Positions 1 to 59,538 of a stretch of DNA of 59,538 nucleotides are shown here, piece after piece. Made by a program: the position numbers and the translations under genes. Where the stretch lies: positions 1 through 59,538 of the forward strand of contig CACNWV010000008.1 in NCBI GenBank assembly GCA_902624195.1, given 5' to 3'. Every line of letters begins with the position of its first letter. Position 1 is the stretch's first letter. This stretch comes from an uncultured Pelagibacteraceae bacterium (GTDB taxonomy: Bacteria; Pseudomonadota; Alphaproteobacteria; Pelagibacterales; Pelagibacteraceae). The notes under the pieces are model-generated. The model was not told where the DNA came from, did not search any database, and saw nothing but the letters and a program-made list of their open reading frames with translations.

Positions 1-2
1 AC

Positions 3-1064
3 TTTGATCAACTTAAATCTTTTTTGATTGAAAAAGGTAAAGTCGAACCTAGAAAGGCAAAGATGAGATCTCAACAACTGTTTAACGCGGTCTATAAAAG
101 AAATATCAAAAGTTTTGATGAACTTACAACTTTTGGATCTGAGCTTAGAACTAAAATCAAAGATTTGATTAGTTTAGAAAAACCAAAAATTATAGATGTT
201 CAAAAATCTAAGGATGGAACCATTAAATTCCTTTTAGAGCTCAAAGACAAAAGAAATGTTGAGACAGTTCTTATCCCTGATAAATCGCAAAGCAGATATA
301 CAATTTGTCTATCTGTTTCCGTAGGATGTTATCTCTCATGTGAATTTTGCGCAACGGCTCAAATCTCAAAAAAATTAGTAAGGAATTTATCACCTGGAGA
401 AATAATTTCACAAATAATTTTAAGTAAAGACTATATTAATGATTGGTCGACACAGAAAAAAATTACTAATCAAGTGCTGATGGGTGAAGGTTCTCCTTTT
501 TTAAATTTAGATAATGTTAAAGTTGCCATTGACAATTCAAAAAATAAAGACGGCTTAGAGTACGGAAGGACTAGGATTACAATCAGTACTGTAGGAGTTG
601 GAATAAAAAAAAATAATTTAGATGCCATAGAATGGGCTGCTAATGAATTAGACGTTTATCTTGCATGGAGTTTACATAGTTCAATACCAAAACATAGATC
701 TGAACTAATGCCAATAAATGATAAATATTCTATAAACTCATTATTACCACAACTTAAAAAATATTATGAAAAAACAAAATTACCTATTTTTATTGAATGG
801 ATATGTTTAGATGAAAACTTAACAGATAATCACGCTAAAGAATTAATAAAGATAATGAAAAAAGTTCCTTCAAAATTAAATTTGATTGAATTCAATCCTC
901 TTTCAAATAAAGATTTCAAACCAGCAACCCAAGAAAATATAGATAAGTTTTCAAAAATAATACAAGACGCAGGTTTTCTCTCTCTATTTAGAAGAAGCAG
1001 GGGTAGAGACATAAATGCATCTTGCGGATCGCTAGCGAATAGTAAAGCTTTACTTAATGGATAA
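3..1064 (+). CDS. rlmN: 23S rRNA (adenine2503-C2)-methyltransferase RlmN, 5' end cut by window edge
   Basis: Radical SAM enzyme that methylates A2503 of 23S rRNA (and A37 of some tRNAs in the family). The cluster motif is visible as CEFCATA, preceded by SVSVGCYLS. The C-terminal GRDINASCGSLAN carries the second catalytic cysteine that forms the methylene adduct. The reading frame is open to the left edge, so the true start lies upstream; the first in-frame start codon here is a TTG at 24. The stop overlaps the next gene by 8 bases, suggesting co-transcription. The family assignment is firm. RlmN is favoured over the related Cfr because of this housekeeping context. Confidence 0.92.
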   Translation, partial: FDQLKSFLIEKGKVEPRKAKMRSQQLFNAVYKRNIKSFDELTTFGSELRTKIKDLISLEKPKIIDVQKSKDGTIKFLLELKDKRNVETVLIPDKSQSRYTICLSVSVGCYLSCEFCATAQISKKLVRNLSPGEIISQIILSKDYINDWSTQKKITNQVLMGEGSPFLNLDNVKVAIDNSKNKDGLEYGRTRITISTVGVGIKKNNLDAIEWAANELDVYLAWSLHSSIPKHRSELMPINDKYSINSLLPQLKKYYEKTKLPIFIEWICLDENLTDNHAKELIKIMKKVPSKLNLIEFNPLSNKDFKPATQENIDKFSKIIQDAGFLSLFRRSRGRDINASCGSLANSKALLNG

Positions 1065-2007
1065 TTTACATATTTTTTTAGGTGCAACAGTTGCTGATGC
1101 AGCAACTAGACCTTTACATTGGATTTACGATCCGAAAAAATTAAAGAAATATATTAAGGGAAAAAAAGAGATAGCTTTTCTGAAAAAAAATAGAAGTCCT
1201 TTCTATAACATTAAAACTGGAAAGGTTTCAGGTTATAACGACATTGGACAAGTAATGTTTCAAACTTTGCTTTACTCAAAAAAAAAATCAGAAATCTTTA
1301 AGAATTTCAAAAAAAATATCGTAAAACATTTTGGGCCAGGATCAAATTATTGGAAAAATCTTAAACTAAGAAAAAAATATAAAAAAGTGAAATGGAAAAA
1401 ACCTATGAATGGACCATGGATCCATCAGAATATCTTAGAGACTATACAAAATATCAAATCTAAGAAAATTATTACTGGTGGCACGAAAGTAAACGAGTCC
1501 GATGGTTATTGCGCCGCTCTGCCTTATTTTCTTTTCAACGATAAAGAAAAAGAACTTAAAAAGGTTATTAAATCTGTTGCAAATTCAAGAATAAATGAAA
1601 AATACGCTTTATCTAAATTAAAGATTATAGAATTAGCTAATAAAAAAAATAGAAATCCTGTTCAATCTTTTGTTAAAAAATACAAAAAGAATAAATATTT
1701 CAAAGACGTAATTAACAATATTCAAAAAGTTTTAAGACTAAAAAACCAAAATCACATAATAACTGTAAGAAAATTTGGGAAAGCTTGTAGTTATCCTGGC
1801 ACGTTTATGGGATCAATTCACGCGATTATATCATCCAAAAGTTTCAAATCTGCTATCACAAAAACGATTAAAGCTGGTGGTTGTAATTGTTCAAGAGCAA
1901 ATTTTGTTGGAGCGTATTTCGCGGCATTAAAACCAGAAAGTATTCCAAGACGCTGGGTTAGAAGAACTTTGCCAGCAAAAAATATTTTGAAATATATTAA
2001 TTCTTAA
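1057..2007 (+). CDS. ADP-ribosylglycohydrolase / J1-crystallin-like protein
   Basis: A 316-residue protein resembling the ADP-ribosylglycohydrolase fold. The N-terminal GATVADAATRPLHWIYD looks like the first metal-site helix of the family, and the C-terminal AGGCNCSRANFVGAYFAAL resembles the GGDxxxR..xGxxxGA end motif. In active members this last motif has an Asp, which here is Cys276. J1-crystallins also deviate at these sites and are not known to be active hydrolases, so catalysis is uncertain. The protein is lysine-rich. It overlaps rlmN by 8 bases and is followed 16 bases later by rmuC. Fold assignment is moderate; substrate unknown. Confidence 0.6.
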   Translation: MDNLHIFLGATVADAATRPLHWIYDPKKLKKYIKGKKEIAFLKKNRSPFYNIKTGKVSGYNDIGQVMFQTLLYSKKKSEIFKNFKKNIVKHFGPGSNYWKNLKLRKKYKKVKWKKPMNGPWIHQNILETIQNIKSKKIITGGTKVNESDGYCAALPYFLFNDKEKELKKVIKSVANSRINEKYALSKLKIIELANKKNRNPVQSFVKKYKKNKYFKDVINNIQKVLRLKNQNHIITVRKFGKACSYPGTFMGSIHAIISSKSFKSAITKTIKAGGCNCSRANFVGAYFAALKPESIPRRWVRRTLPAKNILKYINS

Positions 2008-2023
2008 TGTGGTATATTAATTT

Positions 2024-3052
2024 ATGGATTCGTTAATCATAATATTAGTAATATTATTAGTCATTATTAATCTCGGAGTTATTTTCTTTTTAGTAAGAAA
2101 TAAGCCTGAAAAACAAATAAATCCAGAACAGGCTTTTAAAGATGAATTTAACTCATTTAAAGAAACTTTCGGTCAATCCTTTGGATCTATGAGCAAAGAA
2201 ATTGCCAAAGATATGACAGGAGCTTTAACTAAAGTTGATGAAAAAGTTTCAGTTTTTAACCAGCAAGTAAGTGAGCTTAATAAAAGCCAAGATAATTTCA
2301 GCAGAATTTTAAGTGGTGTTAAAACATATGGAACACTCGCAGAATTTGGATTAGGCGCTCTTCTTAAAGATTTATTACCAGCATCTCAATTTATTGCAAA
2401 TGCAAAAATGAAAGATGACACCTCCGAGACAGTTGAATTTGCTATTAAGCTTCAAGATGTTTTATTACCTATCGACAGTCATTGGCCAGTTGAGAAATAC
2501 AAAGCAATTGATGACGCGTACAATGCTAATAATAAAGAAGCACAAGCTGAGGCAAGAAAAGACTTAGCTGCTGCATTTAGATTAAAAGCTAAAACAGTAA
2601 ACTCAAAATATATAGCTCCACCTAAAAGTACAGATTTTGCAATAGTTTACGTTCCAACTGAGGGATTGTTTTCAGAACTTTCAAGTTATAGAGATCCAAA
2701 GACAAAAGAATTATTATTACAAGAGCTTAGAACAAAGTATAAAGTAACAGTATCTGGTCCTAATACTTTATCTGCTTTGTTACAATCTTATCATTTAGGA
2801 TTTCAAACTTTAAAAGTTCAACAACATGCAACACAAATCTATAGTGACCTAAGAAATATTAGCTCTAGGTTTGAAAAACATTTTGATGGCATTAAAGATC
2901 TGAGAAAGAAATTAGAACAAGCCATTACTGCAACCGATAGTTTCGGTAGAGACGCTAGATCTATAATGAATACGCTCGGAAATATCAAAGATCCAGAGCA
3001 AGTAACAGACTCCTTGAAAGAAAATCCAGAAAAGATAAAAGTTCTTAAGTAA
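2024..3052 (+). CDS. rmuC: DNA recombination protein RmuC
   Basis: RmuC limits inversions at short inverted repeats and is thought to be nuclease-related. It begins with one membrane segment (about residues 3-23), followed by a charged coiled-coil-like stretch and then the conserved core. Core motifs visible are LPIDSHWPVEKYKAIDDAY, STDFAIVYVPTEGLFSEL and GPNTLSALL. At 342 residues it is shorter than the E. coli protein (about 475), mostly through a short coiled-coil part. The exonuclease I gene follows after 9 bases, so two DNA-processing genes are paired. An AT-rich TATATT at 2013-2018, six bases before the ATG, could be a -10 element. Confidence 0.9.
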   Translation: MDSLIIILVILLVIINLGVIFFLVRNKPEKQINPEQAFKDEFNSFKETFGQSFGSMSKEIAKDMTGALTKVDEKVSVFNQQVSELNKSQDNFSRILSGVKTYGTLAEFGLGALLKDLLPASQFIANAKMKDDTSETVEFAIKLQDVLLPIDSHWPVEKYKAIDDAYNANNKEAQAEARKDLAAAFRLKAKTVNSKYIAPPKSTDFAIVYVPTEGLFSELSSYRDPKTKELLLQELRTKYKVTVSGPNTLSALLQSYHLGFQTLKVQQHATQIYSDLRNISSRFEKHFDGIKDLRKKLEQAITATDSFGRDARSIMNTLGNIKDPEQVTDSLKENPEKIKVLK

Positions 3053-3061
3053 ACATAAATT

Positions 3062-4483
3062 ATGTCTAACTTTGTCTTTTACGATTTCGAGACCAGTTCA
3101 TCTAATAAGTATTGGGGTCAAATAATTCAAATTGGTGCAGTATTAACTAATGATAATTTAGATGAACTAGATCGTTTTGATGCGAGGTGCAGATTAAGTC
3201 CTGGAATAATCCCAGAAGCCATGGCGCTGATCGTGAACAAGACCTCACCCTCGATGCTAAAAAAATCTAACCTCTCTCATTATGAAATGATTAGGCAATT
3301 TGTTGAAACACTCAAAAGATGGGGTAAAGCTACATACATTGGGTTTAACAGTATAGAGTTTGATGAGGAATTTTTAAGATGTACTTTGTTTCAAACATTA
3401 GAGTACCCTTACATTACTAGCACAAACGGAAATACTCGAGGAGATATCTTAAGTTTAGCAAGAGCTGCTAACTTGTATTATCCAAATACACTTAAAAATT
3501 CTGTAAATGAAAAAGGAAACGATGTTTATAAATTAGATCAAATGGCACCTTTAAATGGAATTGAGCATGGAGATGCACATAGTGCAATTGGTGATGTGAT
3601 AGCGACTATTGGAATAGCGAAATTAATTTCTAAAAAAGCCCCGAATGTTTGGAAAGCAAGCATGTTAACTATGGATAAAAATCTGTCTTTAGAGTTAATA
3701 AAAAAAGAATTACTTTTTTGTACGAATGAATATTTTTATGGAAGAAGCAGGCCATATGTTCAAACATTTATATGTCAGCATCCTCAATATCAATGGCCAT
3801 TATGTTTTGATTTAAGACATGATCCTTCCCCATATTTGGACATGCAAATTAAAGAATTAACTGCAGCAATAAAAAAACAAACAAAATTCATTAGAACCGT
3901 TAGACACAATAAACATCCAATTATTATGAATCCATCTTATGGAAATCAATTTGATGAGTACAAACTTATTGGTACAAAAAAATTAATGGAAAGAGCTAAA
4001 ATGATAAAAAACAACGAAGCTTTTGCGGAAAAAGTTTCCTCGATAAAACGATCTGAAATTGATGAAAAAGAACAAACAAAGTCACAAGAAGATTTATATA
4101 ATGAGGAAAGTATTTACACAAAATTTACTTCGACAGAAGATAATAAAATAATGCCAGAGTTTCATAGTGTCGATTGGAGTAAAAAACTTCAAGTTATCTC
4201 TAAATTTAAAGATGAAAGATTACAGTACTTTGGAAAAAAACTTCTTTACATGGAAAAACCTGAAATTTTAACTAAATCTGACTTTAATTTGATACATAAA
4301 GATATTTCAAAAAAACTATTAAGCACCAATAATGAAAACTGGAATACAATTCCAAGAACTTACTCGGAGATAGATACTTTAAGAGCAAAATTTGAAAAAG
4401 AAAACCAATTAGAAAAACTAAAAATACTAGATGATATTAACGCATACGTTGAAGATTTGGAAAAATATTATTCATCTGCATAG
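3062..4483 (+). CDS. sbcB: Exodeoxyribonuclease I
   Basis: 3'-5' single-strand DNA exonuclease of the DEDDh type, used in mismatch repair and recombination. Exo I motif YDFETSSSNKYWGQIIQIGAV is at the N-terminus, Exo II is in GFNSIEFDEEFLR (about residues 93-105), and Exo III is in HSAIGDVIAT with the catalytic His and Asp. The remainder matches the SH3-like and C-terminal helical parts of the family, at 473 residues, close to the E. coli length. It follows rmuC directly. The trxA promoter begins in the bases after its stop codon. Confidence 0.9.
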   Translation: MSNFVFYDFETSSSNKYWGQIIQIGAVLTNDNLDELDRFDARCRLSPGIIPEAMALIVNKTSPSMLKKSNLSHYEMIRQFVETLKRWGKATYIGFNSIEFDEEFLRCTLFQTLEYPYITSTNGNTRGDILSLARAANLYYPNTLKNSVNEKGNDVYKLDQMAPLNGIEHGDAHSAIGDVIATIGIAKLISKKAPNVWKASMLTMDKNLSLELIKKELLFCTNEYFYGRSRPYVQTFICQHPQYQWPLCFDLRHDPSPYLDMQIKELTAAIKKQTKFIRTVRHNKHPIIMNPSYGNQFDEYKLIGTKKLMERAKMIKNNEAFAEKVSSIKRSEIDEKEQTKSQEDLYNEESIYTKFTSTEDNKIMPEFHSVDWSKKLQVISKFKDERLQYFGKKLLYMEKPEILTKSDFNLIHKDISKKLLSTNNENWNTIPRTYSEIDTLRAKFEKENQLEKLKILDDINAYVEDLEKYYSSA

Positions 4484-4511
4484 TTGACAACAAACGAAAA
4501 ATACTTATTTA
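4484..4511 (+). promoter_or_regulatory. Candidate sigma-70 promoter for trxA
   Basis: A perfect -35 hexamer TTGACA at 4484-4489 is followed after 16 bases by TATTTA at 4506-4511. The expected start of transcription falls on or next to the trxA ATG at 4518, which would leave almost no 5' leader. The -10 is weak, so confidence is moderate. Confidence 0.45.
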
Positions 4512-4517
4512 AAGGCT

Positions 4518-4835
4518 ATGGCTTTTAAAGATTCTACAGATAAAAAGTTCAGTGAACAAATTGGCGGAAGTAAACTTTCATTAATACAATTTTCAGCTTC
4601 GTGGTGCGGACCATGTCAGCAACTTAAACCAATTGTAGAAAAAATTTCAAATGACTTTTCAGATAAAATTGACTGTTATTACCATGATATTGAAAATCAG
4701 CCTAATGAGCCAACAAAGTATTCAGTGCGAGGTGTACCAACAATTCTTTTATTCAAAGAAGGAAAACTTTTAGGTACAAAAGTTGGTGCTTCAAGTGAAA
4801 AAGACATGCTTGAATTTATCAAACCACATATTTAA
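4518..4835 (+). CDS. trxA: Thioredoxin
   Basis: Small redox protein of 105 residues with the active site WCGPC (residues 29-33 by count) and the cis-proline segment RGVPTILLFKEGK that shapes the substrate groove. It reduces protein disulfides and is recharged by thioredoxin reductase. Length and motif order are those of classic thioredoxin, with no signal peptide, so it is cytoplasmic. It converges on folC: the two stop codons share the palindrome TTAA at 4832-4835. It may be transcribed from its own promoter just upstream. Confidence 0.93.
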   Translation: MAFKDSTDKKFSEQIGGSKLSLIQFSASWCGPCQQLKPIVEKISNDFSDKIDCYYHDIENQPNEPTKYSVRGVPTILLFKEGKLLGTKVGASSEKDMLEFIKPHI

Positions 4836-6094
4836 TTTTTATTTAAAATATTTCCACAATTATAAAGGCTCCCAAAACAAACAATCAACTTTTTCTCTTT
4901 ACTACTTATTTTCTTAAGTGCTTCTTTGAAATTATTACTCTTTTCTACTTTAAATTTATTTTTAATTGCTATTTTATAAAGTTTATTGGCAGAGACTGAA
5001 TTCATCTCATTCTCGATTGGCGTAGTAACAACTTTTTCAAATACTCCTTTAAGCTGCTTAATAAACAAATCTGGTTCTTTGTTTTTGGTCATTGCCCAAA
5101 TTCCATATTTGGGTATTTTTACTTTTTTTAAATATGCCGCTAAGTTTTGAGCATCAGTAATAGCATGTGCACCATCAATCATAATAATTTCGTTTCTGTG
5201 TAGCATATTTTTAATTTTACCTTTATTCAGGTACTGAAATCGACCCTCAAAGGAGAGTAAAGGCAAAGTTTTTTGAATAGCTTTCTTGTCAATATTAAGG
5301 TCAAGAGCGACTTTTATAGCAAGGCAAACATTTTCAAACATTCCTTTTGAATAAACATTATTGGTATTAAGTTTTATTTTAAATTTTCTATCTTGATAAT
5401 AGTATTGATCACCCTTTTTAATTAGTTTCCATGTGTTAGGATATATAATTTTACTTGTATTGTTTTTCAAATGCATCTTAATTTTTCTTAAAACATATGG
5501 TGACTGTTTACCTATATAAATATTTGTAAAATTACTTAGAGACCCTACATCTTCTTTAATAACTTCATCCAAAGTTTTCCTTTTCAAAAAATTTAAATGT
5601 TGTTTATTTATATTTGTACAAATCTGTAGTCTAGGAAAATCATTAATATTATTTGAGTCTAATCTCCAGAGTGCACCTGTTTCTTGTATATTGTAATCTG
5701 TATTCATTTTAGATGCATTAATAATATAAACTAATGTAAGACATTCAAATAAAGTCAAAGGAATTTTCAATTTTTCTATTTCGTGAACAGTGTCCTTAAT
5801 TTTTTTATAAGTTATATATTTGTTACCTAAATAAAATCTTTCTCTTATATCTCTTAGCGACGGCGAAATATGAGTTGTGACAGTTTGTTTGTTAGCTTCT
5901 ATAAAAGATTTTAAAGAGTATAATGTAGTGAATTTACCTGACTCTCCGATTACAGAAATAACATTTTTAAGTTTTTTTTCTGGATGTTTTAATAAACTTA
6001 AAGCTAATTTAATCCTCTTGAGACCGAACTTAACAGATTTATTAAATAATTTATGATTAGCTAGCTGATTGTAAAGTCTTGTCGATTGTGACAT
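4832..6094 (-). CDS. folC: FolC-like dihydrofolate/folylpolyglutamate synthase, divergent at catalytic motifs
   Basis: Mur-ligase-fold protein of 420 residues in the position of folC, after accD. The family adds glutamate to dihydropteroate or folates using ATP. The order of motifs is recognisable: a P-loop-like GESGKFTT (residues 50-57) where GTNGKGST is usual; SPSLRDIRERF where SPHL..ERI is usual; FECLT; GRFQYL; and DGAHAITDA (from 307) where DGAHNP is usual. The LGGRLDATN segment is degraded to ALWRLDSNNI, and the EKAG lysine appears as EDVG. It begins inside the end of accD with a 38-base overlap. It may be a fast-evolving FolC or a homologue with a changed role. Confidence 0.7.
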   Translation of the reverse strand: MSQSTRLYNQLANHKLFNKSVKFGLKRIKLALSLLKHPEKKLKNVISVIGESGKFTTLYSLKSFIEANKQTVTTHISPSLRDIRERFYLGNKYITYKKIKDTVHEIEKLKIPLTLFECLTLVYIINASKMNTDYNIQETGALWRLDSNNINDFPRLQICTNINKQHLNFLKRKTLDEVIKEDVGSLSNFTNIYIGKQSPYVLRKIKMHLKNNTSKIIYPNTWKLIKKGDQYYYQDRKFKIKLNTNNVYSKGMFENVCLAIKVALDLNIDKKAIQKTLPLLSFEGRFQYLNKGKIKNMLHRNEIIMIDGAHAITDAQNLAAYLKKVKIPKYGIWAMTKNKEPDLFIKQLKGVFEKVVTTPIENEMNSVSANKLYKIAIKNKFKVEKSNNFKEALKKISSKEKKLIVCFGSLYNCGNILNKN

Positions 6095-6971
6095 TTGACT
6101 CTTGTTTAGCCTGAGCCTCAGCTTTTTTCAATAAAACATTTAATAATGTTCCAACCGTTGAATTAAGGTATTTTCTTTCAATCACCAAATCTATTCCACC
6201 GTGATCTTTAACATATTCAGCAGTTTGAAATTCATCAGGTAATGTTTCTCTTACTGTATCTTGAATTACCCTTCTACCTGCAAAACCAATTGTGGCTTTC
6301 GGCTCTGCTATTAGTATATCACCTAACATTGCCCAAGATGCTGTCACGCCACCAGTTGTTGGATCAGTTAATATTACAATGTATGGGATATTGTTTTTCT
6401 TTAATTCATTTACCGCTAAAGCAGTTCTTGACATTTGCATTAGCGCAATAGAACTTTCCATCATTCTTTGCCCACCGGAGCAACTAAAAAAAATATATGG
6501 AATTTTGTTATCTATGGAGTGTTGTATACCAGCAATAAAAGCCTCTCCGGATGCTGCACCAAATGATCCTCCTATAAATCTGAAATCTTGTGCACCCGCA
6601 ATAACTTCAATATTTTTAACTTTTCCCTTAGCTATTGCAACTGCATCATCCTGATTGGTAAGTTTTCGAGCAGATTTTAACCGATCAGAATATTTTTTCT
6701 TATCTTCAAAATTTAAAGGATCATCTTTAGGAGACGGCGTTTCAATCAATTCATATTCTTTATTATCAAAAAAAGTTTCAAATCTTTCTTTACAAGTTAG
6801 TTTATGATGGGCTCCACATTTTGGACAGCATTTTTGATTTGAGTCCATGTCTTCTTTATAAATAAGATTTTTACATCCACATGTAGTCCAAAGGTTTTCC
6901 TCTGTTTGTGAAGATTTTTTTTCAAATAGGGATTTTATTTTAGGTTTAATAAATTTTGTTATCCAATTCAT
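6057..6971 (-). CDS. accD: Acetyl-CoA carboxylase carboxyltransferase subunit beta
   Basis: Beta subunit of the acetyl-CoA carboxylase carboxyltransferase, which with AccA moves the carboxyl group from biotin to acetyl-CoA for fatty acid synthesis. A zinc-ribbon-like start has Cys31, Cys33, Cys49 and Cys52, so the first pair is CxC rather than CxxC. The crotonase-type core shows IGGSFGAASGEAF, SGGQRMMES (165-173) and TDPTTGGVTASWAMLGD. The usually invariant FAGPRVI reads FAGRRVI (from 230). Length 304 is typical. It sits between trpA (4-base overlap) and folC (38-base overlap), a common alphaproteobacterial arrangement. Confidence 0.9.
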   Translation of the reverse strand: MNWITKFIKPKIKSLFEKKSSQTEENLWTTCGCKNLIYKEDMDSNQKCCPKCGAHHKLTCKERFETFFDNKEYELIETPSPKDDPLNFEDKKKYSDRLKSARKLTNQDDAVAIAKGKVKNIEVIAGAQDFRFIGGSFGAASGEAFIAGIQHSIDNKIPYIFFSCSGGQRMMESSIALMQMSRTALAVNELKKNNIPYIVILTDPTTGGVTASWAMLGDILIAEPKATIGFAGRRVIQDTVRETLPDEFQTAEYVKDHGGIDLVIERKYLNSTVGTLLNVLLKKAEAQAKQESNVTIDKTLQSAS

Positions 6972-7768
6972 AAAATTTTTTTTTTTAGATTGTACACAAC
7001 TTTATCTAACTTTGTGACAGGATTTTGTCCCATTTTGAGTGAATTTGTTATTATTTTACACAACATACTGCCCACAACTAGTCCGTTTGCTGATTTTAAG
7101 GAAGAAATTGTTTTATCTGTAATCCCAAAACCAATTACAAGGTTTTTTTTAGGATTGATTCTTTTTATCCTATTATAATTCTCAAGTATTTTTTTTGGAG
7201 ATACTTTTAATCTTCCTCCCGTAGTAGAGAGCATAGATATATAATAAATCATTTCATGAGAATCTTTAATAATTTTTTTCATCCTATCTTTAGATGTGGT
7301 AGGAGATAAAAGTTGGATAAAAGTAATATCTCTTTTTTTACATTTTTTTGCAAAATTTTTATTTTCTGGATAGGGAAGATCCACAATTATTAGACCATCA
7401 ACTCCTGATTTTTTACAATTATTTAAAAATTTATTTTCTCCATTCTGGTAGATAAGATTAAAATAACCCATAAGAATTAGGGGTTTACTTGGATTTATTT
7501 TCTTAAATTTTTTCACAATTTGAAAAACATCTTTAAGTTTTGTTCCATTTTTTAAAGCTCGATGTGAACTTCCCTGTATCTGACCGCCATCTGCAATAGG
7601 TGTATTATGAGGAAAGCCACATTCAAGGATATCTGCATGTTTTGAAATTTTATTTAGAATTTTTAAAGAATTTTTTCTGGTATTATCTCCAGCCACAGTA
7701 TACGTAATTAAAGCAGGTCTTTTTTGCTTTTTACAATTTTCAAAAGCTAAAGCGATTTTAGACTTCAT
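6968..7768 (-). CDS. trpA: Tryptophan synthase alpha chain
   Basis: TIM-barrel subunit that cleaves indole-3-glycerol phosphate and passes indole to TrpB. The catalytic residues fall at the classic numbering: Glu49 in ILECGFP and Asp60 in IADGG. The loop between them, normally FSDP, is HNTP, so the beta-contacting Asp56 is a Thr. The phosphate-side motif GFGITDKT and a loop-6-like STTGG are present. Length 266 is normal. It overlaps trpB and accD by 4 bases each, implying one transcript. Function is very likely kept, with an altered interface to TrpB. Confidence 0.9.
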   Translation of the reverse strand: MKSKIALAFENCKKQKRPALITYTVAGDNTRKNSLKILNKISKHADILECGFPHNTPIADGGQIQGSSHRALKNGTKLKDVFQIVKKFKKINPSKPLILMGYFNLIYQNGENKFLNNCKKSGVDGLIIVDLPYPENKNFAKKCKKRDITFIQLLSPTTSKDRMKKIIKDSHEMIYYISMLSTTGGRLKVSPKKILENYNRIKRINPKKNLVIGFGITDKTISSLKSANGLVVGSMLCKIITNSLKMGQNPVTKLDKVVYNLKKKIL

Positions 7769-8997
7769 CTCACGTATGAACCTAATTTTTGTTTAATAAT
7801 ATCTTTATCTTTTAGACTATCTCCACAAGAATTAACAATGATAACCTCAGATGATTTTAATCTAGGCGCTAATTTAATTGCTTCAGCAAAAGCATGTGAA
7901 GGCTCAAGCGATGGAGAAATATTTTCAAGTTTTGAAACTAATTGATAAGCCTTAAGAGCTTCCTCATCACTCGCAGAAGTGTATGAAGCTCTTTTTGTGT
8001 CCTTTAGAAAACAATGTAAACTAGAAATTCCAGGGTAGTCCAAACCCGCTGAAATTGACTCTGTTCTTCCTATTTGTCCTTCGTTATCTTGAATTACATA
8101 CTGAGCTGAGCCATGAAGTATACCAATCTTTGAACCATTTGTTAATGGGGCAGCATGTAATTTACTATTCTTTGGACCACCAGCTTCAATACCGATAAAT
8201 TCTGCATCTGTATCCATAAATTCATTCCAAAATCCCATAGCTGAGCTACCACCTCCAACGCAATTAAGGAGTTTCATTTTTTTTGGAATTTTTCCGAATT
8301 CCTCTTTTACTTGACTCATCAACTCTCTGGAAATTTGAGCCGTACTCCAAGCGCAAATTTTTACAAAAATATTTGGACCCACCGTTGAACCAACACACAT
8401 ATGTGTTGTATCACAATTAGCAACCCAATAACGCATACACTCACTTACTGCATCAACAAGAGTTTGACTTCCAGTGGTAACAGGTACTATCTCTGCTCCA
8501 TTTTTTCTCATAGATTCAACATTAGGTCTTTGCCTCTTAATATCTTTTGCTCCCATAAAAATTTTACACTTCAAACCAAATTTCTTAGCAGCCATTGAAA
8601 GCATCTTTCCTGCATATCCAGCTCCAGTGTCTCCAACGATAAATTTTTTACCAGCTTTTCTTGCTATCAAACAATGTACCGTAGCATTATAAATTTTGTG
8701 AGCTCCACCGTTAGCCTCAGATACTACTTTTGCATAAATTTGAGCACCTCCAAGATGATCTGTTAAGTTATCTAGTTTTATAAAAGGGGTAGGAGCTCCT
8801 ACATAAGTTTTGAAGTAAAAATCTCTCTCTTTAATAAATTTCTTATTTTTTCTTAGTTTATTAAATAACTTTGTTAAATCATCAATAGGTTTTTTCAAAG
8901 TTTCAGGAATAAAATTTCCTCCAAATTTACCACCATACATAAAGTTTTTATCGTGTTGATCAATAAGTGGAATACCTTTTTTAATTTTTAAGCTCAT
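7765..8997 (-). CDS. trpB: Tryptophan synthase beta chain, divergent active-site motifs
   Basis: PLP enzyme that condenses indole with serine. The PLP lysine is Lys101 in GGAHKIYN, the phosphate loop is GGGSSA (248-253), and SISAGLDYPG and LEPSHA are retained. Several near-invariant TrpB features are changed. KREDLxHxGxHK reads KVVSEANGGAHK. ETGAGQHG reads DTGAGYAG, placing Asp123 where the catalytic glutamate (Glu109 in Salmonella) should be. The cofactor-ring serine region reads NSCGDSLKD. The length of 410 and the position between trpF and trpA fit TrpB, not another fold-type II enzyme. The start overlaps trpF by 17 bases. Confidence 0.88.
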   Translation of the reverse strand: MSLKIKKGIPLIDQHDKNFMYGGKFGGNFIPETLKKPIDDLTKLFNKLRKNKKFIKERDFYFKTYVGAPTPFIKLDNLTDHLGGAQIYAKVVSEANGGAHKIYNATVHCLIARKAGKKFIVGDTGAGYAGKMLSMAAKKFGLKCKIFMGAKDIKRQRPNVESMRKNGAEIVPVTTGSQTLVDAVSECMRYWVANCDTTHMCVGSTVGPNIFVKICAWSTAQISRELMSQVKEEFGKIPKKMKLLNCVGGGSSAMGFWNEFMDTDAEFIGIEAGGPKNSKLHAAPLTNGSKIGILHGSAQYVIQDNEGQIGRTESISAGLDYPGISSLHCFLKDTKRASYTSASDEEALKAYQLVSKLENISPSLEPSHAFAEAIKLAPRLKSSEVIIVNSCGDSLKDKDIIKQKLGSYVR

Positions 8998-9595
8998 TTA
9001 GTTTTGTTATAAATTTTTTTATTTTTCGATGATCTTTGTACCCTAATTGATTATCTGATTCCAAGCTACTCGACAAATCATAAAAATTAACTCCTAATTT
9101 TGCAATATTTTCAATGTTGTCATGAGAGACTGAACCCGCGAGAGCGTATCTTTCTCCTTTAGGAAGTTTTGAGATTAAATTTTTTGGAAATTCAATAGAT
9201 TTCTCCATACCTGGTGTATCAAATAAAATTATATCAGCATCTTTATATTTTTTGAAATTTTTAATGTCTGTCTCTTCTTTGATCTTAATGGCTTTAATAA
9301 CTTTAAGACCCATTGTTTTCAATTCTTGAATTCTTTCATTAGTTTCTGAGCCATGTAACTGAATATAATCAAAATTTTTTAAAACAATATTTTTAATAAA
9401 TTCATTATTGGCATCTACAGTAACAGCGACAAATAGCGAGTCTTTTTTATTATAATCTTTTAATTTCTTAATTTCTTCTAAATTAACATTTCTAGGAGAC
9501 TTTTTGTAAAAGACAAAACCTAAAAAATTTACCTTTAAATCAATGGCAAGCTGCACATCTCTGACTGGATTTAAGCCACAAATTTTCACTTTCAT
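8981..9595 (-). CDS. trpF: Phosphoribosylanthranilate isomerase
   Basis: Amadori-type isomerase of tryptophan biosynthesis, a small TIM barrel of 204 residues. The catalytic cysteine lies in VKICGLNPVRD at the N-terminus, GFVFYKKSPRNV follows, QLHG is mid-protein, and the catalytic aspartate lies in ILFDTPG. The phosphate loops are altered: LSGG is LAGS and DVSSGVE is DLSSSLE. It is the first trp gene of the cluster, 1 base after pyrF on the same strand, so pyrF and the trp genes probably share a transcript. Confidence 0.9.
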   Translation of the reverse strand: MKVKICGLNPVRDVQLAIDLKVNFLGFVFYKKSPRNVNLEEIKKLKDYNKKDSLFVAVTVDANNEFIKNIVLKNFDYIQLHGSETNERIQELKTMGLKVIKAIKIKEETDIKNFKKYKDADIILFDTPGMEKSIEFPKNLISKLPKGERYALAGSVSHDNIENIAKLGVNFYDLSSSLESDNQLGYKDHRKIKKFITKLNELKN

Positions 9596-9596
9596 T

Positions 9597-10271
9597 CTAA
9601 TTTAATTCTTTAATTAGTTTTTGAATATTTTTTTTTATATTTCCTTTTGTCAGACTCCGACCCATTACTAAAGATGTAGCTCCGCTTTGAAATGCTTTTC
9701 GCGGGGACATTATTCTCTTTTGGTCACCTTTCATATCACCGGGCAATCTGATACCTGGAGTGATTATTTCCTTCTTAAATACTTTTTTTACTATTTTAAT
9801 TTCTTGAGGGCTACAAACAATGGCATCTAAATTTGCTTTAAGTGCTAATCGTGCTTGATCAAAAACTAATTTTTTTACATCTTTATTGAAACCTATTTCT
9901 TTTAAGGACTTATTATCTAACGAAGTAAGTATTGTAACACCAATTAATTTGGTTTTTCCTGAAATTTGTTTGGCTGCCTTTATAGCTTTTAATCCCGAGC
10001 TAATATGTATTGTGATATAATTAAATTTCAGATCTTTTACGGCCTTAATTGTTGACACACACGTATTAGGTATATCAGCTAGTTTGTAATCTCCAAATGT
10101 AATTTTATTTTTAAGAGACGATATAAATTTTCTTCCGTTGATAGAATTTAAAAATTCTAACCCAAACTTGTAACCAAAACTAAATCCAGAATTTTGAGAT
10201 ATCTTTATTATTTGCTTAATTTTTTTAATATCGCTTGTATCACAGGCGATAAAAACTCTAGGCTTTTTCAT
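9597..10271 (-). CDS. pyrF: Orotidine 5'-phosphate decarboxylase
   Basis: Final step of UMP synthesis. The catalytic Asp-Lys-Asp array is visible in FGDYKLADIPNT (usually DLKFHDIPNT). YKFGLEF, VTILTS, VCSPQE, TPGIR and VMGRSLT follow in the family order. Length 224 is typical. The start codon overlaps the ihfB stop by 4 bases, and trpF follows 1 base after the stop. The order ihfB-pyrF-trpF suggests a long operon running from the ribosomal S1 gene into tryptophan synthesis. Confidence 0.92.
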   Translation of the reverse strand: MKKPRVFIACDTSDIKKIKQIIKISQNSGFSFGYKFGLEFLNSINGRKFISSLKNKITFGDYKLADIPNTCVSTIKAVKDLKFNYITIHISSGLKAIKAAKQISGKTKLIGVTILTSLDNKSLKEIGFNKDVKKLVFDQARLALKANLDAIVCSPQEIKIVKKVFKKEIITPGIRLPGDMKGDQKRIMSPRKAFQSGATSLVMGRSLTKGNIKKNIQKLIKELN

Positions 10272-10549
10272 TTATTAATCAATTTCTTTAGTTTTTTACT
10301 AGGTTTAAATCTTACCTTATTTTTTTCAGGAACATAAATTAATTTTCCAGATTTTGGATTTCTGGCAGAATACTTTTCTTTAATTTTTTTGATGAAAAAA
10401 GTACCAAATCCACGCAACTCTATATTTTTTTCATCAGTTAGAGCTTTCTGAACACATTCGCTGAAAGTATTTAAAACATTCTCTAGGTCTTTATGATTTA
10501 ATCTTGGATTTCTTTTCTTGAGTTCTTCGATTAGCTCTCGTTTTGACAA
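10268..10549 (-). CDS. ihfB: Integration host factor beta subunit (HU/IHF family)
   Basis: DNA-bending nucleoid protein of 93 residues. It has the dimer helices at the N-terminus (MSKRELIEEL), the RGFGTFFIKK turn, and the DNA-intercalating arm ARNPKSGK. Assignment to the beta subunit rather than HU rests on position directly after rpsA (cmk-rpsA-ihfB is widely conserved) and on sequence flavour. It starts immediately after the rpsA stop with no gap and overlaps pyrF by 4 bases. Confidence 0.85.
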   Translation of the reverse strand: MSKRELIEELKKRNPRLNHKDLENVLNTFSECVQKALTDEKNIELRGFGTFFIKKIKEKYSARNPKSGKLIYVPEKNKVRFKPSKKLKKLINK

Positions 10550-12271
10550 TTACTTTTCTTTTTTTCCTTTTTTTCCAATAGCTTTTTCAAAAATGCCTTT
10601 TAATGTAGCCCCTGATTTAGTAGCGCCTTCACCGAATTTAGCAATCAATGATTTCTCCTCATCAATTTGAGCTGCTTTAACACTTAATTTTACCCTTCTA
10701 TTTTTAATATCCAACTCTGTAATTTTTGCATCCAAAGCATTACCTGATGAAAATACCTCTGGTCTAGCGTCCGCAGCATCTTTCGCTAAATCAGCTTTTC
10801 TGATTGTTACAATTAATTTTTTGTCTTTATCTATTGAAACTTTAACTCCTGTTTTTAAAACTTCGTGTATTCTAGTAGTAATCACATCACCTATTTTTTT
10901 GTTATGATCTTTAAAAAAGTCTAAAGGATCTTTATCAAGAGATCTTTTTGAAAATTTAATTTTATCATCTTTTATTTCTAGTATTTTTACGTTTAATGTC
11001 TCATTTTTTTTAAATTTCTTAAGGTCATCTATATTTTCTTCGTAAGATATTTCTTTATAATGAAGCATACCTGACAATCCAGAATCAACTAAATCACCAA
11101 ATATAGCTTTATCAGTAATATTGTTAATTTTGATTTTTACTTCCTCTCCAACCTTATCTTTTATTTTATCCCACGGATTTGGCAAAGTTGCTTTGTAAGA
11201 TAGAGAAATCCTTTTTGTATCTTTGTCAATATTTACAATTTTAAACTTTATTTTTTGTGAAACCGAAAGAACTTTGTTTGGTCTTATATTTTTATTGGTC
11301 CAATCTAGTTCTGAATTATGTATAAGCCCTTCAATACCTTCATCAATTCTTACGAAGCAACCATAATCCATTATTTTGGTCACTTCACCTTCATAAATTT
11401 CTCCAACTTTATATTTTTTCTCAATATTTTCATAAGGATCCTCAGTAAGAGCCTTAATTGATGCTGAGACGCGATTAGTTTTACTATCAATTTTAGTTAT
11501 TTTCACTTTTAACTTCTGACCAATTGATACTAAATCGGAGGGTTTCTTTACTCTTCCATGGCTTAAGTCTGAAACATGAAGAAGTGCATCGATGCCATTT
11601 ATATCTAAGAAAATTCCCCAGTCAGTAGTTGCTTTCACTACCGCGTTCTCTACCACATCTCCCTCTTTAATATTTTTTAAGGCTTCTGTTATTTCTGCGT
11701 TTTTACTTTTTTCGAGGACTGCTCTTCTTGACACGCAAACATTTCCTCGATTTTTATCGATTCTCGTTGCAATAACTTTTACAGGAGTATTCATTAGATG
11801 ATCTACTCTTTTTAGAGGCCTAACATCAATTTGTGAAGAAGGCATAAAGCATGGCAAACCGTCAACTGTAGCAATAAAACCTCCTTTAACTTTTCCAGTT
11901 ATGTAACCCGTCATTTCTTCTTGAGTTTCGAAAATTTTTTCCATTTTTTTCCATGCTTTCATTTTTTTTGCTTTATCCCTTGAAATTACTATTTCACCTT
12001 TAAAACTCTCTATTCTCTCCAGGTAAACTTCTATCTGTGATCCTACTTTAAGTTTAGTAAGTTCATCATCATTTTTAAACTCTTCGATAGGAATCATTCC
12101 TTCCATCTTGGCCTTACAGTCTACAATAATAAAATTATTTGTTATTTCAGTGACTGTAGCTTTAATTATCTCGTTTTCTTTAAGTTTTCTATTTTCGAAA
12201 TCTTTATCTAGTAAATTTTGGAATTCTTTGTGAAGTGGATTGATTTTTTTTAATTCTTGCTCAGTTGCCAT
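10550..12271 (-). CDS. rpsA: 30S ribosomal protein S1
   Basis: Multi-domain RNA-binding protein (573 residues) that brings mRNA to the ribosome. It is built of tandem S1 repeats; conserved centres seen include GMIPIEEF, GFIATVDGLPCFMPSSQ, WGIFLDINGIDALLHVSDL and YGCFVRIDEGIEGLIHNSEL, followed by more degenerate repeats and a Lys-rich tail. The length fits six domains. It follows cmk with an 11-base overlap and precedes ihfB, the standard cmk-rpsA-ihfB order. Confidence 0.95.
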   Translation of the reverse strand: MATEQELKKINPLHKEFQNLLDKDFENRKLKENEIIKATVTEITNNFIIVDCKAKMEGMIPIEEFKNDDELTKLKVGSQIEVYLERIESFKGEIVISRDKAKKMKAWKKMEKIFETQEEMTGYITGKVKGGFIATVDGLPCFMPSSQIDVRPLKRVDHLMNTPVKVIATRIDKNRGNVCVSRRAVLEKSKNAEITEALKNIKEGDVVENAVVKATTDWGIFLDINGIDALLHVSDLSHGRVKKPSDLVSIGQKLKVKITKIDSKTNRVSASIKALTEDPYENIEKKYKVGEIYEGEVTKIMDYGCFVRIDEGIEGLIHNSELDWTNKNIRPNKVLSVSQKIKFKIVNIDKDTKRISLSYKATLPNPWDKIKDKVGEEVKIKINNITDKAIFGDLVDSGLSGMLHYKEISYEENIDDLKKFKKNETLNVKILEIKDDKIKFSKRSLDKDPLDFFKDHNKKIGDVITTRIHEVLKTGVKVSIDKDKKLIVTIRKADLAKDAADARPEVFSSGNALDAKITELDIKNRRVKLSVKAAQIDEEKSLIAKFGEGATKSGATLKGIFEKAIGKKGKKEK

Positions 12272-12917
12272 ATTTATTTTTTATCACTTTTTCTACATGT
12301 TTAGACATTTTTTGTAACACACTTTTTTTATCTAATTTTCCGGTGTCGATTTCTACCGAATCTATATGTTTAAGTAAAGGGGAGTTTTTTCTACTTCTAT
12401 CCAAAATATTTCTTATTCTAAGGGCTTTTTTAACATCTTTGAGCTTTAGTCTCTTATTTCCTTTTTTTAGCTGCTTATACCTTCTTATTGCAGCAATTTT
12501 CAAATTACACTTAAAATAAAATTTAATATCTGAGTTTGGTAAAATTTTTGTGGAAATGTCCCTGCCTTCTATACAACATTTTTTATTTCGCTTTGAGAAA
12601 TTTAATTGAAATCTTTTTAAAATATTCCTTATTTCAGCTTGTTTAGCTATTATTGCGCTATACTCGGAAATAGCAGGAGTGTGTAAATTAATCCTTTCAA
12701 TTTTTTTGTACTGAAGTTTTTTAAATTTTGATTTTAAAAATAAAATTTTATTTTTAGGTTTCATTTTAAGTATCAGATAACTTGCATAACGGTACAAAAG
12801 TCCTGAAGATAAAAAACTTAAATTATATTTTTTTGCAATCATTTTAGCACCAGTAGATTTCCCTGTAGCAGCACCACCGTCACAAGAGATTTGAATAGAT
12901 TTACTTTTTTTTCTCAA
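12261..12917 (-). CDS. cmk: Cytidylate kinase
   Basis: Phosphorylates CMP and dCMP with ATP. The P-loop appears as DGGAATGKST near the N-terminus (DGPAASGKGT is usual), followed by SSGLLYR, the GRDIST signature and the C-terminal RxxxDRSRKNSPL region. At 218 residues it is of normal length. It overlaps aroA upstream (17 bases) and rpsA downstream (11 bases), consistent with a single operon. The sequence is lysine-rich, as in its neighbours. Confidence 0.92.
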   Translation of the reverse strand: MRKKSKSIQISCDGGAATGKSTGAKMIAKKYNLSFLSSGLLYRYASYLILKMKPKNKILFLKSKFKKLQYKKIERINLHTPAISEYSAIIAKQAEIRNILKRFQLNFSKRNKKCCIEGRDISTKILPNSDIKFYFKCNLKIAAIRRYKQLKKGNKRLKLKDVKKALRIRNILDRSRKNSPLLKHIDSVEIDTGKLDKKSVLQKMSKHVEKVIKNKYGN

Positions 12918-14247
12918 ATTTGCCTCCTAAGATTTTCATTATTTTCAAAAAGGATGGGCTTGAAGTAAAAACTGTCTCAAAATTTTTAATATTTGTTCTA
13001 GCCCCTGTTAAAACTCCTAGAATGAATGCAGACATACAAATTCGATGATCTCCTAATTTGGGAACGTCTATCTTTTTATCTTTTGCGTCTATCATTCCGA
13101 CACCTTTTATCTTAATTGAATTACTAGAGGCAAAACTTTTTACACCCAACTGTCTTAGAATTTTTTGCATTTCTTTTATTCTATTACTCTCTTTATTAGC
13201 AAGATCCTTTATGCCCTTAAATGTAGAAACTCCTTTTGTCAGAGCGGCAATTACAAAGAGTATGGGGTACTCGTCTGTGGAGTTAACATAATATTTCTTA
13301 GACGCGGTAATAGGTTTTATTGAGCTGCTTTTTATAAAAATATCTCCAAACACTTCGTTATTATTCCTTTTAAGATTCTTTAAAATTATTTTTGCACCGT
13401 GTTTTTGAAGAAGTTTATAAAATCCAATTCTTGTTTGATTTAACCCAACATTTTTAATCAGTAAAAAAGATTTTTCATTTAATAAAGTTAACGCAGTAAA
13501 AAATGCAGCTGAAGAGGGGTCACCAGGTACTTTTATATTTAATGGCCTTAGAGTTTTTCTTCCATTAATTTTAATATATTTTTTTTCACCTTTAATAATT
13601 TTTATAACTTGTCTGTTTTTTAACAGCATATTTTCTGTATGATCTCTACTTCTCTCATTTTCTACAATACTTGTTTCACCAAAAGAGTTAAGCCCTGCAA
13701 AAATTACTGCACTTTTTAACTGTGCTGAAACCCCTGCTTTGTAATTAATACCAATAGGCATATTCGATGAAATGAGTTTTAGAGGAAAATTAATTTTATT
13801 TTTGGGAAAAAAAAATGCCCCAAATTCAGACATCAATTTTATTAATTTTTCCATACTTCTCTTGTTTAAAGAGTCATCACCTTTAATTTTAACTTCAATA
13901 TTTGGAGTTGTAGACATTAGACCTATTAGTAATCGAGATAATGTTCCTGAATTACCAAAATTAAGTTCTATATTTTTTTTTGCATTAAACGACCCAATCC
14001 CTTTACCAAAAATTATATAGCTACCAGTACCCTCTCTATTAATTTTTATTCCAAGTTTTTTAAGACACATAATTGTAGATTTAACATCATCCGACTCTAA
14101 AACATTTTTGACATAAGAAATATTTTGACTGATCGCACCAATAAGAAAACTTCTTATAGAAATAGATTTATCAGAGTCCACATAGATAGTTCTTTTAAAT
14201 GATGAAATTTTATTATGTAAAAATAAATTAAAACTGTTAAGAGGCAT
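12901..14247 (-). CDS. aroA: 3-phosphoshikimate 1-carboxyvinyltransferase (EPSP synthase)
   Basis: Shikimate-pathway enzyme that joins phosphoenolpyruvate to shikimate-3-phosphate. Visible motifs are DKSISIRSFLIGA (substrate lysine and arginine), FGNSGTLSRLLIGL, SAQLKSAVIFAGL, ERSRDHTENML, PGDPSSAAFF and TDEYPILFVIAAL with the catalytic aspartate. Length 448 is typical. It lies 5 bases after lptB and overlaps cmk by 17 bases. Together with pheA and trpFBA it marks this organism as an aromatic amino acid producer. Confidence 0.93.
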   Translation of the reverse strand: MPLNSFNLFLHNKISSFKRTIYVDSDKSISIRSFLIGAISQNISYVKNVLESDDVKSTIMCLKKLGIKINREGTGSYIIFGKGIGSFNAKKNIELNFGNSGTLSRLLIGLMSTTPNIEVKIKGDDSLNKRSMEKLIKLMSEFGAFFFPKNKINFPLKLISSNMPIGINYKAGVSAQLKSAVIFAGLNSFGETSIVENERSRDHTENMLLKNRQVIKIIKGEKKYIKINGRKTLRPLNIKVPGDPSSAAFFTALTLLNEKSFLLIKNVGLNQTRIGFYKLLQKHGAKIILKNLKRNNNEVFGDIFIKSSSIKPITASKKYYVNSTDEYPILFVIAALTKGVSTFKGIKDLANKESNRIKEMQKILRQLGVKSFASSNSIKIKGVGMIDAKDKKIDVPKLGDHRICMSAFILGVLTGARTNIKNFETVFTSSPSFLKIMKILGGKFEKKK

Positions 14248-14252
14248 TAATA

Positions 14253-15008
14253 TTAAGAAAATTGTGAACCAAAATACTGTTCAATAGCTTTAGAGGATCT
14301 TAATATTTCTCTTGAGGTTCCTTCAGCTATTACAGTATGTTCACCAAGAACATAACTTCTGTCAGTGATATCAAATAAATTTTTAACATTATGATCCGTA
14401 ACCAGGATTGCTGTCCCACTGGATTGGATCTTCAGAATATACTTTTGGATATCTTGTATAACTAGCGGATCTAATGCTGCTAGAGGCTCATCTAATAAAA
14501 CAATTTTCGGTTTATTTATCATCACTCTCGCCATCATAAGTCTTCTAATTTCTCCACCAGAAAGAACAGAAGCATTCAATGTTCTCAAATGCTGTAAATT
14601 AAATTCATCTAGAAGTTTTTCAGTTATAGCTTTCTGATTATCTGGACCTGTGATTGAAACTTGAGCTATTCCTAAAATATTATCGTATACCGACATATCA
14701 AAAACACTTCGTTGTTGTGGCAAATAACCTAAACCTTCTTTTGACCTCAAATGTATAGGTATTTGTTCTATTGATTTATTATTTAAAAAAATTTTTCCAC
14801 CCTCAACATTTTGTTCTCCTATACACATAGAAAAAAGTGTAGTTTTACCACATCCATTAGGCCCAAGGACACCTACACATTCTCCAGGATAAACTTTTAA
14901 AGATAGTTTTTTTAATATTGGTCTTCCGTCGAAAGATTTACTAACATCTTTTATCTCAAAAATTGGTTTGTCTTTTTTAAATTTTAAAATTCTAAAACCT
15001 TTTTTCAT
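14253..15008 (-). CDS. lptB: LPS export ABC transporter ATPase LptB
   Basis: ATPase that powers lipopolysaccharide extraction from the inner membrane, working with LptF, LptG and LptC. Walker A is GPNGCGKTT, the Q-loop GYLPQQRSVFDMSVYDN is typical of LptB, the signature is LSGGEIRR and Walker B is IVLLDEPLAALDP. It overlaps lptC by 4 bases. No lptA lies between lptC and lptB, although lptC-lptA-lptB is the usual order. A short N-terminal extension precedes the ATPase domain. Confidence 0.92.
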   Translation of the reverse strand: MKKGFRILKFKKDKPIFEIKDVSKSFDGRPILKKLSLKVYPGECVGVLGPNGCGKTTLFSMCIGEQNVEGGKIFLNNKSIEQIPIHLRSKEGLGYLPQQRSVFDMSVYDNILGIAQVSITGPDNQKAITEKLLDEFNLQHLRTLNASVLSGGEIRRLMMARVMINKPKIVLLDEPLAALDPLVIQDIQKYILKIQSSGTAILVTDHNVKNLFDITDRSYVLGEHTVIAEGTSREILRSSKAIEQYFGSQFS

Positions 15009-15610
15009 TTTGTATTAATGTTAGCATTAATTTTTTTATCATTAAATGATGCAATATTTAATGTCTGTTTTTTTATATCAAATAAAAGTTTATCTGCAAC
15101 CATCGTTCCTTTACTATCGCTTATCTTTACTTCGTCAGAAATAGTCAAATAACTTTTTGTATTAGAATATTCAGCTTTTTGTGCAAAAAGCTCACTACCT
15201 TCATACAAAGCCCTCACATTCTGTTCAAATCTCATATCTAAAGACTTATTGTTATAAGTACCAAAATCAGAGAAAACTTTCAAAATTGTTTCATCTTTGA
15301 AATAAAATAAAGCCTCAACCGATTTCATCTGAACAATTTCTTGATTACTTTTTTCGCTAAATGCCTCTTTAGACTTTAAAATATATCTATTACCAGCTAG
15401 GTCTAAACCAGAATATTCAATATTGTAAAAAACATCACTATCTATTGGCTTTTCAGAAATTTGCTTTTTTATTTTTTCCTGGATCTCTTTAGAGACGATG
15501 TTTTCATAAGATTGATTTGATTTATTATAATAAGTGAAATAAAGAATTAGAAATCCAATAATTAAAAGCATAATTTGGATAATTCTCAACTTTTTTTTTC
15601 TATCAATCAT
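15005..15610 (-). CDS. lptC: LPS export periplasmic/bitopic protein LptC
   Basis: A 201-residue protein with one N-terminal membrane helix (about residues 10-28, IIQIMLLIIGFLILYFTYY) and a periplasmic beta-rich domain. Segments such as YEGSELFAQKAEYSNTKS and GTMVADKLLFDIKKQTL resemble the jellyroll repeats of LptC/LptA. Placement between kdsD and lptB (4-base overlaps on both sides) supports the call more than the sequence, as LptC is poorly conserved. It could also carry part of the LptA job, since lptA is not next to it. Confidence 0.8.
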   Translation of the reverse strand: MIDRKKKLRIIQIMLLIIGFLILYFTYYNKSNQSYENIVSKEIQEKIKKQISEKPIDSDVFYNIEYSGLDLAGNRYILKSKEAFSEKSNQEIVQMKSVEALFYFKDETILKVFSDFGTYNNKSLDMRFEQNVRALYEGSELFAQKAEYSNTKSYLTISDEVKISDSKGTMVADKLLFDIKKQTLNIASFNDKKINANINTK

Positions 15611-16584
15611 TGAATACCATTTTTAAGTAGGAAATGAATGTGAATAATACCTTTTAAAATTTTATTTTTTTTCTTGTAATCTTTGTCTGAGACGACAAGA
15701 AGACTTGTAATTTTTTTCTCGTTCATGATTGCTAACGCTTTAGCAGATGGCATATTTTCATTTACTACAAAGGGAGTTTTGGTCATAAATTTGTTTAAGT
15801 TTTTATCTTTTGAGTAACTTCTTATCTCTCTTCGTAAATCTCCGTCAGTTACCAAACCTTTTATATAACGTTTTTTCAATATTACAACTATTCCCAATTT
15901 TTTTTTATTCATTATTTTTAATGCTTCTTTAAAATCTTTGTTGAAATTTATCACAGGCATTTTTTTCCCCACAACCATTATATCTTTTGCGAGGAGTAAA
16001 GAGGTTCCAATATTTCCACCAGGATGAAAAACTTTGAATTTCTCTTTTGAAAACTTTTTTTGATGCATAACTGTTGTTGCTAAACAATCGCCTAATAAAA
16101 GAGTGATTGATGTACTAGATGTAGGGACCATACCCGTTAGATCAGACTCTTTTACCTTTGGTAAAAGTATTTTTACGTCACTAGCTTTCAGCAAAATACT
16201 ATCTGCTTTTGAGGCAACACCAATAATTTTAATCCGGTATCTGTTCGCATATTTTAACATATTTGTTAGTTCTGAAGTATTTCCTGAATAAGAAATAATA
16301 ACCAAGATATCTTTTTTCTCTATTTGGCCCATATCGCCGTGCAACGCTTGTGCGGGGTCACAAAAGAAACTCGGTATACCTACGCTAGAAAAAGTCGCTG
16401 AAATTTTTCTAGCGATCAGTCCAGATTTTCCGATTCCAGCAAAAATAACTTTTCCCCTACAATTTAATATTAGATCTACTGCATGAATAAAAGATTGATT
16501 GAAAATTTTTTTTATTTTTTTTAGTTCTTTAATTTGAATATCAGCGGCTTTACTAGCTAGTGATATGTAATTTTTTTTTTTCAT
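15607..16584 (-). CDS. kdsD: Arabinose-5-phosphate isomerase (KpsF/GutQ family)
   Basis: Converts ribulose-5-phosphate to arabinose-5-phosphate, the first step to Kdo. The N-terminal SIS domain has FAGIGKSGLIARK and SYSGNTSEL (about residues 50-110), and the VPTSSTSITLLLGD segment is conserved in the family. The C-terminal half holds two CBS domains, one containing GLVTDGDLRR. Length 325 is standard. It is followed by lptC and lptB in a Kdo/LPS export cluster and preceded directly by the ribonuclease D-like gene, the usual alphaproteobacterial order. Confidence 0.93.
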   Translation of the reverse strand: MKKKNYISLASKAADIQIKELKKIKKIFNQSFIHAVDLILNCRGKVIFAGIGKSGLIARKISATFSSVGIPSFFCDPAQALHGDMGQIEKKDILVIISYSGNTSELTNMLKYANRYRIKIIGVASKADSILLKASDVKILLPKVKESDLTGMVPTSSTSITLLLGDCLATTVMHQKKFSKEKFKVFHPGGNIGTSLLLAKDIMVVGKKMPVINFNKDFKEALKIMNKKKLGIVVILKKRYIKGLVTDGDLRREIRSYSKDKNLNKFMTKTPFVVNENMPSAKALAIMNEKKITSLLVVSDKDYKKKNKILKGIIHIHFLLKNGIQ

Positions 16585-17207
16585 TAATGCTCAAAAATAT
16601 CTTGCTTGAAACCCTTTTGATCTAATTCAACTCTAGTATTCAAAAAGGCTATACAACTTTTAAATAGATCCATTCTTTTCTCTCTTAAAAGCATTTTTTC
16701 TAATTCAATTTTAATTTTATGTAAATAAATTACGTCGTTTGCTGCATACTCTAGCTGTTTATCTGAAAGATCATCAATATCTTTATTCCAATCGCTACTG
16801 CCATACCTTTTATCTAAAGATTTGTTGCAAAACTCCTGAACTAAATTTTTTAATCCGTGAGAGTCAGTATACGTTCTCACAATCTTAGACGCAATTTTTG
16901 TATCAAATATATTTCTAAGTTTACATTTAAGAAAATATTCTAAAGCATTTTTATCAAATCTTAAAAAATGACCAATTTTTAAGATTTTATCATTTTCTAA
17001 AACTGATACTAAATTTGGGGCTTTATAATTGTTTTTATTTGGTTGAATTATAAAAATATTTTGTTTCTCATCGCAAATTTGAATTAGACTTAACTTATCC
17101 CTCTCAGGTATTTGTAATCCTGTAGCTTCTGTGTCGATTGCAACACTACCTTTTAATGAGTCGGCAATTTCTGTAGTTATGTCCCCTTTAATCTTAGTTA
17201 TTTTCAT
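16584..17207 (-). CDS. Ribonuclease D-like 3'-5' exonuclease
   Basis: DEDD-type exonuclease of about 207 residues: VAIDTEATGLQ (Exo I), KIGHFLRFDKNAL (Exo II) and YAANDVIYLHKI (Exo III, DEDDy). It lacks the HRDC domains of full-length E. coli RNase D, as is common in alphaproteobacteria. The ATG at 17207 is chosen. An upstream in-frame start at 17246 would overlap the start of the divergent gene and add a stretch with no family similarity. The gene touches kdsD by one base. It probably trims RNA; the substrate cannot be read from sequence. Confidence 0.88.
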   Translation of the reverse strand: MKITKIKGDITTEIADSLKGSVAIDTEATGLQIPERDKLSLIQICDEKQNIFIIQPNKNNYKAPNLVSVLENDKILKIGHFLRFDKNALEYFLKCKLRNIFDTKIASKIVRTYTDSHGLKNLVQEFCNKSLDKRYGSSDWNKDIDDLSDKQLEYAANDVIYLHKIKIELEKMLLREKRMDLFKSCIAFLNTRVELDQKGFKQDIFEH

Positions 17208-17224
17208 ATATAACTCTAAATACC

Positions 17225-18166
17225 ATGAAAAATCATATTTGCACAATTTTAGGTGGTGGTGGATTTATAGGTCGATATCTTGTTCGAAATTTGACCAAGA
17301 AAAACTATAGGTGCATTATTACCACAAGAAAAGCCTTTCAGAAAGGCTATTTAAAGACACAAGCTACGCCAGGAGCTATAGAATTATTAGATTGGAGTCC
17401 AAACAATTTTAACGATCTCGAAGAAGCAATAAAAAACTCTGATGTTGTCGTAAACCTAATCGGTATTCTCTTTGAAACTAGAAAGCAAAAATTTTTTAAT
17501 ATTCATAGCAAAATTCCCGAGGCAGTATCTAAAATTTGCTCAAACTCTGATGTAAAAAAATTTATTCATGTTAGCGCAATTGGTGCTAATGAAAATTCAA
17601 AATCTCTATATCAAAAATCAAAACGTCATGGTGAAATTAATGCATTTAAAAATTTTGATAAAACAGTCGTAATAAGACCAAGCGTTGTTTGTGGTGCTGA
17701 AGATAATTTTACAAACTTATTTTCTAAATTAAGCATGCTTCCAATAATCCCAGTTGTGGGAATCAATTATAAATTCCAGCCAATTTTAGTCTCTGATGTT
17801 GCCGATGCAATTGTAAAAGCAATTGAAGTAAAAAATAATGAGAGAAAAATTTACGAATTAGGTGGACCAAAAAAAATTAGTTTTGGAGAAATGGTAAAAT
17901 CTATTTTAAACACAATAAATAAAAAACGATTAGTTGTCGAAATGCCAATGGCTTTAGCCAAAATTCAAAGTAGCATTACAGATTTGCTCCCTTTTCCTCC
18001 CATATTAACTAGAGATCAGTGTGAAATTTTATCTGAGGCTGATAATATTGTTTCTGAAGAGCATTTAAACATAAAAGATCTTAACATAGAGCCTGCTGAT
18101 GTAGAGGTAGAAATGAAAAAATGGCTATGGAGGTATAAAGATGGCGGTCAGTTTGCGAAAGTTTAA
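17225..18166 (+). CDS. NAD(P)-binding complex I NDUFA9-like / epimerase-family protein
   Basis: Rossmann-fold short-chain reductase relative of 313 residues. The nucleotide-binding motif is LGGGGFIGRYLV at the N-terminus, with DVVVNLIGILFE, FIHVSAIGA and VIRPSVVCGAEDNFTNLF following. This pattern is that of the NDUFA9-like atypical SDR group, in which the catalytic tyrosine motif is lost and the protein assists complex I. It starts 17 bases from the divergent exonuclease gene. A -10-like TATAAC lies at 17209-17214. An SMR-like gene follows after 3 bases. Confidence 0.82.
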   Translation: MKNHICTILGGGGFIGRYLVRNLTKKNYRCIITTRKAFQKGYLKTQATPGAIELLDWSPNNFNDLEEAIKNSDVVVNLIGILFETRKQKFFNIHSKIPEAVSKICSNSDVKKFIHVSAIGANENSKSLYQKSKRHGEINAFKNFDKTVVIRPSVVCGAEDNFTNLFSKLSMLPIIPVVGINYKFQPILVSDVADAIVKAIEVKNNERKIYELGGPKKISFGEMVKSILNTINKKRLVVEMPMALAKIQSSITDLLPFPPILTRDQCEILSEADNIVSEEHLNIKDLNIEPADVEVEMKKWLWRYKDGGQFAKV

Positions 18167-18169
18167 TTA

Positions 18170-18514
18170 ATGAAAAGCCTCAACTTATTTTCAGGTTATA
18201 TTTATCTAATAATTGCAGTTATCTTAGGCATAGCCTCTAATGGATTTCTTAAAACCACTGAGAGCTTCACAAAAATAACCCCAACTATATTTTGTATCAT
18301 TAGTATAGTTGCATGCATATTTTGTTTGTCCAGAGCAATGAGTATTATTCCTGTAGGATTTACTTATGCAACATATGGAGCCTTGACAATTACAGCTGTA
18401 ACTTTATTTGGTATTTTCAAATATGATCAAACCCCTAACCTTTATGGAATAATTGGTCTAACTTTAATAATTACGGGCGTAGTACTATTGAATATTTTTG
18501 GAAAATTAAAATAA
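18170..18514 (+). CDS. Small multidrug resistance (SMR)-like four-helix membrane protein lacking the key glutamate
   Basis: A 114-residue protein with four predicted membrane helices, aligning by eye to EmrE/SugE: YIYLIIAVILGIASNGFLK, ESFTKITPTIF, IIPVGFTYATYGAL and IIGLTLIITGVVLLN. The membrane glutamate of SMR pumps (Glu14 in EmrE) falls on Gly20, and the EmrE Trp63 position is a Tyr. Proton-coupled drug export by the usual mechanism is therefore unlikely. It is 3 bases downstream of the NDUFA9-like gene. It might pair with another subunit or move a different solute; function unknown. Confidence 0.7.
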   Translation: MKSLNLFSGYIYLIIAVILGIASNGFLKTTESFTKITPTIFCIISIVACIFCLSRAMSIIPVGFTYATYGALTITAVTLFGIFKYDQTPNLYGIIGLTLIITGVVLLNIFGKLK

Positions 18515-18607
18515 AACCTCAGGTAGAATTTAATTTTTTTTATCAGACTCCTCTTTACATATTATTTATGCTAGCTTTTTTTCTTTTAAAAAAAACGGGG
18601 GACATTT

Positions 18608-19924
18608 ATGACGAAAAAAATAAAAGCAATAATTGCTTCGTTAGCTCTTTTCGCGATGTTTGCGGGAACAGCTGCCCAAGCAAAAGTAGAAATACAGTGG
18701 TGGCATGCTTTTGGTGGAAGACTTGGCGAATTACTTGATGAACAAGTTAACAAGTTTAATGCATCACAAGATAAATACACTGTAGTTCACACAAGAAAAG
18801 GTAACTATTCAGAAACTCTTAATGCTGGTATCGCCGCATTTAGAGCTGGACAACATCCAAATATACTTATGGTATTTGAAGTTGGAACGGCAAGTTTAAT
18901 GGCAGCAAAAGGAGCTTATGTTCCAATGTACCAACTTATGAAAGATGCTGGTCAAAAGTTTAATCCAAAAGGATTTGTTTCTGCTGTAAGTGGTTATTAC
19001 ACTACTACTGATGGCAAAATGTTATCAATGCCGTATAACTCTTCAACGCCTGTTCTTTGGGTAAATAAAGATTTAATGAAAAAAGCAGGTTTGGATCCGG
19101 AAATGGATTTAAGTACTTGGAAAAGAGTTGGAAATGCTCTTGATGCAGCAAAAGCGAAAGGTATTGATATGCCTTTCTGTACTTGTTGGCACAGTTGGGT
19201 TCATCTTGAGAATTTTTCAGCCTATCACAACATACCATTTGCAACTAAAGCTAATGGATTTGCTGGATTAGATACTGAGTTGGCATTCAACAGCCCGGTT
19301 CATATCAAACATATTCAAACTTTAGGTAAATGGGCACAAGAGGGTAAATTTAAGTATATGGGTAGAAGAAATGAGGCCGGTAAAAATTTTAGAGCCGGTG
19401 AATGTATGTTAATGACAGAGTCTTCTGCTGGTTATGCTGGTATCAAAAAACAAGCAAAATTTGAATTTGGTATTAGACATTTACCTTACTATGGAGCAAC
19501 TGAAGCACCTCAAAATACAATTATTGGTGGCTCATCTTTATGGGCATTATCTGGAAAATCCAAAGAAGAAAATAAAGCAACAGCTGCTTTTTTAGCTTTC
19601 TTATCAAGAACTGATATTCAAGCTAAATGGCACCAAGATACTGGTTACCTAGGTGTTACAACTGCAGCCGCTAAAAAAACTAAAAGTTCAGGTTTTTACA
19701 AATCAAATCCTGGAACTGATTTAGCTGGAATACAGATGATGAGAAATAAAGTTACTCAAAACTCTAAAGGCTTACGTCTAGGATCTTTTGATCAGATAAG
19801 AGGTATTATCGATGAAGAGATGGAAGGAGTTTACAGCGGTAAGAAAACTGCTCAAGTAGCTTTAGATAGTGCTGTAAGAAGAGGCAATGTTCTTTTAAGA
19901 AGATTTGAAAGAGCGAATAAATAA
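18608..19924 (+). CDS. ugpB: sn-Glycerol-3-phosphate ABC transporter substrate-binding protein UgpB
   Basis: Periplasmic binding protein of 438 residues with a signal peptide (MTKKIKAIIASLALFAMFAG, cleavage near AQA). The mature protein begins KVEIQWWHAFGGRLGELLDE, typical of UgpB, and the sugar-binding fold continues with PNILMVFEVGTASLM, MPFNSSTPV-like MPYNSSTPV and GGSSLWAL. It captures glycerol-3-phosphate or its diesters for the ugpAEC permease. A purine-rich GGGGGA precedes the ATG. A perfect GC-rich hairpin lies just after the stop, before ugpA, which may raise ugpB mRNA over the permease genes. Confidence 0.93.
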   Translation: MTKKIKAIIASLALFAMFAGTAAQAKVEIQWWHAFGGRLGELLDEQVNKFNASQDKYTVVHTRKGNYSETLNAGIAAFRAGQHPNILMVFEVGTASLMAAKGAYVPMYQLMKDAGQKFNPKGFVSAVSGYYTTTDGKMLSMPYNSSTPVLWVNKDLMKKAGLDPEMDLSTWKRVGNALDAAKAKGIDMPFCTCWHSWVHLENFSAYHNIPFATKANGFAGLDTELAFNSPVHIKHIQTLGKWAQEGKFKYMGRRNEAGKNFRAGECMLMTESSAGYAGIKKQAKFEFGIRHLPYYGATEAPQNTIIGGSSLWALSGKSKEENKATAAFLAFLSRTDIQAKWHQDTGYLGVTTAAAKKTKSSGFYKSNPGTDLAGIQMMRNKVTQNSKGLRLGSFDQIRGIIDEEMEGVYSGKKTAQVALDSAVRRGNVLLRRFERANK

Positions 19925-19936
19925 ATCAATTTAATT

Positions 19937-19960
19937 TACTAGGGGCGGAAGCCCCTAGTA
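19937..19960 (+). promoter_or_regulatory. Perfect 10-bp inverted repeat between ugpB and ugpA
   Basis: TACTAGGGGC (19937-19946), a GGAA loop, then GCCCCTAGTA (19951-19960). It begins 13 bases after the ugpB stop and ends 16 bases before the ugpA start. No T-run follows, so it is not a classic terminator. By position it resembles hairpins that protect a binding-protein mRNA from 3' decay in other ABC operons. The GC content is high for this genome. Confidence 0.75.
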
Positions 19961-19976
19961 ACATTCTTAAAGTTAA

Positions 19977-20858
19977 ATGGAAAAAAGAGTTTTTTTTAAA
20001 GGCTGGTGGTTACCAGCACTATTAGTTGCACCTCAACTACTGATTTCTTTTGTTTTCTTTTTTTATCCTTCAGGCCAAGCCATTTGGAATTCTTTATTTT
20101 TACCAGATCCTTTTGGACTTAAAACAGAATTTGTAGGTCTAGATAATTTTAGATTTTTATTATCTGATCCTTATTATTTAGCAAGTTTTAAAACTACAAT
20201 TATTTTTTCAACAGCAGTATCAGTTTCATCTATGGCTTTAGGTTTATATTTAGCCGCGTTAGCAGATCGATTAATTAAAGGAGCTGGCGTTTATCAAACA
20301 TTATTAATTTGGCCTTATGCTATAGCACCAGCGATTGCGGGAGTTTTATGGTTATTCATGTTTAATGGCAATATTGGTTTGGCATCTTATTATCTTAAAG
20401 CTTTAGGTTATGAATGGAATCATACTTTAAAAGGTGATCAAGCAATGTTTCTTGTTATCTTAGCCTCATCCTGGGGAAGAATAAGCTATAACTTTTTATT
20501 TTTTTTAGCAGGACTACAAGCTATTCCAAAATCAATTATTGAGGCAGCAGCTATAGATGGAGCCAGTTTTTGGAAACGATTTGGTACAATTGTAATACCA
20601 CTGCTTTCACCAATTACATTTTTTTTATTAGTAGTAAATATTGTCTATGCTTTCTTTGATACTTTTGGAGTAATACATACAATCACTTCAGGCGGACCTG
20701 AACAATCGACCACAATACTTGTATATAAAGTATTTTCAGATGGCTTCGTAAGCCAAGACCTAGGATCAAGTGCAGCTCAATCTGTAATTCTACTAGTTTT
20801 AGTCGGAATTTTAACCGTCATTCAATTTAAATATATAGAGAGAAAGGTTCATTATTAA
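19977..20858 (+). CDS. ugpA: sn-Glycerol-3-phosphate ABC transporter permease UgpA
   Basis: Inner-membrane permease of 293 residues with about six helices. The ATPase-contact EAA loop reads EAAAIDGASFWKRFGTIVIPLL (cytoplasmic coupling helix). The N-terminus MEKRVFFKGWWLPALLVAPQ is typical of UgpA. It lies between the ugpB hairpin and ugpE, sharing one base with ugpE (ATG right after the last codon), so translation is coupled. Confidence 0.92.
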   Translation: MEKRVFFKGWWLPALLVAPQLLISFVFFFYPSGQAIWNSLFLPDPFGLKTEFVGLDNFRFLLSDPYYLASFKTTIIFSTAVSVSSMALGLYLAALADRLIKGAGVYQTLLIWPYAIAPAIAGVLWLFMFNGNIGLASYYLKALGYEWNHTLKGDQAMFLVILASSWGRISYNFLFFLAGLQAIPKSIIEAAAIDGASFWKRFGTIVIPLLSPITFFLLVVNIVYAFFDTFGVIHTITSGGPEQSTTILVYKVFSDGFVSQDLGSSAAQSVILLVLVGILTVIQFKYIERKVHY

Positions 20859-21712
20859 TGGTTGAGAAAAAGAGATCAGGATACTGGTTAACACACTTTG
20901 GATTAATTCTAGGCGTGTTATTCATTTTCTTTCCAGTTTGGTTAACTTTTGTTGCATCAACAGTTACCCAAGACGCAATAATACAACCACCATTACCGAT
21001 AATACCTGGTGGAGAATTCTTTGAAAATTATGCAAACGCTTTGTTTAGGGGAGCTCCTGAGGGTTATGGGGCTAGAGTTCCTGTTATGCAAATGATGATT
21101 AATTCAGCAATTATGGCTATAGGAATTACTGTTGGAAAAATTGTAATTTCTTTATTATCAGCTTTTGCGTTTGTGTATTTTAGATTTCCATTTAGAAATT
21201 TATGTTTTTGGTTAATCTTTATTACTCTAATGCTTCCAGTAGAAGTAAGAATAGTTCCTACCTATGAAGTTGTTGCCAATTTAAATTTATTAAACTCTTA
21301 CACAGGATTAATCTTTCCATTAATTGCATCAGCAACAGCAACTTTTTTATTTAGGCAATTTTTTATGACTATTCCAGATGAAATGGTTGAAGCAGCTAGA
21401 ATGGATGGATGCAGCCCTATGCGTTTCTTTATAGATATATTAGTACCCATAAGCAAAACCAACATAGCAGCTCTATTTGTAATCTTATTTATTTTTGGTT
21501 GGAACCAATATTTATGGCCACTCTTAATGACAACCGATCCGGACATGCAAACTATTGTAATGGCAATAGACTCAATGATACCAACAGGAGATGACTTTGC
21601 TCATTGGCCAACGATTATGGCAACAGCAATGCTGGCTATGGTGCCTCCAGTAATAATAGTGGTAAGTATGCAAAAGTTTTTTGTTAAAGGATTATTAGAA
21701 AGCGATAAATAA
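20858..21712 (+). CDS. ugpE: sn-Glycerol-3-phosphate ABC transporter permease UgpE
   Basis: Second permease subunit, 284 residues, about six membrane helices. Its EAA loop is EAARMDGCSPMRFFIDILVPIS, and FIFGWNQYLWPLLMTTDPDMQT is characteristic of UgpE. It pairs with UgpA to form the membrane channel. It overlaps ugpA and ugpC by one base each, indicating one polycistronic message. Confidence 0.92.
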   Translation: MVEKKRSGYWLTHFGLILGVLFIFFPVWLTFVASTVTQDAIIQPPLPIIPGGEFFENYANALFRGAPEGYGARVPVMQMMINSAIMAIGITVGKIVISLLSAFAFVYFRFPFRNLCFWLIFITLMLPVEVRIVPTYEVVANLNLLNSYTGLIFPLIASATATFLFRQFFMTIPDEMVEAARMDGCSPMRFFIDILVPISKTNIAALFVILFIFGWNQYLWPLLMTTDPDMQTIVMAIDSMIPTGDDFAHWPTIMATAMLAMVPPVIIVVSMQKFFVKGLLESDK

Positions 21713-22767
21713 TGTCTCAAATTAGTCTACAAAATTTAAAAAAATCTTTCGGAAAAACTCAGGTTATCCATGATCTAAGTATTGATGTGAAAGATGGTGA
21801 GCTAATTGTAATTGTAGGTCCCTCGGGATGTGGAAAATCAACTTTGTTAAGAATGGTTGCTGGTCTCGAGGACGCTAATGAAGGAAATATTTTAATCGAT
21901 AATAAAAAAGTAAATGAGCTTGAACCCATGGAGCGAAATATTGCTATGGTGTTCCAAAATTATGCTCTTTATCCTCACATGTCTGTTTTTGGTAACATGG
22001 CTTATGGTTTAAAGATTGCAAAAGTGCCAAAGGAGGAAATTGAATCAAGAGTTCAAAAAGCTGCTGAAATTTTAGAGCTTGGAGAATTATTAGAGAGAAA
22101 ACCCAATCAATTATCAGGTGGACAACGACAAAGAGTTGCGATGGGAAGAGCAATTGTAAGAAATCCTGTAGCTTTTTTATTTGATGAACCTTTATCAAAT
22201 CTAGACGCAAAATTGAGAGTTCAAATGAGATTAGAGATAAAAAAACTCCAAACTCAACTAAAAACTACTTCTCTTTATGTAACACATGATCAAGTTGAAG
22301 CTATGACATTAGCTGATCGTATGATTGTAATGAACGAAGGAAATGTTGAACATATAGGAACGCCTTTAGAAGTTTATACAAAACCTAGAACTTTATTCAC
22401 TGCTCAATTTATTGGAAGTCCCGCAATGAATATATTAAAAGGTAATTGTCAAAATGATAAAGTGATTTTTGCAAATAAAGCTTCACTTTCTATAAATTCA
22501 AAATTTAATGGACCAGTTAATGTAGGGATGCGACCTGAAGATTTTGAATTAGATCAAAATGGCCCAATCAAGTTAAAAGTTGATCTTGTAGAACTGATTG
22601 GAGCTAATACACTTATTCATGGTAAACTTGAAAATAGTAATGAAATTTTAGTTGCAAGTATCTCAGGTGTTGTTAAAGAGGACACTATTGGAAAAAATAT
22701 AAATCTTTCCATTCAAAATGACAAACTACACTTGTTTGATACTATTACTGATTTGAGGATTAATTGA
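21712..22767 (+). CDS. ugpC: sn-Glycerol-3-phosphate ABC transporter ATPase UgpC
   Basis: ATPase of the carbohydrate-uptake CUT1 type, 351 residues. Walker A is GPSGCGKST, the Q-loop is MVFQNYALYPHMSV, the signature is LSGGQRQR and Walker B is FLFDEPLSNLDAKLR, with the H-loop in YVTHDQVEAMT. A C-terminal TOBE-type domain (GPVNVGMRPEDFEL onward) is present. It follows ugpE in the same operon; ugpQ starts inside its stop codon region. Confidence 0.93.
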   Translation: MSQISLQNLKKSFGKTQVIHDLSIDVKDGELIVIVGPSGCGKSTLLRMVAGLEDANEGNILIDNKKVNELEPMERNIAMVFQNYALYPHMSVFGNMAYGLKIAKVPKEEIESRVQKAAEILELGELLERKPNQLSGGQRQRVAMGRAIVRNPVAFLFDEPLSNLDAKLRVQMRLEIKKLQTQLKTTSLYVTHDQVEAMTLADRMIVMNEGNVEHIGTPLEVYTKPRTLFTAQFIGSPAMNILKGNCQNDKVIFANKASLSINSKFNGPVNVGMRPEDFELDQNGPIKLKVDLVELIGANTLIHGKLENSNEILVASISGVVKEDTIGKNINLSIQNDKLHLFDTITDLRIN

Positions 22768-23696
22768 TCAATCCATTTTTAACGAAACCTAACTACATAA
22801 GAATATATGGCCACAGGGGAGCTAGAGGCGATATTGTTGAAAACTCAATCTCTGGTTTTAAATATACTTTTGATCTAGGTATAAAAGCTGTTGAATTCGA
22901 CGTAGTTATTTCAAAAGATAATATTCCAATAATATTTCATGATTACAGATTAAATCCTGATTTAGTTAAAGATGCCTCAGGACACTGGATTACAGATAAA
23001 AGTATGAAATTATTAGAGTTAACTTATGAGGAAATTAGCAAGTATAATATTGAGAGTATAAAGCCCGAAACAAAGTATGCAAAAAGATTTAAAAATCAAA
23101 AATCTTCCAAAGATGAAAAAATTCCAAAATTAATTGATTTTTTTAAATTAGTTACTCAAGAGAACTATAAAGACGTGTTTTTAAATCTAGAAATTAAATC
23201 AACTCCTATACAAGAAAACGTAACTCCAGATCCAGAGAAAATGGTTTCCTTAATTCTTAAAGATATTAAAAATTTTAAGCTTGAGGATAGAACTTTAATC
23301 ACTTCTTATGATTGGAGAATTTTATATGCACTTAAGAAACAAAATCCAAATATTTTAAGAGGATTTATTACACTTCAACAAGGTCTTTCAATAACTAAAA
23401 AGAATATTTATGAGAACTCTCCATGGATGGTTAAAAATTATCCAATGGAAGAATTGTTTTTGCTACCTAATATTATTAAATCATTAGAGGGCCATGTTTG
23501 GAGCGCTTTCTACCGCGATGTTACAAAACAAAATGTAGAATTAGCTCATAAACATGGTCTAGCAACTTGTGTTTGGACAGTAAATAAAGAAAAAGATATT
23601 GTTAGGATGATCGAGTACGGAGTTGACGGAATTATCACTGACTATCCAAAAAAAGTTCAAGAAATTTGCAAATCTAAAAATATTTCCTGGTTTTAG
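22764..23696 (+). CDS. ugpQ: Glycerophosphodiester phosphodiesterase
   Basis: Cytoplasmic enzyme (310 residues) that splits glycerophosphodiesters into glycerol-3-phosphate and alcohol, matching the transporter encoded just upstream. Catalytic motifs are IYGHRGARGDIVENS, EFDVVISKDNIPIIFHD and the closing GVDGIITDYPKK. There is no signal peptide. The start is a TTG at 22764 overlapping the ugpC TGA by 4 bases, which couples translation; no ATG gives the full N-terminal motif. Its presence suggests that intact diesters are imported. Confidence 0.9.
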   Translation: MINPFLTKPNYIRIYGHRGARGDIVENSISGFKYTFDLGIKAVEFDVVISKDNIPIIFHDYRLNPDLVKDASGHWITDKSMKLLELTYEEISKYNIESIKPETKYAKRFKNQKSSKDEKIPKLIDFFKLVTQENYKDVFLNLEIKSTPIQENVTPDPEKMVSLILKDIKNFKLEDRTLITSYDWRILYALKKQNPNILRGFITLQQGLSITKKNIYENSPWMVKNYPMEELFLLPNIIKSLEGHVWSAFYRDVTKQNVELAHKHGLATCVWTVNKEKDIVRMIEYGVDGIITDYPKKVQEICKSKNISWF

Positions 23697-23733
23697 GTCT
23701 GCTGCTACAAATTCACATACTCCCTAATCTAGT

Positions 23734-23762
23734 TTTAAACCTCTTAAAATTTCAGGTATAAT
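23734..23762 (+). promoter_or_regulatory. Candidate sigma-70 promoter directly in front of a small gene
   Basis: TTTAAA (23734-23739), 17 bases, then a perfect TATAAT (23757-23762). The expected transcript start coincides with the ATG at 23769, so the message may be leaderless. Confidence 0.5.
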
Positions 23763-23768
23763 ATAAGA

Positions 23769-24005
23769 ATGACATTATTATTTTTATCTTTGGCAGGTAT
23801 AATTGCTATAATAGTTATCCTTGTATCAGCTAAATTTATTAAAGCAGGATTTGACGCTAGAGGTGAAGTTAAAGAAGAACAAAGAAAAGAGAAACTTAAG
23901 CAAGAGGATGAAGATATTTTAGATGAATTAAAAAGAAAAGATTTATCCGAAAAAGATTTGAAAGACTTATACGATAAAATTCAAGATAAAAACAAAGATA
24001 ACTAA
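23769..24005 (+). CDS. Small single-pass membrane protein of unknown function
   Basis: A 78-residue protein. One N-terminal membrane helix (about residues 2-26, LLFLSLAGIIAIIVILVSAKF) is followed by a highly charged, probably coiled-coil tail rich in Glu, Lys and Asp. I recognise no family. It has its own good -10 element but no ribosome-binding site ahead of the ATG. It converges on the PiT-like gene with a 4-base overlap. It could be an accessory or scaffolding peptide, but nothing shows its role. Confidence 0.6.
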   Translation: MTLLFLSLAGIIAIIVILVSAKFIKAGFDARGEVKEEQRKEKLKQEDEDILDELKRKDLSEKDLKDLYDKIQDKNKDN

Positions 24006-24970
24006 AATAATCCTTGTGGAATAATGAAATAGTGAATCACTAGAACTATTGCCACTGAAACACTTAAACCAAAAAACATTTTTACAAAATCCTTACCAAT
24101 TAATGGGAACACATATTTGAATTTATATTCTTTGTTCATTGTTGAAATAGCAAGCTCCCTTCCACACAATAAACCTACAAACACCCATGTTGTTGACATT
24201 GGTAAATCATTTAACTCTTTAAAATAGTACAAAACTGCTGCATAGATTACATTTATAATTGTTGCTGATCTTGCGTATCTAGTTCCAGTTTTTTCTAATA
24301 CAACTTTTTGAATTGGTCCTCCGTGAATATAAAAGATATAAAATAGTAAGGCTGTAAAATACGCCATAACAATTAATAACAATGTTAGATCCAGCTGCCT
24401 CGGTAGAAATACTGCAATATTAGCTACGTCGTGAGATAACCAAACCCACCATAACCATCCAGACGTTACCCAAACTGAGTTACGCCAAAAAGAAATCCAT
24501 GTATCTCCTTTAACCTCATCTAGTTTTTCATTGATAAATTTGGAAACTACAATCCAGCATATGTAGGCAACTGTGGCTGCAATACCGTAGCCAACAATAC
24601 TTTTTACTAGCATTTTTTCCAAAACAATTGTTGAAGCAAATGCAGATAGAACTAAAAAAGTAGTCGAAACTGGAATACCAATTCTTGTTAATAATAAAAG
24701 AATAGCTGGTGCAACAGCGTGGTACCACTGAATTTCTTGATATGGAATTCTCGTTAATCTGCCATAAGAAATATCTCCATCATAATTGTACCATCCCCAA
24801 GCTAAAGCAAAAATCATAACTAATGAGGCTGATCCCGCTAGAATATACCAAGCAAACCACTTTTTCTTAGATGCAATAAATGTCCCTAAAGTTTGTATAG
24901 AGTCATTTGCTATTACACTGTAACCAGCAAGACCGAAACCAATTATTGTATACACTAAATTTATATCCAT
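24002..24970 (-). CDS. PiT-family (phosphate permease-like) membrane protein, divergent
   Basis: A 322-residue protein with about eight to ten membrane helices. Two internal repeats resemble the inorganic phosphate transporter family. The first carries ANDSIQTLGTF (GANDxxNxxGT is usual) and IPVSTTFLVLSAF. The second carries LSHDVANIAVF and LPMSTTWVFVGLL. The paired ND/D and P-x-STT features are the PiT hallmark, so an ion or phosphate permease is likely; the substrate is not proven. The ATG at 24970 is chosen over a GTG at 24982. It converges on the end of the ugp region, which would suit phosphorus uptake. Confidence 0.6.
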   Translation of the reverse strand: MDINLVYTIIGFGLAGYSVIANDSIQTLGTFIASKKKWFAWYILAGSASLVMIFALAWGWYNYDGDISYGRLTRIPYQEIQWYHAVAPAILLLLTRIGIPVSTTFLVLSAFASTIVLEKMLVKSIVGYGIAATVAYICWIVVSKFINEKLDEVKGDTWISFWRNSVWVTSGWLWWVWLSHDVANIAVFLPRQLDLTLLLIVMAYFTALLFYIFYIHGGPIQKVVLEKTGTRYARSATIINVIYAAVLYYFKELNDLPMSTTWVFVGLLCGRELAISTMNKEYKFKYVFPLIGKDFVKMFFGLSVSVAIVLVIHYFIIPQGLF

Positions 24971-25149
24971 AAGATGATTCACTTTATAACTTTCTAAAAA
25001 AGTTTGTCTATTGGGAAATTTATTTATTTTTTTTTGCTTTGAGCCTTGGATATTTTATAGAAATTTTTTTTTAAAAATCAAATTTTAAATATTTGATCCA
25101 CAAATTATCTTATATAATTAAATTTCACGGCCTAATTTCACGAGGTTAT

Positions 25150-25377
25150 TTAAAGAAATATAATTTGATAAAACCCTATTAAGAATAAAGGAATTTGTAA
25201 TCCGAAGTTTGTAAGAATAGCTTTATCTTTAGATAAAAAACCAGCAATAGTCCAACCTATAACTCCAGCACCGTGAAACATAATATTAGTTGGATAAATG
25301 TTGAGATTAGTAAGCAAAATACCAGTAAGAACTAAAAAGGTGCTAATCCATTTAAGGTATTTTTTAACGAATTCCAT
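25150..25377 (-). CDS. Small hydrophobic membrane protein of unknown function
   Basis: A 75-residue protein with an amphipathic start (MEFVKKYLKW) and two to three membrane segments (TFLVLTGILLTNLNIYP, GAGVIGWTIAGFLS, LQIPLFLIGFYQIIFL). I recognise no family. It follows gcrA on the same strand after 10 bases and so may share its transcript. The 160-odd bases downstream of it, up to the PiT-like gene, are AT-rich and show no gene or convincing terminator. Confidence 0.6.
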   Translation of the reverse strand: MEFVKKYLKWISTFLVLTGILLTNLNIYPTNIMFHGAGVIGWTIAGFLSKDKAILTNFGLQIPLFLIGFYQIIFL

Positions 25378-25387
25378 TTAAATTAAA

Positions 25388-25885
25388 TTATCCAGAGGTC
25401 TTAACTTTTTTCTCAATGAAATCTGGCACATCATCGTCCTTGTCAAATAATTCATCTTTTTGGTTTTTTGGCTGAAAAGCATACAAAACGTGAAGCTTAC
25501 AATAAGGGAAGTCACCCTCTGGTTTTCTACCACAAAAATAAAACTTTTCTTCGTTTGGATGGCCTATAGGCCATTTACAAGTTGTATCGGTTAGTTCCTC
25601 AAGTGATTTAGGATTTTCAGGCTCAAAGTTTTTATCTAATAATATTGACTGAAACTTTGCTTTTCTAGAAGTTGGCGCTGGGCCTTTTCTGACTTGCTTA
25701 TTGTCACTAGTTTTGGTGGAATTAGATTGTTTTGAAGGCGCTCTTGCTTCTAAATTTAATCTATGTGCCTTGCCGATTACCGCATTTCTTGTAGTATCAC
25801 CTAAAGCACTCGCAATTTGACTTGCTGTGTGGCCCTTGGACCATAGTTCTTTTAATTTTGCTACTTTTTCTTCTGTCCAACTCAT
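25388..25885 (-). CDS. gcrA: GcrA family cell cycle regulator
   Basis: Alphaproteobacterial sigma-70 cofactor that reads GANTC methylation in Caulobacter and drives cell-cycle promoters. The N-terminal helix-turn-helix-like block is MSWTEEKVAKLKELWSKGHT followed by TRNAVIGKAHRLNL. The linker is basic and rich in Ser and Lys. The C-terminal Cys/His block (CKWPIGHPNEEKFYFCGRKP ... PYCKLH) is the sigma-binding domain. Length 165 is typical. Its presence is a strong marker of Alphaproteobacteria. A small membrane protein gene follows after 10 bases. Confidence 0.93.
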   Translation of the reverse strand: MSWTEEKVAKLKELWSKGHTASQIASALGDTTRNAVIGKAHRLNLEARAPSKQSNSTKTSDNKQVRKGPAPTSRKAKFQSILLDKNFEPENPKSLEELTDTTCKWPIGHPNEEKFYFCGRKPEGDFPYCKLHVLYAFQPKNQKDELFDKDDDVPDFIEKKVKTSG

Positions 25886-25983
25886 TGTATAAAATTACAA
25901 TATTTAGTATCTATAAAAAACTTAAGACAAAATATTGAGGTTTAAAACATTAAAAAGCATTTAGGCTGTGAGTAGATTAAGTT

Positions 25984-26014
25984 TTGCACAGTTTTGTTGA
26001 GAAGAGGTTATAAG
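25984..26014 (+). promoter_or_regulatory. Candidate promoter for the ABC-2 permease gene
   Basis: TTGCAC at 25984-25989 and TATAAG at 26009-26014, 19 bases apart (slightly long). The expected transcript start is at or one base before the ATG at 26022. Moderate to weak match. Confidence 0.3.
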
Positions 26015-26021
26015 ACTATCA

Positions 26022-26834
26022 ATGGTTGAAATTTCAAAAAAATATAAAATTGGCAATAGAAGATTTGGATATATTAACTGGATTGGAGCTTGGACTTTAT
26101 ATAAGAAAGAAGTTCTTAGATTTTTAATTGTTTGGATACAAACTATTATTTCTCCATTAATATCATCCCTTCTCTTCTTGATTGTTTTGTCTTTAGCTAT
26201 AGGAGCAGATAGAGGAAATATTCTGGGAGTGCCTTTTATAATTTTTTTAGCGCCTGGGTTGATTTCAATGCAAGTTATTCAACAATCTTTCTCTCACTCA
26301 TCGTCTTCTTTCATGATTGGAAAGATTCAAGGCAATATCGTTGATCTTTTGTATGCACCACTCTCTCCAGCTGAAGTCACAATATCTGTTTCACTTGCTT
26401 CAGTTACAAGAAGTGTAATAATTGCAATTGTGTCAATTATAGTCTTTAAATTGATTATAAACTTACAAATAAAAAATTATTTTTCACTTATAGTTTTTAC
26501 TTTGCTGTCATCATTTATTCTTGGAAACTTAGGTATTATAGCTGGCCTCTGGGCAGAAAAATTCGACCATATGGCAACCGTTACTAATTTTGTGATTGTG
26601 CCCCTTTCTTTCTTGTCAGGGACTTTTTATAGCATAAATAGACTGCCCGAAACTCTACAATCATTAAGTAAAGTTAATCCTTTTTTTTATATGATCGACG
26701 GTTTTAGATATAGTTTTATAGGTAAAGCAGATGGTTCTTTAAAAATAGGCATAGTGTATTTAATAATTCTAAGTTTTGTGAGCTGGTTTGTTACTTATTT
26801 ATTGTATAAAAAAGGTTATAAAATTAAATCATGA
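26022..26834 (+). CDS. ABC-2 type transporter permease
   Basis: A 270-residue inner-membrane protein with about six helices. The N-terminal cytoplasmic YKKEVLRFL amphipathic element and the segment VPLSFLSGTFYSINRLPETL near the C-terminus are typical of the YadH/NodJ-like exporter permeases. No ATPase gene is adjacent, so the partner must be encoded elsewhere. argD follows with a 4-base overlap, so it sits at the head of an arginine-gene operon without an obvious functional link. Substrate unknown. Confidence 0.85.
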   Translation: MVEISKKYKIGNRRFGYINWIGAWTLYKKEVLRFLIVWIQTIISPLISSLLFLIVLSLAIGADRGNILGVPFIIFLAPGLISMQVIQQSFSHSSSSFMIGKIQGNIVDLLYAPLSPAEVTISVSLASVTRSVIIAIVSIIVFKLIINLQIKNYFSLIVFTLLSSFILGNLGIIAGLWAEKFDHMATVTNFVIVPLSFLSGTFYSINRLPETLQSLSKVNPFFYMIDGFRYSFIGKADGSLKIGIVYLIILSFVSWFVTYLLYKKGYKIKS

Positions 26835-27997
26835 GTAAAATTTTAAATACCTATGCTAGAAAAAAAATTTCTTTTTCTAAGGGAAAAGGAAGTTTTTTAT
26901 ATTCAACTAGCGGTAAAAAATATCTAGATTTTGTGCAAGGAATAGCTGTAAATTGTCTAGGTCACGCTAATAATCATTTAATAAAGTCTATTAATAAACA
27001 ATCAAAAAAACTTTGGCATGTGTCAAATGTTTTTACTATTCCTGAGCAGGAAAAATTAGCAAAAAGATTAACACAAATAACTTTCGCTGATTTTGTTACA
27101 TTTCAAAATTCTGGAGCAGAGGCAACCGAGGCAGCAATAAAATTTGCTAGAAGATATTTTTACTCTAAAGGACAACCTAGAAAAAATAGAGTGTTATGTA
27201 TAAATAATAGTTTTCATGGAAGGACTATTGCAGCTATCTTCGCAAGTAATAGTAAAAAAGCTACTGAAGGTTTTTATCCAAGAGTAGATGGTTTTGATCA
27301 TTTTAATTTTGGTGATCATAAGGGTTTAGAAAAAGCTATTAGTAGCAGAACTGCAGCAATTATGGTTGAAACAATAATGGGAGAGGGCGGAATAAAAGTT
27401 ATTCCAGATATTTGCCTCAAAGGTTTAAGAAAATTATGTAATAAGAAAAAAATTTTACTAATTCTAGATGAAGTCCAATGTGGAATTGGCAGAAGCGGAA
27501 AATTTTTTGCATTTGAATATGCAAAAATTAAACCAGACATTGTCCCAATAGCCAAAGGAATTGGAGGAGGCTTTCCAATCGGTGCAGTTTTAGTAAATAA
27601 AAAAGTTGCATCTGGTATGAAACCTGGAACCCACGGGTCAACATTTGGTGGCAATCCACTGGCTATGAGCGCGGGTAATGCTGTAATGGACGTAATGACG
27701 AAGAAAGGTTTCTTAAGCAACGTCAGTAAAAATGGAAAGTTTTTTATTCAAAAACTAAAAGATATTAAAGATAAATACCCAAATATTATAAAAGAAGTTA
27801 GAGGCAAAGGTTTGCTAATAGGAGTCTGCCTTCATGTTGATCAAACGAAATTTATAAAAAAACTTTTGGATAATAAATTACTGACAGTCAGGGCTGCAGA
27901 AAACGTTGTCAGACTTTTGCCTCCTTTAAATGTAACAAAAAGCGAAATTAATTTAGGGTTAAAAATAATTGAAAAAGTTTGCAAAAATTATAAATGA
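26831..27997 (+). CDS. argD: Acetylornithine aminotransferase
   Basis: Class III PLP aminotransferase (388 residues) of arginine synthesis; the family often also serves as succinyl-diaminopimelate aminotransferase. Visible motifs are QGIAVNCLGHANNHLI, FQNSGAEATEAAIKFAR, the cofactor-contact ILDEVQCGIGRSGKFFAFE and the PLP lysine in PIAKGIGGGFPIGA, followed by HGSTFGGNPLA. It overlaps the upstream permease and the downstream argF by 4 bases each. Confidence 0.93.
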   Translation: MSKILNTYARKKISFSKGKGSFLYSTSGKKYLDFVQGIAVNCLGHANNHLIKSINKQSKKLWHVSNVFTIPEQEKLAKRLTQITFADFVTFQNSGAEATEAAIKFARRYFYSKGQPRKNRVLCINNSFHGRTIAAIFASNSKKATEGFYPRVDGFDHFNFGDHKGLEKAISSRTAAIMVETIMGEGGIKVIPDICLKGLRKLCNKKKILLILDEVQCGIGRSGKFFAFEYAKIKPDIVPIAKGIGGGFPIGAVLVNKKVASGMKPGTHGSTFGGNPLAMSAGNAVMDVMTKKGFLSNVSKNGKFFIQKLKDIKDKYPNIIKEVRGKGLLIGVCLHVDQTKFIKKLLDNKLLTVRAAENVVRLLPPLNVTKSEINLGLKIIEKVCKNYK

Positions 27998-28920
27998 AAA
28001 ATTTTATTAATATATCCGATCATTCTTCTGTTGAGCTAAAGGCTATTATTGAAGAAGCGAAAAAGAGAAAACAAAGTAGAATTGATTTAAATAAATCTGC
28101 TCCAGATAATGATAAACCATTTTTTGGAAAATCGATGGCTATGATTTTTGAAAAACCATCAACAAGAACAAGAATGTCTTTTGATATAGCAGTTAAGCAG
28201 TTAGGTGGGTCTTCGATTATTTTAAATCCGGATGGAATTCATTATGGTAAAGGTGATGAAACACTTCAAGATACAGCTAGAGTATTGAGCGAATATGTTG
28301 ACATTGTAATGTTGAGGACGTCAACACACAAGAATTTAGATGAATTTTCAAGGCACTTAAAGATTCCAATTATAAATGGTCTTTCAGATTTAAGCCATCC
28401 TTGTCAAATAATGTCTGATATTCTCACATTTGAGGAAAGTAATGGTGCCATCAAAAATAAGATAATTTCTTGGATTGGTGATGGCAATAACAATATGTCA
28501 AACTCATTGATTGAAGCAGCAGGCAGATTTGATTTTAATCTTAGAATTGGTTGTCCTAAAAAATACTCTCCAAGTAAACATATCTTAAGCTGGGCTAAAA
28601 AAAATAAGGTCAAACTCGAAATTACTTCTAAACCTTTGGAGGCTGTAGAAAATTCAGATTGTATAATGACTGATAAGTGGATATCAATGAATGATAAAGT
28701 AAATACCAAAATTAAAAAGAAAATTTTAAAGCCTTATCAAGTTAATAAAAAATTGTTGAATAGAGCTAATAAAGATGCAATTTTTATGCACTGCCTTCCA
28801 GTCGGTAGAGGTGAAGAAGTAACAGACGAAGTCATAGATGGAAGACAGTCGGTTGTATGGAGACAAGCTTTAAATAGAGTTCACGCTCAAAAGAGCATTA
28901 TTAAATGGTGTCTTGATTAA
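27994..28920 (+). CDS. argF: Ornithine carbamoyltransferase
   Basis: Makes citrulline from ornithine and carbamoyl phosphate. The carbamoyl-phosphate loop is KPSTRTRMSFD, the HPCQ motif is in LSHPCQIMSD, and the ornithine loop region is MHCLPVGRGEEVTDEV (HCLPAHRG is usual). Length 308 is standard. It is translationally coupled to argD by a 4-base overlap. Its TAA stop overlaps the stop of the convergent cytochrome gene in a TTAA palindrome. Confidence 0.93.
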   Translation: MKNFINISDHSSVELKAIIEEAKKRKQSRIDLNKSAPDNDKPFFGKSMAMIFEKPSTRTRMSFDIAVKQLGGSSIILNPDGIHYGKGDETLQDTARVLSEYVDIVMLRTSTHKNLDEFSRHLKIPIINGLSDLSHPCQIMSDILTFEESNGAIKNKIISWIGDGNNNMSNSLIEAAGRFDFNLRIGCPKKYSPSKHILSWAKKNKVKLEITSKPLEAVENSDCIMTDKWISMNDKVNTKIKKKILKPYQVNKKLLNRANKDAIFMHCLPVGRGEEVTDEVIDGRQSVVWRQALNRVHAQKSIIKWCLD

Positions 28921-29489
28921 GGTAGAGGTTTTGGATTGTCGCCTTTTGAGTTCATGTATAAAATTACTGAGGCTCTATCTTTTTCTTTTCTAAGACCAGC
29001 AAAAGCCATTTTGGTTCCTTTAATGTACGCTTGTGGTTTAATTAAATAACTATTCATTTCCTCAAAAGTCCATTTTTTACCGTAGGCAACCATAGATTTT
29101 GAATACTTATAATCACTTACTGAACCAGCAGTTCTACCAATAACACTCCATAAATTAGGGCCAATCATATTTTTTCCGCCAGCTGCTATTTGATGGCAAG
29201 CGCTACATTTTTTAAAAACTTTTTCTCCGTGCGATAGATCTCCTTTTGCTAAAAGGACCTTAATGTCAACTTTTTCTACAATTACTTCCTCAGATTTTTT
29301 AGTGACCCCCTCATTAGAAGCAGCGTCTAACCCTTCTATTTTATAAGCTGAAACTTTGGGTTTTTCTACATGAAATAAAATATCGGCAAATTTACCAATA
29401 CCAATCACAATAAGTGCAGTTAAAAGGACTGCCGCTATAATTTTATTTATTTCAAAACTATCCATAATTTTGGTAGATATCTTAGACAT
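28917..29489 (-). CDS. Membrane-anchored c-type cytochrome
   Basis: Class I cytochrome c with one N-terminal membrane anchor (IIAAVLLTALIVIGIGKFA), an acidic linker, then the haem site KKCSACHQ and the distal Met in GTKMAFAGL. The layout matches the CycM/cytochrome c552 type that carries electrons from the bc1 complex to the terminal oxidase. The start at 29489 (190 residues) is chosen; an ATG at 29465 is also possible. Upstream in-frame codons overlap the divergent kdsB and show no family similarity. Confidence 0.85.
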   Translation of the reverse strand: MSKISTKIMDSFEINKIIAAVLLTALIVIGIGKFADILFHVEKPKVSAYKIEGLDAASNEGVTKKSEEVIVEKVDIKVLLAKGDLSHGEKVFKKCSACHQIAAGGKNMIGPNLWSVIGRTAGSVSDYKYSKSMVAYGKKWTFEEMNSYLIKPQAYIKGTKMAFAGLRKEKDRASVILYMNSKGDNPKPLP

Positions 29490-29535
29490 ATAACATGAGT
29501 TTTTAAAAAAAAACTTAAAATTACGAATTTTTTTT

Positions 29536-29550
29536 GCGTCTTTGAGACGC
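29536..29550. repeat. Short perfect palindrome between cytochrome c gene and kdsB
   Basis: GCGTCT, loop TTG, AGACGC. It lies in the 67-base gap between two divergent genes. No T-run follows on either strand in terminator orientation, so it is an operator-like or leader hairpin rather than a terminator. Confidence 0.5.
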
Positions 29551-29556
29551 ATAATT

Positions 29557-30288
29557 ATGAATAAAACTGCAATAATAATACCATCTCGATTAGACGCGAA
29601 ACGATTGCCTGATAAACCTCTTAAACTTATAAACAACAAAGAGATGATTATGCATGTTTATGAGGCAGCAAAAAAGTCCAATGGAGGTGAAGTTTATGTA
29701 GCAACTCCAGATCAGAAAATAGCAGATGTAATAAAAAAAAATGGGGGAAATGCAATACTTACTTCAAACCATCATGAAACTGGAACAGATAGAGTATTTG
29801 AGGTATTCAAAGATACTTTGAATGAGGTCCCAAATATTATTGTCAATGTTCAAGGTGATATGCCCAATATAAAACCTGAAGATATTAAAAATTTAATTGA
29901 TTATATTGGTCTTGGTAAAAGTGAGATAGCCACATTAGCTAGCAACTTAACCTCAAAGACTGAAATTGAGGATCAAAATGTAGTAAAAGTTTTGGTAAAA
30001 GAAAATTTAAAACCTAAAATGTTTGTACGTGCTTTAGATTTTACTAGAGCAAATCCAAAAAAAGACCTTAAAGTCTATCATCATGTAGGTATTTATGCCT
30101 TTACTAATAAAGCTTTATTAAGGTATGTAAGCTTGAAAAGATCAAAACTTGAGATAGAAAGAAAACTAGAACAATTAAGAGCAATGGAGAATGGAATGAC
30201 AATACACGTTGGTTACATTAATACTTCACCTCTAAGTGTAGACACTGAAAATGATTTGAGTGAAATTAAAAAACTTATGGAAAAATGA
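29557..30288 (+). CDS. kdsB: 3-deoxy-manno-octulosonate cytidylyltransferase
   Basis: Activates Kdo as CMP-Kdo for lipid A glycosylation. Motifs are IIPSRLDAKRLPDKPL, HHETGTDRVFEV, NVQGDMP (NVQGDEP is usual) and HHVGIYAF. The ATG at 29557 gives 243 residues, the normal family length; a TTG 15 bases upstream lies within the intergenic palindrome and is not favoured. pheA starts in the 4-base overlap at its stop. Its product feeds WaaA, encoded near 54 kb. Confidence 0.93.
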   Translation: MNKTAIIIPSRLDAKRLPDKPLKLINNKEMIMHVYEAAKKSNGGEVYVATPDQKIADVIKKNGGNAILTSNHHETGTDRVFEVFKDTLNEVPNIIVNVQGDMPNIKPEDIKNLIDYIGLGKSEIATLASNLTSKTEIEDQNVVKVLVKENLKPKMFVRALDFTRANPKKDLKVYHHVGIYAFTNKALLRYVSLKRSKLEIERKLEQLRAMENGMTIHVGYINTSPLSVDTENDLSEIKKLMEK

Positions 30289-31127
30289 CAAAGATGAAGA
30301 TTGCTATACAAGGTGAACTTGGTGCTTATTCACATATTGCCGCTGTTAGTTTATATAAAGACTGTGAAATAAGAACCTGCACAACTTTTGAGGAAACTTT
30401 TAAACAAGCTTATAAAGATTCTAATTGTAAAATAGTTATACCAATTGAAAATTCATTAGCTGGAAGAGTTGCAGATATTCATTATTTGTTGCCAAAGTAT
30501 AAATTACAAATTCACGGTGAACATTTCCAAACAGTCGAGCATAATTTACTAAGCAAAAGAGACGCAAACATTGATGATATCAAATTCGTCAGAAGTCATG
30601 CGCAGGCCATTGGTCAATGTCAAAACTTAATTATTAAAAAAAATTTTAAACCAATCATTTCTGCAGATACGGCCGGCTCTGCAAAGGATCTTGCGGAGGG
30701 TAGCGATAAATCAATAGCTGCTATCGCATCCGAGCTGTCTGCAAAAATTTATAATTTAAAGATTTTAAAGAAAAATATCGAGGATGAGCAAGGAAACGTA
30801 ACTCGTTTTTTAATTATGGGAAAAAATATAGAGCAACCAGAGTATAAAAGTAGTAAAAAATTTATTACAAGTTGTATATTTAGAGTAAAAAGCGAGCCTT
30901 CTGCACTGTACAAATGTTTAGGTGGCTTCGCGACTAATCAGGTAAATTTAACAAAGCTGGAGAGCTTTTCAGTTAAGAATACTTTTGACCAAGCAAATTT
31001 TTATCTCGATCTTGAGGGCCACATAGAACAACCAGGAGTAAAAAAAGCACTTGAGGAACTTGGTTTCCACACCGAAACTTTAGATATTTTGGGAGTTTAT
31101 GAAGCTTCTATATTCAGGCAAAAATAG
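30285..31127 (+). CDS. pheA: Prephenate dehydratase
   Basis: Converts prephenate to phenylpyruvate. There is no chorismate mutase domain; the 280 residues hold the dehydratase domain (IAIQGELGAYSHIAA, PIENSLAGRV, GNVTRFLIMG with the catalytic TRF) and a C-terminal ACT domain (TKLESFSV, YLDLEGH) for feedback by phenylalanine. The kdsB-pheA order is common in alphaproteobacteria. The SRP RNA and its promoter follow 58 bases downstream. Confidence 0.93.
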   Translation: MTKMKIAIQGELGAYSHIAAVSLYKDCEIRTCTTFEETFKQAYKDSNCKIVIPIENSLAGRVADIHYLLPKYKLQIHGEHFQTVEHNLLSKRDANIDDIKFVRSHAQAIGQCQNLIIKKNFKPIISADTAGSAKDLAEGSDKSIAAIASELSAKIYNLKILKKNIEDEQGNVTRFLIMGKNIEQPEYKSSKKFITSCIFRVKSEPSALYKCLGGFATNQVNLTKLESFSVKNTFDQANFYLDLEGHIEQPGVKKALEELGFHTETLDILGVYEASIFRQK

Positions 31128-31149
31128 TCCACAAAATCTGATTCTACCC

Positions 31150-31179
31150 TTGTAGTATTTAAATCGAACTTGATATACT
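31150..31179 (+). promoter_or_regulatory. Candidate promoter of the SRP RNA
   Basis: TTGTAG at 31150-31155 and TATACT at 31174-31179 with an 18-base spacer. The predicted start, about seven bases later, coincides with the 5' G of the SRP RNA near 31186. Confidence 0.6.
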
Positions 31180-31185
31180 GATAAT

Positions 31186-31277
31186 GAGGTTGGCATCAGG
31201 TGGATGTTTCATAAACCCGGTCAGATCTGAAAAGAAGCAGCCGTAGTGAAAATTATTCAGGTTGTTGCCTGCCTCTT
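31186..31277 (+). ncRNA. ffs: Signal recognition particle RNA, small bacterial (4.5S) type
   Basis: The apical domain that binds Ffh is plain: GGTCAGATCTGAAAAGAAGC (31220-31239), with the GGTCAG-loop-GCAGCC pattern of helix 8 (GGTCAGGTCCGGAAGGAAGCAGCC in E. coli). The ends pair, GAGG at 31186-31189 with CCTC at 31272-31275, giving a hairpin RNA of about 90 bases. It lies immediately upstream of dnaX, a known alphaproteobacterial arrangement; the dnaX ATG is only about 6-8 bases past the RNA end. End positions are accurate to a few bases. Confidence 0.9.
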
Positions 31278-31282
31278 TTAAA

Positions 31283-32947
31283 ATGACAAATAAAATTTTA
31301 GCACTTAAATATAGACCTCAGGAGTTTAAAGATTTAATCGGACAGGAAGTTATTTCGGAGACAATCACGAATGCTATTGCTCTTGGAAAAACTCCCAATG
31401 CTTATCTTTTAACTGGGATCAGGGGAGTCGGTAAAACAACAACAGCAAGACTTATAGCAAAAGCGCTTAATTGCGAAAAAAATCTTGACTCTAAAATTAA
31501 ATGTTCAGATAAAATATTTTGCTCTACTTGCAAAGAGATAATTAATTCTAATCACATAGACATTTTAGAGATGGATGCGGCATCTAAAACAGGCATAGAT
31601 GACATTAGGGAGCTAATTGAAAATTCGAAATATAGTCCGACAAGCGCAAAGTTTAAAATCTTTATAATTGACGAAGTACATATGCTTTCTAAGCAAGCAT
31701 TTAATGGTTTACTTAAAACTTTAGAAGAGCCTCCACCAAGTTTGAAATTTATATTAGCTACAACAGAGGTACGAAAAATTCCAGTAACAATTTTATCTAG
31801 ATGCCAGAGATTTGACCTAAAAAGAGTGAGTATAGAGAAACTTATTACTCACTTAAAAAATATTTCAGTAAAAGAGAAGGGTAATATTACTGATGAAGCC
31901 ATCAAATTAATTGCAAGATCTTCAGAGGGCTCAGTGCGAGACTCAATTTCATTGTTGGATAGGGCATTAATTTCACAAAATACTAGCTTAGATAAACCTA
32001 TAGATGAACAAAATGTGAGAGAAATGCTAGGGTTAGTCGACAAGAGTAAGATTATTTTTTTACTAAAAGAAATCTTTAATGGTGATGAAAAAGCAGCTTT
32101 AAATATTTTAAAAAAATTAATTGAAGATGGCTTAGATGCAAAAAATTTCCTAAATGATATTTTAGAAGTTCTATATCTTTTTAGCAGAAGGATAAATCTT
32201 GGACCAATTAAAAAAGATATGTCAATTTCTGAGTCTGATGCCGAACTAATCGAGAAATATTCCTCGAATATTGATATGCAAGATTTAGGATTATTTTGGC
32301 AATTAACAATTAAGACAATGGATGATCTTACGATAACTGGAAACGAAAATATTACTCTAGAGATGTATGTAATGCAGTTAGTTCATTTAAAAAATTTAGA
32401 TAACAAGCAGGAGATTTCTAATGAACCTGAGACAAGAGAGACTGCTGAAAAAAAATTACCAGACAATATATCAGACGAAAAAACAAAAGACTCAATTTTG
32501 TCAAATCAAATAAAAGATCAACTGAAAAGCACTAATCAAATTAAAACAGAACCTATAAAAAACTTTACTACTGATAATAAAAAAATTGAAATCAATACAT
32601 TCAAAGAATTGATAGATAAATCTGCAACTGAGAAAGAAATAGAACTTAAGTATGATTTAGAAAGAAATGTAAAACTTGTAAGTTTTAACAAAGGCAAAAT
32701 TGATATTAGTTTTAACGAAAAATTAAACAAAGATTTTATTAAAAATTTAACTGAAAAGCTTTTCTTGTGGACTGGAGAAAGATGGATTATCTCCTTAAGT
32801 AAAAATAATGCAGCCATGAGCATCTATGAAAAAGACTTGGAAAATAAAAAAAAACAAGTTGCAATTTTTGAAAAAAGTAGGCTTGCTAAAGAAATTGAGG
32901 CTGCTTTTCCAGATGCAAAGTTAATTAATTTAACTGAAGAGGATTAA
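31283..32947 (+). CDS. dnaX: DNA polymerase III subunit tau/gamma
   Basis: Clamp-loader motor of the replicase. The N-terminal LALKYRPQEFKDLIGQ, Walker A GIRGVGKTTTAR (residues 45-56), a four-Cys zinc site (CSDKIFCSTC region), DEVHMLS and SRCQRF with the arginine finger are present. The C-terminal part after about residue 380 is low-complexity and charged, as in tau. The ATG at 31283 is used; an in-frame TTG at 31262 lies inside the SRP RNA. An A8 run at 32448-32455 sits where a shorter gamma form could arise. ybaB follows directly. Confidence 0.93.
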   Translation: MTNKILALKYRPQEFKDLIGQEVISETITNAIALGKTPNAYLLTGIRGVGKTTTARLIAKALNCEKNLDSKIKCSDKIFCSTCKEIINSNHIDILEMDAASKTGIDDIRELIENSKYSPTSAKFKIFIIDEVHMLSKQAFNGLLKTLEEPPPSLKFILATTEVRKIPVTILSRCQRFDLKRVSIEKLITHLKNISVKEKGNITDEAIKLIARSSEGSVRDSISLLDRALISQNTSLDKPIDEQNVREMLGLVDKSKIIFLLKEIFNGDEKAALNILKKLIEDGLDAKNFLNDILEVLYLFSRRINLGPIKKDMSISESDAELIEKYSSNIDMQDLGLFWQLTIKTMDDLTITGNENITLEMYVMQLVHLKNLDNKQEISNEPETRETAEKKLPDNISDEKTKDSILSNQIKDQLKSTNQIKTEPIKNFTTDNKKIEINTFKELIDKSATEKEIELKYDLERNVKLVSFNKGKIDISFNEKLNKDFIKNLTEKLFLWTGERWIISLSKNNAAMSIYEKDLENKKKQVAIFEKSRLAKEIEAAFPDAKLINLTEED

Positions 32948-33268
32948 ATGAAAAATTTTTCAGATATGCTTTCAAAAGCAAAAGCAATGCAAGAAAAAAT
33001 GAGAGAAGCTCAAGACCAGTTAAAAAAGATTGAAGTTGAGGGAGTGTCTGGTGGAAATTCTGTCAAGGTGGTTTTAGCTGGGGACTATGAACTTAAATCA
33101 ATTCATATAAGTGACTCTGCAAAGAAAGAAAGTCAAGATATTATAAATGACTTAATTATTGCTGCTTATAATAATGCTAAAGAAAATTTAAAAAAAAAAT
33201 CAGCTGAGGAACTATCAAAAATTACAGGCGGTTTAAATTTACCATTAGATTTTAAATTGCCCTTTTAA
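32948..33268 (+). CDS. ybaB: YbaB/EbfC family nucleoid-associated protein
   Basis: A 106-residue DNA-binding protein with two long helices (KAKAMQEKMREAQDQLKKIEV) and the central strand core VEGVSGGNSVKVVLAGDYEL typical of the family. It starts right after the dnaX stop and its stop touches the recR start. The dnaX-ybaB-recR trio is widely conserved and links it to DNA repair or chromosome organisation. Confidence 0.93.
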   Translation: MKNFSDMLSKAKAMQEKMREAQDQLKKIEVEGVSGGNSVKVVLAGDYELKSIHISDSAKKESQDIINDLIIAAYNNAKENLKKKSAEELSKITGGLNLPLDFKLPF

Positions 33269-33870
33269 TGGATAACGATATACCTGAGATAAATGAACTT
33301 ATTCAGCAATTTTCAAAATTGCCAGGGCTAGGACCAAAGTCTGCCAAAAGAATAATTTTAAAATTAATTAATAATAAAGATAAAATGGTCAAACCTTTAG
33401 CAAAATCTTTAGCTCAAGTTTATAAAAAAGTTGTTCGTTGTTCAGATTGTGGAAATTTAAAGATTATCGACAAAGCCTGTATTTGTTCTACCGATAAGTC
33501 TTATGATAAAATTTGTGTAGTCGAAAATTTAGCAGATATGTGGGTTATAGACTCAGCAAATATTTATAAAGGTCATTATCATATTTTAGGTGGTACTTTA
33601 AATTCAAACGAGAATTATGAAAAAAAAAATTTACTTATTGAGTCCTTAGTGAGAAGAGTCAAAAGGAACAATCTCAAAGAGGTAATAATTGCAACTAGTG
33701 CTACTGTTGAGGGTCAAACAACTGCTCATTATATTGAAGATACTATTAAAAATGATAAAATTAAGATCACTAAACTAGCACAAGGATTACCGGTCGGTGG
33801 AGAGATTGAACAGTTAGATGACGGCACCTTATTTTCAGCTTTTAAAAATCGAGTTCCTGTAACTGATTAA
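33268..33870 (+). CDS. recR: Recombination protein RecR
   Basis: RecFOR pathway protein of 200 residues. It has a helix-hairpin-helix start ([13 protein letters not shown]), a zinc site with Cys residues in [16 protein letters not shown], a Toprim domain ([14 protein letters not shown]) and the C-terminal [20 protein letters not shown]. It overlaps ybaB by one base. Its stop shares TTAA with the convergent glcB stop. Confidence 0.94.
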
Positions 33871-36011
33871 CTAATAGATTTTTTCTCTAATCTTTTTTTG
33901 TGTAATAATGGTTCAGTGTAGCCTGATGGCTGTGTTCTACCTTTGAAAACAAGATCGCACGCAGTTGAGAAAGCAAGTGAATTGTCGAAATCATTTGACA
34001 TTTTTTTATAACTTGGGTCCCCATTATTTTGTTCATCTACAATACTTGCCATTTTTTTCATTATTTTCATCACCTGATCTTTATTACAAATTCCATGGTG
34101 AAGCCAATTAGCTATATGTTGAGACGATATTCGGAGAGTTGCTCTATCTTCCATAAGGCCCACATTATTGATATCGGGAACCTTAGAACAACCAATACCT
34201 TGGTCAATCCATCTTACGACATAACCTAAAATACCTTGGGCGTTATTTTCTAATTCACGATTAATGTCTTCGATTGACCAATTAGGTCTATCAGCTTTAG
34301 GGATCTCTAAAATATTTTCTACTTTAGCTTTTTCTCTTAATTTTATTTTCTTTTGTTCCTCAAACACATTAACTTTATGATAGTGGAGCGAATGTAAAGT
34401 TGCTGCAGTTGGTGATGGGACCCAGGCACAGTTAGCCCCAGACTTTGGGTGACTAATTTTTTGATCCATCATATTCAACATTTGATCTGGCATAGCCCAC
34501 ATACCTTTTCCAATTTGAGCTTTTCCAGAAAATCCACAATCTAAACCAATATCAACGTTCCAATTTTCGTAAGAGTTTAACCATGTTGATTTTTTCATGT
34601 CACCTTTGAAAATCATGGGACCTGCTTCAAATGAAGTATGCATTTCATCACCAGTTCTATCTAAAAAGCCAGTGTTAATGAAAACTATCCTGTTCTTTAC
34701 CTGTCTAATGCATTCTTTTAAATTTACAGTAGTTCTTCTCTCCTCGTCCATAATTCCGACTTTAATAGAGTATTTCTTAATTCCTAAAGCTTCTTCAACT
34801 TTTTCAAATAAAGTATTTGTGAAAGCTACTTCCTCTGGCCCGTGCATTTTTGGTTTGACAATGTAAACTGAGTTAGTTCTTGAATTTTTCTTATTTTTGA
34901 AATCATGCAAAGCACACAAAGTTGATATGAATGCGTCCATAATACCCTCAGGTATTTCCGAACCATCTTTTAATAAAATAGACGGGTTCGTCATTAAATG
35001 ACCTACATTTCTATTCAGCAATAAAGCTCTTCCGTGAAGAACTATTTTTTCTCCATCTTTAGAGGTGTAAGTCCTATCTGTATTGAGTTTCCTAATAATC
35101 TTTTTACCATTCTTTTCAAAAATAGAAACAAGATCACCTTTCATTAATCCTAACCAATTTCTATAACATTTTACTTTATCCTCAGCATCAACAGCAGCAA
35201 CCGAATCCTCATTATCAACTATTGTAGACAAAGCTGACTCCATTATTACGTCTGAGATACTCGCGCCATCAATTGATCCAACCTTTGAGTTAGAATCCAT
35301 TAAGATATCAATATGAAGGTTATTATTTTTCATTAAAATTGATTTAGGATTATCTTTATCACCACTAAAACCAATAAATTGATTATCGTTTTTTAGGAAA
35401 TATTTATTTGAACCAGAAAATAAAACTAAGTTTTTTTTATCTATTTGAATTTTTGAAATTTCTTTCCAACTCCCTTTAGATAAAGGAAAACTTTCATCCA
35501 AAAAATTTCTTACATACTTTATTACTTTTAAAGCTCTCTCTTTATCCCAGCTTTTGCCAATTTTACCCGGTATAATATCAGTCCCGTATAACGAGTCATA
35601 GATACTTCCCCAACGAGCATTTGCAGCATTTAGAGCATATCTAGCGTTGTCAACTGGAACAACTAATTGCGGACCTGCAATGGAAGAAATTTCTTTGTCA
35701 ACTTCTGATGTCTCTATATTAAAGTTATTTTTCTCTTCAACTAAATATCCAATTGATTTTAAAAAATTTAGATAATTGATTTTATTAAATTCTTCATTTC
35801 TATTTAGTGTATGCCAATCATCTATTTTTTTTTGTATATCCTCTCTTTTTTTAATTAGATCTTTATTAATAGGTGACAATTCATGCGATATTGCAGAAAA
35901 TTTATCCCAAAAGTCATCAATATCTATTTCAGTATCTGGGATAACTTCCTTATTAATAAAATCGTATAAAGTTGAACTTATTTTTAAGCCATTTTTGTCT
36001 ACAATTTTCAT
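33867..36011 (-). CDS. glcB: Malate synthase G
   Basis: Condenses glyoxylate with acetyl-CoA to give malate. The 714-residue single-chain G form is clear: [19 protein letters not shown]-like [19 protein letters not shown], a long insert domain, [16 protein letters not shown], the catalytic base region in [34 protein letters not shown] and the C-terminal plug ([32 protein letters not shown]). In studied SAR11 strains this gene is reported to be glycine-riboswitch controlled. Here only 62 bases separate it from the divergent accA, too few for such an aptamer. Confidence 0.95.
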
Positions 36012-36073
36012 TATGAGCAGATCTTTACAATATTTTATAATATAATAATACTAGCATAATTGTACCATTATAT

Positions 36074-37180
36074 ATGAAAAATTATTTAGATTTTGAAAAA
36101 GAAATTAAAGCACTAGAGCAAGAGGTTGATAGTTTAAAAAGTCCTTTTGGCTCGGAAGGGATATCTGAGGTTGATACAAACAAAATTAAAAATACGCAAC
36201 AAGAAATTAATCAAAAATTAGAAGAAATTTATTCAAACTTAAATAGCTGGCAAAAAACTCAAGTTGCACGTCATGAAGATCGTCCTAAAGCAAATTATTA
36301 CATTAAAAAAATATTTTCTCAGTTTACACTTCTTTCAGGTGATAGATATTTTGGGGACGACAAATCTGTAATTGCAGGATTTGGCTTAATAGAAAATAAA
36401 TCCGTTTTAGTTATTGGACAAGAAAAAGGAGAAGATTTAAATAGCAGAATTGAGAGAAATTTTGGAATGATGCGACCAGAAGGATATAGAAAATGTATCA
36501 GATTAATGAAGCTCGCAGATAAATTTCAGATACCAGTAATAAGTTTTATTGATACTCCAGGGGCATATCCGGGCTTAGGAGCAGAACAAAGAGGTCAGGC
36601 GTCGGCTATAGCAAATTCTATAGAATGTTGTATGTCTTTGACTGTTCCAAATATTTCAATAATAATTGGGGAAGGTGGATCCGGAGGTGCAATCGCTCTT
36701 GCGTCATCAAATAAAGTTATAATGCTAGAAAATTCTATTTATTCTGTAATATCACCTGAAGGGTGTGCTTCGATACTTTGGCGTGATCCAAGTAAATCAT
36801 TACAAGCTGCTGAAGCAATGAAACTTACAGCAAAGGATCTGCTCAGATTAAAAATAATTGACGAGATAATCCCTGAGCCATTAGGTGGAGCTCATAGAGA
36901 TCCAGAGAGTATTGCAGCAGATATTAAACACTCAATTATAAAAAATTTAAAAAAATTTGAAAGTTATAATAAAGATCAAATTTATGATCACAGAAAAGCA
37001 AAATTTCTTCAAATCGGAAGAGATCAAGGTTTTAATAAATCTTCGAGTTTAAACGATAGTAGTCTAAGTTATCAAGAAAGCACTTTTATGAATGTAAAAT
37101 TGCATGTAATTAAAAACAAATATACATATGGTGGCCTTTCTCTCGTAGTGATAGTAGCCTTAATTGCTCTATTATCTTAG
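36074..37180 (+). CDS. accA: Acetyl-CoA carboxylase carboxyltransferase subunit alpha with extra C-terminal membrane segment
   Basis: Partner of AccD in the acetyl-CoA carboxylase carboxyltransferase. The start LDFEKEIKALEQEVDSLK, the core FGMMRPEGYRK, FIDTPGAYPGLGAEQRGQ, GEGGSGGAIAL, SVISPEGCASILW and EPLGGAHRDP are standard. The usual protein ends near residue 318; this one runs to 368. The tail is Ser-rich and then hydrophobic (TYGGLSLVVIVALIALLS, residues 351-368), like a C-terminal membrane anchor. The frame is continuous and no frameshift is evident. Confidence 0.93.
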   Translation: MKNYLDFEKEIKALEQEVDSLKSPFGSEGISEVDTNKIKNTQQEINQKLEEIYSNLNSWQKTQVARHEDRPKANYYIKKIFSQFTLLSGDRYFGDDKSVIAGFGLIENKSVLVIGQEKGEDLNSRIERNFGMMRPEGYRKCIRLMKLADKFQIPVISFIDTPGAYPGLGAEQRGQASAIANSIECCMSLTVPNISIIIGEGGSGGAIALASSNKVIMLENSIYSVISPEGCASILWRDPSKSLQAAEAMKLTAKDLLRLKIIDEIIPEPLGGAHRDPESIAADIKHSIIKNLKKFESYNKDQIYDHRKAKFLQIGRDQGFNKSSSLNDSSLSYQESTFMNVKLHVIKNKYTYGGLSLVVIVALIALLS

Positions 37181-37225
37181 TATTGTTGCAAAAAAACAAT
37201 TGCGTCAAAAATTATCATTCTTCTA

Positions 37226-37252
37226 TTGACTTTCTCTTAGCAAAGCTATTAA
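37226..37252 (+). promoter_or_regulatory. Candidate promoter of the cold-shock gene
   Basis: TTGACT at 37226-37231 and TATTAA at 37247-37252 with a 15-base spacer (short). Transcription would begin near 37259 and leave a leader of about 50 bases containing a 7-bp hairpin. Confidence 0.4.
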
Positions 37253-37260
37253 AGGTGATC

Positions 37261-37277
37261 ACTAACTTCAAGTTAGT
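37261..37277 (+). promoter_or_regulatory. Hairpin in the cold-shock gene leader
   Basis: ACTAACT, loop TCA, AGTTAGT: a perfect 7-bp stem that would sit at the very 5' end of the cspA mRNA if the promoter call is right. A GGAAAA ribosome-binding site follows at about 37296. Cold-shock mRNAs often carry structured leaders. Confidence 0.45.
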
Positions 37278-37309
37278 TAAAGTTAATAATAATAAGGAAA
37301 AAAGTAAAT

Positions 37310-37522
37310 ATGAGTACACTAAAAGGAAAAGTAAAGTGGTTCAATGGCACAAAAGGATATGGTTTCATTGAAAGAGAAGACAAAGAAAAAGACGTGTTCG
37401 TCCATTCTTCTGCGGTAAGAGAAGCTGGTTTAAAGTATTTAAACGAGGGTGATGAGTTAACGTTTGAAGTGGAGAGCACAGAAAAAGGTCCTTCAGCAGT
37501 AAAACTGCAGAAAACATCTTAA
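37310..37522 (+). CDS. cspA: Cold-shock protein (CspA family)
   Basis: A 70-residue single cold-shock domain. RNP1 reads KGYGFIER and RNP2 DVFVHSSAV; the N-terminus [15 protein letters not shown] is canonical. It binds single-stranded RNA or DNA and acts as an RNA chaperone. It stands alone with its own promoter and an AT-rich leader. About 240 bases of structured, gene-free sequence follow. Confidence 0.94.
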
Positions 37523-37764
37523 TCTAAATTTCCAAAATCACTGATTATCGGGACACTAATTTTAGTCTTTAACTATTTTTATTGTCCCGTTAATTTCATC
37601 TTGAAAAAGTCACAATTTTTTTCTAAATATCTACTATGATTATAAAAAAGAGAGTCATTTCAACAATTAGATCACATTCTCACAGAATGCACGCTAGGCT
37701 ATTGCTTAGCTTATAATCAAAAACATATAAATTTAATTAAAATTAAGATAAAAATAATAGGGAT
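37523..37764 (+). other. Gene-free interval with several inverted repeats
   Basis: This 242-base stretch between cspA and tRNA-His has no plausible reading frame. It holds CGGGACA (37549-37555) pairing with TGTCCCG (37583-37589) around a 27-base loop, ATTCT-CAC-AGAAT (37676-37688), and GCTAGGC-TATT-GCTTAGC (37693-37710, one G-U pair). A TATAAT at 37712-37717 abuts the last. It may include the cspA transcript end, a small RNA and the tRNA promoter, but none is proven. Confidence 0.45.
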
Positions 37765-37841
37765 GCAGCAGTAGCTCAGTTGGTTAGAGCACTAGTTTGT
37801 GGAACTAGGGGTCGGTGGTTCGAATCCACCCTGCTGTACCA
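37765..37841 (+). tRNA. tRNA-His (GTG anticodon)
   Basis: A complete 77-base cloverleaf. The acceptor GCAGCAG (37765-37771) pairs with CTGCTGT with a G1-U72 wobble, the D stem is GCTC/GAGC, the anticodon stem CTAGT/ACTAG encloses TTGTGGA with anticodon GTG at 37799-37801, the T stem is GGTGG/CCACC, and discriminator A73 and CCA are encoded. The base at -1 is T, so the usual tRNA-His G-1 is not encoded. This matches the unusual tRNA-His of a large alphaproteobacterial group. It ends 4 bases before hisS. Confidence 0.96.
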
Positions 37842-37845
37842 AACG

Positions 37846-39180
37846 ATGACAAAAGAAAAAAATAATAACCCTTCTAAAGAACTTCCATTAGGGTTTGTAG
37901 ATAGACAAGAAAAAGAGTTACTTGTACGTGATTTTATAATTTCTAATATTAAAGAAGTTATGATCAAATATGGTTTTCAATATCTTGAAACACCAAGTTT
38001 TGAGTATTCAGATAGTATTGGAAAATTTTTACCAGACAAAGAAAGGCCAGACGAAGGTGTTTTCTCATTTAAGGATGAAAATAAATGGTTATCCTTGCGA
38101 TATGATCTTACCGCACCGCTAGCGAGGTATGTGGCAAAAAATTTCCTAGAAATTCCAAAACCATTCAAAAGATACCAACTCGGAACTGTTTGGAGAAATG
38201 AAAAACCAGGCCCTGGTAGATTCAGAGAATTTTTACAATTCGATGCTGATTTTGTAGGAACAAAAAGTTTACAAGCAGATGCCGAGTTATGTGTCATGAT
38301 TTCAGAAATTCTTGAAAAATGTGGTCTAACTAAATCAGAATATATAATAAAGATTTCATCTCGGAAAATAACTGAAGAGTTATTTAAAAAAATTAATTTA
38401 AACGAAAATAAGCAAAAACTTACAGCTTTAAGAGCTCTAGACAAAATTGATAGGCTTGGTTGGGAAGGAGTAAAAGAATTGTTAGGCGCTGGTCGAAAAG
38501 ACAAATCTGGAGATTTCACAAAAGGTGCAAATTTAAAATCATCAGACATTGAAGTAATAGAAAAAACACTAAAGAAAACGTCACCCGAAACTGAAGATCT
38601 GGCTGAAATATTAAAAATTTTTAAAGATTATAATTTTAATAATTTTGAATTTGATCCATCAATTGTTAGAGGGTTAGAATATTATACTGGAGCTATTTTT
38701 GAAGTGAATTTAAAATTTGATGTAAAAAATAACAAAGGACAGGTAATTCAATTTGGTTCCATTGGTGGTGGAGGAAGATACGATAATTTAGTAAATAATT
38801 TTGGGAACTTTGATGCTCCTGCTACAGGCATATCAATAGGATTAGATCGATTGGTTTATGCATTGCTGCAGAAAAATGAATTCAAAATAAAACAATTAAA
38901 ACCTGTTGTAATCTGTGTTTTTGATAAAAATTCAATGAAAGAATACATAGACGTACAAACTATATTAAGAAAAGCGGGTATCAGTGCAGAAATTTATCCT
39001 GGAGTGAGCAAGTTAAAAAAACAAATGGAATATGCGAATAAAATAAAATCTCCGGCTGTTATTTTATATGGAGAAGATGAGATAAAATTAGGAAAACCAA
39101 CACTAAGAAATCTAAGTAACGGTAAAGAACTATCGATTAAAATAAATGAATTAGTTAATGAAATCAAAAAAATTATCTGA
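37846..39180 (+). CDS. hisS: Histidyl-tRNA synthetase
   Basis: Class II synthetase of 444 residues. Motif 1 region LSLRYDLTAPLARY, motif 2 YQLGTVWRNEKPGPGRFREFLQFDADF, the histidine-specific VRGLEYYTGAIFEV and motif 3 GSIGGGGRYDNL ... GISIGLDRL are all visible, with a C-terminal anticodon-binding domain. The start at 37846 is used because the upstream open frame runs through the tRNA gene. It lies 4 bases after tRNA-His and overlaps hisZ by 23 bases. Confidence 0.95.
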   Translation: MTKEKNNNPSKELPLGFVDRQEKELLVRDFIISNIKEVMIKYGFQYLETPSFEYSDSIGKFLPDKERPDEGVFSFKDENKWLSLRYDLTAPLARYVAKNFLEIPKPFKRYQLGTVWRNEKPGPGRFREFLQFDADFVGTKSLQADAELCVMISEILEKCGLTKSEYIIKISSRKITEELFKKINLNENKQKLTALRALDKIDRLGWEGVKELLGAGRKDKSGDFTKGANLKSSDIEVIEKTLKKTSPETEDLAEILKIFKDYNFNNFEFDPSIVRGLEYYTGAIFEVNLKFDVKNNKGQVIQFGSIGGGGRYDNLVNNFGNFDAPATGISIGLDRLVYALLQKNEFKIKQLKPVVICVFDKNSMKEYIDVQTILRKAGISAEIYPGVSKLKKQMEYANKIKSPAVILYGEDEIKLGKPTLRNLSNGKELSIKINELVNEIKKII

Positions 39181-40195
39181 AACTATAATTAAAAATTTTA
39201 AAAGCAATGGTTTTGTTTTATCAGAACCCGATGTTCTTCTAGACTCAGATTATATCATTGAGAGATCAGGAGAAAAATTTAGAAGTTCAATGCTCACGTT
39301 TGACAGAGAAGATGGAAAAACGATGTGCTTGAGACCTGATTTAACTGTAGCTTCATGTATAAATTTCTTACAAAAAAAATCTTCCTCAAAAATTTATTAT
39401 TCCGGTCAAGCATATAGAAGATCGAGTAATAAAAGTACGAATTTCATCAACGACCAGTTGGGTATTGAGATTTTAGGTTCAAAAAATCAAATTCAAGATG
39501 ATTTTAAAATAATAAGTACAATTTTAAGCTCCGCAAAAAAGATAAAGAAAAAAAAAATTTTAATCAAAGTTGGAGATATTGGTTTATTTAAAAGTTTAAT
39601 TAATGCCTTGGATATGCCAGAAAGATGGAAGCTTAGACTCATAAGACATTTTTGGAGACCACGTTATTTTGGGGAACTATTAAAAAGATTGGAAAAAAAT
39701 ACTGATATTGATGCAATTACCTTTGATACGGATAAAAAAAGATTTTATGAAATGAAAAAAAAAGACCAAGACAAAGTGGTTGCCGGAAGGTCTATATCAG
39801 AAATATTAAAAAGATTCGACAAAAAGATTAAAGACCCAAGATCTTTTGTTGATGGGAAAAAAATTGTAAAAATTATTAAATCCTTTTTAAAAATAAACTG
39901 TAAACTCTCAGAACTTGACGAAAGATTATTAGATTTTGCTAAAAAAAATAATCTCAAAAAAAATATATTTAAAGATTTTAAATCTATTCTTAATTTGAAA
40001 AAACTTAATCAAGATATCAATTTCATCGCAAATTTTGGTAGAGACATAGAATATTATACTGGAATCGTATTTGAAGTATTCTCAGGTAAAAAAGAAATTG
40101 CTAGGGGAGGTCGTTATGATGACTTACTTAAAAGTTTGGGGTCTAAAAAAAATACTCCGGCGGTTGGTGCTGCAATTAACTTAAAAAATATATGA
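39158..40195 (+). CDS. hisZ: ATP phosphoribosyltransferase regulatory subunit HisZ
   Basis: HisRS-like paralogue without anticodon-binding domain (345 residues) that activates the short form of HisG. Catalytic-core remnants are LRPDLTVASCINFL, YSGQAYRR, FGRDIEYYTGIVFEVF and GGRYDDLLKSLG. It starts inside hisS and overlaps hisG by 4 bases. Its role is shown by the adjacent short HisG, which needs HisZ for activity and feedback control. Confidence 0.9.
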   Translation: MKSKKLSETIIKNFKSNGFVLSEPDVLLDSDYIIERSGEKFRSSMLTFDREDGKTMCLRPDLTVASCINFLQKKSSSKIYYSGQAYRRSSNKSTNFINDQLGIEILGSKNQIQDDFKIISTILSSAKKIKKKKILIKVGDIGLFKSLINALDMPERWKLRLIRHFWRPRYFGELLKRLEKNTDIDAITFDTDKKRFYEMKKKDQDKVVAGRSISEILKRFDKKIKDPRSFVDGKKIVKIIKSFLKINCKLSELDERLLDFAKKNNLKKNIFKDFKSILNLKKLNQDINFIANFGRDIEYYTGIVFEVFSGKKEIARGGRYDDLLKSLGSKKNTPAVGAAINLKNI

Positions 40196-40869
40196 AAGAT
40201 CTAATTACTATTGGTTTACCAAGTAAAGGACGATTAAAAGATAAAGCAATATCATTTTTTAATGATAGAGGATTTAAGATTTTACAAAGTGAAAAGGAAA
40301 GAAATTATTTTGGGACAATTGAAAATAAAAATAACATCAAGATTATTTTTCTTCACGCTAAAGAAATTATTCAAAGATTAGGAGACGGAACTCTTGATAT
40401 AGGTGTATCTGGGCTAGATCTCTTAAAAGAGTCTGATAAAAACTTACAGAATAAAATTAATATTCAAAAAAAACTTGATTTTGGTAACGCCAACTTAGTT
40501 ATAGCAGTCCCAGATGATTGGATAGATGTACAGACGATTGCTGATCTAGAGGAGGTATCTTTTGATATCAGATCAAAAAGAAATTCTAGATTGAGAGTAG
40601 CTACTAAATATCCAAATTTAACTAATGATTTTTTGATTTCTAAAGGGGTTACCCAATATAAATTGATAATCAGTCTTGGCGCTACTGAAACTTATCCATT
40701 TATAGGTTCTTCCGAAATCATTACAGATATTACTTCTACTGGCAAAACTTTGGCTGATAATAATTTAAGAGTTCTTAAAGATGGTCTGATACTAAGCTCA
40801 AATGCATGTTTATTTATTGCAAAAAAAAAGGCTGCAAAACTGCAGCCTTTTCTAAAATCTTTTATATAG
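40192..40869 (+). CDS. hisG: ATP phosphoribosyltransferase catalytic subunit, short form
   Basis: First enzyme of histidine biosynthesis, 225 residues, lacking the C-terminal regulatory domain and so of the HisZ-dependent type. Motifs are IGLPSKGRLKDKAI, LGDGTLDIGVSGLDLL, ISLGATETYPFIGSSEIITDI and the PRPP loop region TSTGKTLADNNL. The last 15 codons (KKKAAKLQPF...) contain a perfect 11-bp inverted repeat that acts as the terminator for the convergent groEL. Confidence 0.92.
   Translation: MKDLITIGLPSKGRLKDKAISFFNDRGFKILQSEKERNYFGTIENKNNIKIIFLHAKEIIQRLGDGTLDIGVSGLDLLKESDKNLQNKINIQKKLDFGNANLVIAVPDDWIDVQTIADLEEVSFDIRSKRNSRLRVATKYPNLTNDFLISKGVTQYKLIISLGATETYPFIGSSEIITDITSTGKTLADNNLRVLKDGLILSSNACLFIAKKKAAKLQPFLKSFI
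40826..40851 (-). terminator. Rho-independent terminator of groEL inside the hisG coding end
   Basis: On the plus strand AAAAGGCTGCA, loop AAAC, TGCAGCCTTTT: a perfect 11-bp inverted repeat. Read on the minus strand the GC stem is followed by nine T residues, an excellent terminator 25 bases past the groEL stop. On the plus strand it is followed by TTTTCT and could also end hisG transcription. Confidence 0.85.
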
Positions 40870-40875
40870 GTAAAA

Positions 40876-42543
<1,668 letters not shown>

Positions 42544-42552
42544 CTATAAAGA

Positions 42553-42849
42553 TTATTTTTTACTTTTTGAAACTCCCATTATGTCTGACTCTTTCATAAT
42601 GCTGTATTCTTTTCCGTCAATTTTAACTTCAGTTCCAGACCATTTCCCGAAAAGAACTATATCTCCGACTTTTACATCCATCGAAGAAACTTTACCGTCT
42701 TCGTTTTTAGCTCCTGGACCAACAGCTACGACTTCGCCTTCTTGGGGCTTCTCTTTAGCAGTGTCTGGTATAATAATTCCGCCAGCAGTTTTTTCCTCAC
42801 TGTCTAGCACTTTGATAAGCACACGATCGTGCAGAGGTCTAAATTTCAT
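42553..42849 (-). CDS. groES: Co-chaperonin GroES (10 kDa)
   Basis: Lid of the chaperonin, 98 residues. The N-terminal [34 protein letters not shown]-type sequence includes the mobile loop ([12 protein letters not shown]), and the core [24 protein letters not shown] is standard. A TAGGAGA ribosome-binding site precedes the ATG. A heat-shock-type promoter lies 36-63 bases upstream. Confidence 0.96.
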
Positions 42850-42884
42850 ATATATTTTCTCCTATAAATTTTAACTTAGTGTTG

Positions 42885-42912
42885 ATATGGTATGTTTTAA
42901 CTATATTTCAAG
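42885..42912 (-). promoter_or_regulatory. Candidate RpoH (sigma-32) promoter of groESL
   Basis: On the minus strand, CTTGAA (42907-42912) and TACCATAT (42885-42892) are separated by 14 bases, close to the sigma-32 consensus CTTGAA-N13/14-CCCCATNT. No CIRCE repeat is seen, so heat-shock control by RpoH rather than HrcA is inferred. Confidence 0.6.
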
Positions 42913-42979
42913 AGGCAAAAACCATTAAAAAACCATTAAATACTAAAATTATGGGCAAAAAAAGGAGAGAAATAGTAAG

Positions 42980-43783
42980 TTGAAAGAGCTAAACCACTTA
43001 GCAGATATATACGAAAACTATGACACTTTTGTTATAGACCTATGGGGAGTAATGCACAACGGTGTTGTTCTCAATCCAAAAGCTTTAGAGGCAGTGGATC
43101 AACTAAAAAGAAATTCAAAAAAAATAATATTTTTATCTAACGCACCAAGACCTAGTTCAAAGGTTATTAATTTTTTGTTAAAAATGAAAATGGATAAAAA
43201 ATACCTTCACCATGTGATGACATCCGGTGAGGCAGCAATGCATGCAATAAATCAAAGAAAATTTGGCAATACTTTTTATCATCTAGGTCCAGCTAGAGAT
43301 ATTTCAATATTTGAAAAAGAAAAGGATAACAGGACTGATCTTCAAAATTGTGATTTTATTTTATGCACTGGATTATTTGATGACCATGATGATTTAGATT
43401 ATTATAAAAAATTTTTATTGAAACATGTTTCAAAAAAACTAATTTGCACCAATCCGGATTTAATAGTTCATAGAGGCAATATCGAGGAACTTTGTGCAGG
43501 CTCAATAGCAAAAGTTTTCGAGGATCTGGGTGGTGAGGTAATATATTTTGGAAAACCTCACAAAGAAATTTATAATATGTGCTTTACGTCAGATGAAAAG
43601 GTTTTAGCCATAGGTGATAACTTAAGAACAGATATTAAAGGAGCTAATAATTTGAAAATAGATTGTATATTTATATCTGAAGGTGTTCACCGAAAAGAAT
43701 TCAACAATTTTTCTGAGCTTAATAAACTTTTAGAAAAATATGATGTAAAAGCAAATTTTTTTCAAAAAGAATTAAAGTGGTAA
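42980..43783 (+). CDS. HAD-superfamily class IIA hydrolase
   Basis: Phosphatase-like protein of 267 residues. The nucleophile motif FVIDLWGVMHNG is at the N-terminus, FLSNAPR is motif II, and GKPHKEIYN with VLAIGDNLRTDIKGA forms motifs III and IV. It matches the alphaproteobacterial class IIA group often listed as TIGR01459. The TTG start at 42980 is supported by AAAGGAGA upstream and by the motif position. It is divergent from groES and followed 1 base later by ribF. The substrate is unknown; nearness to ribF suggests, but does not prove, an FMN-related role. Confidence 0.85.
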   Translation: MKELNHLADIYENYDTFVIDLWGVMHNGVVLNPKALEAVDQLKRNSKKIIFLSNAPRPSSKVINFLLKMKMDKKYLHHVMTSGEAAMHAINQRKFGNTFYHLGPARDISIFEKEKDNRTDLQNCDFILCTGLFDDHDDLDYYKKFLLKHVSKKLICTNPDLIVHRGNIEELCAGSIAKVFEDLGGEVIYFGKPHKEIYNMCFTSDEKVLAIGDNLRTDIKGANNLKIDCIFISEGVHRKEFNNFSELNKLLEKYDVKANFFQKELKW

Positions 43784-43784
43784 A

Positions 43785-44693
43785 ATGAAAATTTACAAAA
43801 ATCCAAACTTAAATCAAAAACATTGTAATGGTATAATAGCAATAGGTAATTTTGATGGGATACATTTGGGTCATCAAAAAGTTATAAATGAGGCGAAACG
43901 AAAAGCTAGAAAAAAAAGTTTACCTTTTGGTGTAATGACTTTTGAGCCGATGCCTGTAATGTTTTTTAATAAAAAAATAAAAAATCATAGAATAAATTCT
44001 TTAGATCAGAAAAAGAACATGCTTAAAAAATTTAAATTAGATTTTTTAATTATTATAAAATTTAATAAAAGATTTTCAATACAATCTGCTGAAGAATTTA
44101 TTAAAAAAATAATTTTTAAAAAAACAAAGTGTAAATACTTATATGTAAGTAAAAATTTCAAATTTGGTTTTAAAAGACAAGGAGATATTAGAAGTCTACA
44201 AAAATTTGAAAAAAAATATAAATTTAAGAACATTATAACCAAGCCTTTTAAGAAAAATAATAAAATTATTTCGTCTACATTTATAAGAAAGAAAATTAGA
44301 TCCGGCAAAATTGAGGAGGCGAATAAATTATTAAATCGCGATTGGAACATTATCGGAAAAGTAATAAAAGGTGATCGAAGAGGACGTAAAATTGGTTTTC
44401 CAACATGCAATTTAAAATTAGAAGATTATGTTACTCCCAAACTTGGTGTCTATTCTGTAAAAGTTAAAAGCAAGAATTTTAATAAAAAAGGTATCGCAAA
44501 TGTGGGTTATAGACCAACTTTTAATGGACAAAATTTATTATTGGAGACAAATATCTTTGGAATTAATAAAAATTTATATAATAAAGTGATAAATATAAAC
44601 TTTAAAAAATTTATAAGACCAGAAAAAAGATTTAAAAATTTGAAATATTTAAAAAAGCAAATCAAACTTGATATAAAGCAGGCAAAAAAATAA
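43785..44693 (+). CDS. ribF: Bifunctional riboflavin kinase / FAD synthetase
   Basis: Makes FMN and FAD from riboflavin. The N-terminal nucleotidyltransferase domain has IAIGNFDGIHLGHQKVI, VMTFEPMP and the ISSTFIRKKI loop; the C-terminal kinase domain begins near residue 185 with GDRRGRKIGFPTCNL and contains LGVYSVKV. Length 302 is normal. The protein is extremely lysine-rich. It shares one base with ileS; ribF-ileS-lspA is a conserved order. Confidence 0.93.
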   Translation: MKIYKNPNLNQKHCNGIIAIGNFDGIHLGHQKVINEAKRKARKKSLPFGVMTFEPMPVMFFNKKIKNHRINSLDQKKNMLKKFKLDFLIIIKFNKRFSIQSAEEFIKKIIFKKTKCKYLYVSKNFKFGFKRQGDIRSLQKFEKKYKFKNIITKPFKKNNKIISSTFIRKKIRSGKIEEANKLLNRDWNIIGKVIKGDRRGRKIGFPTCNLKLEDYVTPKLGVYSVKVKSKNFNKKGIANVGYRPTFNGQNLLLETNIFGINKNLYNKVININFKKFIRPEKRFKNLKYLKKQIKLDIKQAKK

Positions 44694-47434
44694 TGTCTAA
44701 AGATACTTTACAGCTTCCTAAAACAGCTTTTTCAATGAAGGCTAGTTTACCACTTAAAGAGCCAGAAATTTTAAAGAAATGGGAAAAAAATAATATCTTT
44801 AAAAAACTGAGAAAAACTTCGAAAGGAAAAGAAAAATTCGTACTTCACGATGGGCCGCCCTATGCAAATGGTCATATTCATATGGGCACAGCATTAAATA
44901 AAATTTTAAAAGATATGATTACTCGTTTCCACCAGATGAATGGAAAAGATTCTGTTTATGTTCCGGGTTGGGACTGTCATGGTCTACCAATAGAATGGAA
45001 GATAGAGGAACAGTATAAAAAAAAGAAAAAAAATAAAGATGAAATACCAATCAAAGATTTTAGACAAGAGTGTAGGGAGTTTGCAAAGAGTTGGATTAAT
45101 GTTCACATTAAAGAGTTTAAGCGATTAGGAGTAATAGGAGATTTTGAAAATTATTATTCCACAATGAGTAACGAGGCGGAGGCTCAAATTGTGAGAGAAT
45201 TAGGTAAGTTTCTTTTAGATGGTAGTTTATATCAAGGTTTTAAACCAGTTCTTTGGTCTACTGTTGAAAAAACAGCGTTAGCTGATGCTGAAGTAGAATA
45301 TTTAGATCACACTTCTAATACAATTTATGTCGCATTTAAAGTTAAGGAAACAAACAAAGATTTTCTTAAAGACACAAGTGTCGTAATTTGGACTACTACA
45401 CCATGGACTATACCTGCCAACAAAGCGCTAGCTTTTAATAGTAATATTGAATACGCAGTTTTGGAAATTGAAAATCTTGAGTACTTTAAAGATAGGAGAA
45501 TTGTAGTTGCAAAAAATTTGATTAATTCAATTACTAAAGAATGTGAAATTAAAAACTATAAAGAATTAAAGACCTTTAAGGGCTTAGAATTTAAAGGAAC
45601 AATTTGTAATCATCCATTAGTAAAAATGGATTTTAATCATAGTATTCCAATGCTAGATGCTCAATTTGTTAATTTGGAACAAGGAACAGGAATTGTTCAT
45701 TGTGCCCCTAGTCACGGTCCAGACGACTTTAATTTGTGTTTAAAAAATAATATACCGTCATTATATACGGTTGATAATGCAGGTGTTTACACTAAAGAGG
45801 TACCATATTTTACTAATACACATGTATTTAAGGCTGACCCAATTGTTATAGAAAAACTGAAAGAACAAAATAAATTACTTAAAAGTGATAAACTTAATCA
45901 TAGTTATCCTCATTCTTGGAGATCAAAGGCTCCATTAATTTATAGAGCAACACCTCAGTGGTTTATCTCCATGCAAAAAAATAAATTAAGAGATAAAGCT
46001 GTTAAAGCCATTAAAGATACTATTTTTTATCCAAGTAAGGGTAAAGATAGGCTCTTATCAATGATTGAAGGAAGGCCAGATTGGTGCGTCTCAAGACAAA
46101 GAGTTTGGGGAGTGCCACTACCAATATTTATTAATAAAAAGACAAAAGAGCCATTAAGAGATCAAAAAATTATAGATAGAATTGCCTCGATTTACGAAAA
46201 GCAAGGCTCTGATTGTTGGTTCACAGACGATGCAAAAACTTTTTTAGGCGAAGATTATGATGCTAAAGATTATGAAAAACTTAATGATATCGTAGAAGTA
46301 TGGTTTGATAGTGGCTCAACACATAGTTTTGTTTTAGAGAAAAGAAAAGATTTGAAATGGCCTGCAGATATGTATTTAGAGGGATCTGATCAGCACAGAG
46401 GTTGGTTTCACTCTTCTTTGCTAGAGTCATGTGGGACTAGAGGTAAAGCTCCATTTAAAAGTATCCTCTCGCATGGTTTCGTCGTTGACGGCAAAGGTAT
46501 GAAAATGTCCAAATCAACGGGCAACGTTATCTCTCCCGAAGATATACTAAAGAATTATGGTGCAGACATACTTAGAGTTTGGGCCTCAGCTTCTGATTAT
46601 GCCGAGGACTTGAGGATAGACAAAAATATCTTAATACAACATGCAGAATCCTATAGAAAAATTAGAAACACCTTTAGATTTGTGCTTGGGAACTTAAAAG
46701 ACAATTTTGAAAAACAAAAACTTGAAAAAATTAAGTTAAGTGAATTTGATGAATTAGAGCAATTTATTTTGCATAAACTTTTTTCAATTAATAGATCTTT
46801 CAATGAAAATTTAAAAAATTACAATTTTCATAAATTATACAAAGAACTATTGAATTTTTGTACGCTTGATCTCTCTTCCTTTTATTTTGATATTAGAAAA
46901 GACGTTCTTTACTGTGATAGTTTAAATTCAAAAAAAAGAAAAGACTGCGTAATTGTTCTGAATATAATTTTAGAGAGTTTATTAAAGTGGTTTGCCCCTA
47001 TTTTAGTTTTTACTACCGAGGAGATTTATAGCTTAGTGACTAAAGATAAAAATGAAAGCATTCATGAAAATTCTTTTATAAAAATTCCACCTAGCTGGGA
47101 GAATAATTATTTAGAAGAAAAATGGTCAAAATTATTTAAAATTAAACAAGAGGCAAATATTGCTATAGAGGAAAAGAGAGCTAGTAAAGAGATTGGATCA
47201 AGTTTAGAAGCTGAAATTAAATTAATTTTGAAAAAAGATAAATTTGACCTTCTTGATAATTTAGATTTAGCAGATTATTTTATTGTCTCTAAAGCAGAGA
47301 AAGAATTATCTAATGATGATGAAATTAAGATTGAGGTAAAAAAAGCCCAAGGACAAAAATGTGAAAGATGTTGGAAAATTTTAGATAAGAAATGTACAAG
47401 GTGCTCTAAATTAGTGAGGGAGAAACTATTTTGA
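44693..47434 (+). CDS. ileS: Isoleucyl-tRNA synthetase
   Basis: Class I synthetase of 913 residues. The HIGH motif is in PPYANGHIHMGT, KMSKS is in GKGMKMSKSTGNV, and the editing domain holds VIWTTTPWTIPANKALAF. A C-terminal zinc site is visible in CERCWKILDKKCTRC, so this is the bacterial zinc-tailed type. It follows ribF and overlaps lspA by 4 bases. Confidence 0.96.
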   Translation: MSKDTLQLPKTAFSMKASLPLKEPEILKKWEKNNIFKKLRKTSKGKEKFVLHDGPPYANGHIHMGTALNKILKDMITRFHQMNGKDSVYVPGWDCHGLPIEWKIEEQYKKKKKNKDEIPIKDFRQECREFAKSWINVHIKEFKRLGVIGDFENYYSTMSNEAEAQIVRELGKFLLDGSLYQGFKPVLWSTVEKTALADAEVEYLDHTSNTIYVAFKVKETNKDFLKDTSVVIWTTTPWTIPANKALAFNSNIEYAVLEIENLEYFKDRRIVVAKNLINSITKECEIKNYKELKTFKGLEFKGTICNHPLVKMDFNHSIPMLDAQFVNLEQGTGIVHCAPSHGPDDFNLCLKNNIPSLYTVDNAGVYTKEVPYFTNTHVFKADPIVIEKLKEQNKLLKSDKLNHSYPHSWRSKAPLIYRATPQWFISMQKNKLRDKAVKAIKDTIFYPSKGKDRLLSMIEGRPDWCVSRQRVWGVPLPIFINKKTKEPLRDQKIIDRIASIYEKQGSDCWFTDDAKTFLGEDYDAKDYEKLNDIVEVWFDSGSTHSFVLEKRKDLKWPADMYLEGSDQHRGWFHSSLLESCGTRGKAPFKSILSHGFVVDGKGMKMSKSTGNVISPEDILKNYGADILRVWASASDYAEDLRIDKNILIQHAESYRKIRNTFRFVLGNLKDNFEKQKLEKIKLSEFDELEQFILHKLFSINRSFNENLKNYNFHKLYKELLNFCTLDLSSFYFDIRKDVLYCDSLNSKKRKDCVIVLNIILESLLKWFAPILVFTTEEIYSLVTKDKNESIHENSFIKIPPSWENNYLEEKWSKLFKIKQEANIAIEEKRASKEIGSSLEAEIKLILKKDKFDLLDNLDLADYFIVSKAEKELSNDDEIKIEVKKAQGQKCERCWKILDKKCTRCSKLVREKLF

Positions 47435-47925
47435 AAAATTTTCAAAATATAAAAAAAGGTTTTTTTAAAAAAGAAAATTTTTATTTTTTCATAATCATAA
47501 CTCTACTTTTTATCATTGATAGGTACTCTAAAAATGAAATATTAAACAATTATAGTAATAACATTCTTTATTTAAATGATTTTGTGAATTTTGATCTTAT
47601 CTGGAATACAGGTATAGGATTTGGTTTATTCAATTCTAAGGCACCCTATGTTTATAATTCAATAACACTACTTATATTTTTTGTAATCTTTTTTTTAGCA
47701 CTTTACTTTTTTAAGTCAGATAAAATTGATAAAACCATTCTCTCTATAATTATTGGAGGAGCAGTTGGAAATTTTTATGATAGATTAATATTTAAAGCTG
47801 TTCCAGATTTTATTGACTTTCATGTTGGAAATTTTCACTGGTTTACATTTAACTTAGCTGATATTTTTATAACTTTGGGAATTATAGCTTTTCTTATCAA
47901 AGGATTTTTTATAAAAGACGATTAG
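47431..47925 (+). CDS. lspA: Lipoprotein signal peptidase
   Basis: Inner-membrane aspartyl protease of 164 residues with four helices that removes lipoprotein signal peptides. The two catalytic aspartates lie in GGAVGNFYDRL and FNLADIFITLG. The conserved WNTGIGFGLF (NxGxxF) loop is present. It starts with TTG in the overlap with ileS. The next gene encodes a lipoprotein, one of its likely substrates. Confidence 0.93.
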   Translation: MKNFQNIKKGFFKKENFYFFIIITLLFIIDRYSKNEILNNYSNNILYLNDFVNFDLIWNTGIGFGLFNSKAPYVYNSITLLIFFVIFFLALYFFKSDKIDKTILSIIIGGAVGNFYDRLIFKAVPDFIDFHVGNFHWFTFNLADIFITLGIIAFLIKGFFIKDD

Positions 47926-48237
47926 ATGAAAAATATTTTCTTTGTGCAATTGTTTTTAATATTATTTTTAACATCATGTGTAAACTTTGAAAAAGCAGGA
48001 AAAGTTTTAAGAAATGAAAAAACAAAAACAACGGATGAATTTTTGGTTAAAAAAAGAAAACCATTAATTTTACCACCTGATTATGACAAACTTCCATCAC
48101 CAAAAAGTGAAACTGTGGATGAAAAATCCAGTGAGAGTGAAAAAATAAAGAAGATTTTAAAGTCAAATAACCAGATTAAAAACAAAACCGGCTCCTCTTC
48201 CACAGAGAAATCAATAATTGATAGAATTCGAAAGTGA
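47926..48237 (+). CDS. DUF3035-like small lipoprotein
   Basis: A 103-residue protein with a lipoprotein signal sequence and lipobox LTSC (Cys18). The mature part contains TTDEFLVKKRKPLILPPDYDKLPSPK, the proline-rich core typical of DUF3035 proteins, followed by a Ser/Lys-rich tail. It begins the base after the lspA stop, as in many alphaproteobacteria. Function unknown; probably tethered to a cell-envelope membrane. pgi overlaps by 4 bases. Confidence 0.8.
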   Translation: MKNIFFVQLFLILFLTSCVNFEKAGKVLRNEKTKTTDEFLVKKRKPLILPPDYDKLPSPKSETVDEKSSESEKIKKILKSNNQIKNKTGSSSTEKSIIDRIRK

Positions 48238-49451
48238 AAAGAAATTATAATATAAGCAACTTTATAGTTGAAAATATCAAGAGTCGAGAGCTGAAAAGAA
48301 AATTGTCTAATAATTTTAATTTATTAAAAAAAAAAATTTTGGTCGATATAAATAAAAAACAAAATTTTTTTAATGTTTTCGAAAAAAAATTTTCATTAAA
48401 TATAAAAGTCAAAGATTTTAAGAAATTTAAAAAATTTAAGACCGTTGTAGTAATAGGTATGGGGGGGTCCATTTTAGGAGCAGAAGCAATTTATCAATTT
48501 CTAGGTGAAAAAATTAAAAAAAAATTTTACTTTTTTAATGATTTAAATCCTGAAAAAATTACAAAATTTAAGAAAGATAAAGATTTAAGTAAAATACTTT
48601 TCATAGTAATTTCCAAATCTGGCAATACAACTGAGACGCTATCAAACTTTTTATTTTTAAATGTTTTAGACAATTTTAAAAAAAATATAATAATCATCTC
48701 GGGAAAAAAGAATAGTTTTCTATATAAACTATCTAAAACAAAAAACCTTTTTTTTATTGAACATAAAAATTATATCGGTGGTAGATATTCTGTTTTATCA
48801 GAGGCAGGATTGGTGCCTGCTTATCTAATGGGATTAAATATTTCAAGTTTGAGAAAAAACTTAAATAAATATCTTAAGGCTCAAGGAAATCAAATTTTAA
48901 AAACAAACTCGTTAAAATTGGCTAATTTAATTTTAAAAAAAAAGAAAACAAATTTAGTTTTATTAAATTATACACCTAAACTCGAAAAATTTCTCAATTG
49001 GTACCAGCAGCTTATCGCTGAAAGTTTGGGGAAAAAGCAAAAAGGTTTTTTTCCGGTTTTATCAAATGTTCCAAAAGATCATCATAGTTTACTACAACTT
49101 TATTTAGATGGGCCAAAAGATAAATTATTCTATATTTTTTCTGTTAAAGATTTCGGTAAACATAAAATCAAAACTAAGAGATTTGGCAGCAATCTTGGTT
49201 ATCTCAATAATAAGAATTTATCTGAAATAAAAGAAGCTCAAAAACAAGCCCTTAAAAACTCTTTTTACTTAAATAAGATTTCATTCGTAGAATTTAATAT
49301 AAAAAAAAAGGATGAAGAAACATTAGGTGAATTATTTTCATATTTCATGCTTGAAACAATTTTCATTGGCAATCTTATTGGAGTTAATCCCTTTGATCAA
49401 AACGCTGTTGAACAAGTAAAAATTTTAACAAAAAAGGAATTATCTAAATAA
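48234..49451 (+). CDS. pgi: Glucose-6-phosphate isomerase (short form)
   Basis: Interconverts glucose- and fructose-6-phosphate. SIS-domain motifs are VVVIGMGGSILGAEA, VISKSGNTTETL, YIGGRYSVLSEAGLVP, AESLGKKQKGFFPV and KDHHSLLQLYLDGPKDK. At 405 residues it is shorter than the 550-residue E. coli enzyme but similar to short bacterial forms. It begins with GTG in a 4-base overlap with the lipoprotein gene. It overlaps the convergent rsmD by 8 bases. Confidence 0.9.
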   Translation: MKRNYNISNFIVENIKSRELKRKLSNNFNLLKKKILVDINKKQNFFNVFEKKFSLNIKVKDFKKFKKFKTVVVIGMGGSILGAEAIYQFLGEKIKKKFYFFNDLNPEKITKFKKDKDLSKILFIVISKSGNTTETLSNFLFLNVLDNFKKNIIIISGKKNSFLYKLSKTKNLFFIEHKNYIGGRYSVLSEAGLVPAYLMGLNISSLRKNLNKYLKAQGNQILKTNSLKLANLILKKKKTNLVLLNYTPKLEKFLNWYQQLIAESLGKKQKGFFPVLSNVPKDHHSLLQLYLDGPKDKLFYIFSVKDFGKHKIKTKRFGSNLGYLNNKNLSEIKEAQKQALKNSFYLNKISFVEFNIKKKDEETLGELFSYFMLETIFIGNLIGVNPFDQNAVEQVKILTKKELSK

Positions 49452-50004
49452 ATGTTCCAAAAACTATTTTTGATCTACCATAATATTTAGTTATCTTTAT
49501 ATCTAAAAATTTATTAATATTATCATTTGTCTCTTTCTCTCTGTGAATAATTACAATATGGTTTTTATTGAAAATTTTATTTTGTAAAATTATTTTTAAA
49601 TTTTCAGTAAATTTTGTGTCTTTGAACGGAGGATCAAAAAAAAAAATATCAAATTTTTCCTCTTCAAGTAATTTGAAACTATCTTCTATCTTTTTATTTA
49701 TTAACTTGGCATTCATTGAAATTGATAGTGAGGCTAAATTAGTTTTAAGCACATTTGCCGCTTCTATATCTTTCTCTATAAAAGTAATATTTTTTGCACC
49801 TCTGGAAATACACTCCAAGCCAAATGAACCTATACCTGAATAAAGATCAAGAACATTAGAATTTAGAATTTCAACGTTTATTTCATTTGAGTGATTGAGA
49901 ACATTAAAAATATTTTCTTTAACTGAGTCCTTAAGAGGGCGAGTGCTTGGAATTTTTAGAAACTTAATAGATTTTCCTCTAAATTTTCCACCAATAACTC
50001 GCAT
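49444..50004 (-). CDS. rsmD: 16S rRNA (guanine966-N2)-methyltransferase RsmD
   Basis: Rossmann-fold methyltransferase of 186 residues. The start MRVIGGKFRGKSIKFLK with TRPLKDSVKENIFNVL is canonical, the SAM site is VLDLYSGIGSFGLECISRGA, and the catalytic motif is FFDPPF. It lies 3 bases downstream of purD on the same strand and converges on pgi. Confidence 0.94.
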   Translation of the reverse strand: MRVIGGKFRGKSIKFLKIPSTRPLKDSVKENIFNVLNHSNEINVEILNSNVLDLYSGIGSFGLECISRGAKNITFIEKDIEAANVLKTNLASLSISMNAKLINKKIEDSFKLLEEEKFDIFFFDPPFKDTKFTENLKIILQNKIFNKNHIVIIHREKETNDNINKFLDIKITKYYGRSKIVFGTFI

Positions 50005-50007
50005 ATA

Positions 50008-51267
50008 CTATATAACCTTCCACCCAATATCTTTTCTAAAAAAACCTTGCTTCCAATTTATTTTTTTTATTAAATAAATAATTCTCATTCTTATCTTATT
50101 AAATTTAAATCCTTTAGAGGTAATATTTAAAACTCTTCCACCAACTGAAAATATTTGTCCATTTACATTTTTTGTTCCAGCATGAAATATAAAATCATTA
50201 TTATTTAATTTTAATTTATTTAGATTTTGAATTAAATTGTTCTTTTTATAGTTTCCGGGATATCCCTTGGAACATAGTACAATTGTCATGCATTTCTTGT
50301 TGTACCAGTTAATATTTATTTTATTCAAATTATTATTTATTGCGCTTAAAAATATTTTAACGATATCAGTTTTTAATCTTGGTATTATTACTTGACATTC
50401 AGGATCACCCATTCTTACATTAAACTCAATTAAATAAGGTTCACCATTTTTTATCATCAAACCAACGTATAAAAATCCATTATAAGGAGTTCCATTTTTT
50501 TTAAGTGCCAAGAGAGTTGGTTTAATAATTTTATCAATAATTTTTATTTCAATTTTTTTATTTATAGCTAATGCAGGAGAATATGCACCCATACCGCCAG
50601 TATTAGGCCCTGTATCATTTTCACCTACTCTTTTATGATCTTGAGCTGTTCCAAAAAACTTAAAATTTTTGTTATCAGCTATAATAAAATAACTCGCCTC
50701 TTCTCCATCTAAAAACTCTTCAAGTACCAACTTTTTTGAGGATTTAAATTTACCATTGAATATTTCGTTTGAAATTTTCATAACACTATTTTTAGTTTTG
50801 CATATTGACACCCCCTTTCCCGCAGCTAAACCATCTGCTTTAACCACAATAGGTAACTTGCTTTTTTTAAGAAATTTCACGACTTGATTTTTATTTTTGC
50901 AAATTTGAAAATTTGCAGTTGGAATTTTATTTTGCTTACATAGCATTTTCATAAAAGCTTTAGAGCCCTCTAGTTTAGAAGCATACTTATTCGGGCCAAA
51001 AACTTTTATTTTATTTTTTTTTAAATAGTCTACCAAACCTTTAACCAAGGGTTCCTCAGGGCCTACAATTACTAAATTAATTTGATAGAGATTAATTATT
51101 GATAATACTTTTTTGAAATCTAAAATATCAACCGAAATATTTTGAGCTATTTCAGATGTACCAGCATTACCTGGTAGACATATAATTTTGTTTGTAAGCT
51201 TAGATTCAAATATTTTTCGACATAAAGCGTGTTCTCTCCCTCCACTCCCTATTAATGCAATATTCAT
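50008..51267 (-). CDS. purD: Phosphoribosylamine-glycine ligase
   Basis: Second step of purine synthesis, ATP-grasp fold. The start MNIALIGSGGREHALCRKI is canonical, and KADGLAAGKGVSI, EEFLDGEEASYF, HKRVGENDTGPNTGGMGAYSP and FNVRMGDPECQ follow. The ATG at 51267 gives 419 residues. An upstream in-frame extension to 51333 would overlap the divergent DUF2093 gene and lacks family similarity. rsmD follows 3 bases later. Confidence 0.95.
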   Translation of the reverse strand: MNIALIGSGGREHALCRKIFESKLTNKIICLPGNAGTSEIAQNISVDILDFKKVLSIINLYQINLVIVGPEEPLVKGLVDYLKKNKIKVFGPNKYASKLEGSKAFMKMLCKQNKIPTANFQICKNKNQVVKFLKKSKLPIVVKADGLAAGKGVSICKTKNSVMKISNEIFNGKFKSSKKLVLEEFLDGEEASYFIIADNKNFKFFGTAQDHKRVGENDTGPNTGGMGAYSPALAINKKIEIKIIDKIIKPTLLALKKNGTPYNGFLYVGLMIKNGEPYLIEFNVRMGDPECQVIIPRLKTDIVKIFLSAINNNLNKININWYNKKCMTIVLCSKGYPGNYKKNNLIQNLNKLKLNNNDFIFHAGTKNVNGQIFSVGGRVLNITSKGFKFNKIRMRIIYLIKKINWKQGFFRKDIGWKVI

Positions 51268-51295
51268 GACAAACAATATATTGTATAAATTATAG

Positions 51296-51487
51296 ATGGT
51301 GAAAAAAAAAGCTAAACTTATTTTTAAACACAATTCTTTTGAGGTGGTGGAGGAAGGAGACTACGTATTATGCGCCATAACCGGTAAACAGATTATGCTT
51401 AAAGATTTAAATTATTGGAATGTAGATTTACAAGAAGCATACTTATCTCCCGTCGAAGTTAAGGAAAGGCTTAAAAGGTTGAAGTAA
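51296..51487 (+). CDS. DUF2093 small protein
   Basis: A 63-residue protein with the DUF2093 pattern: KLIFKHNSFEVVEEGDYVLC followed by AITGKQIMLKDLNYWNVDLQ and EAYLSP. The family is nearly confined to Alphaproteobacteria. Function unknown; the CAxTGxxI core hints at a small beta-rich fold. It lies in the 225-base gap between the two minus-strand genes purD and lpxL, and its start is 28 bases from the purD start. Confidence 0.85.
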   Translation: MVKKKAKLIFKHNSFEVVEEGDYVLCAITGKQIMLKDLNYWNVDLQEAYLSPVEVKERLKRLK

Positions 51488-51492
51488 GATAT

Positions 51493-52350
51493 TTATTTCC
51501 ATCTATTATGTGTCCAAATCCATTCATTTGGATTTTTTTTAATCATTACCTCTAACACTGAGTTTAGTTTTTTCGTTAATTCAATTTTATTTTCATAATT
51601 TGTACTATCAATACTTTCAAAAAACTCAATTTTGTATTTTCCGCCATTCAATCTTTCAATAAAAACTGGCACTATTGGTAATCCAAATTTCAATGCTAAT
51701 TGCGCTGGTAAAGTTGTTGTTAATGCAGGTTTATTAAAAAAATTTACTCTTTCTCCCTCACTTACCCTTTGATCAACCATTAAAGCAATACTGTATCCTT
51801 TTTTTATAAATTCAATCGAGTCTTTTACGCCCCTAATACCTTTTTTAATTTGATTACGGCATACAAATTTTCTCCTTAAAAATTCCATTAACGGATTTAA
51901 AAAAATATTGTTTAATGGACGGTAGATTGTTGCTAATGGAATATTTTTTTTTGTTATCTCCATGGACATAAGTTCAAAATTTGAGAAATGACCAGAGATG
52001 AATATAACAGGTTTTTTATAATTAATTATTTGCTGTAAGTTTTTATCACCTTCAATTCTGATATGACTATTATTTTTTCTAAATGAATTTAAAAAAATAT
52101 ATTCTATAAATGTAACACCATAATTTTTCCACATATTCGAGATAATTTTTTTTTTCTCGTTTTTATCCAAATTTTTATTATAAATATCTAAATTTTTTTC
52201 TATAGTTTTTTTGGATCTAAACAAAGGACCTAATTTTAAGAAAATAAAAGAAAAAAATTTTCTACTTAAATACTTTCCTAGTATTCTTCCTAAAATAAAA
52301 AGTATATAAATAAAAAGTGCCTGAAAAAAGTAGCTAAATATTTTTTTCAT
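51493..52350 (-). CDS. lpxL: Lipid A biosynthesis lauroyl acyltransferase (LpxL/HtrB family)
   Basis: Secondary acyltransferase of lipid A, 285 residues, with an N-terminal membrane helix. The HX4E catalytic motif is in FISGHFSNFELMS, followed by IYRPLNN, MVDQRVSEGERVNFFNKPALT and the C-terminal PNEWIWTHNRWK. It overlaps lpxK by 17 bases, part of an lpxL-lpxK-waaA-msbA lipid A cluster. Chain-length specificity cannot be read from sequence. Confidence 0.88.
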   Translation of the reverse strand: MKKIFSYFFQALFIYILFILGRILGKYLSRKFFSFIFLKLGPLFRSKKTIEKNLDIYNKNLDKNEKKKIISNMWKNYGVTFIEYIFLNSFRKNNSHIRIEGDKNLQQIINYKKPVIFISGHFSNFELMSMEITKKNIPLATIYRPLNNIFLNPLMEFLRRKFVCRNQIKKGIRGVKDSIEFIKKGYSIALMVDQRVSEGERVNFFNKPALTTTLPAQLALKFGLPIVPVFIERLNGGKYKIEFFESIDSTNYENKIELTKKLNSVLEVMIKKNPNEWIWTHNRWK

Positions 52351-53272
52351 AAATTGAAATAATCTTTTTTAAAAACTTATCTTTATTTTTAATCTCCACA
52401 TCTACTTTAAGAAATTTTACTTCTTTAAAGCCGAACTTCTGAATTCTATAATAATCTTTTTCGGTTACTAAAACTTGTAAATTTTTTTCCTTGGCTTCAT
52501 TAATGATATTAAGGATCTCAGATTTTCTAAAAGGATAGTGATCCGGAAACGCTAATTTTTTTTCAATCACTAATTTGTTGTCGACAATCAATTTGAAAAA
52601 GTTATCTGGATTTCCAATACCAGCAACTGCAAATAATTTTTTGTTCTTAAATTCATCTATATTTCGAGGTTTATAGAGAGTATAAAAAATCGAAATCTTA
52701 TTATTTAATTTTATTAATTTTTCTTCAAAAGATAAATTTTTCTCACCATTGATAATAATTATTTGTGCATTTTTAATTGAAGATAAATCCTCCCTTAATG
52801 GTCCGGCAGGAAAAACCTTTCCATTACCTATAAGTTGGTTCTGATTAAAACATAAAATGCTCAAATCTTTCTCTATTTTATAGTCTTGAAAACCATCATC
52901 CATTATTACAGTGTCAAATTTGTTTTGTATTGAGTCCTCAATAGCATTAAATCTATTTTTATTTAAAATTAAATTACTAAATTTTTCAGAAATTAAATCA
53001 TGCTCATCTCTATGTTCCTTATAAAACTTTTTTACTATCACTGGTTTTTTACCTAATAAACTAAGCTCATGAGCTAAAAAAATAGACAAGGGTGTTTTAC
53101 CGGTTCCTCCAATATAAATATTACCTACACAAATAACTTTAATTTTAAATTTAAATTTTCTGGTTAATTTTTTTTTACAAAAAGTTAGGAATTTAACAAC
53201 AATACTTATTGGTAATAATGATATTGAAATTAAATTATTTGTTTGCCAAAAATTCGGTTTATGAAACTTCAT
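52334..53272 (-). CDS. lpxK: Tetraacyldisaccharide 4'-kinase
   Basis: Adds the 4' phosphate of lipid A. The P-loop is GNIYIGGTGKTPLS (Walker A), preceded by an N-terminal amphipathic helix; DDGFQDYKIEKD is the catalytic region, and AGIGNPDNFF, FPDHYPF and VTEKDYYR are family hallmarks. Length 312 is normal. It overlaps waaA by 14 bases and lpxL by 17. Confidence 0.94.
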   Translation of the reverse strand: MKFHKPNFWQTNNLISISLLPISIVVKFLTFCKKKLTRKFKFKIKVICVGNIYIGGTGKTPLSIFLAHELSLLGKKPVIVKKFYKEHRDEHDLISEKFSNLILNKNRFNAIEDSIQNKFDTVIMDDGFQDYKIEKDLSILCFNQNQLIGNGKVFPAGPLREDLSSIKNAQIIIINGEKNLSFEEKLIKLNNKISIFYTLYKPRNIDEFKNKKLFAVAGIGNPDNFFKLIVDNKLVIEKKLAFPDHYPFRKSEILNIINEAKEKNLQVLVTEKDYYRIQKFGFKEVKFLKVDVEIKNKDKFLKKIISIYEKNI

Positions 53273-54536
53273 TAAATAAAAATTTGTTTATTTTTTTCAT
53301 TGTGTCATTTAACGTTTTTTGCCCCAATTTATTTATTTTTGAGGAAAATTGCTTATTTTCATTTGCTAAATCCTTGAGATCAAATATTAAATTCGACGCT
53401 AAATCATCTATTCCTTTAATTTCCTCTGAAATTTTATTCTCTAATAAAATTTTATAAATTTCTTCAAAATTGTAAACAAAAGGACCATGATATATTTTAC
53501 ATCCTTGGTTTACTGCTTCAATTGGATTTTGCCCTCCAACATTTTCAAGTTTTTTTATTGTTGATTTTCCTACAAAAACACTTTTAGAATATTTTAAAAA
53601 GACAGGAAGAGAACCGTAAGAATTTATCAAGATTATCTCTTTGTCATTTAAAATAACATCATTTTTATTTAATACTTGATATGACAAATCTAAATTATTA
53701 CATATTTTTCTAATTTCCTTTATTCTCTGAATATGTCTTGGAGCAATTACAGTCTTTACTTTTTTGTAATGCTCTTTCAATTTTATATGAACATTTAAAC
53801 AGAGTTCTTCTTCATTATGATGAGTGCTCATTGCTATCCAAAATTTATTTTTACTCAAATAATCTTGATTAGGATCATCAAACAAATTTTTAGCTATTTC
53901 ATTTATCAGTTTAATATTCCCTAAAAAATGAATGTTCTTAGCATTTAACTTTTCCAAGTGAAATACAGTTTCTCTATTCGATGCAAGACATAAATCAAAA
54001 ATACTAAAGATTTCTCTCGCAAAACTTGGCACTAGTTTCCATTTTTTAAAAGTTTTTTTTGTGATTCTTGCGTTGATTAAAGAAAGAGGAATATTGTTTT
54101 TTTTTGCTGATAAAATTAAATTTGGCCAAATCTCTGAGTCGACTAAAAAAATAGCATCAGGTTTCCATGACTTAATAAATTTTTTTATTAAAAATTCAGA
54201 ATCTACTGGAAAAAATCTATGAAAAAGATTATCTAATTTCTCCTCTTTTATTAATTTAGCTGAGGTAATAGTTACAGTTGTTATCAAAAACTGCAAGCTA
54301 GGTTTTCTTTTGTTTAATTGATGTAATATTGGAATAATGCTTTTAAGTTCTCCTACACTAGCTGCATGAAACCAAATAAGTTTAGTGTCCTTTTTTTTAA
54401 TTGCTCTAAAATGCTTATAAAAAATTTTTTCCTTATACCTTAAAGCATCTTCTTTTTTTAAAACTTTTCTAAGATAAATTATTAAAATAAAGATTGGAAA
54501 AAATAAATTAGAAAGCGCTTTGTAAAAAAAAACCAT
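53259..54536 (-). CDS. waaA: Kdo transferase
   Basis: Membrane-associated glycosyltransferase that adds Kdo to lipid IVA. The N-terminal anchor is followed by WFHAASVGELKSIIP with the catalytic glutamate region, SEIWPNLI, INARITKKTF and the C-terminal GGQNPIEAVNQGCKIYHGP nucleotide-sugar site. Length 425 is typical. It uses the CMP-Kdo made by KdsB. It is 5 bases downstream of msbA. Confidence 0.94.
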   Translation of the reverse strand: MVFFYKALSNLFFPIFILIIYLRKVLKKEDALRYKEKIFYKHFRAIKKKDTKLIWFHAASVGELKSIIPILHQLNKRKPSLQFLITTVTITSAKLIKEEKLDNLFHRFFPVDSEFLIKKFIKSWKPDAIFLVDSEIWPNLILSAKKNNIPLSLINARITKKTFKKWKLVPSFAREIFSIFDLCLASNRETVFHLEKLNAKNIHFLGNIKLINEIAKNLFDDPNQDYLSKNKFWIAMSTHHNEEELCLNVHIKLKEHYKKVKTVIAPRHIQRIKEIRKICNNLDLSYQVLNKNDVILNDKEIILINSYGSLPVFLKYSKSVFVGKSTIKKLENVGGQNPIEAVNQGCKIYHGPFVYNFEEIYKILLENKISEEIKGIDDLASNLIFDLKDLANENKQFSSKINKLGQKTLNDTMKKINKFLFNEVS

Positions 54537-54541
54537 TTAGA

Positions 54542-56284
54542 TTATTTCAATTGTTTTTTATATAAAGATTGGTATTCGTCACAGTTTTTTATTAAATAGT
54601 CGTGGTCACCTGAATTTATTATTCTTCCATTTTTTAAAACAAAAATTTTATCAGCGTGGTGTATAGTTGAAAGTCTATGGGCAATAACTAGAGTAGTTTT
54701 ATTTTTTGTGAGATTAAGAATAGCATTTTGCACAATTTCCTCCGAATCGGCGTCTAATGAAGAAGTAGCTTCATCTAATAATATAATAGGCGACTCTTTT
54801 AATATAGCTCTTGCTATTGAAATTCTTTGTTTCTGACCTCCTGATAGTCTAACACCGTTCTCACCTATCAAAGTGTCGTAACCTTGAGGTAATTTTTTGA
54901 TAAATTCATCTGCTGCAGCAAATTTACAAGCTTTTTCAATTTCCTCAGAAGTGGCTGCATCTTTTGCGTACGCAATATTATTTTTAATTGAGTCGTCAAA
55001 AAGAATTATATCTTGGCTTACAAGTGAGAGATTTTTTCTTAAAGATTTTAGAGACACATTTTTAATATTTTGATTATCTACTTCAATTGTACCTTCTTGA
55101 GGATCATAAAATCTTGGAAGAAGATTTATTATGGTACTTTTTCCTGCACCACTATGACCCACAAATGCAGCCATCGTATTTCCTTCTATTGAAAAGCTAA
55201 TATCTTTTACTGCTCTCTCGTTTGTAGTTTCGTATTTAAATCCAACATCTGTAAATTTTATTTCTGAATTTTTTAAAATTAATCTTGGATAATCGCTATT
55301 ATCTTGAATTTTTATTTTTTTATCTATTATTTTGCTAATTCTTTTAAAAGCTGCAGCACCTTGATACGCCGACATATTGATTGTTGCCAAAGATCTAATT
55401 GGTTGATATGCGAGCATCATTGCAGCTAAAAATGAAAAAAAATTATTTACCCCAAGTTCGCCATTTGCAATTAGCTGTCCGGAAAAAATAATAAATCCTG
55501 CAATCATTAAACCAGTTAAAGTTTCCATTATAGGTGCAGCTCTTATTAATACACTTCCAATTTTTATGTTTTTTTCAACTAAGTCATCAATTACTTTCTC
55601 AGCTTTACGGTTTTCCTTTTCCTCTTGCTGGTAAATTCTAATCATTTTAGAACCCTTAAATACTTCAGATAAAAAAGATGCAACTTTTCCAGAAGACTCC
55701 CCGGCCTTTGTTGTAGCTTTTCCCATTCTCTTTCCTAAGGATTTGGCAAGTCCGCCAGCTAGTGGCATCATCAAAATTGCGAATAAAGCTAATTTCCAAT
55801 TTTGATAAAACATTAAAGATACTAAAGCTACAACAGAAAAACTATCCTTCATTAAATTTAGTACCCCTGTCCCGACTAAATTTTGAATATGATGTGCATC
55901 AAACATTACATTGGAAATATATTTACCAGAATGCCTATTTTCCAAAGTTTGAATGTCAGAGATTAAAATATTTTTTGCAATTTTTTTTTGCAACTCACCT
56001 GCAACCTCTTCTCCAACTTTTAAAATATTTATTCTCGCAAAATAAAGAGAGAGGCCTTTACTTGAAAAAGCAATAACTATTAGAACTGGAATTGACCACG
56101 CAAATACTTTGTTTTGCTCAATAAATATTTTTTTTACTGCTGGATCTAACAACCAGGCTATCCCTGCAGTACTGCCAGCTACAATGATCGACAGTATTAA
56201 AGCTAAAAAAATTCTTTTTAGATGTCTCCTGACATACTCATAATACAGTCTTTTTAAAATTAATTTTAATTCCTCAAATTTCAT
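54542..56284 (-). CDS. msbA: Lipid A export ABC transporter MsbA
   Basis: Half-transporter of 580 residues that flips lipid A-core across the inner membrane. The N-terminal part has six membrane helices; the C-terminal ATPase has Walker A GHSGAGKST, Q-loop LVSQDIILFDDSI, signature LSGGQKQRISIARA and Walker B IILLDEATSSLD. The lipid A neighbours (waaA, lpxK, lpxL) support the MsbA role over a drug exporter. It follows ubiA after one base. Confidence 0.9.
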   Translation of the reverse strand: MKFEELKLILKRLYYEYVRRHLKRIFLALILSIIVAGSTAGIAWLLDPAVKKIFIEQNKVFAWSIPVLIVIAFSSKGLSLYFARINILKVGEEVAGELQKKIAKNILISDIQTLENRHSGKYISNVMFDAHHIQNLVGTGVLNLMKDSFSVVALVSLMFYQNWKLALFAILMMPLAGGLAKSLGKRMGKATTKAGESSGKVASFLSEVFKGSKMIRIYQQEEKENRKAEKVIDDLVEKNIKIGSVLIRAAPIMETLTGLMIAGFIIFSGQLIANGELGVNNFFSFLAAMMLAYQPIRSLATINMSAYQGAAAFKRISKIIDKKIKIQDNSDYPRLILKNSEIKFTDVGFKYETTNERAVKDISFSIEGNTMAAFVGHSGAGKSTIINLLPRFYDPQEGTIEVDNQNIKNVSLKSLRKNLSLVSQDIILFDDSIKNNIAYAKDAATSEEIEKACKFAAADEFIKKLPQGYDTLIGENGVRLSGGQKQRISIARAILKESPIILLDEATSSLDADSEEIVQNAILNLTKNKTTLVIAHRLSTIHHADKIFVLKNGRIINSGDHDYLIKNCDEYQSLYKKQLK

Positions 56285-56285
56285 T

Positions 56286-57146
56286 TCAATAACTTATTGA
56301 TAAAATGCTTAAAAATAAAAAAAATCCTGAGAAATTATTTAGTTTAAACATTTTTAAACAAGTTTCTGATTTTCTTTCGTTAAATTTCACACACTGATAA
56401 AATAAAGTGAATATAAAAAAACTTAGTAAAATTGAAAAAATATTCAAGCCAATATAGTTTCTAAATAAATAAATCATACTGATTACTGTCAAAAAATAAG
56501 AAATTGATACAAATAATTTTATATTTTTTTTGAATTTAATAGCTGTAGATTTTAAACCAATTATTTCATCATCTGACATATCTTGAGCTCCATAAATGGT
56601 GTCATAACCCAATGTCCAAAATATGGCTGACATATAAAGTATTAATATTTCATGAGAAATTCCATTATTCATTGCAGACCAACCCATTATTAATCCCCAA
56701 TTAAAGGTAAGTCCCAGAAATAACTGAGGCCAATATGTTATCCTTTTCATGAATGGGTAAGCAAAAGCGAGTATCATAGAACTCATTCCTAGAATAATTG
56801 TTAAAAAATTAAATTGAATTAAAATTAAAAATGCTAAAAAACAGAATAAAACAACATAAAACATCGAATTCGTTACTGATATTTTTCCAGAAGCAATAGG
56901 CCTTAATTTTGTACGCTTAACTTTTTTATCAAAATCTTTATCTATTATATCATTAAAAATACATCCAGCACTTCTCATTAAAACTGAGCCTAAGAAAAAT
57001 AAAATTATATAATAAATAAATAGACTATCATTTTTTAAAAATTTATTCGCGTAGGCAAGTCCCCAAGAACATGGCCAAAAAAGAAGCATGAATCCGATTG
57101 GCTTGTTTATCCTGGTCAAATTTACTAAAATTTTTAAATGGTTCAT
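56286..57146 (-). CDS. ubiA: 4-hydroxybenzoate polyprenyltransferase
   Basis: Integral membrane prenyltransferase of ubiquinone synthesis, 286 residues, about eight to nine helices. The two aspartate-rich motifs are clear: NDIIDKDFDKKVKRTKLRPI and YDTIYGAQDMSDD. The N-terminal RINKPIGFMLLFWPCSWGLA is canonical. msbA follows after one base on the same strand. Confidence 0.94.
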   Translation of the reverse strand: MNHLKILVNLTRINKPIGFMLLFWPCSWGLAYANKFLKNDSLFIYYIILFFLGSVLMRSAGCIFNDIIDKDFDKKVKRTKLRPIASGKISVTNSMFYVVLFCFLAFLILIQFNFLTIILGMSSMILAFAYPFMKRITYWPQLFLGLTFNWGLIMGWSAMNNGISHEILILYMSAIFWTLGYDTIYGAQDMSDDEIIGLKSTAIKFKKNIKLFVSISYFLTVISMIYLFRNYIGLNIFSILLSFFIFTLFYQCVKFNERKSETCLKMFKLNNFSGFFLFLSILSISY

Positions 57147-57199
57147 GAAATATTACTTGTAAATATCAAACACTATCTTCATAATCAAATCGATTCGAT

Positions 57200-57610
57200 A
57201 TGGATATAGATTACACAGTAGCTGCACTAATGTTCCCAGCTATTCCGCTAATGATGACGATGTACAGTAATCGTTTTCACACATTAAGTGCACTGATAAG
57301 AAAAATTCACGATCAATATACTTTTGAAAAAAAAGTACCACCAGAGTGGGAAAATCAACTTCACGTTCTTAATAAAAGAACAAATTATCTTAAATATGTA
57401 ATGGGATTTTCAGCATTTGGCTTTTTATTCAATATGCTTACAGTATTACTGCTTTACCTTGACTTAGTTTTTTATGCACGGTTAAGTTTTGCATCATGTT
57501 GTGTATGCATGATCTTTTCTATTTTTTTATTTTTGCAAGAAATTAGACTTTCTAATGCAGCTTTGAAATTTCATCTAAGTGATATGGACTCTATGAAGAG
57601 AGATCTATAA
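57200..57610 (+). CDS. DUF2721-like membrane protein
   Basis: A 136-residue protein with about three membrane helices. The N-terminal VAALMFPAIPLMMTMYSNRFHTLSALIRKIH matches the DUF2721 start, followed by a soluble loop and two C-terminal helices. It is divergent from ubiA across a 53-base gap and convergent with the DUF1289 gene. Function unknown. Confidence 0.8.
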   Translation: MDIDYTVAALMFPAIPLMMTMYSNRFHTLSALIRKIHDQYTFEKKVPPEWENQLHVLNKRTNYLKYVMGFSAFGFLFNMLTVLLLYLDLVFYARLSFASCCVCMIFSIFLFLQEIRLSNAALKFHLSDMDSMKRDL

Positions 57611-57621
57611 CTATTTTTTTT

Positions 57622-57873
57622 CTAATTGGTTTTTTTAAATATAGATATTCCTTGTCTTTTTTTATGGTCATAAGACTCTATGAATGTGTTCAGCTGCCAT
57701 CCTTTCATTCGTCCAGTAATTATTTCAAGGTTGTTAATTTTCCATTCATTAGATGTATTTTGATCTTTCCATAAATTTTTTTCTTTTTCGGTTCTTGCAC
57801 ATCCGTAACAATAACCTGTAACTGGATCAGTTTTACAAATACTTATACACGGTGATAAAATTTTATCGGGCAT
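57622..57873 (-). CDS. DUF1289 cysteine-rich small protein
   Basis: An 83-residue protein with the DUF1289 pattern: SPCISICKTDPVTGYCYGCA followed by RTEKEKNLW, containing four cysteines that could bind metal or an iron-sulfur cluster. The ATG at 57873 overlaps the stop of the upstream oxidoreductase (TAATG), favouring this start over one at 57891. Function unknown. Confidence 0.85.
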   Translation of the reverse strand: MPDKILSPCISICKTDPVTGYCYGCARTEKEKNLWKDQNTSNEWKINNLEIITGRMKGWQLNTFIESYDHKKRQGISIFKKTN

Positions 57874-58847
57874 TATGGAACTAAAACGCATGGGCCTAGA
57901 AGATTTCTAGCTTCCAGCTCTTTATGTGCTTTTTGTGCTTCATGCAGTTTGAATTCCTTAAAAATTCTAACCTTTATCATTCCAAATTTTATTTTTTCAA
58001 ACATCACGTCTGCTCCTTCTTGTAATTCTTTTCTGTTAGAAAAATAATGACCCATCGTTGGTCTTGTTAAATAAAGACTCTTAGGTTGAATTTCTTTTGG
58101 GACATTAACAAGATCTAAAGGGCCAGAAGCATTTCCAAAACTAACTAATACACCTCTTGGCATTAAACATTTTAAAGAGCCATGAAAAGTTTTTTTACCG
58201 ACACCATCAAAGACGGCTGGTACTCCTTTACCATTAGTAATCTCAAGCACTTTTTCAGAGAAATTATCTTTGGTGTAATTTATAACGTGCTCATATCCAT
58301 TTTTTTTGGCAATTTCTATTTTGTTATCAGATCCTACAGTTCCTATTACTTTTGCACCGATACTATTAGCCCATTGAGCAAAAATTTGACCTACGCCACC
58401 TGCTGCTGCGTGAAATAAAACAGTTTCATTAGCTTTTAATTTATAAGTTTTACAAAGCAAATAATGAGTTGTTAGTCCTTTAGTCATTAGGCAAGCTGCA
58501 ACTTTTGAGGAGATGCCATCAGGAATCTTAACAGCTATTGATTTAGGTATGATCTTTTCTTCTGAATATGCACCAATAGGCATACCAGCATATGCAATGT
58601 TGTCGCCTTTGTTAAATTCAACTACATTTGAACCAACATCTAAAATTTTTCCAGCTCCTTCAAGCCCAATACCGCTTGGAAGAGGCAAAGAATATAATCC
58701 TGATCTATGATATGTATCAATATAATTTAAACCAATTGCGGTATTTTTAACTTTAATTTCATTTGGTCCGGGAGAACCTATATTAGTTTCTTGAAGCTCT
58801 AAAACTTCGGGCCCTCCGTTTTTTTTAATTATTATTGATTTTGGCAT
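57873..58847 (-). CDS. Quinone oxidoreductase-like zinc-independent MDR protein
   Basis: NADPH-dependent medium-chain reductase of 324 residues. GLNYIDTYHRSGLYSLPLPS and GIGLEGAG are typical of Qor, and the Rossmann motif is FHAAAGGVGQIFAQWANSIG (AxxGGVG). The structural and catalytic zinc ligands of alcohol dehydrogenases are absent. It probably reduces quinones or enals. It lies 24 bases after the pirin gene and overlaps DUF1289 by one base. Confidence 0.88.
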   Translation of the reverse strand: MPKSIIIKKNGGPEVLELQETNIGSPGPNEIKVKNTAIGLNYIDTYHRSGLYSLPLPSGIGLEGAGKILDVGSNVVEFNKGDNIAYAGMPIGAYSEEKIIPKSIAVKIPDGISSKVAACLMTKGLTTHYLLCKTYKLKANETVLFHAAAGGVGQIFAQWANSIGAKVIGTVGSDNKIEIAKKNGYEHVINYTKDNFSEKVLEITNGKGVPAVFDGVGKKTFHGSLKCLMPRGVLVSFGNASGPLDLVNVPKEIQPKSLYLTRPTMGHYFSNRKELQEGADVMFEKIKFGMIKVRIFKEFKLHEAQKAHKELEARNLLGPCVLVP

Positions 58848-58871
58848 TTTTATGAATACGTACTTTAACTT

Positions 58872-59538
58872 TTAGTATTTAGCAAATGTTCCGTTGTTAT
58901 AATCTTGAATAGCTTCGAGTATTTCAGCTTTTGTATTCATCACAAATGGTCCACCTCTTGCAATTGGTTCTCCAATCGGCTTGCCAGCTATGAATAAAAA
59001 CTCAGATTGTTTGCTTGCTGTAATTTTTAGTTTAGTTCCTTGCTTTAACAAAATTAAGTTTGAGTCAGCTGTTTTATTATGATCTTTTTCTCCGATTTTT
59101 AACTCTCCTTTTAACAAGTATACAAAAGAGTTATGCCCTGATGGTACGTCACAATTAAATTCTTTTCCTTCATTTAAAATTACATGAAAATAAATAGGAT
59201 CAACGTTATGATTTTTTTCTGGTCCTTCAGCTTTTTCATATTTACCTGCAATTACTTTTACAATTTTCTCACTATCTTTATGCTCTCCAAGTTCATCTCC
59301 TTTAATATAAAGGTATTCTGGCTTATTCTTTTTCATTTTAGCAGGCATGTTTATCCAAAGTTGAAAGCCCAATAACTTACCTTCTTTCATAGCAGGCATT
59401 TCGGAATGAATAATTCCTCTCCCAGTTTTCATCCATTGTACATCTCCAGATGTCATAATACCTTTAGCTCCAGTGCTATCTTGATGTTCAAACTCTCCGT
59501 TTAACATATAAGTTACTGTTTCTATTCCTCTGTGTGGA
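58872..59538 (-). CDS. Pirin family protein, 5' end cut by window edge
   Basis: Bicupin metal-binding protein. The N-terminal cupin holds PHRGIETVTYMLNGEFEHQD (its start runs off the right edge) and TGRGIIHSEMP, the usual metal-ligand region; the C-terminal cupin has GHNSFVYLLKGELKIG. The C-terminal GGPFVMNTKAEILEAIQDYNNGTF is canonical. Bacterial pirins include quercetin dioxygenases and regulators; which applies is unknown. Confidence 0.9.
   Translation of the reverse strand, partial: PHRGIETVTYMLNGEFEHQDSTGAKGIMTSGDVQWMKTGRGIIHSEMPAMKEGKLLGFQLWINMPAKMKKNKPEYLYIKGDELGEHKDSEKIVKVIAGKYEKAEGPEKNHNVDPIYFHVILNEGKEFNCDVPSGHNSFVYLLKGELKIGEKDHNKTADSNLILLKQGTKLKITASKQSEFLFIAGKPIGEPIARGGPFVMNTKAEILEAIQDYNNGTFAKY

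Follow-up and report, generated by a model that had tools for sequence, protein, structure and literature searches.

The question posed by the locus

The 59,538-nucleotide stretch of DNA analysed here (the window), from an uncultured Pelagibacteraceae bacterium, contains a trpB gene whose product departs from canonical TrpB at several near-invariant positions, which raises the question of whether it is still a tryptophan synthase. SAR11 bacteria, the commonest in the ocean and among Earth's most abundant cells, have a tryptophan synthase that departs from the textbook enzyme. The first-pass annotation had left two options, a re-tuned β reaction typical of the lineage or a shift to another substrate while TrpA was kept, and had also raised the prospect of a sequencing artefact. 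We estimate a probability of about 90% that the gene encodes a genuine tryptophan synthase β subunit, belonging to a SAR11-specific branch of TrpB1 and predicted, from sequence comparison and a structural model, to form an α2β2 complex with the adjacent TrpA. The most surprising result is found in sister species, where some trpB alleles are frameshifted within the codons of the catalytic loop.

A divergent TrpB1 in an intact locus

The SAR11-type trpB (7765..8997, minus strand, 410 aa) starts with ATG, has no internal stops and lies between trpF (8981..9595, minus strand), which matches phosphoribosylanthranilate isomerase models, and trpA (6968..7768, minus strand, 266 aa), overlapping both. 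The protein scores 393.1 bits with the TIGR00263 trpB model against a cut-off of 392.45, a margin of 0.65 bits, over profile positions 4–383 of 385, and several SAR11 relatives score under this cut-off. Membership of TrpB2 was rejected, the TIGR01415 score being 95.5 bits against a required 518.85. The closest PDB match is the reconstructed LBCA-TrpB (4e-102), and an AlphaFold2 model (pLDDT 93.6) was superposed by Foldseek on PfTrpB with an rmsd of 1.3 Å and TM scores of 0.90/0.96. The comparison with TrpB1 and TrpB2 proposed in the first-pass annotation places the protein in TrpB1; the second trpB that it suggested looking for was not found in the source genome (a 37-contig draft with 89% completeness), whose one further fold-type II paralogue looks like a cysteine synthase. 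No trpD was found in this 89% complete genome; the gene is present in all 14 genomes of the genus that are at least 90% complete.

The fold is retained, as are the PLP lysine Lys101 in the motif GGAHK (8695..8697, minus strand; kept in 81/81 window-type genes), the phosphate loop, which reads GGGSSA at residues 248–253 and has the GGGSxA form, the SISAGLDYPG motif, and Arg141 and Asp305, the pair that closes the active site in Salmonella TrpB (PMC9512447).

Alignment to seven canonical alphaproteobacterial TrpB proteins, with Salmonella numbering assigned via conserved motifs, bore out the altered elements described in the first-pass annotation, namely KVVSE, DTGAGYAG and SCGDSLKD, with Asp at Glu109 and Ala at His115. 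All lie on the minus strand. The catalytic loop DTGAGYAG (residues 123–130, 8608..8631) places Asp at Glu109, so that a carboxylate is present in a shorter form, together with Tyr at Gln114 and Ala at His115. KVVSE (residues 90–94, 8716..8730) replaces KR[ED][DE]L, with V, V and S found in 72, 81 and 78 of the 81 window-type genes, where canonical Alphaproteobacteria have R-D-E. SCGDSLKD (residues 390–397, 7807..7830) replaces LCGRGDKD; only part of what had been called unusual in this motif is so, the change of RGD to DSL being SAR11-type, whereas the Cys at Ser377 is ordinary and occurs in 7/7 other Alphaproteobacteria as well as in canonical SAR11 TrpBs. Two further changes had been missed. 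Residues 203–219 (GSTVGPNIFVKICAWST; 8341..8391, minus strand) replace G[ST]..GPHPYP..VR[DE]FQ, with ICAWST in place of VR[DE]FQ in the same alignment, and Val181 (8455..8457, minus strand) occupies the position of the canonical Lys167, the partner of TrpA Asp56.

Distribution across SAR11

Asp at the Glu109 position is present in 81/81 window-type genes across the order in an alignment of full window-type genes, position 167 is Val or Ile in the same 81/81, and VGDTGAGYAG is found in 80/80 named Pelagibacteraceae loci, which come mostly from single-cell genomes and do not include trpB of HTCC1062. Homologues with 62–95% identity occur in most SAR11 genomes sampled, and none of the window type was found outside SAR11 in 289 genomes sampled at class level and 299 at phylum level, the best non-SAR11 match being a canonical TrpB at 46% identity. 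The Asp109-type TrpB is therefore the form typical of the SAR11 lineage, and it is the re-tuned β reaction, as a lineage-wide state, that gains support. That the gene is decaying or its changes a sequencing artefact, for which the draft state of the assembly (37 contigs, 89% complete) might speak, is scarcely credible given a pN/pS of about 0.10 for trpB within the genus and the same residues in the 81 genes of the window type and in the 80 named loci, since their recurrence in unrelated, independent assemblies is due neither to chance nor to sequencing error.

A survey of trp genes from the Sargasso Sea in 2008 had already set apart a trpB_1 cluster centred on HTCC1062 that has the same gene order, and since HTCC1062 has a single trpB, falling within this divergent SAR11 cluster, argued that the cluster must be functional (PMC2395257). 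Artificial seawater supplemented with glycine, glycine betaine, pyruvate and DMSP also supports growth of HTCC1062, tryptophan not being among the listed additions (PMC5069961). The refuting case named in the first-pass annotation, well-studied prototrophic SAR11 strains with the same residues, thus applies in part: the residues are SAR11-wide, and HTCC1062 combines one divergent-cluster trpB with growth where tryptophan is unlisted. What is new beyond the known cluster is the detail of the Asp109 site, the coupled change at the subunit interface and the replacement of the gene pair.

TrpA and TrpB as a matched pair

In the Salmonella complex, TrpB Lys167 pairs with TrpA Asp56 in a salt bridge between the subunits. 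The window TrpA scores 209 bits with TIGR00262 and 224 bits with Trp_syntA and retains Glu49 and Asp60, with Thr56 (7601..7603, minus strand) at the Asp56 interface position. Position 56 is T, C or A in 66/66 TrpA proteins paired with a window-type TrpB, and D or E wherever TrpB retains Lys167. By type, the combination at TrpB 167 and TrpA 56 is Lys–Asp in canonical pairs, Lys–Glu in two types, Val/Ile–Thr/Cys/Ala in the window type and Leu–Thr in the ETGAFQN and ETGASMN types.

Several SAR11 genomes have the window-type trpBA swapped for another pair at the same locus with conserved neighbours. Genome G057, for example, shares 70% identity with the window in trpF and 72% in accD, but 32% in trpB and 29% in trpA. 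Five or more further trpBA types (ESGAG[QA]H, ETGASMN, ETGAFQN, ETGAGAHL and canonical) were seen at the pyrF-(trpF)-X-X-accD site of SAR11 genomes, in loci L060, L069, L070, L072, L078–L081 and L054–L059. No match to trpF was found between pyrF and trpB in L073, L081 and L082 (genomes G150, G005 and G007).

The comparison of genes and loci shows that TrpA and TrpB have diverged together and are, as judged from gene replacement, exchanged as a matched pair, which with the co-variation of positions 167 and 56 speaks for a single matched complex of the two proteins. The partner is thus itself of a matching divergent type, and the proposal that the substrate had shifted while TrpA was kept gained no support. 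On that proposal the enzyme would no longer make tryptophan but would be a PLP enzyme descended from TrpB that acts on a new substrate, beside a conserved TrpA; several near-invariant catalytic residues do differ and the TIGR00263 score is barely over its cut-off, but we regard it as very improbable, because no other trpB was found in the genome, TrpA has co-diverged and, with trpD as the marker, the genus retains the remaining pathway. Other trpBA types moreover replace the pair in place, which implies equivalent function and fits poorly with a changed substrate, and HTCC1062 is prototrophic, to judge from PMC2395257 and PMC5069961. With the gene read as a genuine β subunit, trpBA would constitute an exchangeable pair within SAR11 core metabolism, in which a complex is replaced as one unit.

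A proposed mechanism

Canonical TrpB uses Glu109 to stabilise the charge at indole N1 while the carbon–carbon bond forms (PMC9512447). Most likely Asp123 takes over this role in the SAR11 enzyme, and the Tyr and Ala at Gln114 and His115, together with the ICAWST segment, may adapt the pocket to the shorter carboxylate, while a non-ionic contact would substitute for the Lys167–Asp56 salt bridge. Brzovic et al. (1992) reported that Glu109 to Asp in Salmonella alters substrate specificity and activity, which suggests that the neighbouring SAR11 changes are probably compensatory; for the same reason the natural SAR11 enzyme could be slow, or accept other nucleophiles. With the catalytic Glu being Asp throughout and the Lys167–Asp56 bridge lost on both sides, these enzymes let allostery and active-site design be studied in a natural experiment, and SAR11 TrpB offers a fresh point of departure for engineering the enzyme.

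Frameshifted trpB alleles in relatives

In 14 of 169 genomes of the same genus (6 of the first 61; loci L104–L117), the FRAMESHIFTED relatives, trpB carries one extra base, and no such allele was found in other genera of the family. The base follows the Thr codon of DTGAG (GTG GGG GAT ACC [A/C] GGC GC) and is A in 13 of the 14 and C in the other, the context GTGGGGGATACC[A/C]GGCGC at codons 119–125 being invariant in all of them. All 14 genomes are drafts less than 90% complete. Across residues 117–119 all shifted alleles read LR[EQ], where intact genes mostly have KK[FY], so that a nearly invariant TrpB lysine is changed.

The shifted alleles are probably read through a programmed +1 frameshift, a reading taken from sequence patterns. 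It is suggested by purifying selection on both flanks, the lowest synonymous diversity of the gene at the site itself and the lack of a second trpB, none being found in any of the 14 genomes. With selection computed as if the genes were read shifted, and with dS near saturation (~1.3–1.6), pN/pS is 0.09 upstream of the break and 0.10 downstream of it, values similar to those of intact genes. Synonymous diversity over the whole shifted gene has its minimum at codons 119–125 (0.022 against a mean of 0.40), where intact trpB genes show ordinary synonymous variation. The Shine–Dalgarno-like run GTGGGGGAT is present in 14/14 shifted alleles, and a 16S 3' end ACCTCCTT, with CCTCC as the matching anti-Shine–Dalgarno sequence, was found in six of the 14 genomes and in that of the window. 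The last in-frame codon, ACC, is not evidently slippery and re-pairs poorly in the new frame; the A-site codon that follows is AGG in 13 alleles and CGG in one, both rare Arg codons (4.4 and 0.33 per 1000 codons, respectively, in the ORFs of the window). A slip after ACC would restore IVGDT-GAGYAG exactly, whereas one on GGGG would yield IVG-IP-GAG, without the Asp, which favours the former. Of 37 base pairs predicted around the shift, none shows a compensatory change, and there is thus no sign of a stimulatory fold; the shift element had no match in viral contigs, and no report of frameshifting in SAR11 trpB was found in the literature searched.

Two other accounts of these alleles were weighed, and we consider each of them unlikely, to a similar degree. 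In the first, trpB has become two genes, of which the second starts from the TTG in AGATTGTGG, and their products assemble; a TTG is available in the second frame in 13/14 alleles, and purifying selection acts on both halves. The break would, however, fall through the catalytic loop, the conservation spans the whole GTGGGGGATACC[A/C]GGC element and so extends beyond a start codon, and in L117 (genome G430), which has ATC, no ATG, GTG or TTG precedes the second frame even though the second half is intact. In the second account trpB is a pseudogene, leaving the strains dependent on external tryptophan, as a frame broken by one base would suggest in genomes of which 0/14 are more than 90% complete. 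Against this, pN/pS stays as low as in intact genes on either side of the break despite the high dS, the broken site is where the gene is most conserved at synonymous positions, and trpA follows the shifted trpB in all loci examined, with trpD kept in at least seven of the 14 genomes.

A single-clade origin of the shifted alleles was rejected by an AU test from which the shift site was left out (p 3e-5); since they do not form one clade, the patch has either been exchanged between backgrounds or been kept as an old polymorphism. On balance we lean towards an account, drawn from these sequence comparisons, in which the sole trpB of 14 of the 169 genomes would be read via a programmed +1 frameshift in the catalytic-loop codons, at a prfB-like GGGGG, ACC and a rare Arg codon, the shifted and ordinary forms of the patch being exchanged among backgrounds and both persisting, on top of the lineage-wide Glu109Asp enzyme. 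If true, this would be programmed frameshifting of a kind rare among bacterial biosynthetic enzymes, and located within the active site, and automatic annotation would label such genes as broken and the strains as tryptophan auxotrophs.

Comparison with known systems

With TrpB1 (TIGR00263; Salmonella, P. furiosus, LBCA-TrpB) the window protein shares the fold, the PLP lysine, the GGGSxA loop, Arg141/Asp305 and linkage to trpA, at 42–46% identity to the nearest canonical members. It differs in having Asp, Tyr, Ala and Val for Glu109, Gln114, His115 and Lys167, as well as KVVSE for KR[ED]xL, ICAWST for VR[DE]FQ and DSL for RGD, and its TrpA differs from the canonical partner in having Thr for Asp56. 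The SAR11-like trpB_1 cluster is a close precedent, although the accessible text of that survey (PMC2395257) does not include the active-site residues, the co-divergence of TrpA, pair replacement or frameshifted alleles. The Salmonella Glu109Asp mutant (Brzovic et al. 1992) carries the identical substitution at the catalytic carboxylate, but it is a laboratory mutant with an otherwise canonical site, whereas the SAR11 form is natural and comes with many accompanying changes.

For the shifted alleles the comparison is with prfB, in which a Shine–Dalgarno-like run lies 3 nt before the last in-frame codon (PMC12421855). The shifted trpB resembles it in its GGGGG run, with a spacing of 2 nt, in the +1 direction and in having a conserved element. 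It differs in lacking a stop at the shift, where a rare Arg codon (AGG/CGG) is found instead, in the poor re-pairing of its last codon ACC in the new frame, and in its setting, mid-gene and in a biosynthetic enzyme.
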